Positions 1 to 27,643 of a stretch of DNA of 27,643 nucleotides are shown piece by piece; positions within the stretch are counted from its first letter, which is position 1, and each line of letters begins with the position of its first letter. Below the pieces are notes generated by a model. The model was not told the DNA's origin. It made no database searches and worked only from the letters and a program-made list of their open reading frames with translations. This stretch comes from a virus: positions 1-27,643 of the IMG/VR virus record IMGVR_UViG_3300032322_000898. One strand, 5' to 3'. The position numbers were made by a program, and so were the translations under genes.

Positions 1-1
1 A

Positions 2-3000
2 TTAGGTTCGCGGGTAGGTAGTTTCTTTGGGCCAGTCGGAACTGCGGCGGGTACAGGGCTTGGCGCATTGACCGGCCAATTTTTATCTTCGTATGTCCCA
101 ACAGCCGGGGCAAACTTGGAAGCGCAAGCTCGCGCTCAGATAGCCGAGGGCAAGCCCGTTGATGTAAACCCGCTAGCTGCGTATGGAGCAGCTATCCCCG
201 GTGCGGCGCTGGATGTTTTCACGGATCGGCTGTTGCTTGGCAAGGGTGTGGTTGGCCGCTTGATGGGCTTCACCGATGCGCAAGTCGCTAAGAAGTCTGC
301 GCAAGAACTAGAGAAGCTGGCATCAGAAAAGCTGCTACCCAAGCTAAGCAGGGGCGAAGTAAGCGCCGGCACACTACTCAAGGGCACGGCCAAGGGTACG
401 GTTGAGATACCTACTGAGATTGCACAGCAGATGCTTGAGCGTGCGCAGGCCGGCCTGCCACTAACTAATGACGAAGCGTTGGCTGATTATGGGAACGCTG
501 CATATCAAGCCGGGTTGTTGTCCCCGTTGGGTGGCATAGGTCGGATTAGTGAGCGCAGCGGCGCGCGCGCCGAGATTGCGCAGCGTAAGAAACAGGCAGC
601 AGACGCTGCGTTTGCTGCACAGGAAGCTGCGGCTACCCAGCCCGAGAACCTACTCAAGCTGTTCGATCACTACACCGCAGCCAAGGCAGAAGGGGATCGA
701 TTAGAAGCGGAACGGCTGCGCGTAGAAGCCACCAAACCACCGGGCAAAAACAAAAAGACCGACGAGTATAAGCAGTGGAAAGAAACGCTTGCCGGCGCGG
801 AAGAAGCTCAGAACGACCACTTAACGGACATCCTTAAACCTGCGCGGGCTGCGTATTTAGCCCGCGAAGAACTGATCAAACCGCTGGTTGCCCAGCGTCA
901 AGCAGCGCAGCCTCCGGCTGCACCTGCACCTACAATTGTGCCCCCGACTGTTACGCAGTTGATGGATCAGTACGATGATTTGTACCAGCAACGTGATGAG
1001 ATCGGTGCGCAAATTCGCGCGGCTGCGGCTACTGGCGATCCGGCGGTAATCAACCCACTACATGATCAGTGGACAGCGCTGACTAAGTATATCGACCAGA
1101 CAGGCAAGGCTGTTGAGGGTGCGGGCGGTACAATCGAAACCGCTCCTGCTCTGGACAAGCAGATCGCCACGTTAAACGAACAGGTTGCCAAGATTCAAGC
1201 AGGCATAGTCAAAGCTGCTGAAGTTGGTGATTTTGATGCCGTGCGCAAACAGACTGGAACAAAAGCCGCACTGATAAAAGATCTGAACGCCGTTCAAGAG
1301 AAGCGTGCACTTGTCGAGGGCCGGCCTTCCCGCACTCCGGTTGCTGAACAGCCTGAAGTAGCTCCGTTCACAATGCCGCCCACAACAGAAATGCCTGCGG
1401 CTGAAGAGCTTGCGCCTAAAGAAGCGCCGCCGCCATCGATCACGCCGTACGATTTCCCTACGCCCTATGAGATGTTTGGGGCTAGGTCTGTTGCTGATCT
1501 GAATGCGCCGTTTGATCTCCCCACACCGATGGAGATGTTTGGGGATGTGGATCTGGACCGCGCCACGAAGTTTGTGCGCGATACTGGCAAAGCCAACATC
1601 ACGCATCTTGAACAGGGGCTTAACGTCAAACGCCAAGTCGCAGCGCAACTGCTGATGGACTTGGAAAAAGCCGGCATAGTCACGCCACTAAAAGGCAACA
1701 AGCGCGAAGTCATTAAGGAAACGCCCACTACGCCTGCTGCTGAAGCGCCTGCTGCTGAAGCACCCAAGGCGGAAACCAAGCCTACTGAAACCCCGCCTGC
1801 CGGCCCAGTCCAACACGCGATTGAAGACGTACCTCCGGTTTGGTTGCCAGTCAATGAACTCAAGCTATCTAAGGATGTGCCGCAGTTCAAAGAGGGTGCG
1901 GACCAAGAAGGGGTTGTCAAGCCGCTCAAAGGCGAGTTTGCAAAATATGCGGTTGCACCGATCCAAGTGTGGCGCCGCCTCGATGGCAGCTTAGAGATTA
2001 TCTCTGGGCGGCACCGTTGGGATCTGGCTAAGCGCTCGGGCAGGCAGACAATTGCTGCACAGATTTTTGATGAATCTGCCGGGTTCGATAAAAAGCAAGC
2101 AGCAACGATGGATGCGGAGATCAATATCCGCGACGATCAGGGGACCGTGTCTGACTACGTCAACTACTTTCAAGGCGCGCAGCTTTCAAAAGAAGAGGCC
2201 AATGCTCGGGGGTTGACGCGCGGCAAAGGTGAAGAAGCTATCGAGATCGCCACGAACGGTAGCCCAGAACTGATCGCTGCCCACCGCGCTAAGCAAGTCA
2301 GTGACAGTCTTGCGGCGTCCATAGCAACCGAAGCGCCAAAAGATTCAAGAATCCAAGCGGTCGCAATCAAAGCCGCCCAGAATAAATCTGCTGCCGAAGC
2401 GCTCAACCTAATGCGCGCGGTCCAAGTAATAGCGCCCAAACCCGCTGAAGGCGGCATGGCTGACATGTTTGGGTTTGATGAGAGCGCCATGCTCGAAGCC
2501 CAAGAGATGGCCAAGATCGCTACGCAAAAGCAGCGTGAGGTTGATCAGCGGCTAGGTGCTATCACGGGCGCTAGCAAAAACCCCAAGCTTGCCGCCGCCG
2601 AAGGTATTGACATCAAAGACCCAGAAGCGGTCAAGCGCCGGATTGCCGATCTGCGGCAACTCAAGGCATCGTGGAATAGATGGACAACCGACCCAACACT
2701 AGTTGGCGAAGTCCGCGAAGCAATGAAGCCTGCCGAGGCTGCTGAACAACCGCAGGGTAAGAAAGAAACCAAAGCCGAGACGCCTGCCGAAGGCACCTTG
2801 GCGCAGGATGCGCAAGACGAGTCAGACGACCAAGGCGCGATGTTCTCACTTGGGACCACCGACAAGCAAAAGAACGACGCTAAACTAGTTGCCGATACTT
2901 TTACTGGCGCAGTTGTTTGGCAAGAAGGAGATCTTTCGCTTGTCCGTGCATACCATAAATCTACGGGACAGCCTGTTTACATTCCGGCAAAAAAGAACAG

Positions 3001-6000
3001 GTACGTAAATAGAGACGTAAACAATGACTACGTTCAGTTTCGTAGCACTTTTACTACGCAGGAAATAGATAGACTGCGCCAGATCAAAAACGATCTGGAA
3101 ACTGCAGATGCAAAGAAGCATGCAAAAAACCCATTCATAAAACATAATGCAAACGGGCTGGCGTTTTCTAAAAACGTGCCGGCAGAAATCCGCAGTGTTG
3201 TTGAAGGATGGAAAAAAATACTTGGCCTTGATACTCGTATATACGTAACCACTGTTGCGGAGGCTCGGGCTAACAGCGACAAGTTTACGGGTCCGCATCG
3301 TGCTGTTGGTTCCGCAGGACTTAGGCAAGGGGAACGCGGATCAGCGCGGTACATGACTGATGACGACAGCTACTACATTACGTATACGCCATCTACCAGC
3401 AAAACTGCTGAGTTGGAGCTTATTGCCCATGAGCTTGGGCACGTACAAGAAAAGCATGTTTTCAAAAAGGCACCAGCAGAAACGCAAGCTGCGATCAAGG
3501 CCGACTTTGATAAGTGGTTGGCATCAACTAAAGGCAAGACTGCGCGCGAACACATAAACAGCATGCGCGCCAAGACTTTGGCCAAGGGTACAAAAGTTCC
3601 ACAGGGGTTGATGTCCGAACAAATCGCGGATAGTTATTGGCGTTCATTTGGTGAGTGGTACGCAGATCAAGTTTCGCGCTGGTCTACAACCACGGATAAG
3701 CCGTTGACGGTTGTTGAGAAGTTCTTCGCCAAGCTGGGCGCGGCGATGCGCCGGTTCTATACGAACGCGATGCAGCAGAAGTATCTGCCTGCACAGTCCA
3801 TGCAGAAGTTCCTCGACGGCATCGCTAAAACTGCAAAAAATAATGGCAGCATAGCGCCAAACGCCGTGGATGCGGCAATAAGTATTAAGGAGCAAAAACC
3901 AAGTCCAGAAAAAACATTCACTGGTCAAGGTTCTTTGTTCCGCTCCCAAGGTGAGCAAGCCGCCGGGATGCCAACCGCAGAAATTGAAGATCTGATCAAG
4001 CCGTTCCGTCAATTGCCGGTGGCGCCCAAGATCACGGTGGTTCAGTCTATCTCTGAATTGCCCGAAAAGATTCAAGCGCAGATGGAGCGCGACGGTACGC
4101 AGAGCGCGCCGGGTATGTTCCACCCACCAACCGAGACGATCTACTTGGTGGGCGACAACCTGATTGATGGCGCGGACGTAGGCAAGACGATCTCCCACGA
4201 AATGGTTGGCCACTTCGGTCTGCGTGGGGTGCTTGGCAATTCGTACCCGGCAGTGATGCGCTCGATCTACCAGAACAACAAGCAGATCAAGGCAGAGGCT
4301 AACGCCCGGATGCAGGACAACCCCGATATGTCGCTGGAAGTGGCGACCGAGGAGAGCATCGCTGAGCGCGCCGAGAAGGATGTGTCGCTGACTTGGATGA
4401 ACCGCTTGGTAAACCTAATCCGCACCAAGCTGCGGCAGTGGGGCATCTGGAAGAACGCACCAATCGGTGACTCCGAGATCATCCGTCTGATCCGCGACTC
4501 GCACAAGTATGTGAGCGGTGTGACCACCAAGCCAAGCGAGACGGTGAAGGCGTTGGCGCAGGTTGCACCTTCCGGTAAAGAAACAGCCAAGGAAGGCGAT
4601 GTCCTCTACCGCTCACGCAAACCCACTAAGTCTGTCGTTGCCCAGCGCACCAGCACTGCCGATGATTTGATGGCGCTCTACACGGGGCTGACCGGCGCGA
4701 GTAGCCGGGACGCTACGATGGCTGGGTTGAAAGACAAGACCAATACGAAGGCGCTGAAGCTGCGTCAGCGTGTGTTTGATCAATACGCTTCATTGGTTGC
4801 GGCGGTTACTAAGGGTGTGGATGCTGGGAAGCTTGATGCGTTCCGCGCTCAGAATCTGATGTACTTCCTACGCTTTGGTCAGCAGCGCAGCGATATTGTT
4901 GGGCAGACAGTTACCAGCGGACCTCCGCGTGTCCGAAGCGAAAAGACCAGCGCCGGCACGGAATACTTCTACGAGAATGATGCGGGCGGACCAACGCTAG
5001 TTGGCATGGCGCAGGCGCTAGAAAAAGCCAAGGGCTACAAAGAAGAAGACCGCGAGAACGCATTTACTGTTTACCTAGCCGGCAAGCGTGCTGAACAAGT
5101 TGGTTGGAACAAACTACGCTTCGATAATCCAGTCGAAGCCGAGAACGAATACAAGGAAGTTCTTGCGCACCTGAAGCAGAACCCTGCTGACAAGGCTGCA
5201 TTTGAAGCAGCCGAGAAGATCTATCAAAACTACAACGCTGGACTGCTGGACTTCTTGGTTCAGACCGGCGCTATGTCCAAACAGAAAGCGGCGGAACTCA
5301 AGAGCATCACCTACGTACCGTTCTATCGCGTAGACAAGGAAGGCAACATCCGCATGGAGACGGGTGACGAGCGCCGCTCGATTCGTATCGGCAACATCAA
5401 GAGCGAACCTCGCCTGAAAGAATTGCTTGGCGACAGCGAACAAATCCTGCCGGTGTTTACGAGTGCTGTACAAAACACCAGTATGCTGATCAACATGGCG
5501 ATGCGCAATCAGACCGTTAAAGACACGGCGTTTGTGCTCAAGGATCTAGGGATTGCCAGTCGGATCGTAGCGTCCAAGGGACCGTATACGGACAATGTGG
5601 TTCACTTCCGGGTGAATGGCGTGGAGCATCACGCCATCATTGATACAGACATGTACGGTATCCCGGCGCAGATGATTGTTGAGGGGCTGGAAGGTATCAA
5701 GGTTGCGATGCCCACGATTGTGCGCATGCTGGGTGTGCCGGGAGATATCTTCCGCAAGTTTACGGTTCGCAATCCGCTCTACATATTCCGCCAGCTTGTA
5801 CGCGATCCTGTCTCGGCGTGGGTGCAAACCGGTACCAGCACGGTCCCGATCCTCGATTCGTTCTCTACGCTGGCTAAAATGGCCACCGGCAACGACACCA
5901 CAGCGCAGCGGCTTCAGCGTGCAGGTGCAACCAGCAGCAATGTCCTAGTGGGCGACGCCCGCGACATGACCAAGTTCTTGGAAGATCTCACCGCCGGCAA

Positions 6001-7237
6001 GTGGAGTCTGCAACGGGCGTTCTCTAAGCTCGACACCGTTGCCCAGCAGTCCGATGCGGCTACCCGGCAGGTGATCTACGAAGACTCAATCAAGAAGGGG
6101 ATGTCCCACCAGCAGGCGCTGATGCGCACGCTTGAGTCGATGAACTTTAGCCGCCGGGGCACGTCGCCCAGTATGTATTTGCTGGCAAGTCTGACGCCGT
6201 TTATGCACTCGCAGGTTCAAGGTCTGGACGTTCTGTATCGCTCAATGCGCGGGCAGTTGCCGGGTACCGACAAACTTCAGGTTGCTCAACGGTTCGCAGC
6301 GCGGGCTACGATGTTGGCTGTGTCGTCTCTTGCGTATGCAGCAGTCATGCAGGACGATGAGGATTATAAGCGCGCTAAGCCAGAAGAGCGCTACGGTTAC
6401 TGGTGGGTGCCAACGCTGGGCCTGACCAAAGAGAACTGGTTGAAAATCCCCATCCCATATGAGGTTGGCTTCCTATTCAAAGCGCTGCCGGAAGCGATGG
6501 TCAACACGGCGTTTGGTGATGAGAAAGCCAAGCCCGCACTAAGCGCACTCTGGAAAGCTTTGGGGCAGTCGGTGCCGCTTGATATCCCTCAAGCGCTCAA
6601 ACCCGCACTTGAAGTGCGCCTCGGTTCTTCGCTTTTTTCTGGGGACATCGAGTCGTCACGCGAAAAAGAAATCCTGCCGCAGTATCGCTACCGCACCAAC
6701 AGTACAGAGATTGCCAAAATGCTTGGTGGTGCAGGCGGACTATCACCAATCCAGATCGATTACTTGATCCGAGGGTACACTGGTGGTGTGGGTATGGCCA
6801 TCGCTCAGATGGCTAACGTGTTCTTGCGTGCGCCCGAAGCTGCGAACGTACAGCAGCCAACTATGAAGCTTTCAGAAGTCCCACTCATTGGGTCGCTCTT
6901 CCAAACGACCGAGGGACGCGGCGCGCTCGATGCCACGTACAATCTCATCGAAGAGATCCAACAGTACAAGGGCGCGTACAACAAACTTATTCAGGACGGC
7001 AAACCCGAGGAAGCCGCTAGATTTGCCAACGAAAATGCTTCGGTCTTGGCCGCATCGAGCATGGCCGGCTACATGAAGAAGACTCTGGGTGAGATGTCCA
7101 AGCAGGCGCGCATAATCAAGTCCGATCCAAAGATGACCACGGAACAAAAGGATGCGGCGCTAGAGAATCTGTACATCTCTCAGCTTGCGCTGTCGCGTAA
7201 CTTCCTTAAAAACGCCGAAAGAACCACACTCCGATAA
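2..7237 (+). CDS. Large polyvalent virion protein (partial at 5' end): ParB-like, two zincin peptidases, C-terminal LPD38-like region
   Basis: The frame is open from base 2, so the true start lies upstream; more than 2,400 residues are visible. Alanine-rich, coiled-coil-like segments (about 560-1320) and Pro/Ala/Glu linkers come first. A ParB/Srx-like nuclease domain follows at about 1835-2120, with the motif ISGRHRW near 1997-2020. A zincin motif HELGH starts at 3428 and a second, HEMVGH, at 4196. From about 4690 to 6900 is a long helical region with NPLYIFRQLVRDPVSAW near 5770, which I recognise as large polyvalent protein-associated type (LPD38-like). Short FSLG, LFRSQ and LYRSR linkers near 2840, 3930 and 4600 separate the blocks and could be processing sites (inference). 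Such proteins are known as giant multi-domain phage products thought to be packaged and injected with DNA. The gene converges on the minus-strand replication block. The general class is secure; the activity of each domain is not. Confidence 0.85.
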   Translation, partial: LGSRVGSFFGPVGTAAGTGLGALTGQFLSSYVPTAGANLEAQARAQIAEGKPVDVNPLAAYGAAIPGAALDVFTDRLLLGKGVVGRLMGFTDAQVAKKSAQELEKLASEKLLPKLSRGEVSAGTLLKGTAKGTVEIPTEIAQQMLERAQAGLPLTNDEALADYGNAAYQAGLLSPLGGIGRISERSGARAEIAQRKKQAADAAFAAQEAAATQPENLLKLFDHYTAAKAEGDRLEAERLRVEATKPPGKNKKTDEYKQWKETLAGAEEAQNDHLTDILKPARAAYLAREELIKPLVAQRQAAQPPAAPAPTIVPPTVTQLMDQYDDLYQQRDEIGAQIRAAAATGDPAVINPLHDQWTALTKYIDQTGKAVEGAGGTIETAPALDKQIATLNEQVAKIQAGIVKAAEVGDFDAVRKQTGTKAALIKDLNAVQEKRALVEGRPSRTPVAEQPEVAPFTMPPTTEMPAAEELAPKEAPPPSITPYDFPTPYEMFGARSVADLNAPFDLPTPMEMFGDVDLDRATKFVRDTGKANITHLEQGLNVKRQVAAQLLMDLEKAGIVTPLKGNKREVIKETPTTPAAEAPAAEAPKAETKPTETPPAGPVQHAIEDVPPVWLPVNELKLSKDVPQFKEGADQEGVVKPLKGEFAKYAVAPIQVWRRLDGSLEIISGRHRWDLAKRSGRQTIAAQIFDESAGFDKKQAATMDAEINIRDDQGTVSDYVNYFQGAQLSKEEANARGLTRGKGEEAIEIATNGSPELIAAHRAKQVSDSLAASIATEAPKDSRIQAVAIKAAQNKSAAEALNLMRAVQVIAPKPAEGGMADMFGFDESAMLEAQEMAKIATQKQREVDQRLGAITGASKNPKLAAAEGIDIKDPEAVKRRIADLRQLKASWNRWTTDPTLVGEVREAMKPAEAAEQPQGKKETKAETPAEGTLAQDAQDESDDQGAMFSLGTTDKQKNDAKLVADTFTGAVVWQEGDLSLVRAYHKSTGQPVYIPAKKNRYVNRDVNNDYVQFRSTFTTQEIDRLRQIKNDLETADAKKHAKNPFIKHNANGLAFSKNVPAEIRSVVEGWKKILGLDTRIYVTTVAEARANSDKFTGPHRAVGSAGLRQGERGSARYMTDDDSYYITYTPSTSKTAELELIAHELGHVQEKHVFKKAPAETQAAIKADFDKWLASTKGKTAREHINSMRAKTLAKGTKVPQGLMSEQIADSYWRSFGEWYADQVSRWSTTTDKPLTVVEKFFAKLGAAMRRFYTNAMQQKYLPAQSMQKFLDGIAKTAKNNGSIAPNAVDAAISIKEQKPSPEKTFTGQGSLFRSQGEQAAGMPTAEIEDLIKPFRQLPVAPKITVVQSISELPEKIQAQMERDGTQSAPGMFHPPTETIYLVGDNLIDGADVGKTISHEMVGHFGLRGVLGNSYPAVMRSIYQNNKQIKAEANARMQDNPDMSLEVATEESIAERAEKDVSLTWMNRLVNLIRTKLRQWGIWKNAPIGDSEIIRLIRDSHKYVSGVTTKPSETVKALAQVAPSGKETAKEGDVLYRSRKPTKSVVAQRTSTADDLMALYTGLTGASSRDATMAGLKDKTNTKALKLRQRVFDQYASLVAAVTKGVDAGKLDAFRAQNLMYFLRFGQQRSDIVGQTVTSGPPRVRSEKTSAGTEYFYENDAGGPTLVGMAQALEKAKGYKEEDRENAFTVYLAGKRAEQVGWNKLRFDNPVEAENEYKEVLAHLKQNPADKAAFEAAEKIYQNYNAGLLDFLVQTGAMSKQKAAELKSITYVPFYRVDKEGNIRMETGDERRSIRIGNIKSEPRLKELLGDSEQILPVFTSAVQNTSMLINMAMRNQTVKDTAFVLKDLGIASRIVASKGPYTDNVVHFRVNGVEHHAIIDTDMYGIPAQMIVEGLEGIKVAMPTIVRMLGVPGDIFRKFTVRNPLYIFRQLVRDPVSAWVQTGTSTVPILDSFSTLAKMATGNDTTAQRLQRAGATSSNVLVGDARDMTKFLEDLTAGKWSLQRAFSKLDTVAQQSDAATRQVIYEDSIKKGMSHQQALMRTLESMNFSRRGTSPSMYLLASLTPFMHSQVQGLDVLYRSMRGQLPGTDKLQVAQRFAARATMLAVSSLAYAAVMQDDEDYKRAKPEERYGYWWVPTLGLTKENWLKIPIPYEVGFLFKALPEAMVNTAFGDEKAKPALSALWKALGQSVPLDIPQALKPALEVRLGSSLFSGDIESSREKEILPQYRYRTNSTEIAKMLGGAGGLSPIQIDYLIRGYTGGVGMAIAQMANVFLRAPEAANVQQPTMKLSEVPLIGSLFQTTEGRGALDATYNLIEEIQQYKGAYNKLIQDGKPEEAARFANENASVLAASSMAGYMKKTLGEMSKQARIIKSDPKMTTEQKDAALENLYISQLALSRNFLKNAERTTLR

Positions 7238-7394
7238 GGCCGTCCTTGATCCCGTAGGTAGCTATGGGCCGAATGCGGTAGCGCACCGCAGCCCGTAGCC
7301 CCTCCTCTATTGTTTTTTCTGGGTCGAGCGTGGGTACAAAGAACCCACTCCCAACGCTAGTCTTCTTCCAAGGGTATCGGATCTTCTTCTGCAT
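7206..7394 (-). CDS. Small hypothetical protein at the end of the minus-strand block
   Basis: This is a 62-residue frame that begins inside the last codons of the primase-helicase gene and ends 32 bp inside the end of the convergent plus-strand polyvalent gene. Its C-terminal two thirds (from LDPEKTIEEGLRAA onward) look protein-like: an amphipathic helix, then an alternating hydrophobic stretch ending WFFRRF. That resembles small basic phage proteins, but I cannot name a family. The ATG at 7394 has only a weak purine-rich leader, and a GTG or GTA nearer 7345 could be the real start. It would be the last gene of the operon. The alternative is that this 120-bp convergent gap is simply noncoding. 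Confidence 0.35.
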   Translation of the reverse strand: MQKKIRYPWKKTSVGSGFFVPTLDPEKTIEEGLRAAVRYRIRPIATYGIKDGLIGVWFFRRF

Positions 7395-10278
7395 CTGCTT
7401 TCTTGCGGCGTATGTGTAGTGCGTTCACCCGCATGGACGGCCCGCCCGTCTTGGCCAGCATGTCTTTCTTGACGTATGTAATCGAATGGGTCTGCGCTAA
7501 CTCTGTTTTGAAATCATGGTATGCAAAGCTCATGCTCACGCAGTGCTGCCGCAGTAAGTTCTCCTCGATGAAGTAATCAATAAAGCCCGGACGGATCAGC
7601 CCGTGCTCCACGCGACCCAGCACCTTGGACCGGGTGATTGACTTCTCTACTGTGTCGCCGTCGCCCCATGCAGCAAGCAGCCGACCCTCGGCTTTCTTTA
7701 ATACGATAAAGCCGCCGTAGTTGTCGCGAGTAAAAGAGTTCAACACATCGTCTGCGCTGCGCACGTTAGTTGATATGCTTGCGCGTGCCTTGAACACTAA
7801 TTCTTTGAGCGCCTCAATCACTGCCTTAATCGGCACTTCAAGGATGTTGGCATAGTTCTTGCCGAGCATAATGCCTGCGGCCACAATCTCAGTACAACCC
7901 GCGTGCCAGTACCGCTCATCGTCCGTGAAGTTGAATTCTTTTTCCAACTGCGCGTGCACTTTTGGCATGATGTCTTTGATGGTTTTGCGGTTCTGCACCA
8001 TCCAGCGCACCCACTCCTCACCAGCCACGCCGTAGTTGCGCTTGAGTAGCTTCAGGATCTCGCGCTCTTCAGCGTTCCAGTGAAGCTTGTTGTTGGGCGT
8101 CCACTCCAGCATGCGCAGTAGCTCACCATTCGAGCTAAACTTCCGCGCGCCGGCCATGTAATCTGTTAAGTTTTCATTCGAAGTTAACGTACATGTTAAT
8201 TCCCAAGTCGTATCGTTAACACGTTCCTTGTTGGCACCGGCCTCCATGCGCTCTTTGCCCTTGCCCTCGGACATATCAAAGATAAAAAGCGGCGCCCACT
8301 CCATGTCCTTGCGGTGCTGGCCTGTGATCTCATCGACTAGCAGCGGCATGCTGCCCAATAACCCGGCCCGGTTCTGCATAGCTACGGGTGATGTACCTTT
8401 GCCTGTGCGGTAATGTACCGGGTGACCCCAGACTCCAGCCTTGGCGCTCAGCGTTAGCGACTTACCTGTACCCGACTTGTTGGCCCCGATGTGCCACACG
8501 AACCCTTCGTACTCGGTGAAGTGCATGAGCGGACAGCCAAACGAATCCAGCGCAACGGCTAAGAGCGTGTGCATCTTGCGCTCGATGAATAGGTTCCAGA
8601 CCTTGCGCCAATCGTCCAAGTTGCCCTTGGCTTGCGTGATCCGAGTGATGTTCTCTAAGTTCGGCATAGGCACCGTCACTACGGAACCGTCCTTGTTGAA
8701 GATGCGCCCGTTGTAGACAAACGATCCGTTGTCCTGCCAGCCCGCTCGTAATGGGACGGTGATTACTTTTTTGTTGAGTGACGCCTGCTCGACGCATGCC
8801 CGCACGTAGTTGAACAGGTTGATGTCGCTGCCCTGTCCGTACGAAGAAATAATGTTCTGGTTCGCCAGCCACTTAACAGTCTCATCTTTACTTACTGCCG
8901 CTTTCTGCGGCATGTTGATCAGCACCGGGCCGTCTGGGCGAACCGCTACCATGTGAACTAGGTGATCGTTCTGGTACTTCAGGATGTCCACTACAAACAG
9001 ATCGTACGGAAGGATCTGTTTCTGCACCGTCATCTTCTTGCCTTCTTCGTCCTTCTCTTCCTTCTGGCAGTACACGCCACCATTGATCCCATAACTAAAC
9101 CCGCGCGGCGGTTCAGGGCGAGTGACCTTGATTGGCGCCGGTCTGTTCAAGTCCTCGTCATCATCGTCTTCGGCATCTATCCCGAAGAGCGTCTCTTCAG
9201 CATCTTCATCGACCGGGCCGAACGTGATTTCTTTCTCGGTGTTGTCCGTCTGTATTTCCCGCCCAAACTTGAGCGGGTTGGTGATCTTCCCCCAATGTAC
9301 ACACGATGTGCACACGCCGGGGTTCTCGCTGTCCATCTTGATGCAGGGATAAGGCCCCTTAATCTCCGCAAGTTTTATGGACATGCGCTCGCTAGTGTAC
9401 GGATGCAGCGCGGTTAAGTCGGTCGCAGCCTCTTCGCTATCCGCACAAACCTTGGCCCATGATAAAAGCCCACGCCAGATTGGCTCCATGCCATCCTGCG
9501 TAGCATGCTCACGGTAGTACTTGATCTGCCCACAGCCAGACTTCTCTTCAACTAGACGGAATATAGTTGCGCTGTTGGCCACAAGCTTTAGTTGTGTGGC
9601 GGACTTGGTTGGGCGTGTACCCGGCAGATTAAGCGGAGCCACTGACGTGGCCGCAGGGGCGGGCGCGACAAGCTTCGACAGGATCTGACCAACGAAATCC
9701 TCAAAGACAAACGTATCCCCTTCCGCCAAGATCTTGCATTCGCGCGGCTCTGGGTATTTTTTCTTGTGGTTCCATGTCCCCGGAACACGAAGTACTCGGG
9801 CAGCGTCTGCGGGAACCGTCCAGTCTATGCGTAAACCTTCCTGCTTGCAAAGGCGTTTAAAGTTCTCAGCAGCAGGTTTCCAAATGTCTACATTAACTGT
9901 CTCGGTGAACGGCCAGTAAGCGTGGATGCCGCCGCCTGAACTGACAATCCAAGGTATCCCAAATTGGGAGAGGCCGGTTGTTTCAAGGAACCCGTTGAGC
10001 GCTAGCGCCGCCGCCTTCTTGGTTTCGTACCCATCCATGTCAATAAAGAAAGACTTGATGGTCTGCGCATTGACTGCTTCCCGGCTACGGCTTTCCTTGA
10101 ATGTGGCTAGCGCAAAATAAACGTCATATTTCCTTTCGTTCCATTCATCAATCTTGGCTTGCAGGTCCTCGATGTTCTCACCAAAGACATGCTCTTTCTT
10201 ACGCGATAGTTCCGCAGCGCAGTAATACCCGTTGCCGGGAGGCGGCAGAACCTGCGTCAAAAAACGCAACGGCACCAT
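7357..10278 (-). CDS. Bifunctional primase-helicase (AEP-like primase + DUF927 helicase)
   Basis: This 973-residue protein would prime and unwind DNA at the phage fork. The N-terminal part fits an archaeo-eukaryotic-type primase: FIDMDG (Asp80, Asp82), SSGGGIHAYW (113-122, with the family's Gly-rich His motif) and RVPGTWNHK (164-172). The middle holds a cysteine group (C312, C323, C326) of the kind seen between primase and helicase parts of phage primases, then an acidic linker (DAEDDDDED, 368-376). From about residue 392 a DUF927-type ATPase follows, with Walker A GANKSGTGKS (598-607) and Walker B LLVDE (646-650). The tail (LEED) is acidic. It follows the Cro-like gene by 12 bp on the same strand. 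Start ATG at 10278 has a GGGGCG leader and is near the usual N-terminus. The family assignment is strong; catalytic competence is inferred from intact motifs. Confidence 0.88.
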   Translation of the reverse strand: MVPLRFLTQVLPPPGNGYYCAAELSRKKEHVFGENIEDLQAKIDEWNERKYDVYFALATFKESRSREAVNAQTIKSFFIDMDGYETKKAAALALNGFLETTGLSQFGIPWIVSSGGGIHAYWPFTETVNVDIWKPAAENFKRLCKQEGLRIDWTVPADAARVLRVPGTWNHKKKYPEPRECKILAEGDTFVFEDFVGQILSKLVAPAPAATSVAPLNLPGTRPTKSATQLKLVANSATIFRLVEEKSGCGQIKYYREHATQDGMEPIWRGLLSWAKVCADSEEAATDLTALHPYTSERMSIKLAEIKGPYPCIKMDSENPGVCTSCVHWGKITNPLKFGREIQTDNTEKEITFGPVDEDAEETLFGIDAEDDDDEDLNRPAPIKVTRPEPPRGFSYGINGGVYCQKEEKDEEGKKMTVQKQILPYDLFVVDILKYQNDHLVHMVAVRPDGPVLINMPQKAAVSKDETVKWLANQNIISSYGQGSDINLFNYVRACVEQASLNKKVITVPLRAGWQDNGSFVYNGRIFNKDGSVVTVPMPNLENITRITQAKGNLDDWRKVWNLFIERKMHTLLAVALDSFGCPLMHFTEYEGFVWHIGANKSGTGKSLTLSAKAGVWGHPVHYRTGKGTSPVAMQNRAGLLGSMPLLVDEITGQHRKDMEWAPLFIFDMSEGKGKERMEAGANKERVNDTTWELTCTLTSNENLTDYMAGARKFSSNGELLRMLEWTPNNKLHWNAEEREILKLLKRNYGVAGEEWVRWMVQNRKTIKDIMPKVHAQLEKEFNFTDDERYWHAGCTEIVAAGIMLGKNYANILEVPIKAVIEALKELVFKARASISTNVRSADDVLNSFTRDNYGGFIVLKKAEGRLLAAWGDGDTVEKSITRSKVLGRVEHGLIRPGFIDYFIEENLLRQHCVSMSFAYHDFKTELAQTHSITYVKKDMLAKTGGPSMRVNALHIRRKKADAEEDPIPLEED

Positions 10279-10290
10279 GAACGCCCCAAG

Positions 10291-10569
10291 TTACGGGTTG
10301 ATATTGAACTTCTTGCATGCTTCTTGGTATGCAATCTCGGGGTCAGGATTGGCCCGCAAAATCTGAATTAATGCCTCGATGATGGGCCGATAGGCCGGAA
10401 AGATTTCTTTGCCGGAAAACCAGTTGTAGACAGACTGGCGCGTAGCACCCGTGATCTTGGCTATGCGCAGTACTGGGAAGTCACGATAGACAGCCCAGCG
10501 CCCAAGCTGGTTGCCAAGTGTCTTGGGCGCTTCAGCAACGGTGTCAATTGTTTTCTGTGTGTAAGACAT
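10291..10569 (-). CDS. Cro/XRE-like helix-turn-helix regulator
   Basis: This 92-residue protein has a helix-turn-helix at about residues 20-50 (RIAKITGATRQSVYNWFSGK), with the usual small residue in the turn and an aromatic recognition-helix end. It most likely binds DNA as a small repressor or activator of phage genes; its operator is unknown. I start it at the ATG at 10569 because the longer frame upstream runs through the terminator-like hairpin and the end of the preceding gene. It sits between the SSB candidate and the primase-helicase on the same strand. Candidate targets are the paired direct repeats near 11981-12011, but that link is inference only. Confidence 0.75.
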   Translation of the reverse strand: MSYTQKTIDTVAEAPKTLGNQLGRWAVYRDFPVLRIAKITGATRQSVYNWFSGKEIFPAYRPIIEALIQILRANPDPEIAYQEACKKFNINP

Positions 10570-10576
10570 ATTTAGC

Positions 10577-10593
10577 GGGGGCACGAAGCCCCC
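10577..10593 (-). terminator. GC-rich hairpin between SSB candidate and Cro-like gene
   Basis: GGGGGC and GCCCCC form a perfect 6-bp stem around a 5-base loop, 17 bp after the stop codon of the upstream minus-strand gene and 7 bp before the next start codon. No T-run follows on the minus strand, so it is more likely an attenuator or an RNA-stabilising hairpin than a full intrinsic terminator. It could also block ribosome entry at the Cro-like gene. Confidence 0.35.
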
Positions 10594-10609
10594 AACCCTC
10601 TCTAAAGGT

Positions 10610-11536
10610 TTATTCCCAGTCGTCAACCATAGCCATTAGACTACTCTTCTTGGCCGGCACCGCGCTAGCCTTCTTCTCTTCCTTGCGAACAACCGGCTCT
10701 TCAGCCTGCTCTTCGTCCGCAACGAGAGCTTCAAGCTTTGCAGACTTGGCTTCCGACTTGGCTTCTACCTTGCGGTCAGGGCGCGCGCCGAGTGCCAGTG
10801 GCGCGGGAGCAGCAGCTTCGTTCTTAGAGAACGACATCGTGATCGCCTTGATAGCGTCGTCCGTTTTGCTCTGCATCTCGATGGTTGGCAGGTCACCTCC
10901 GTCAACCCACTCAACTGCCTTGAAGAACATCTTGGGCGACTGGCTCTTCGTGTCAAACTTGACGCGCGTGACCACATCACTTGGCTCGATCTTCTGCGCA
11001 CCCAAAAAGCGGGCATACGCCTGCAACGGACGGTCGTCGCCTTTAGCGTCTTTGTCCCAGATCGAAGTGGCCGGTACTTGCAGCGCCAGAACATCCCCGC
11101 CGATATCGTTCGGTAGCACAACAGCCAAGCGCTGTTGATAGCGGCAAGCACGCGAGTTACCTTGGCCAGACCCAGCAATATTCTTGGGGCAGGTTGCGCA
11201 AGCTTCCGACTGCTTGTTGCTTGATTCATTGCTAGGCGTTGTGCCGTCAGCAGACCAGCAGTCAGGCGCAGTTGCTTCACCATCGTAGGACTTAGCGTAC
11301 CAAACCCGACCAATGTGCGGAGCAGCGTTGATAATCACAACGTCGAGGTGGCGTTCCTCGATAGCCGCAATCTCTTTGCCGCCGTGGTACAGACGGAACA
11401 CGCCGCCTGCAATACTGATTCGCTTACCTCCGCTACCGCCGCCGCCACCGAGGGCTTTGGCCATTGACGAAAGTTCTGTCCGCGCACGAACATGAGCAGG
11501 TGCTTGCGCGGGATTAAAAATAGCTACGTTGGACAT
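10610..11536 (-). CDS. Candidate single-stranded DNA-binding protein with Cys4 site and acidic tail
   Basis: I do not recognise a named domain with certainty. The 308-residue protein has a Gly-rich patch (30-37), a beta-rich body, and four cysteines at 93, 113, 116 and 131 in a C-x19-C-x2-C-x14-C pattern that could bind zinc. A Lys/Glu/Ala-rich linker follows, with a short acidic, aromatic C-terminus (MVDDWE). Such a tail is typical of phage and bacterial SSBs, where it contacts replication partners. This family recurs next to primase and helicase genes in phage replication blocks. It follows the coiled-coil gene by 12 bp and precedes the Cro-like gene. The SSB role rests on tail plus neighbourhood, so it is an inference; a zinc-dependent recombination mediator is the main alternative. 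Confidence 0.6.
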   Translation of the reverse strand: MSNVAIFNPAQAPAHVRARTELSSMAKALGGGGGSGGKRISIAGGVFRLYHGGKEIAAIEERHLDVVIINAAPHIGRVWYAKSYDGEATAPDCWSADGTTPSNESSNKQSEACATCPKNIAGSGQGNSRACRYQQRLAVVLPNDIGGDVLALQVPATSIWDKDAKGDDRPLQAYARFLGAQKIEPSDVVTRVKFDTKSQSPKMFFKAVEWVDGGDLPTIEMQSKTDDAIKAITMSFSKNEAAAPAPLALGARPDRKVEAKSEAKSAKLEALVADEEQAEEPVVRKEEKKASAVPAKKSSLMAMVDDWE

Positions 11537-11548
11537 AGTGGAATCGCC

Positions 11549-11956
11549 TTACTTAGTGGTTGGCTTTTTGACAGTGATACTGTACTCCGACATGGAGTTC
11601 AGACCGGGGGGAACAAGACCGGGGTTCTCTTCTAGAAAAGTGGCCATGTTGGTCTGCGCAACACGGCGCTCCAACAGATCCACAGCTTCGTGTTGAATCA
11701 CGAACTTCTTGAATGAGTCCCAGTCCTGCGTAGAGTAGCGCGTCTTTTGGGACATCACCACTGTACCTTCTACCGTGCGAACGGACGCCAGCCCTAGTGC
11801 CAGCATTTGATCCTTGATCGCCAGTTTAATCTGCTCTTGCTGCGCCTTGATTGGCTCAACGGTGTTCTCGTACTCTGCGGTCAACTCCTGAATGCGGGTT
11901 GACATCTTACGATAAACGCGGACAAGTTTGTCCATCTGAATGGTGTCTTCGTTCAT
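11549..11956 (-). CDS. Conserved phage coiled-coil protein, Gam-like length and layout
   Basis: A 135-residue protein. The N-terminal half is a predicted coiled coil (about residues 8-50, rich in Glu, Lys and Gln). The C-terminal half has a conserved pattern (VRTVEGTVVMSQKTRYST, then DLLERRVAQTN and PGLVPPGLN). I recognise this as a common but unnamed phage family encoded beside SSB and helicase genes. The layout recalls host-nuclease inhibitors of the Gam type, but I see no decisive Gam signature. A good Shine-Dalgarno (AGGGG, 7 nt before the ATG) supports the start at 11956. It is the first gene after the promoter near 12.0 kb, so it and the SSB candidate probably form a separately controlled unit. 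Confidence 0.7.
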   Translation of the reverse strand: MNEDTIQMDKLVRVYRKMSTRIQELTAEYENTVEPIKAQQEQIKLAIKDQMLALGLASVRTVEGTVVMSQKTRYSTQDWDSFKKFVIQHEAVDLLERRVAQTNMATFLEENPGLVPPGLNSMSEYSITVKKPTTK

Positions 11957-11980
11957 TTCATGCCCCTAAGTTTGTCTAGT

Positions 11981-12011
11981 GTTTGACATTCTACACGATC
12001 CGTTTGACATT
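11981..12011. repeat. Pair of 10-bp direct repeats spaced exactly 21 bp apart
   Basis: gtttgacatt occurs at 11981-11990 and again at 12002-12011, two helical turns apart. The first copy abuts and partly overlaps the -10 box, and the second overlaps the -35 box, of the minus-strand promoter here. This is the usual geometry of operators for a protein that binds one face of the helix. Confidence 0.6.
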
Positions 12012-12015
12012 GCAA
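11988..12015 (-). promoter_or_regulatory. Sigma70-like promoter for the coiled-coil/SSB/primase unit
   Basis: On the minus strand TTGCAA (12015-12010) and TAGAAT (11993-11988, 5 of 6 to consensus) are separated by 16 bp, about 32 bp upstream of the start codon at 11956. It lies in the only real gap between the helicase gene and this group, and is flanked by the 21-bp-spaced repeats. Confidence 0.6.
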
Positions 12016-12024
12016 GTGGTCTGT

Positions 12025-13587
12025 TCAGCTTTTGATCTCCTCATTAAACAGGTTCACCAGCAGCGCGTGCTCGCTTACTTTGCTGTTCATCGCCTTAAAC
12101 ATCTCGCGCTCGATGTGGCTGCTCTGAAGGTGGACAACCGTCACCTTGTCCGAGTCCTGACCCTTACGATCAGCGCGGGCGATACACTGCGTGTACATCT
12201 CAACCGACATCAGCGGGCCATAGAAGATCACCGTGTCCGCAGCCGTCAGCGTTAACCCATGCGCCGCAGCCGCAGGCTGTAGCACCAACACCCGTACGTT
12301 GTCCGTGGTCTGGAAGTCGTGGATGATTCGAGTACGCTTGGCTGGGCTGACATCGCCTTGGATCTGCTCGGTGGGGTAACCCTTTTTGTTTAAGTACGTG
12401 GCCACCGCGTCGATGCTAGAGCGGAACATGGCAAAGATCAGTACCTTGCGTTTGGTCTCTTCCAACACTTCTTCAAGCACAGACAGTCGCGGGCTGGCGT
12501 CAAACTCAATCACTTCCTTGTCGTCTGTATACGCTGCGCCACAACTAATCTGAAGCAGCTTGCTCACAGCTACGCCTGCATTGACTGCGCTGATCGTCTC
12601 CCCAGCAGCCTTGACCATCATCTGCTCTTTGAGTAGGCGGTAGTACTTGCTCTGCTGTGGCGTCATTGGTACATCGCGGGTGACCGTGATCACGGGCGGC
12701 AGATCCAGACACTGGCCTTTGGTAAATCTAATCGCCGGTTGCAGCGCATCAAACACTAGCTCGGCAGCGTTGGGTTTGGGCACCCACTTAAATTGCGTGA
12801 TTTTGTGCATCGTCTGGTCACGCCACGCCGAGATGTACTTGGGTATGCCGTTGGGGTTGACCAGTTTGGCTAAGCCGTAGGCGTCCACGGGTGACTGCGA
12901 AGCAGGTGTGCCCGTCATCATCCACAGGTACGTCTCGGGTTTCAAGATCGAGGCCAGCGCCTTCCAACGATTGGTCGTCGCGTTCTTGTAGGCGTTGGCT
13001 TCATCCACAATGATTAGGTCAAACCGCCCATCGCGGTTGATCTCCGGGGCTACCAGCGCCAGCCCGTCGTAGTTGGTGATCACGAACTCATAGTCCTGCT
13101 GAATCATCTCGATCCGGCGCGAAGACTGTGCGTGATGCGCAACGATGGCGCTCCTGTGCATGATGGCGTTGTTCAAGTCCTGCATCCACGCCGACTGCAT
13201 AATCGAGAGCGGGCACAGCACCAACACCCGGCGCACGTAGCCCTTCTCAATCAGGTAGTCCGCAGCCCACAATGCGGACATCGTCTTGCCTGTGCCGGGA
13301 TCATTGAAACAAAACGCCCGTCTGTGCATCGTCAGGAACGCAGCCGTGTCTACTTGGTGTTGCATGGGTTTGTAGCGACCGGGCCATGCGTAGCGCCCGG
13401 TGATGGGCGAGGGTACATTCTTCACCCCAAGGTTCTGTAACACCCTCGCCTCGTCCAGTCCCCAGTAGACGGCCACCTCATGTATGCCATCCTCATCCGC
13501 TTCCAAGACTTTGTGCTTGGGGATGATCGAGTACTTGTCGGGGTTGCGCGTCCTGAAAAGAAGCGCTTTGTTTTCAATGATCTGCAT
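12025..13587 (-). CDS. SNF2/DEAD-like DNA helicase
   Basis: A 520-residue superfamily 2 ATPase that would translocate on or remodel DNA during replication or recombination. Motif I is GTGKT (98-102, in FNDPGTGKTMSALWAADYL), motif II is DEAN (195-198, a DEAH-type variant), and motif III is TGTPAS (225-230). In the C-terminal RecA-like lobe, motif VI is QCIARADRKGQ (467-477), with a preceding PAAAAHGLTLTAAD segment typical of SNF2-like proteins. Both lobes are complete, so the enzyme is probably active. Length fits compact phage SNF2 helicases lacking accessory domains. The start at 13587 follows the preceding stop by 1 bp, implying coupled translation. Confidence 0.9.
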   Translation of the reverse strand: MQIIENKALLFRTRNPDKYSIIPKHKVLEADEDGIHEVAVYWGLDEARVLQNLGVKNVPSPITGRYAWPGRYKPMQHQVDTAAFLTMHRRAFCFNDPGTGKTMSALWAADYLIEKGYVRRVLVLCPLSIMQSAWMQDLNNAIMHRSAIVAHHAQSSRRIEMIQQDYEFVITNYDGLALVAPEINRDGRFDLIIVDEANAYKNATTNRWKALASILKPETYLWMMTGTPASQSPVDAYGLAKLVNPNGIPKYISAWRDQTMHKITQFKWVPKPNAAELVFDALQPAIRFTKGQCLDLPPVITVTRDVPMTPQQSKYYRLLKEQMMVKAAGETISAVNAGVAVSKLLQISCGAAYTDDKEVIEFDASPRLSVLEEVLEETKRKVLIFAMFRSSIDAVATYLNKKGYPTEQIQGDVSPAKRTRIIHDFQTTDNVRVLVLQPAAAAHGLTLTAADTVIFYGPLMSVEMYTQCIARADRKGQDSDKVTVVHLQSSHIEREMFKAMNSKVSEHALLVNLFNEEIKS

Positions 13588-13588
13588 G

Positions 13589-13774
13589 TTAGAGGGTAAA
13601 GCCTATGTATTTGATGCGATCTAGCAGGGTAGGGCGCAGGCGCTTACCCCAAAGGAGCGAGTCTTGCAAGCGCTCCATGTCCCACGAAATCCACTTGGGT
13701 TGCTGCTTACGATAGTACCCGGTACACATCTGGGATTTGTCCCAGTCTTTGACAAACTGTCCGTTGACCAGCAT
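13589..13774 (-). CDS. Small hypothetical protein upstream of the helicase
   Basis: A 61-residue protein rich in Trp, Lys and Arg, with a central KWISWDMERLQDSL segment. I do not recognise it. A strong Shine-Dalgarno (AGGAG, 7 nt before the ATG at 13774) supports it, and its stop is 1 bp from the helicase start, so the two are probably co-translated. The composition would suit a nucleic-acid or protein-binding accessory factor, but no domain shows this. Confidence 0.7.
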   Translation of the reverse strand: MLVNGQFVKDWDKSQMCTGYYRKQQPKWISWDMERLQDSLLWGKRLRPTLLDRIKYIGFTL

Positions 13775-13787
13775 TTAGCGTCTCCTG

Positions 13788-13880
13788 TCAGTTAAAAACA
13801 ACAATGGCGTAGGCACACAGGCAGGCTACGTATAGCACCGCAAGGAAAGCCAGCCAGTTCAGTAGCAGATCGATTCGCAT
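13788..13880 (-). CDS. 30-residue single-pass membrane peptide
   Basis: Reads MRIDLLLNWLAFLAVLYVAC and ends in CAYAIVVFN: nearly the whole peptide is one hydrophobic helix after a short charged N-terminus. A GAGG box 9 nt before the ATG supports it. It overlaps the end of the upstream winged-helix-like gene by 22 bp, and its stop lies 13 bp before the next start. It would insert in the host inner membrane. Its role is unknown; small early phage membrane peptides often modulate host functions. Confidence 0.6.
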   Translation of the reverse strand: MRIDLLLNWLAFLAVLYVACLCAYAIVVFN

Positions 13881-14203
13881 TCTTGGTGCCTCGGTAAGTT
13901 GCGTAGTTGAAATGCATAGTCCGGTTCGTTATTGAGCGCAAACATTTTTATTTTTTCACGGCGTTTTTCACGTTCATCTTGCACCGCTTTTATGGGTTTT
14001 GTTGTGCTGTCGGACAGGCTGTACGCCATGCATGTCTTTGCTACGCAGCCGTCCACGATAATTTCTCTGCGCAGCAGTAGGCCCTCGAGGTAGAACCGTC
14101 GCAGCGCGTTTTTAATTGCACCCAAAGTCATCTTGGGTACGTATATCTTTGTTGCTGGCAACTCGCCATGCGTTTTTAGGTATTCAAGTATTGGGTGTGT
14201 CAT
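13859..14203 (-). CDS. Putative small winged-helix-like protein
   Basis: A 114-residue protein. The N-terminal 50 residues (ILEYLKTHGELPATKIY, then GAIKNALRRFYLEGLLLRRE) look like a winged helix: a helix, a recognition-type helix ending in a Leu-rich turn, then a beta-wing with 'GCVAKTCMAYSL'. The C-terminal part is a basic, charged helix (DEREKRREKIKM). This suggests DNA binding, perhaps regulation. The start at 14203 has an AAGGG leader. I recognise the general pattern from phage small regulators but no named family. Confidence 0.65.
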   Translation of the reverse strand: MTHPILEYLKTHGELPATKIYVPKMTLGAIKNALRRFYLEGLLLRREIIVDGCVAKTCMAYSLSDSTTKPIKAVQDEREKRREKIKMFALNNEPDYAFQLRNLPRHQECESICY

Positions 14204-14306
14204 TGCCCTTCACCAAGTAAAAAATAAACCATGTCGTAAGAACTATTCTCCAAGCAATCCAGCAATACAATACAAAATCTGTAATTGAGACATCCATCAT
14301 AAACAT
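14184..14306 (-). CDS. Putative 40-residue membrane peptide (frame uncertain)
   Basis: Between the 47-residue gene at 14313 and the winged-helix-like gene, one frame encodes a strongly hydrophobic, Trp-rich helix (ITDFVLYCWIAWRIVLTTWF) followed by a positively charged turn: a textbook single-pass membrane peptide. Its possible ATGs (14306, 14300, 14297) lack a close Shine-Dalgarno. A competing frame at 14200-14313 (37 residues, Cys-rich) has the better signals: TAATG overlap with the upstream stop, GGAGG 10 nt before its ATG, and an ATGA junction with the next gene. Only one is likely real. I list this frame for its protein-like character and give the alternative here. Confidence 0.4.
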   Translation of the reverse strand: MFMMDVSITDFVLYCWIAWRIVLTTWFIFYLVKGNDTPNT

Positions 14307-14312
14307 TAAACA

Positions 14313-14456
14313 TTAGAATAAAGCCTCCGGTACGTTGGACAGATCCAACTTTGGTTTACGCTGGCGTTTGATTTTCTGCACGATGTGTGGGTAAGGCGGC
14401 ATATGCCAGACCCAGCGGACCACCTTGCCCTCGTCATCAAGGATTCCGTATCTCAT
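14313..14456 (-). CDS. Small conserved phage protein, 47 residues
   Basis: Starts MRYGILDDEGKVVRWVW and ends with a basic helix and a PEALF tail. The beta-strand opening plus basic C-terminus match a small unnamed protein family common in phages of this type. Its ATG overlaps the upstream stop (ATGA), giving clear support for the start. Function unknown. Confidence 0.65.
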   Translation of the reverse strand: MRYGILDDEGKVVRWVWHMPPYPHIVQKIKRQRKPKLDLSNVPEALF

Positions 14457-14722
14457 TTCTTGCCTTTGGCCTTAAGCATTGCGTCTGCCATTTCATAGGC
14501 ATGTGATGCAATTTGATCGCAAACCTCAGTATCAAAAAGCCCTAATTCTTCTAATTCATCTTTGTGGTTGTTAGCAAAATAACCACTTAATACTTGCGCT
14601 GCAAAGTAATCGCGCAGGGTCATGCTCATGGCGTGTTCTGATGTGAAGTAGGTTGGCATTGCGTAATCGCCTGCTGTAAATACAAGTTTGTCTGGGTCTG
14701 TTGGGTGTGGTTTAAGTGGCAT
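14453..14722 (-). CDS. Conserved phage hypothetical protein (RDYFAAQ family)
   Basis: An 89-residue protein with the recurrent motif MTLRDYFAAQVLSG (near residues 34-47) and a C-terminal ASHAYEMADAMLKAKGKK helix. I recognise this as a very widespread small family in tailed phages and prophages of Proteobacteria; no function is established to my knowledge. The gene overlaps the upstream gene by 11 bp and the downstream one by 4 bp (ATGA), so it belongs to a tightly coupled string. Confidence 0.8.
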   Translation of the reverse strand: MPLKPHPTDPDKLVFTAGDYAMPTYFTSEHAMSMTLRDYFAAQVLSGYFANNHKDELEELGLFDTEVCDQIASHAYEMADAMLKAKGKK

Positions 14723-14903
14723 CGTGATTCTCCTTGATCAACTTAACAATATCTTCGTGTGTAAGTCCAAGTGCTTCCAAGTCAGCGGGGCGGTACATAA
14801 CCCACTTGGGTATAAGAGAAACCTTCTCCCCCTGCGCATCAATGTGCCCCGCCACCTTCATGATTAGTTTCTCTAGCGCCTCTTCGGTTAACTCGTTATC
14901 CAT
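14712..14903 (-). CDS. Small protein with LGLTHED module
   Basis: A 63-residue protein starting MDNELTEEALEKLI at an ATG with GGAGAA 5 nt upstream; the longer open frame above it is the shadow of the neighbour gene. Its C-terminal helix (LEALGLTHEDIVKLIKE) echoes the WVGLT-x-x-D-I segments of two genes upstream in the operon, suggesting a shared small helical module. Acidic overall. Function unknown. Confidence 0.7.
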   Translation of the reverse strand: MDNELTEEALEKLIMKVAGHIDAQGEKVSLIPKWVMYRPADLEALGLTHEDIVKLIKENHDAT

Positions 14904-15063
14904 CGTTCTTCTCCACTGGTCCTTTAAACATAGCCGTCCAAAAATTGTCCAGTATCTTTGCCTTAACCTCTTCGCGCCTGTCCTCGGGGATGTCTTTGAC
15001 CGACTCGTTGAGCGCCTCAAGCACAGATTGAATCATCTGTTGTGGGGTAATAATTGCGCTCAT
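14896..15063 (-). CDS. Small helical protein, 55 residues
   Basis: Starts MSAIITPQQMIQSVLEALNE and continues as a charged, wholly helical protein (ESVKDIPEDRREEVKAKIL). Its ATG overlaps the upstream stop as ATGA, and it ends 8 bp inside the next gene. This linkage supports it despite the short length. Function unknown. Confidence 0.65.
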   Translation of the reverse strand: MSAIITPQQMIQSVLEALNESVKDIPEDRREEVKAKILDNFWTAMFKGPVEKNDG

Positions 15064-15323
15064 GTGTTCTTCTCCTTAAGTTTCGCTTCAATCTGGTCAA
15101 ACAGTTTGCGGGTGTAGCCTTTGATTGGCGTATCACCCCACGGCCCTATAATTCCCTTGATCTCATCATCCGTCAGCCCGACCCACCGCTGTGAATATTT
15201 GACTGCTTCTTCAATTATTTGAATTTCTTCTTTAATGGTGTCGGCAAGGTAAATGGGTTTTAATTTCCCGTCTGCGTCTTTATGGCTACGCAAAGACATA
15301 AGAAACTGTTCAATATCAATCAT
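15060..15323 (-). CDS. Small acidic protein with WVGLTDDE module
   Basis: An 87-residue protein from the ATG at 15323 (MIDIEQFLMSLRSH). It carries QRWVGLTDDEIKGIIGPWGD in its middle and a basic helical C-terminus (FDQIEAKLKEKNT). The WVGLT-D/E-x-x-x motif recurs in the neighbour gene ending at 15470. Such 'WVGLTDEE' segments are common in small phage proteins of unknown role. ATGA overlap with the next gene; 8-bp overlap with the preceding one. Confidence 0.7.
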   Translation of the reverse strand: MIDIEQFLMSLRSHKDADGKLKPIYLADTIKEEIQIIEEAVKYSQRWVGLTDDEIKGIIGPWGDTPIKGYTRKLFDQIEAKLKEKNT

Positions 15324-15477
15324 GTTCCTTTTCCTTAGATTCAAGCGCATCGGCGGCTTCCTCCAACAGGTCTGCAATCCTGTCTGGGGCACCCTCTTGA
15401 ACCGACTTGCGCGTGTTAATTTGTCTACGAATTTCAGCCCGTTTACGAAGCCTGTAAATTAGGTCTTCTTTATCCAC
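15316..15477 (-). CDS. Small charged helical protein (GTG start)
   Basis: A 53-residue protein (VDKEDLIYRLRKRAEIRRQI, then an acidic C-terminal helix ADLLEEAADALESKEKEHD). The GTG at 15477 is chosen because AAGGAG lies 8 nt upstream and the start overlaps the preceding stop by 8 bp. An upstream TTG lies in the neighbour's coding region and lacks such a site. The basic N-terminal half and acidic C-terminal half suggest self-pairing helices. Function unknown. Confidence 0.65.
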   Translation of the reverse strand: MDKEDLIYRLRKRAEIRRQINTRKSVQEGAPDRIADLLEEAADALESKEKEHD

Positions 15478-15847
15478 CGTTTTTCTCCTTAAGGAAATTT
15501 GCAATAACCTCAAATGCGTAGTCGCTAATGCTATGTAAACCGGCTTGACGAAGTTCTGCCATGTCTTCCCTCGTCAGCCCGACCCATTGGCGCGGGGCTT
15601 TGTACAGCGGGATAGAATCATCATCACCTTTGTTTGTTTCAAACCAAGCGCGAACTCCAGTGTCATAGCCAAACCAACCTACGCAGTTTTGCTCTGGCTG
15701 CGCTGCGGGTGGGGTGGTGTTGAATTTCAATTCGGCGCGAAGGCGCTGGTTTTCGTCAAACAAAGCCCAAAAATCAGGCTCCTGATTAGGTTGTGGACAG
15801 CAATGGCCGCACCGAGGACAGTCGATCACCAATTCGCGATCAGTCAT
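15470..15847 (-). CDS. Cys-rich small protein with WVGLTRED module
   Basis: A 125-residue protein. The N-terminus has a compact cysteine cluster (CPRCGHCCPQ), a possible zinc or iron site. The middle has CVGWFGYDTGVRAWF, and the C-terminal part has RQWVGLTREDMAELRQAG plus a helix (YAFEVIANFLKEKNGG). The ATG at 15847 is preferred over a TTG two codons upstream: it forms an ATGA junction with the previous stop and has AGGGAG 7 nt upstream. The WVGLT segment matches that of the gene ending at 15060. Function unknown. Confidence 0.7.
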   Translation of the reverse strand: MTDRELVIDCPRCGHCCPQPNQEPDFWALFDENQRLRAELKFNTTPPAAQPEQNCVGWFGYDTGVRAWFETNKGDDDSIPLYKAPRQWVGLTREDMAELRQAGLHSISDYAFEVIANFLKEKNGG

Positions 15848-16044
15848 AGCCAACTCCCTTGCAAAACATACGCCTTCTTGCCTTTTTCACGCACATCAAT
15901 CTGGCGCACCTTGAGCTTTAGTTTCTTGGCGTAATACCGCGCACGGCCCAGTGATGGGGTACGGACATAGTTTCTACTGCCATTTTTTACAGCAGCCCAG
16001 CGGCACATAACGTAGTACATTTTTTTGGGCCAGCAGTGTTTCAT
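15844..16044 (-). CDS. Small basic protein, 66 residues
   Basis: Highly basic (many Lys and Arg), starting MKHCWPKKMYYVMCRWAAVK, with two cysteines near the N-terminus and a GRARYYAKKLKLKVRQIDV segment typical of small helix-strand folds. ATGA junctions on both sides support both start and stop. Basic charge could suit nucleic-acid binding, but no domain is recognisable. Confidence 0.65.
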   Translation of the reverse strand: MKHCWPKKMYYVMCRWAAVKNGSRNYVRTPSLGRARYYAKKLKLKVRQIDVREKGKKAYVLQGSWL

Positions 16045-16280
16045 TTCTCTTCCCTTGCGCGGATAACGGTTGCGATACTATCCTCCAGTGCCTTAATGTA
16101 TTCGTTGACCTTCTCAATCTCTGGGGCGTTGGCTGCGATAATGCGTTCCCGCTCATGCGCGGCGACAAGGGCGGCGAAGACTTCAATTTGATCTGTATGG
16201 GCGCTCCAAGGATTCATTGGGTGGCCAGCCTCCATAAATCCCGCCTCCACCGCCATGCGGATGATGTCTTCTCTACCCAT
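16041..16280 (-). CDS. Conserved small phage protein (helical)
   Basis: A 79-residue protein starting MGREDIIRMAVEAGF, with a PMNPWSAHTDQIEVFAALVA middle and a charged C-terminal helix (EYIKALEDSIATVIRAREEK). I recognise the opening 'M-A-x-E-A-G' plus 'FAALVAAHERER' pattern as a very common small family in phages; no function is known to me. ATGA junction with the next gene and 8-bp overlap with the previous. Confidence 0.75.
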   Translation of the reverse strand: MGREDIIRMAVEAGFMEAGHPMNPWSAHTDQIEVFAALVAAHERERIIAANAPEIEKVNEYIKALEDSIATVIRAREEK

Positions 16281-16473
16281 TGTTTTTCTCCACGTGATCC
16301 AAAAGTTTTAAGTACTCTTTTACTGGTATGCCGTGCATGTAGTGCGGGCAATAAGTAGTCATTACGTTGCGAATAATATTTAATTGTTCGGGCAAAGAAA
16401 GTTGTTTTGCACTCTCCAGAAAAGAAGGCAGCTTATCAATATCCTCACCCGAAATAAGTTTGTACTTATTCAT
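16273..16473 (-). CDS. Small hypothetical protein, 66 residues
   Basis: Starts MNKYKLISGEDIDKLPSFLE; helical with a 'YCPHYMHGIPVKEYLKLLD' C-terminal half. Not recognised. Start ATG overlaps the previous stop (ATGA), and the TAG stop lies inside the next gene. Confidence 0.65.
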   Translation of the reverse strand: MNKYKLISGEDIDKLPSFLESAKQLSLPEQLNIIRNVMTTYCPHYMHGIPVKEYLKLLDHVEKNNG

Positions 16474-16625
16474 TTGATCGCTCCAAGCATTCCTTCCATG
16501 CAGTATTGGCGGATCTCCATAAGCTGCTTGAGTACGTCGTATTCAGTACCCTCTGCTGCTAAAGTCTGGAGTTCACGCGCAGCGTTGTAGACCTTAACGA
16601 TTGCTTCTGCCAGTTCTTGAGTCAT
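16470..16625 (-). CDS. Small helical protein, 51 residues
   Basis: Starts MTQELAEAIVKVYNAARELQ and continues as a helical, Met- and Glu-containing protein (VLKQLMEIRQYCMEGMLGAIK). ATGA junctions join it to both neighbours. Function unknown; the all-helical form suggests a protein-binding factor, an inference. Confidence 0.65.
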   Translation of the reverse strand: MTQELAEAIVKVYNAARELQTLAAEGTEYDVLKQLMEIRQYCMEGMLGAIK

Positions 16626-16768
16626 GCTATTTTGTCCTTGAATCCGCTTGTGTGTAATCGCTTAAAGCAAGCCTCGCACTTCCATCTGAACCCTTTACCG
16701 CTCGATAGCGGAACTTTGTGTATCGCTGGGTTCACTCTGCACTGCTGGCAATTTGGTTTTACTTCCAA
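16622..16768 (-). CDS. 48-residue zinc-ribbon protein (TTG start)
   Basis: From a TTG start the protein reads (M)EVKPNCQQCRVNPAIHKVP, then WKCEACFKRLHTSGF. The two CxxC pairs (C7/C10 and C31/C34) predict a single zinc ribbon. No ATG exists in this frame. The TTG is supported by a GAGGT box 5 nt upstream and by overlap with the preceding stop; the stop forms an ATGA-type junction with the next gene. Likely nucleic-acid or protein binding. Confidence 0.65.
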   Translation of the reverse strand: MEVKPNCQQCRVNPAIHKVPLSSGKGFRWKCEACFKRLHTSGFKDKIA

Positions 16769-17013
16769 CTCCCACCTCGTGCCGTCATTTGACCGGCTAG
16801 AAACGCGGCTTTGTATGCCCCGTCGTTTGTGTTAGCGCGCATTAGTTGTTCTTTGAGGTGGTTAATCTCAACTTGAGATTGCTTATCTGCCGCCTCCCAT
16901 CCTGCCGTGAACGCATCATGTACGTGTCCTTCCATCGGGTGGTATCCGCCCATCGGCATGTTCTGTCCGTGAGTTTCTTTCCACCACTTCTGCCACGCTT
17001 CACCCTTGGTCAT
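16759..17013 (-). CDS. Small hypothetical protein with WKETHG and AFLAGQMTARG segments
   Basis: An 84-residue protein with an N-terminal EAWQKWWKETHG helix, Gly/His/Met-rich middle (GYHPMEGHVHDAFTAGWEAA) and a helical C-terminal half. The 'DAFTAGWEAA' segment is a recurrent motif in small phage proteins of unknown role. It overlaps the upstream gene by 14 bp and the next by 10 bp. Confidence 0.7.
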   Translation of the reverse strand: MTKGEAWQKWWKETHGQNMPMGGYHPMEGHVHDAFTAGWEAADKQSQVEINHLKEQLMRANTNDGAYKAAFLAGQMTARGGSWK

Positions 17014-17188
17014 TTACATTCTCCGAGTATTTAGCCCAAACCTCTTTGGGCATTTCGATTGTCATTACGCGATAGTTGCATAAGGAACATACCCTGCGCC
17101 GCTCGACCCAATCAAAATTTCTAGCAGGGTCTTTCCACTGCCGGGTATCTTTAGTTCTCATCGATTCAAAGCATTCAGGACACTTCAT
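17000..17188 (-). CDS. NrdR-like zinc-ribbon protein, 62 residues
   Basis: Starts MKCPECFESMRTKDTRQW and contains RRRVCSLCNYRVMTIE. The CPxC...CxxC pairs plus the 'K-D-(S/T)-R ... RRRxC' spacing match the N-terminal zinc ribbon of the bacterial ribonucleotide reductase regulator NrdR. The ATP-cone that makes up the rest of NrdR is absent. It may bind DNA or act as a truncated regulator; no ribonucleotide reductase gene is visible here. Start ATG overlaps the previous stop as ATGA. Confidence 0.75.
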   Translation of the reverse strand: MKCPECFESMRTKDTRQWKDPARNFDWVERRRVCSLCNYRVMTIEMPKEVWAKYSENVNDQG

Positions 17189-17415
17189 AGGTACACGTGC
17201 GAGATCCAGTCAGTCTCAGGGTTCTGCGCATACATCATTTCGTGCCGCACCTTAGCGCCCATCAGTTGTAGTTCTTGCAAAGTCTTGGTCTTCCCGCCAT
17301 AGGTCACCCACTCTTTAGGGTTTTTTACGTGCGGCACATACATCGCGATCCCGTGCATAAAGCACGGTTGCAGGGTCACTTCAAGTTCTGGCGTAGGTTT
17401 TGCTTTGGCCTTCAT
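17185..17415 (-). CDS. Small hypothetical protein, 76 residues
   Basis: Starts MKAKAKPTPELEVTLQPCFM at the ATG at 17415, with GAGG 5 nt upstream; the longer frame is the shadow of the exonuclease gene. A 'GGKTKTLQELQLMGAKVRHE' segment follows. Not recognised. It is 7 bp downstream of the exonuclease gene and joined to the NrdR-like gene by ATGA. Confidence 0.65.
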   Translation of the reverse strand: MKAKAKPTPELEVTLQPCFMHGIAMYVPHVKNPKEWVTYGGKTKTLQELQLMGAKVRHEMMYAQNPETDWISHVYL

Positions 17416-17422
17416 ACGGTCC

Positions 17423-18094
17423 TCAGTGTTTAGGGTTAAATTCACAAGACGTAACAACACACCACGGGCAGAGCGGCGTCTGCCGTGGATTCCACACATC
17501 GTTCTCAAACGCTGCTTCAAGGCGAGCAACCCGCTCGCGGTACTCCCACCACGCCTTCTCAGCTTCACCGCGCTCCATCGACATCGTGACCATGTCGTTC
17601 TTCACAACAAACAACAGCGCCGACTTCACTTGGCGGATATGCGGGAAGTGAATGAACACCATCAGCGACATCAACTTTAGCTGGTCAGTGTCCGGGTAGC
17701 GGTTATTCCCAGTCTTATAGTCAGCTACCCACGCAGTCAGATCGTCATCGTCCACGATCAAAAGGTCCGCAATCCCGCGTGCCCACATATTGTCCGCAGC
17801 CCATGCGCAGGGTTTGAGGTCGCTAGTCACCGCCATCTGGTACTCGGTCAGCTTGCGTCCGTTCTTTGATATCAGCGCATCGAGCACAGGCTGAACAAAC
17901 TCAAACTGCGCCGGCAACGGCGTGCCATGCGCCACATAAAACTCGGCTGCGGTGTGTAGTTCCTTGCCGTATAGGGTGGCCTGCGTGTCCGTGAACGGGT
18001 AGTTCTTGAGTACTTTGACCTCATGGTAGCGGCGCGCGCAGCCCTCGAAATCTTTGAGGCTGGAGTGACTCCACGTAACTTTCTTTTCAATCAT
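17423..18094 (-). CDS. PD-(D/E)XK exonuclease, Cas4/RecB-like, with probable 4Fe-4S cysteines
   Basis: A 223-residue nuclease. The catalytic core is visible as H47 (LHTAAEFY), D110 (RGIADLLIV), D125 and K127 (VADYKTG) and Q138 (DTDQLKLMS), the order of RecB-family PD-(D/E)XK exonucleases. One cysteine near the N-terminus (C19, in FEGCARRYH) and three near the C-terminus (C209, C212, C217, in CPWCVVTSC) reproduce the pattern that holds a 4Fe-4S cluster in Cas4 and AddB. It probably trims DNA ends during phage recombination or replication. It follows the polymerase with an ATGA junction, so the two are co-translated. No Cas1 or Cas2 is nearby, so a CRISPR role is not supported. Confidence 0.88.
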   Translation of the reverse strand: MIEKKVTWSHSSLKDFEGCARRYHEVKVLKNYPFTDTQATLYGKELHTAAEFYVAHGTPLPAQFEFVQPVLDALISKNGRKLTEYQMAVTSDLKPCAWAADNMWARGIADLLIVDDDDLTAWVADYKTGNNRYPDTDQLKLMSLMVFIHFPHIRQVKSALLFVVKNDMVTMSMERGEAEKAWWEYRERVARLEAAFENDVWNPRQTPLCPWCVVTSCEFNPKH

Positions 18095-20916
18095 TGCTTG
18101 GCATCCCCGTAACGTAAGTTCGTACCGCCATCAGCAGCCAGAGGTATCCCCGGCATGTAAGACGGCTCCATTGTCATCTGCTCAATCACCCAGTCGAGTG
18201 CCTCTTGAGCTTCATCCTCGGGCGCCAGCGCGATCAATTCATCGTGCACAGTCCCCACCACAGGGTAGCGTCTAGATACGCGCAGCATGCCGTCTGTCAT
18301 CACGATCCGCGCGAGTGCTTGGGTGATGTTGTTGGTGATCTTCCCGGCGTAAAGCTTCGTCGCATCCTTGCCGTACACCCAGTTGCCGTCTTCGTCTTTG
18401 CGCAGGTTGGGGTAGCGGATCTTCATGCCGTTAGGTAGCTCGATCTCGCCCTTGCGGAAGGTCAGGCATTTGTATGTGTACTCTTTACCCTCCACTAGGC
18501 AGTCCACCATCAGCTTCGTACACAGCGCCCACAGGCCAACAACCGGGTAGGCCGTCTGTCTGTAGATGTCAATAATTTGCTTGGCGGCAACCGCATGAAT
18601 AGCTAACTCTTCAAGCGTGCAGGTGTGTGGAATGTCCAGCAGGCGAGCCTCGGTCTCGCGCCACTCGAAGAATTTTTTAGCTAGTGCCTTGTTGACCCCA
18701 AGTTGCTTGGCAAAATTTGCTTGATACCGGATCGGCGGCGCCCCGAGGAACCCCACCATTAATTGGGACGCGAATGACGCCCACCCGAGGCCGTACCCAC
18801 AGTTGTGCACGATGAGCGGGCCTGCGTCAGTCAGGATTGTGTAGCGATTCCTCGGCCCTGCGAAGGCGATGTCGTAGGTCTGCATTCTCTGCTTCGAGGG
18901 CAATGATGCGCTGCTTGAGTTCTTCAAACCCTCTTGCAGATAAGCGCCGCTTGTTGGACATGTTGACGCTGCGCGTAACAAACCGAAGGTTGCCGGGTTC
19001 GTAGCCTTTGCTGTTGTCTGTCCGATCAAGCTGTAACTCGGGAACATCCCAGCCATCAAGGGAGACAAGGTATCGAAGAAACTCGACACGATTCTCAATC
19101 CACGGCGCATATACCGTAATGCCGCGCCCACCATAGTCTGGATAGACCGAGCTATTTGGGTTTGTGCAGCGGACAATGATTGCGCTAATCCTGTCGAGAA
19201 GCCGGTCGCGATGGTCGCGGTCTGGGCAAATTGCGTAATACCCTTGCCGTTCCCAACGTGTTTCGATGGACTTCCGTTTTGCACATCGGTCGCATCGCGT
19301 ACTCCTTCCGTGCCGAATGTTGTCTCGGTTAACGAAACCTTCCCATCCGCAAGAACAGCGCATGATTGGTTGGAAATTTTTACCTCTGTGCTCCCACCCC
19401 ATGCAGGTGAGTTCCCCAATGACAGCGCCGACTTCAAAAGGGAAGGGTTTGCTAGGACCGCGCACCACTCCGCCCATCCATGTTCCGTCAGAATTTCGTG
19501 GTCCGAAGTTGCGCTGATCCCCAGCGCTGTCAGCACTTCCTTCTCGCCCTGCGGTACTACTCCCTGATGACATACCCACTCCTCTCCATCCCAGACCGTA
19601 TCCGTAGCCTGTACCCTTACTATAGGCACCCACCCGCGATTCGTCAAGACCGAAGTGTCCGGACCAAAACATCCCAACAAAGCGGACTTTGCCGACTGCC
19701 TTAATTCTGGGTTTGATTCCTTAGTCATGCCGGGTATGTTGAACATCTGCGCACCAAACGCTGCGTATGGGTCCGCGCCTGAACGGAAGATGTCCAGCAT
19801 ATCCTCGTAGTCCGAGAGCCAAGCGAGCACGCGCGGCTCGATCTGGGATAGGTCGCCCACCACTATCGTGTGGCCCATCGGCGCTAGTATCGCCTTGCGT
19901 AGGAAACTCCCACGCTTTAGGTTCTGCATGTTGATCGCACTGCCCTTGCTTGCAGTCCAGCGTCCCGTAGTGGCGCCGTAATAGCTCAGCGGTACAGGTA
20001 ATGCACCCCGCTTACTAATGTCTAGGAACCGCTGCGCACGGGTGCGCTCGGTCGTGCTCTTCACCTTCAGCCTAGCCTCGCAGAGCAGCGCCGCTGCTTC
20101 GTTCTCACCGTTCATGATGGCAAGGAACATGGCGTCGTTCTTGGCCAGTGCTAGCGTCTCCTCACCCGTGGTCTTGCTGATTTTTCTAGGCGCGGGTACG
20201 CCAACAGCTTCGAGTAGCGCAGCAAACTTCGGGTTGGATGCCAGATCAGCGTCTGTGATGCCGAGGTTAATCAGTAGTGCTTCGCGCTGCGCGCGCTCCT
20301 CATCGATGGCCTTGGCCAGCATCGTCCCGTCGAGAATTAAGCGCGGCTGTGTGTACATCCGCAGCGTCAGATCAATTAAGCGTAGTTCCTTGGATGGGTA
20401 TCCGGCAGATAGCCGTACAAAAATCTCTTCGCACAGCATCACATCATGCGCGCAGTACTCGGCTAACTCTGCCTCGATCTCGGGCGTTAGTTCCTCGAGT
20501 CCGTCTGTGTTGTGTACCGCGTTGCCCTTGGGCGGCAGATCAAATTCCTGAGCTAGCAGTGCCAACGAGTTTCCTTGCTCGACTCCACGTAGGGCGCGGG
20601 CCATGCTGAGCGTGTCCAGAATAAAACATGGGTGACAGTCGTACTTCCACTCAAGTATTGATACGTCGAACTGGGCGTTGTGCGCAAGGATTGCTGTCTG
20701 AGTCCAGTCGTACTGCATGAGCGCGTCATGCAAGTCTTCGCCGTTGTACCAGCGCGGGGGTTCGTCCGATCCATACTCATGCAGGCAAGCACCGAAAGCT
20801 TTAAACCTTGGGTCGCGAATGTATTCCTCCGTTGTCATCTTGGACAACGTATAGTCTGCTTTAGACCAGCGCGTCTCGAAGTCAATGGTGACTATTTGTT
20901 TGAAGGGTTTGGTCAT
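18091..20916 (-). CDS. Family A DNA polymerase (3'-5' exonuclease + polymerase) containing an intein
   Basis: A 941-residue precursor; removing the intein leaves about 651. Exonuclease motifs are IDFET (D12, E14), AHNAQFDVS (N80, D84) and YCAHD (Y154, D158), i.e. the DEDDy type. There is no 5'-3' exonuclease domain. Polymerase motifs are SYYGATTGRW (311-320), motif A DLSQIEPRVLAW (355-366), O-helix RQSAKSALLG (406-415) continuing after the intein as CGYGLGW (706-712), and motif C VHDELI (890-895). The intein interrupts the O-helix. All catalytic residues are present, so the spliced enzyme should be the phage replicase. The ATG at 20916 follows a 6-bp gap after the upstream gene with only a weak GGA leader; the exonuclease gene follows with an ATGA overlap. 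Confidence 0.92.
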   Translation of the reverse strand: MTKPFKQIVTIDFETRWSKADYTLSKMTTEEYIRDPRFKAFGACLHEYGSDEPPRWYNGEDLHDALMQYDWTQTAILAHNAQFDVSILEWKYDCHPCFILDTLSMARALRGVEQGNSLALLAQEFDLPPKGNAVHNTDGLEELTPEIEAELAEYCAHDVMLCEEIFVRLSAGYPSKELRLIDLTLRMYTQPRLILDGTMLAKAIDEERAQREALLINLGITDADLASNPKFAALLEAVGVPAPRKISKTTGEETLALAKNDAMFLAIMNGENEAAALLCEARLKVKSTTERTRAQRFLDISKRGALPVPLSYYGATTGRWTASKGSAINMQNLKRGSFLRKAILAPMGHTIVVGDLSQIEPRVLAWLSDYEDMLDIFRSGADPYAAFGAQMFNIPGMTKESNPELRQSAKSALLGCFGPDTSVLTNRGWVPIVRVQATDTVWDGEEWVCHQGVVPQGEKEVLTALGISATSDHEILTEHGWAEWCAVLANPSLLKSALSLGNSPAWGGSTEVKISNQSCAVLADGKVSLTETTFGTEGVRDATDVQNGSPSKHVGNGKGITQFAQTATIATGFSTGLAQSLSAAQTQIARSIQTMVGAALRYMRRGLRIVSSFFDTLSPLMAGMFPSYSLIGQTTAKATNPATFGLLRAASTCPTSGAYLQEGLKNSSSASLPSKQRMQTYDIAFAGPRNRYTILTDAGPLIVHNCGYGLGWASFASQLMVGFLGAPPIRYQANFAKQLGVNKALAKKFFEWRETEARLLDIPHTCTLEELAIHAVAAKQIIDIYRQTAYPVVGLWALCTKLMVDCLVEGKEYTYKCLTFRKGEIELPNGMKIRYPNLRKDEDGNWVYGKDATKLYAGKITNNITQALARIVMTDGMLRVSRRYPVVGTVHDELIALAPEDEAQEALDWVIEQMTMEPSYMPGIPLAADGGTNLRYGDAKQ
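18827..19573 (-). CDS. Nested homing-endonuclease-like protein in an alternate frame of the intein
   Basis: A 248-residue reading frame lies wholly inside the intein DNA, on the same strand but in a different frame. Residue numbers below count from the first ATG at 19672; subtract 33 for the shorter start. A zinc-ribbon-like part has CSCGW (C106, C108) and CDRC (C127, C130). The core has RCTNPNSSVYPDYGGRGITV (169-188), LDRTDN (215-220), GYEPGNLRF (223-231) and Asn237/Asn240. These order-conserved motifs match a phage HNH-like homing endonuclease family that ends in a basic, coiled tail. I choose the ATG at 19573 because AGGAG lies 5 nt upstream; the ATGs at 19672 and 19477 have poor leaders. 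Family known; nesting inferred to be functional. Catalytic residues are not assigned. Confidence 0.8.
   Translation of the reverse strand: MSSGSSTAGREGSADSAGDQRNFGPRNSDGTWMGGVVRGPSKPFPFEVGAVIGELTCMGWEHRGKNFQPIMRCSCGWEGFVNRDNIRHGRSTRCDRCAKRKSIETRWERQGYYAICPDRDHRDRLLDRISAIIVRCTNPNSSVYPDYGGRGITVYAPWIENRVEFLRYLVSLDGWDVPELQLDRTDNSKGYEPGNLRFVTRSVNMSNKRRLSARGFEELKQRIIALEAENADLRHRLRRAEESLHNPD
19571..19587 (-). promoter_or_regulatory. Internal Shine-Dalgarno and start codon for the nested endonuclease
   Basis: On the minus strand GGAGAGGAG (19587-19579) precedes ATG (19573-19571) by 5 nt. In the polymerase frame the same bases encode Gly-Glu-Glu of the intein block A region, so the site is inside a coding sequence. 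It is the best ribosome-binding site in this stretch and would let ribosomes begin the endonuclease on the polymerase message. Confidence 0.6.
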
Positions 20917-20922
20917 TGGGTG

Positions 20923-21183
20923 TTAGTTCCACTGTTCTCTTGGTGGCGCATCCGCCGTGGCCCTATCAATCAGGTCTTGCATCAGCGCGTTGGCGCTGTG
21001 TATTAGATTGCACACTACGTCTGGCCCCGCGTTAAATGTTAGGACCGTCAGGTACTTCTCGTCCTCGTGCGAGTAAAGAAACAGCCCACGCCCCTTGGCG
21101 CCTTCCTCCATACATTTCTCGACGCAGGCACTTAGCTCTAAAAACCGCTTCTCTTTAAGTTGCTTTACTTCTTTGTCGTCCAT
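20923..21183 (-). CDS. Small hypothetical protein upstream of the polymerase
   Basis: An 86-residue protein starting MDDKEVKQLKEKRFLELSAC, with two near-N-terminal cysteines and an amphipathic helix. Its middle (RGLFLYSHEDEKYLTVLTFN) is beta-rich. Not recognised. It overlaps the VRR-NUC gene by 19 bp and ends 6 bp before the polymerase start, so it is likely co-transcribed. Confidence 0.65.
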   Translation of the reverse strand: MDDKEVKQLKEKRFLELSACVEKCMEEGAKGRGLFLYSHEDEKYLTVLTFNAGPDVVCNLIHSANALMQDLIDRATADAPPREQWN

Positions 21184-21464
21184 TCCAATAGCTCCGTAAG
21201 TACGTGTAGGGTGTCTTCGTTGATCACTAGGGCGTAGCCGCCCGCGTCAAATATCCTCTGGATGTTGTGCTTTTGAAGTTCGGTGGGCTGGTTGTTCCCA
21301 GCCTTGGCCTCGATGCCGATGAAGCGCCCGTTACAGCACACCAAGAAGTCCGGCACTCCGTGGGCACCCATGCCATTACTGACAGGCATTACCCAGTAGG
21401 CTTCAAACTCGTCGAGGATGGCGCGGATCTTTTTCTTGACCAGCGCTTCGGGTTTTATTCCCAT
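21165..21464 (-). CDS. VRR-NUC domain nuclease
   Basis: A 99-residue stand-alone VRR-NUC protein starting MGIKPEALVKKKIRAILDEF. The catalytic segment is GVPDFLVCCNGRFIGIEAKA, giving D39, E52 and K54, followed by Q64 in the helix (TELQKHNIQ). This is the PD-(D/E)XK-type nuclease fold that phages carry as a likely Holliday-junction or flap nuclease. The longer frame upstream is discounted because it runs through the previous gene. It overlaps both neighbours by 10-19 bp. Known of the family: structure-specific endonuclease activity; the substrate here is not shown. Confidence 0.85.
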   Translation of the reverse strand: MGIKPEALVKKKIRAILDEFEAYWVMPVSNGMGAHGVPDFLVCCNGRFIGIEAKAGNNQPTELQKHNIQRIFDAGGYALVINEDTLHVLTELLEWTTKK

Positions 21465-21661
21465 TTGGGTATAGCCTCTGCATCTTCTTCTAGCTCCTCC
21501 GACAGTGTTGCCGCCAGCGCTGCCGCTAAACACGTTGCGTACTTAATCTTGAACTGCGCTTCGTCTAGATTACTGTCAGTCTTAAGCTTCTCTGCTAGCG
21601 CCGCGTCGGTCGACTCAGTAATAATCTTCATTAATTCACCCATGCGGTTCTGTCTTTTCAT
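21455..21661 (-). CDS. Small hypothetical protein with acidic tail
   Basis: A 68-residue protein starting MKRQNRMGELMKIITEST; basic N-terminus, helical middle rich in Ala and Leu, and an acidic C-terminus (SEELEEDAEAIPKWE). AGGAG 7 nt before the ATG at 21661 fixes the start over a longer frame. The acidic tail with a terminal aromatic recalls SSB-type tails or small DNA mimics, but the protein is too short to claim more. It sits directly upstream of the VRR-NUC gene. Confidence 0.65.
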   Translation of the reverse strand: MKRQNRMGELMKIITESTDAALAEKLKTDSNLDEAQFKIKYATCLAAALAATLSEELEEDAEAIPKWE

Positions 21662-21662
21662 C

Positions 21663-21941
21663 TCATCTCTCCTGATCGTAGTACAGCAATGACAGTTCTT
21701 CGGCCACGAACTCAACAGCCCACGAACCTACATCCGGGTTGCCCAACAGCTTCGCCACGTATGCGTGTATGGCCGGCAAGTCTGCGTCGTTACTGAACGC
21801 CTGCCGAGCGTTCTCGTGGGTTACAAAGTTTTCTACTAGGCTGTCCGGCGTATCTTCTAGGTCGTCCATCCAGTACTCGGGTGGCATGCGGTTGTCGTAG
21901 GCGTCTTGGATTCTGTTTAGGGCTGCTTGGGTTTGCTTCAT
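21663..21941 (-). CDS. Small hypothetical acidic protein
   Basis: A 92-residue protein starting MKQTQAALNRIQDAYDNRMP, with PEYWMDDLEDTPDSLVENF and a C-terminal helical segment (WAVEFVAEELSLLYYDQER). Strongly acidic. Not recognised. The ATG at 21941 forms an ATGA junction with the DUF3310 gene's stop, which sets the start; the next gene starts 1 bp after its stop. Confidence 0.7.
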   Translation of the reverse strand: MKQTQAALNRIQDAYDNRMPPEYWMDDLEDTPDSLVENFVTHENARQAFSNDADLPAIHAYVAKLLGNPDVGSWAVEFVAEELSLLYYDQER

Positions 21942-22237
21942 TTCTGGTTCTCTGATAGGTCTTCCAGCCTGTCGATCTCTCTTTGCAAGTAGTAGCGTGC
22001 TTTGCGTAGGTCCTCTAAAGTGCGGCCTTTGTGCTCCGCTCTGGCAATATATTTGCCCACTTGCCACAGCAACGGGTTCTTCGGGAACCAGTCTTGTAGT
22101 ACCTCGATGACTTCGTAGTAGCCGAACGTGTAGTGCGCTGGCTTGTTGACTGGGTCGTTCATCTGTGGCTTTTGTGTGGGCTTTTCTGGCTGCATGATGG
22201 CGGTTGTTAGGCTCTCGCCTGTGTGTGCGTAGATCAT
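21938..22237 (-). CDS. DUF3310 family protein
   Basis: A 99-residue protein with the family signature: DPVNKPAHYTFGYYEVIEVL (residues 28-47), then GKYIARAEHKGRTLEDLRKA and YYLQREIDRLE. DUF3310 proteins are common in phages near replication or nucleotide genes; some relatives occur fused to nucleotide kinase-like regions, but no activity is shown here. The ATG at 22237 is fixed by an ATGA overlap with the upstream stop; later ATGs (22195, 22162) would leave only the domain. Confidence 0.88.
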   Translation of the reverse strand: MIYAHTGESLTTAIMQPEKPTQKPQMNDPVNKPAHYTFGYYEVIEVLQDWFPKNPLLWQVGKYIARAEHKGRTLEDLRKARYYLQREIDRLEDLSENQK

Positions 22238-22857
22238 TTGAACATCTCGTTGAGTGCGTTGCGTAACTGGTGTGCGGTGCGCACGTTGAGCATGGACAGG
22301 ATCATCTCCACATCTTGCTCGACAGTGTTGGGTTTTTGCTGCACGTGCACCATGCGTGTGTGCGTAGGTGCCGGCGTGGGTTCGTTGATTGGATATGTCG
22401 TCTTGGGTTTTGGCGTGGGCTTGGCCTTAGCTTTGGGCTTTGGTCCGGGCTTGTTCTTTTTAGGCTTGGCTGGGTACTCCATCGTGGCTACGGCTGTGAG
22501 CAAGCGTATCGGTGCATACTCCGGTTGGAGGGAGTAGAGCGTTTTGTTTTTGTCTTGGTGGATAAGCCCCGACTTGATCATCTGATATACGTACGTTGAC
22601 GTTGTGGACAGCCCCACGCTTTGATCTGCAAGCGCAACTGAGACTTCCTTTATGTTTTTACCCGGATTGGCCATGATGTAGTCGAACACCAGCTTGGCTT
22701 TGGATGGCTTCGTTTGGGTTGGCGCAGCCGGTGCAGGTTCTGGTTGTGTGGCTTGCTCTGGCGTGAGCCAAGTGTGCGTTGGTTCTTGCTTTGGTTGCGT
22801 GACCTGCGTGTTCCAGTCTTCGATTGCGCTGCGTAGCGCTTCCTTCAGTGCAGTCAT
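22234..22857 (-). CDS. Winged-helix protein with Lys/Pro-rich linker
   Basis: A 207-residue protein. The N-terminus (MTALKEALRSAIEDW) is a short helix, then a Pro/Thr/Gln linker. A winged-helix domain follows (about residues 52-115: KLVFDYIMANPGKNIKEVSV, TSTYVYQMIKSGLI, YSL wing). A very basic Lys/Pro linker then leads to a C-terminal helix (VEMILSMLNVRTAHQLRNAL). The layout suggests a DNA-binding regulator or replication initiator-type factor; which is unknown. The start at 22857 has GAGG 8 nt upstream and lies just below a clear promoter. It heads the operon that includes DUF3310, VRR-NUC and the polymerase. Confidence 0.75.
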   Translation of the reverse strand: MTALKEALRSAIEDWNTQVTQPKQEPTHTWLTPEQATQPEPAPAAPTQTKPSKAKLVFDYIMANPGKNIKEVSVALADQSVGLSTTSTYVYQMIKSGLIHQDKNKTLYSLQPEYAPIRLLTAVATMEYPAKPKKNKPGPKPKAKAKPTPKPKTTYPINEPTPAPTHTRMVHVQQKPNTVEQDVEMILSMLNVRTAHQLRNALNEMFK

Positions 22858-22889
22858 TACCGATCCTCGGTTTGGTTGATTGAGAGTGT

Positions 22890-22919
22890 ATCTTAGTTTG
22901 ACTTCTGATTCTGAGTCAA
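22890..22919 (-). promoter_or_regulatory. Sigma70-like promoter for the winged-helix/polymerase operon
   Basis: On the minus strand TTGACT (22919-22914) and TAAGAT (22895-22890) are 18 bp apart, about 33 bp above the start codon at 22857. An inverted repeat gtcaa-gcgt-ttgac (22915-22928) covers the -35 box, and gtttgac copies lie at 22896 and 22922, so the promoter is probably controlled. Confidence 0.65.
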
Positions 22920-22927
22920 GCGTTTGA

Positions 22928-23560
22928 CTAAAGAAAAATAGGTTGTCGTGGTGGTTTGGTGCTGGATGGCACGATCTGTCCCCAAAGTTTGGCTGCGTTT
23001 GCACGCGCTGGCTCTGGCCACTTGATAGGTTCTGCGCTGGGTTCTAGGCGTTCGCCCAAGGCTTTGCGTGTCTTGAGGTCATCAAGTACGTCGTGCAGCA
23101 GATCAATGGCCGCGTTGCAGAAAGTGATCGTGTTCGGGTCGTCGTTGTCCTGTGCATACTTGCGCTGGCGTTTGATCATACGCATTTCGTGCCTGACATA
23201 CGACACCCACGCATCCCAGTCTTGCAGACGCGGGCGCTCCCATCGCTTTGAGGAGGCATCACTACACTTCTTGGACTTGCGTTTGACTTTCTGTTCAGTC
23301 AGCCGTTGGGCGTACCCCGGACTAATGTCTCCAGTCTCGACTAGGTTGTTAAGCTCTGGGATGGTTAGCTTTGACAGTTTGCGTTCGGCTGGGTGCCTAC
23401 AGTCTTTGCAGTAGTGGCTGCGAAACGACACCGGATGCGCACCTGAGTAGCCTCTAGCGATAGCTTGGTTTCTCGAAATTAAGTAGCGAAACAGGTGTGG
23501 GGGGAGGATTCGGTTGCATTTTGGGCAGTGAACAGCGTGTTTTAGGGGGGGATTTGTCAC
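22928..23560 (-). CDS. Zinc-finger-like hypothetical protein (GTG start)
   Basis: A 210-residue protein. The N-terminal part has CPKC (residues 13-16) and CKDC (about 51-54), a split zinc-binding pair (HCPKCNRILPPHLF ... HYCKDCRHP). The rest is basic and helical with a 'DWDAWVSYVRHEMRMIKRQR' stretch. Zinc ribbon plus basic helix suggests nucleic-acid binding; no named family is recognised. The GTG at 23560 is the only reasonable start in frame before an upstream stop. It lies about 24 nt downstream of a strong promoter's expected transcription start, and the next gene's promoter overlaps its end. Confidence 0.7.
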   Translation of the reverse strand: MTNPPLKHAVHCPKCNRILPPHLFRYLISRNQAIARGYSGAHPVSFRSHYCKDCRHPAERKLSKLTIPELNNLVETGDISPGYAQRLTEQKVKRKSKKCSDASSKRWERPRLQDWDAWVSYVRHEMRMIKRQRKYAQDNDDPNTITFCNAAIDLLHDVLDDLKTRKALGERLEPSAEPIKWPEPARANAAKLWGQIVPSSTKPPRQPIFL

Positions 23561-23589
23561 AGTTTGTCCGGCTCCGAGAGAATTTGGCC

Positions 23590-23618
23590 ATTATGTCATC
23601 GGGTACGGACGCTGGCAA
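23590..23618 (-). promoter_or_regulatory. Sigma70 promoter upstream of the zinc-finger gene
   Basis: On the minus strand TTGCCA (23618-23613) and CATAAT (23595-23590) are separated by 17 bp. Both boxes match consensus in 5 of 6 positions, the best sigma70 promoter in the window, and a start site near 23583 would leave a 22-25-nt leader before the GTG at 23560. Confidence 0.7.
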
Positions 23619-23724
23619 GCCCTTATGTGGCTTGGTCTGGAGGGGTGAAGTCCGGTACGCACCCAGAAAAAACGCGCGGATGAACGCCGGCAAGAAGAAA
23701 AAAGGAAGGAAGCGTCCAAGAGTC

Positions 23725-23773
23725 CTTGTGTATGTATATATATGGGATATAGATATAGATATATATATGTAGG
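23725..23773. other. AT-rich dinucleotide tract in the 23.56-24.13 kb gap
   Basis: A stretch of alternating TA with two 'gatata' repeats, standing out in otherwise GC-rich DNA. Such tracts melt easily and often mark promoters or replication origins. No gene is convincing across 23561-24130, a 570-base gap holding this tract, the promoter at 23590-23618, and the repeats and terminators listed next. Confidence 0.4.
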
Positions 23774-23837
23774 TGCGCGCCGGACTTTTACTCTTGGCGC
23801 TAGGATTGGCGCGGGTTAGAGAGCGTCCGTAAGGGTG

Positions 23838-23884
23838 GACAAAGTGTCACAAATTAAGACGTTGTATAAAAACAACACTTTGTC
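23838..23884. repeat. 10-bp inverted repeat flanking an AT-rich loop
   Basis: gacaaagtgt (23838-23847) and acactttgtc (23875-23884) are perfect inverted copies around a 27-nt loop. The loop ends in a smaller hairpin: gttgt and acaac (23861-23876). This could be an operator, an attenuator or an origin element. The right arm runs into ctttgtctaat, which recurs at 27416. Confidence 0.5.
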
Positions 23885-23900
23885 TAATCTTTTACTCCTT

Positions 23901-24024
23901 AACGCGCCTGCATCCCCCACGGTCGCCACTTCACCGGCAATAATTGCCGGACACTTATTGGCAACGCGCCTGCATCCCCCACGGTCGCCCTATTGGCAAC
24001 GCGCCTGCATCCCCGACGGGCGCC
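23901..24024. repeat. Three copies of a 27-bp GC-rich repeat
   Basis: Copies start at 23901, 23963 and 23998 (62 and 35 bp apart). Copies 1 and 2 are identical over 27 bp, and copy 3 has two changes. The core is gcgcctgcatccccc followed by acggtcgcc. Copies 2 and 3 are also preceded by tattggc. Iteron-like spacing is irregular, so origin, packaging and recombination roles are all possible. Confidence 0.6.
23934..23950. repeat. 17-bp near-perfect palindrome between repeat copies 1 and 2
   Basis: ccggcaat and attgccgg surround a single central base. Related CCGGCA...TGCCGG hairpins recur in the right-hand gap at 26979, 27012 and 27237. A role as a protein-binding site or structured RNA is possible; no protein is known. 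Confidence 0.5.
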
Positions 24025-24039
24025 CCTACCCGAGGCCAC

Positions 24040-24061
24040 AAAAAAGGCCCCGAAGGGGGCC
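24040..24061 (-). terminator. Intrinsic terminator for the early minus-strand genes (1 of 2)
   Basis: On the minus strand a 6-bp GC stem (GGCCCC/GGGGCC, 24061-24046) with a 4-base loop is followed at once by six Ts (24045-24040): a full rho-independent terminator. It lies about 70 bp below the last early gene at 24131. Confidence 0.85.
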
Positions 24062-24075
24062 GAATCAGCGGGCAC

Positions 24076-24095
24076 AAAAAAGCCCCCGAAGGGGC
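24076..24095 (-). terminator. Intrinsic terminator for the early minus-strand genes (2 of 2)
   Basis: A GGGGC/GCCCC stem (24095-24082) with a 4-base loop is followed on the minus strand by six Ts (24081-24076). Transcripts from the right meet this one first, so the pair acts in tandem to stop read-through into the replication block. Confidence 0.85.
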
Positions 24096-24105
24096 CGAAA
24101 AGGGG

Positions 24106-24123
24106 TCCGCCCCGTAGGGCGGA
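24106..24123. terminator. GC-rich hairpin beside the tandem terminators
   Basis: tccgccc and gggcgga form a 7-bp stem around cgta, 8 bp below the stop of the last early gene. No T-run follows, so it is probably an RNA 3'-end stabiliser rather than a stand-alone terminator. Confidence 0.4.
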
Positions 24124-24130
24124 TCGGGCG

Positions 24131-24292
24131 CTATAGATACCCTAGGTGGATACCCTTTTCGTCGCGGACCTCAATAACGTAGGCGATGCGCGCAGTCGAC
24201 GCACGCACCACCCGGTAGCTCCAGTCTGGGTCGTCGCGTTGCAATTGTGCCGCCAGTGTGGCGGCTTGGGCGTGGGTTGGGTGAAGCTTCAT
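24131..24292 (-). CDS. Small protein, last early gene, 53 residues
   Basis: Starts MKLHPTHAQAATLAAQLQRD and ends RDEKGIHLGYL: a helix then a beta-hairpin. I recognise the form from small phage proteins but no family. The ATG at 24292 forms an ATGA junction with the previous stop. It ends at the hairpin and tandem terminators, so it closes the early operon. Confidence 0.7.
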   Translation of the reverse strand: MKLHPTHAQAATLAAQLQRDDPDWSYRVVRASTARIAYVIEVRDEKGIHLGYL

Positions 24293-24492
24293 TGTGCGGT
24301 CTCGTTTTCAATGTAACGAAGCCAACGATTAACGTCGGCGGTGCTGATCCAGTCCCCTCGAGTCCCGTCGGATTGTGGCCCGAATTTGCTCGTTTGTAGG
24401 TGCGCGCGGAATTCGTGAATACGCTCGATTAGTCCGATTATTCGGTGATTTGCGCCGACGTTGTCGGCCTGCAATTTGAGGATGTGATTCAT
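24289..24492 (-). CDS. Conserved small phage protein, 67 residues
   Basis: Starts MNHILKLQADNVGANHRIIG; helical, with a C-terminal GTRGDWISTADVNRWLRYIE pattern. The pairing of a DNA-like 'LQ-x-N-x-x-A' opening with 'DWIxTxDV' is a recurring small phage family of unknown role. I choose the ATG at 24492 because the longer frame overlaps the neighbour gene entirely. ATGA junction with the next gene. Confidence 0.75.
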   Translation of the reverse strand: MNHILKLQADNVGANHRIIGLIERIHEFRAHLQTSKFGPQSDGTRGDWISTADVNRWLRYIENETAQ

Positions 24493-24493
24493 C

Positions 24494-25219
24494 CTAGACT
24501 CCGGTGAAGTGGCGGGATTGCGTCCCGTGCACAATGATGGCGGGCGATGCGCGCCTACTGTTTTCTCCTGCGCCGTCGCATGCTCCGCATTCAATGCATT
24601 GCAGGCGTTTCCCGGCTTCATCCGATGCGGGGCAGGCGAATTCGTTAGGCGCGAGCGCGTCGGTCTTTAGTCTGATTCGAAAGGTCCGCCATCCGCCCGC
24701 GCGGGCGTCTAGCAGTTCTGCGGGATTGTCGACACTCGCCATACATAGGCTAGCGATACCCTGAGCGAATCCGGCGCGCCATTGGTGCGAGTAACCCGTA
24801 TGACCGGCGGCTAGTTTGAGGATTGATTGCCACACTCGAGCGCGGATCATTGCCGGGTCTCCGTATGCGCCCAGGCGCACCATGCGCCCAGCGATAATGC
24901 GGCGCAATTGTGCGGGCGAAACCCGAGGGTACAGGCCGGCTTTAAGCGCACGATAAACGCTACCGATGCCGAAGTGGGTTACATAGCACGTGCGTTTGCC
25001 GGTTACTGGGTCGCGACGGTGCCGGCAGTCTCCGCAGATTGAACGGTCCGCCCCATTGGCGATTGCTTCGGATGGGTGCACGTCGGATCTGAGAATATAG
25101 GTCTGCACCATATTCCCAGTCTTACCATTGCCGCTGTGGATCACTGCGACGCCTACAATGGGCGCCCCATCGATGGGCGAGCGCCCCTCGAAAAATACGT
25201 ACCCGGTGGGTTCTTTCAT
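24494..25219 (-). CDS. Conserved phage/plasmid protein with Cys cluster (DUF7227-like)
   Basis: A 241-residue protein starting MKEPTGYVFFEGRSPIDGAP. Signature parts are NGKTGNMVQTYIL, then DRSICGDCRHRRD and KRTCYVTHFG, where C-x2-C plus a downstream CYV suggests a metal site. A second cysteine group, CIECGACDGAG, lies near the C-terminus. I recognise this as a conserved protein of phages and plasmids, from memory DUF7227-like; its function is unknown to me. Start ATG at 25219 is joined to the previous stop (ATGA). The long N-terminal extension in the raw frame is the neighbour's shadow. Confidence 0.75.
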   Translation of the reverse strand: MKEPTGYVFFEGRSPIDGAPIVGVAVIHSGNGKTGNMVQTYILRSDVHPSEAIANGADRSICGDCRHRRDPVTGKRTCYVTHFGIGSVYRALKAGLYPRVSPAQLRRIIAGRMVRLGAYGDPAMIRARVWQSILKLAAGHTGYSHQWRAGFAQGIASLCMASVDNPAELLDARAGGWRTFRIRLKTDALAPNEFACPASDEAGKRLQCIECGACDGAGENSRRASPAIIVHGTQSRHFTGV

Positions 25220-25437
25220 GCTGGCACCACCACCCAAACCACTGACCCATCGGGCAAGGTGCCGCGACAATGGTTGAAAGTCCACCCCAACTTTTCGCAC
25301 AATGCGCGCGCGGCGGTTTCGTATTCGTCCCCCTCATAGTCGAACGGCACCGTGACGCTACCTGACGACGCTGCGGCTTTAATGCGAGAACCTCGGGTGT
25401 CAGTCGGCCCGAGGTACTTTGTAACGATTGCTTGCAT
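25216..25437 (-). CDS. Small conserved phage protein, 73 residues
   Basis: Reads MQAIVTKYLGPTDTRGSRIK, then a Cys/Trp middle and VVWVVVPA end: a small beta-rich fold with a conserved 'KYLGPTxTRGSRIKA' opening found in many phages of this kind. An ATG two codons upstream (25443) is possible. I prefer 25437 because GGAG then sits 9 nt away, rather than 3 nt. ATGA junction with the next gene. Function unknown. Confidence 0.75.
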   Translation of the reverse strand: MQAIVTKYLGPTDTRGSRIKAAASSGSVTVPFDYEGDEYETAARALCEKLGWTFNHCRGTLPDGSVVWVVVPA

Positions 25438-25467
25438 GCTCATTCACTCCGGTTAAGTGCCAACATC

Positions 25468-25524
25468 GGCACAACATAGCGTCGGATGGCCGGCGCTATG
25501 TTGTGCCGCCCACTAGTGGGCGGC
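25468..25524. repeat. Two strong hairpins between genes at 25437 and 25531
   Basis: A 14-bp perfect inverted repeat, ggcacaacatagcg (25468-25481) with its complement (25494-25507) around a 12-nt loop, is followed by a 20-bp perfect palindrome centred on ctag (25505-25524). The minus-strand order is gene end, palindrome, long hairpin, Shine-Dalgarno, next gene. They probably act as transcript-processing or attenuation hairpins. There is no T-run. Confidence 0.65.
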
Positions 25525-25530
25525 GTGGGT

Positions 25531-25764
25531 TTACTTAAGCGCAGCCTTTAATTCGGCTTTGATTCGTTTCGCTACTGGCCCGCGCCATGATCCGGCGTTG
25601 CTCAAAAAGTACAAAACGATGCCGCGCGCGTCGTCATACCCGAAGCGGTCATGGATTGAGTGCATGCCGGCGAGCGCGTTCAGGTAGGGGATAGCGGCGA
25701 AGTGCGGCTTCTTCCAGTCCGCGTTAATTTCGCGGGCGATCTCGTTTAGTGGGCGGTGGTTCAT
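25531..25764 (-). CDS. Small conserved phage protein, 77 residues
   Basis: Starts MNHRPLNEIAREINADWKKP; segments PYLNALAGMHSIHDRFG and DDARGIVLYFLSNAGSWRG recall a widespread small family of temperate-phage early regions. The C-terminus is basic and helical (RIKAELKAALK). No function known. ATGA junction with the preceding gene; hairpins follow its stop. Confidence 0.75.
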   Translation of the reverse strand: MNHRPLNEIAREINADWKKPHFAAIPYLNALAGMHSIHDRFGYDDARGIVLYFLSNAGSWRGPVAKRIKAELKAALK

Positions 25765-25979
25765 GCTTGGTTCTCCATTGCGTTGAATGCGGTTTGAATA
25801 TCTGCGTGCACGGCGGCTAGGACGGCGGCACGATTGCCGCGATATCCATATTCGGTTTTGAGGATGGAATAGGACGACTTACCCGCGCGACGCATACCGG
25901 CGATTTCAAGTCTTAATCCAGTGCGCAGTGTGCACAACTTGAATAGTGCGATCTTGTTGGGGTCACTGATGGCGGTCAT
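25761..25979 (-). CDS. Small phage protein, HTH-like, 72 residues
   Basis: Starts MTAISDPNKIALFKLCTLRT; contains RLEIAGMRRAGKSSYSILKT and a helical end (AAVHADIQTAFNAMENQA). The basic 'RRAGKSSYSILKTEYGYRG' stretch resembles a helix-turn-helix of small DNA-binding proteins, but I cannot confirm it. CGGAG sits 8 nt before the ATG at 25979. Confidence 0.65.
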   Translation of the reverse strand: MTAISDPNKIALFKLCTLRTGLRLEIAGMRRAGKSSYSILKTEYGYRGNRAAVLAAVHADIQTAFNAMENQA

Positions 25980-25994
25980 GTTCTAGGCTCCGGG

Positions 25995-26201
25995 TTAGGC
26001 GATGCGCACGGCGATAATGCGACCTGAGCGCGAATAAATGATTCCGATACCGGCCCGATAGCAGCCGAGCCACCCTCTGGCTTCTCGCGTCGTGCGTGCG
26101 CGGTGCACGAATCTATCTCCGTCACCGTCAATGATGACGACACGATAGGGCGAAACTGCGCGACGGATTGCCCGTCGGATTGCGTACTTGACAGCTTTCA
26201 T
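25995..26201 (-). CDS. Small very basic phage protein, 68 residues
   Basis: Starts MKAVKYAIRRAIRRAVSPYR; Arg-rich throughout, with a beta-rich middle (VVIIDGDGDRFVHRA) and a GIGIIYSRSGRIIAVRIA end. Charge suits nucleic-acid binding; no named family. CGGAG lies 8 nt before the ATG at 26201, within one of two near-identical intergenic modules. Confidence 0.7.
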   Translation of the reverse strand: MKAVKYAIRRAIRRAVSPYRVVIIDGDGDRFVHRARTTREARGWLGCYRAGIGIIYSRSGRIIAVRIA

Positions 26202-26245
26202 GTTTGATTCTCCGGGTTAGTGCGGGCGGCGTTGCCGCCCGAGTT
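26202..26245. repeat. Intergenic module copy 1: Shine-Dalgarno box + GGGCGGC hairpin
   Basis: The module contains tccgggttag (minus: CTAACCCGGA, holding the ribosome-binding site) and the hairpin gggcggcgttgccgccc at 26224-26240. It is about 40/44 identical to the copy at 26519-26562. Each copy ends one gene and starts the next. Confidence 0.65.
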
Positions 26246-26251
26246 GGTTGG

Positions 26252-26518
26252 TTACTCTTTAGCTGCGCAACTAGCGCAATCGCACGGGATAACGTCTTGC
26301 TTGGCGGCTGCGCGAAGTTCTTTCATGGTGTCGAATCCGCGTACATGCACCACCTCACTAGTGAAGCGAAACCCGAAGGGCAGGTGGAGCATGTAGGTCT
26401 CAGGTCCGTTGAATCCGCCGCCGTCAACGTCAACGTCGCGGGCAACGTCAAGCTTGTATTTCGCGGGGCGTTTGGTCTTGGGTGCTGCGGGCGTGTCGAA
26501 TTGGATTGTCGTTTGCAT
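26252..26518 (-). CDS. Small phage protein with C-terminal Cys motif
   Basis: An 88-residue protein starting MQTTIQFDTPAAPKTKRPAK, with a beta-rich middle (TYMLHLPFGFRFTSEVVHVR) and a cysteine-rich end (CDCASCAAKE). The three closely spaced cysteines could bind a metal or anchor the protein to a partner. CGGAG 8 nt before the ATG at 26518. I know no named family. Confidence 0.65.
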   Translation of the reverse strand: MQTTIQFDTPAAPKTKRPAKYKLDVARDVDVDGGGFNGPETYMLHLPFGFRFTSEVVHVRGFDTMKELRAAAKQDVIPCDCASCAAKE

Positions 26519-26562
26519 GCTTGGTTCTCCGGGTTAGAGTGGGCGGCGTTGCCGCCCGAGTT
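26519..26562. repeat. Intergenic module copy 2: Shine-Dalgarno box + GGGCGGC hairpin
   Basis: Matches copy 1 with about 4 differences in 44; the 22-bp hairpin block (starting gggcggcgttgccgccc, 26541) is identical. Its location between the genes at 26567 and 26518 parallels copy 1. Confidence 0.65.
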
Positions 26563-26566
26563 TGGG

Positions 26567-26851
26567 TTACAAATAACAGATGCCGTCGTCAACCCAGCGC
26601 TGGGCCAGTTCGAATGCGGTTGCTTTCATGAATTTTGTTTTTGGGCCGTCGTGGCATTCGATGCGCATCGTGACGTCACCATCGTAACCACCCATCACGT
26701 GCCACAGTCTCTCGTGTTTGAATCTCGTCATCAGTGCCTTGCGTTTAGTCTCGGTGCACACAATCGAAATCTGATTCATTCCGTACTCACTGACGTAATC
26801 GAACACGGTGCTGGTAGGGGTGCGCTGCGTGATAGTGGTCTTGTATTTCAT
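26567..26851 (-). CDS. First gene of the early operon, small hypothetical protein
   Basis: A 94-residue protein starting MKYKTTITQRTPTSTVFDYV; segments SIVCTETKRKALMTRFKHER and DVTMRIECHDGPKTKFMKAT. It has mixed alpha/beta character. Not recognised. CGGAG 9 nt before the ATG at 26851. It is the promoter-proximal gene of the early minus-strand block, so it should be among the first expressed. Confidence 0.7.
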   Translation of the reverse strand: MKYKTTITQRTPTSTVFDYVSEYGMNQISIVCTETKRKALMTRFKHERLWHVMGGYDGDVTMRIECHDGPKTKFMKATAFELAQRWVDDGICYL

Positions 26852-26960
26852 TTCGTTAGACTCCGGTTAAAACAACGGCGAAGCTTGCCGCGCATAGACT
26901 TATGCATTAAATATGCCAGTCAGAAACCACCCGGAAACCCGCATGCCGCCGTGAGTGCTT
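26852..26960 (-). promoter_or_regulatory. Probable early-operon leader and promoter zone
   Basis: The AT-rich run around 26896-26925 (tatgcattaaatatgcc) lies about 50 bp above the first early start codon and is the only place here for a promoter. I could not find a clean -35/-10 pair: the best candidates are weak. A hairpin at about 26877-26892 (cggcgaagcttgccg) could sit in the leader. Confidence 0.35.
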
Positions 26961-26978
26961 CCGATTGACACCGTGACA

Positions 26979-27026
26979 CCGGCAATTCCTGCCGGCAACT
27001 AATGCATGGGGCGGCAATCTTTGCCG
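26979..27026. repeat. CCGGCA-type hairpins at the left of the divergent gap
   Basis: Hairpins ccggca-attcc-tgccgg (26979-26995) and cggcaa-tct-ttgccg (27012-27026); a third, cggca-aatcc-tgccg, is at 27237-27251. They resemble the palindrome at 23934-23950. Confidence 0.55.
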
Positions 27027-27038
27027 TGTACTCAATCC

Positions 27039-27165
27039 GCCGGCGCAGCCGGCCAATCATGCCGGCGCAGCCGGCCATGCAATCGGCGCAGCCGATGCCG
27101 GCGCAGCCGGCCATGTTCTCGATGCCGGCGCAGCCGGCCATGTTCCCGATGCCGGCGCAGCCGGC
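27039..27165. repeat. Array of GCCGGC hairpin repeats
   Basis: The 15-mer gccggcgcagccggc, itself a 6-bp stem with a 3-nt loop, occurs at 27039, 27061, 27097, 27124 and 27151; a shortened copy is at 27084. The last three are spaced at exactly 27 bp with variable ends. Each can fold on its own, giving a comb of hairpins. Confidence 0.75.
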
Positions 27166-27167
27166 CA

Positions 27168-27222
27168 TGTGCTCGCCCTGTGCTCGCCCTGTGCTCGCCC
27201 TGTGCTCGCCCTGTGCTCGCCC
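27168..27222. repeat. Five tandem copies of an 11-bp repeat
   Basis: tgtgctcgccc is repeated at 27168, 27179, 27190, 27201 and 27212 without spacers, an almost exact one-turn period of B-DNA. It immediately follows the hairpin array. Such perfect tandem DNA points to slippage or to an iteron-like protein-binding array. Confidence 0.75.
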
Positions 27223-27470
27223 CGATGCCCTCGCAGCGGCAAATCCTGCCGACCCCACCCACCCCCCACCCCCCTGTCCGAGGCTGGCGCGGTCGCGCCG
27301 CCACGAACACTGTTTGTCACCCGCTCCACCCACTTTGTAAAACCTCATACACAAAGTACCCCCCTACCAAAGCAAAACGCGCCCCCATCCCACTACTACA
27401 AAAATTTAAAAATATCTTTGTCTAATGCAACACTTGCGTATTCCCGCTGTTTATGTGTACAGTTGCAAGC
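27223..27470. other. Noncoding right part of the divergent gap
   Basis: No convincing gene in 27223-27470. It holds a C-rich run (27253-27279), an inverted repeat actttgt/acaaagt (27332-27338 and 27351-27357), an AT-rich run (27400-27416) and ctttgtctaat (27416-27426), identical to 23878-23888. The plus-strand promoter for the gene at 27471 should lie here, but I see no good consensus pair. Confidence 0.5.
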
Positions 27471-27643
27471 ATGCTGAACCACCTTGCCGACTTTGAACCC
27501 GACGTTACCGACCCCGGTGACTTTGTGCCGCTCAAAAAAGCGAAGCCCAATGAAGTGGTCTCGGCGCAGTTCGCCACGGCAGACTGGCTGGAGAAGTTGG
27601 GCGTGACGCCCGATGAAGAAATTGTTGATGGGCTAGAAGCGGC
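27471..27643 (+). CDS. Plus-strand hypothetical protein, 5' part only
   Basis: Fifty-seven codons are visible from ATG at 27471 to the window's end, no stop. It begins MLNHLADFEPDVTDPGDFVP, then a Trp-containing helix (ATADWLEKLGVTPDEEI). Acidic. I cannot assign it. It is transcribed away from the early operon, and no strong Shine-Dalgarno precedes the ATG. A downstream structural gene, such as a packaging or virion protein, is possible but not shown. Confidence 0.55.
   Translation, partial: MLNHLADFEPDVTDPGDFVPLKKAKPNEVVSAQFATADWLEKLGVTPDEEIVDGLEA

Follow-up and report, generated by a model that had tools for sequence, protein, structure and literature searches.

A phage DNA polymerase intein that very probably encodes its HNH homing endonuclease in an overlapping reading frame

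Inteins are taught as single polypeptides that serve both splicing and homing. The locus described here raises the question of whether these two functions can be encoded as two proteins, overprinted on the same bases. The window, a virus record analysed over its whole length of 27,643 bases, carries on its minus strand an uninterrupted ORF for a family A DNA polymerase (18091-20916, 941 aa), whose frame also matches phrog_93 across residues 435-713. A first-pass annotation had placed an intein and a homing-endonuclease-like gene in two frames of this DNA, and its coordinates and motifs proved right. The polymerase frame is divided as follows.

19672-20916, minus strand: N-terminal extein of the DNA polymerase (Pfam DNA_pol_A, 1.6e-19; phrog_17, 8.5e-69), delimited by the joint of intein-free alleles
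18802-19671, minus strand: intein of 290 aa, with Cys1, block B TxxH, and blocks F and G ending in His-Asn, then a +1 Cys
19408-19671, minus strand: N-terminal half of the predicted HINT splicing fold, intein aa 1-88 (AlphaFold2 pLDDT ~95; intein-frame omega, defined below, 0.10-0.25 over aa 1-72)
18907-19407, minus strand: intein-frame linker, aa 89-255, predicted to be disordered (pLDDT ~27) and overprinted by the HNH core
18802-18906, minus strand: C-terminal half of the predicted HINT fold, intein aa 256-290, blocks F and G (pLDDT ~95; intein omega 0.19 over aa 265-288)
18091-18801, minus strand: C-terminal extein of the DNA polymerase (phrog_7766, 5.8e-21)

The intein interrupts the polymerase at ...LRQSAKSALLG/CGYGLGW (the slash marks the insertion point), in the O-helix/motif B region. 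It reads CFGPDTSVL...GPLIVHN before the +1 Cys, and 18802-19671 is given by CFGPDTSVLTNRGW...ATSDHEILTEHGW...QTYDIAFAGPRNRYTILTDAGPLIVHN/C. Five residues, Cys1, Thr55, His58, His289 and Asn290, are invariant in 36 sequences. Among relatives with an HNH gene in the same phase (+2), Cys1 is present in 95/95 and the terminal His-Asn in 93/94, with Cys at the +1 position in 92/94 and Ser in 2/94. A nucleotide search of a phage collection with the whole polymerase as query returned no match; polymerase relatives from viral contigs include both intein-bearing and intein-free alleles. The intein-free alleles (L012-L022) are joined exactly at the predicted junction, which in the L012 type reads CTGCTTGGG/TGTGGG. 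Foldseek matched the intein model to the gp41-1 and MsmDnaB inteins with a probability of 1.00 and an E-value of about 0.006. Judged by its blocks, its predicted HINT fold and its precise absence in homologues, 18802-19671 is an intein, and one that would be expected to splice.

Another ORF on the same strand (18827-19672) is uninterrupted in frame +2, position 1 of its codons coinciding with position 3 of the intein codons; the remaining frame contains 17 stops over the length of the intein. This nested frame encodes a zinc ribbon followed by YGGRGI/LDRTDN/GYEPGNLRF, and it stops 25 nt short of the intein end; in many distant relatives the HNH stop falls 1 nt before that end, within the terminal His-Asn codons. 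A protein family search gave a match to the phrog_374 HNH endonuclease at 2.4e-32 (residues 81-245), and the HNH endonuclease matches of the frame (phrog_374, 2081 and 3377) range from 2e-32 to 1e-19. Pfam and NCBIfam named no HNH family for the nested frame, and a PDB sequence search with an HNH profile yielded nothing useful. The following features were assigned to the nested gene.

18827-19573, minus strand: putative nested HNH homing endonuclease gene, frame +2, 248 aa plus stop (phrog_374 match; frame open from 19672)
19579-19587, minus strand: predicted Shine-Dalgarno sequence GGAGAGGAG, made by the intein codons Gly-Glu-Glu and conserved together with the ATG
19571-19573, minus strand: predicted HNH start ATG, from GTA/TGC (intein Val33-Cys34), marked by conservation of the Val33 codon
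19244-19441, minus strand: zinc-ribbon part with Cys73, Cys75, Cys94 and Cys97, all invariant in 33 sequences
18947-19144, minus strand: HNH-type nuclease core, YGGRGI...LDRTDN...GYEPGNLRF...N..N.R, with invariant residues and pLDDT mostly >90
18839-18937, minus strand: C-terminal helix of the HNH protein (AlphaFold2 helix 213-245), partly overlapping intein block F

In the core, Asp183, Arg184, Asn195, Arg201, Asn204 and Asn207 are likewise invariant in 33 sequences. The motif is Asp183-Arg184...Asn195...Asn204/Asn207, with Asp-Arg in place of the Asp-His of classical HNH enzymes. AlphaFold modeled the HNH protein with pLDDT mostly >90 from about residue 46 on, and Foldseek returned weak matches for this model, PacI among them (E 0.9). 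Since Asp-Arg replaces Asp-His and the HNH fold match is weak, catalysis by the nested protein is assumed from conservation. The two predicted structures are complementary, the intein frame giving a HINT fold with a 167-residue disordered loop and the nested frame a confident zinc-ribbon/HNH fold.

A long open frame inside another gene may arise by chance, and here that explanation was rejected by codon permutation and by free-standing HNH controls. When synonymous codons were permuted with the HNH protein held fixed, a mean of 4.4 stops was expected in the intein frame, or 7.5 under polymerase codon usage; none was observed in any of the 36 distinct sequences (36/36). The 51 free-standing HNHs of a related family that served as a control each had at least two stops in each alternative frame, against zero stops in the intein frame of 29 intein-nested HNHs. 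All 43 loci with an intein and an HNH had the identical phase and an uninterrupted polymerase frame, and a scan with the HNH alone found 78 loci in which the intein frame was open, in the same phase and with an intein-profile match (78/78), although the two sets have some contigs in common and are not wholly independent. Bacterial genomes contributed seven loci with the same phase (+2) and an open intein frame. All of these loci are related and were retrieved by similarity, so the counts are not independent, and most of the phages are metagenomic contigs. The nested HNH frame was open in every nested locus examined except one, which is truncated (L055), and no locus examined had an ORF with intein and HNH in one frame.

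We then scored each substitution for its effect in the two frames, taking HNH omega as dNN/dSN and intein omega as dNN/dNS; these are simple pairwise counts with a Jukes-Cantor correction, made on related sequences. Over the HNH core, HNH omega was 0.17 in close relatives and 0.10 in a wider set, with intein omega at 0.76-0.87. Upstream of the HNH start, HNH omega was ~1 or more; in the N-terminal splicing region intein omega was ~0.14-0.19 (wider set). Sliding windows placed constraint on the intein frame at aa 1-72 and 265-290, and across intein aa ~73-240 gave an HNH omega of 0.04-0.21 with a near-neutral intein omega of 0.5-1.3, leaving aa 241-264 as a transition zone. Fifteen more distant sequences, analysed as a second set, gave the same tiled pattern. 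Selection is thus tiled along the element, and stop-codon avoidance is the main constraint left on the intein frame where the HNH core lies. Genuine double constraint is confined to the Shine-Dalgarno and start region and, with less clarity, the short margins near blocks B and F. The earlier claim that both proteins constrain the same bases therefore stands for the start site, for stop avoidance and possibly for the margins, and fails for most bases. Both frames are nonetheless under selection, through complementary purifying selection and stop avoidance, and homologues did not show the broken or unconstrained nested frame that would have spoken against an overprinted gene.

This pattern also bears on two other readings of the nested frame. 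The linker might itself be the functional protein, with the HNH resemblance as a by-product; its frame is indeed always open, but its amino acids evolve near neutrality (0.5-1.3), its pLDDT is ~27, it matches no family while the other frame matches phrog_374, and the dual-frame selection contradicts it, so that we give this reading next to no credence. The HNH frame might alternatively be a decayed or inactive relic, with mobility supplied by a free-standing enzyme elsewhere. Related phages do contain other HNH genes, and the first His of the classical HNH motif is Arg here. A relic is nevertheless highly unlikely given a core omega of 0.04-0.2, zinc ligands and nuclease residues that are invariant in 33 sequences, a frame open in all nested loci examined but the truncated one, and mini-inteins lacking the HNH that lack its core entirely.

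If the nested gene is functional, how would it be translated? The ATG at 19573 sits inside the intein motif WDGEEWVC, 3' of GGAGAGGAG. The Val33 codon that supplies it is GTA in all distinct sequences (36/36), against a share of 22% for GTA among extein Val codons. In lineages without Cys34, the codon before Trp32 ends in A (47/53) and provides an ATG six bases earlier. An ATG with a Shine-Dalgarno of -6 kcal/mol or lower was found in the HNH frame of 91/95 phase +2 inteins and in the other alternative frame of 0/95; like the 36/36 and 47/53 above, these counts come from sequences of shared ancestry and are not independent trials. Among inteins with an HNH in phase +1, ATG and Shine-Dalgarno were present in the HNH frame in 6/23. 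The three HNH-less mini-inteins (L049-L051) are wholly without the HNH core, and one of them, L050, has GTC and hence no ATG.

Translation of the HNH protein therefore most likely begins at the ATG at 19573, by internal initiation as judged from the conserved signals. Starts at ATG 19672 or at ATG/GTG 19477-19465 are less likely, since no HNH-frame selection was detected before 19573 and the conserved Shine-Dalgarno and ATG are found there. The first-pass annotation had the nested frame extending over 18827-19672; it is open throughout, but the product would start at 19573 and not at 19672. Over its first ~40 residues the HNH protein has no predicted structure and is under weak constraint, which leaves a small probability for a start later than 19573. 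Programmed ribosomal frameshifting from the intein frame, which would yield an intein-endonuclease fusion, would be a different route to the HNH part. The frames overlap, and in several loci the HNH frame is open upstream of the start, as frameshifting would have it. In many relatives, however, stops at intein nt 32-89 close the HNH frame just upstream of the conserved ATG, and frameshifting would not need a strong Shine-Dalgarno and ATG conserved at wobble positions in 91/95 inteins; we consider it very unlikely. The conserved phase, the open frames, the purifying selection in homologues and the conserved start signals support the view that the mobility enzyme is encoded in an overlapping frame and not fused to the intein, as had been proposed.

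Does the element move? On the polymerase tree the intein requires at least six gains or losses, five of them forced by well-supported branches, and its presence is patchy among near-identical polymerases. The window polymerase is the sister of an intein-free one (L012) with full support. A further feature was recognized by identity comparison of these two alleles.

19672-19716, minus strand: co-conversion tract, the extein flank adjoining the intein on its 5' side, which is recoded in comparison with the intein-free sister allele

Across this 45-bp stretch, upstream of the insertion, identity between the window and L012 falls to 64%, as against 91-100% elsewhere, and identity to an intein-bearing polymerase (L004) is 93%. 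A second pair, L002/L018, has the same flank pattern. The recoded 45-bp flank is, from alignment of the alleles, a co-conversion signature of homing, here on the 5' side only. Patchy presence together with the ~45-bp tract indicates that the element homes; the disjunct distribution and co-conversion expected of homing are both present.

The reading we consider very likely is thus that of a mobile intein with its homing endonuclease in a different frame and made as a separate protein, with splicing, internal initiation and cleavage as its presumed steps. Ribosomes from the polymerase ATG would read through to give polymerase-intein-polymerase, from which the HINT domain (aa 1-88 and 256-290) would splice the intein out, a disordered loop of ~167 residues taking the place of the fused endonuclease. 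Other ribosomes would start at ATG 19573, using the Shine-Dalgarno in the Gly-Glu-Glu codons, and make a 248-aa zinc-ribbon/HNH endonuclease in frame +2. This enzyme would cut intein-free alleles of the polymerase in co-infecting phages; during repair, the intein would be copied along with a short upstream flank. Encoding the two functions as two overprinted proteins would spare the endonuclease from having to fold together with the splicing domain, and overprinting would come at little cost, since stop avoidance is all that one of the frames requires. Such a design would account for 'mini-inteins' that have long, unusual linkers and yet remain mobile. By implication, many annotated 'mini-inteins' or 'splicing-only' phage polymerase inteins, for example those of Salmonella Jerseyvirus, hide an unannotated endonuclease. 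Intein-free sister alleles and start-codon mutants offer a natural system for studying the origin and expression of overlapping genes.

How widespread is the arrangement? Phase +2 nesting was also found in Salmonella phage Ent1, EBPR siphovirus 2, Pseudomonas MR14 and Vibrio 97.13, so the phage polymerase inteins with Ser/Thr-rich linkers that the first-pass annotation had mentioned are real. Its suggestion of an overlooked class holds as well, the double-coded layout recurring in many phage and prophage polymerases. In bacterial genomes 17/19 loci were nested, seven in phase +2 and ten, mainly from Firmicutes, in phase +1. Phase +1 nesting occurs in the polymerases of APSE-2, Streptococcus phage Javan101 and Caulobacter phage KcrB and in the intein of an SNF2-like helicase (L036/L058). 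Selection follows the same pattern in a group of six phase +1 loci allied to the helicase locus (L172-L181), where HNH omega was about 0.1 and intein omega about 1.0. The phase +2 proteins fall into a single clade of the HNH tree (SH-aLRT 96), and the phase +1 proteins, with one exception, adjoin free-standing HNHs, which indicates at least two captures. Two polymerases (L128 and L201) contain two inteins, one per phase. In two loci (L055 and L057) the polymerase bears a further, split intein whose halves flank an HNH ORF. Among phage and prophage DNA polymerase inteins that carry an HNH, out-of-frame encoding is probably the rule, with independent capture of at least two HNH lineages, in frames +1 and +2. 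In one lineage the ribosome-binding site and start codon lie in a conserved intein motif, so that one locus would make a splicing protein and a separate mobility enzyme.

Finally, we compared the element with known systems. In Hamiltonella phage APSE-1 (AF157835, NC_000935), P46, an HNH endonuclease in RefSeq, is annotated inside the DNA polymerase P45, whose APSE-2 orthologue has an intein with an HNH in phase +1. This pair differs from the window in its frame (+1), in an HNH from a different clade and in its insertion site, and the GenBank and RefSeq records examined annotate it merely as two overlapping ORFs. Salmonella Jerseyvirus polymerase inteins (vB_SenS-Ent1 gp37) have the same layout in phase +2, and the gp37 record annotates the intein as splicing domains only, leaving the HNH unannotated. 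Fractured genes, or split inteins with an intervening homing endonuclease, were reportedly described by Dassa et al. in 2009. These share with the window a separate endonuclease gene between intein halves, but the window intein is continuous.

A canonical intein with an in-frame homing endonuclease domain, such as PI-SceI, for which the usual insertion site has been described (PMC6801210), resembles the window element in its HINT domain, Cys1, block B TxxH, C-terminal His-Asn and patchy distribution, and in having the endonuclease information in the usual gap. Unlike in that design, the window endonuclease would be a separate protein, in another frame and outside the intein polypeptide. Within the full-text literature covered, outside which a 2025 preprint, 'Non-Canonical Architecture', lies, we found no endonuclease overprinted in an intein's alternative frame. 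That work (Gosselin, Arsenault and Gogarten 2025) is cited in PMC11855218 for overlapping frames in actinobacteriophages. The parts of the system are known, and the intein-overprinted HNH arrangement is nearly undocumented in the literature covered.

Along with APSE-1 P46, the closest counterpart is the ShiLan domain (PMC11855218, 2025), where an actinobacteriophage DNA methylase conceals an HNH endonuclease in another reading frame. As in the window, the HNH lies in the third frame, phase +2, of an insertion kept open in the host-gene frame, the distribution is homing-like and the in-frame product is disordered. The window element differs in having both HINT halves and a conserved Shine-Dalgarno and start, whereas no ribosome-binding site was found for ShiLan. 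Since the phage record shows the ShiLan insertion to be without intein splicing blocks and to carry a different kind of HNH, we did not merge it with the overprinted inteins. The ShiLan domain and the overprinted inteins share their phase and a TAAC-type end.

The overprinted arrangement, in which an HNH endonuclease is nested out of frame within an intein, recurs in polymerases that hold two inteins. The polymerase ORFs of loci L128 and L201 contain two inteins each, with the HNH in phase +2 in the first and in phase +1 in the second. Two other loci (L055, 4935-8662; L057, 4956-8671) have an additional polymerase intein at a different site, the halves of which lie in two separate ORFs; an HNH ORF in the +1 frame bridges these halves and overlaps them. 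This second intein with its bridging HNH ORF is a fractured-gene arrangement, and it is followed in the same polymerase by an overprinted phase +2 intein. A phase +1 overprinted HNH intein is also found within an SNF2-like helicase gene (L036, 4888-7428; L058, 8920-11460), adjoining a polymerase that bears a phase +2 overprinted intein.

The published out-of-frame HNH of ShiLan gp65 (L072; PMC11855218), located in an actinobacteriophage DNA methylase, is in phase +2, as in the window intein, and the TAAC end described for it is similar to the His-Asn/TAA overlap of the overprinted inteins. The ShiLan insert and inteins of this kind might be related, with the insert as the derived form.

The intein of L005 (6246-7337) has an additional zinc ribbon and an HNH N-terminus of a different type. 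Its extein shares 93% identity with that of the window, against only ~61% for the intein, a contrast that suggests recombination inside the L005 intein. Mini-inteins of 137–158 aa without an HNH occupy the same insertion site in L049, L050 and L051 and are apparent deletion products; in L050 the nested ATG is lost too. The upstream flank of L026, an intein-free polymerase allele, in part matches the recoded flank of intein-bearing alleles, possibly reflecting precise loss of the intein or partial conversion.

In Salmonella phage SS3e (L068, NC_006940.2), the polymerase is annotated in two pieces flanking an HNH gene. Its intein frame is interrupted, and the probable cause is frameshifts in what is an old sequence. 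The polymerase on Taishania pollutisoli scaffold 22 (L153) is almost identical to those of Salmonella Jerseyvirus, and this assembly is probably contaminated by phage. Elsewhere in the window, positions 2-7237 hold a 2411-aa ORF that is still open where the window ends; its sole matches are to phage proteins with no known function (phrog_18222).
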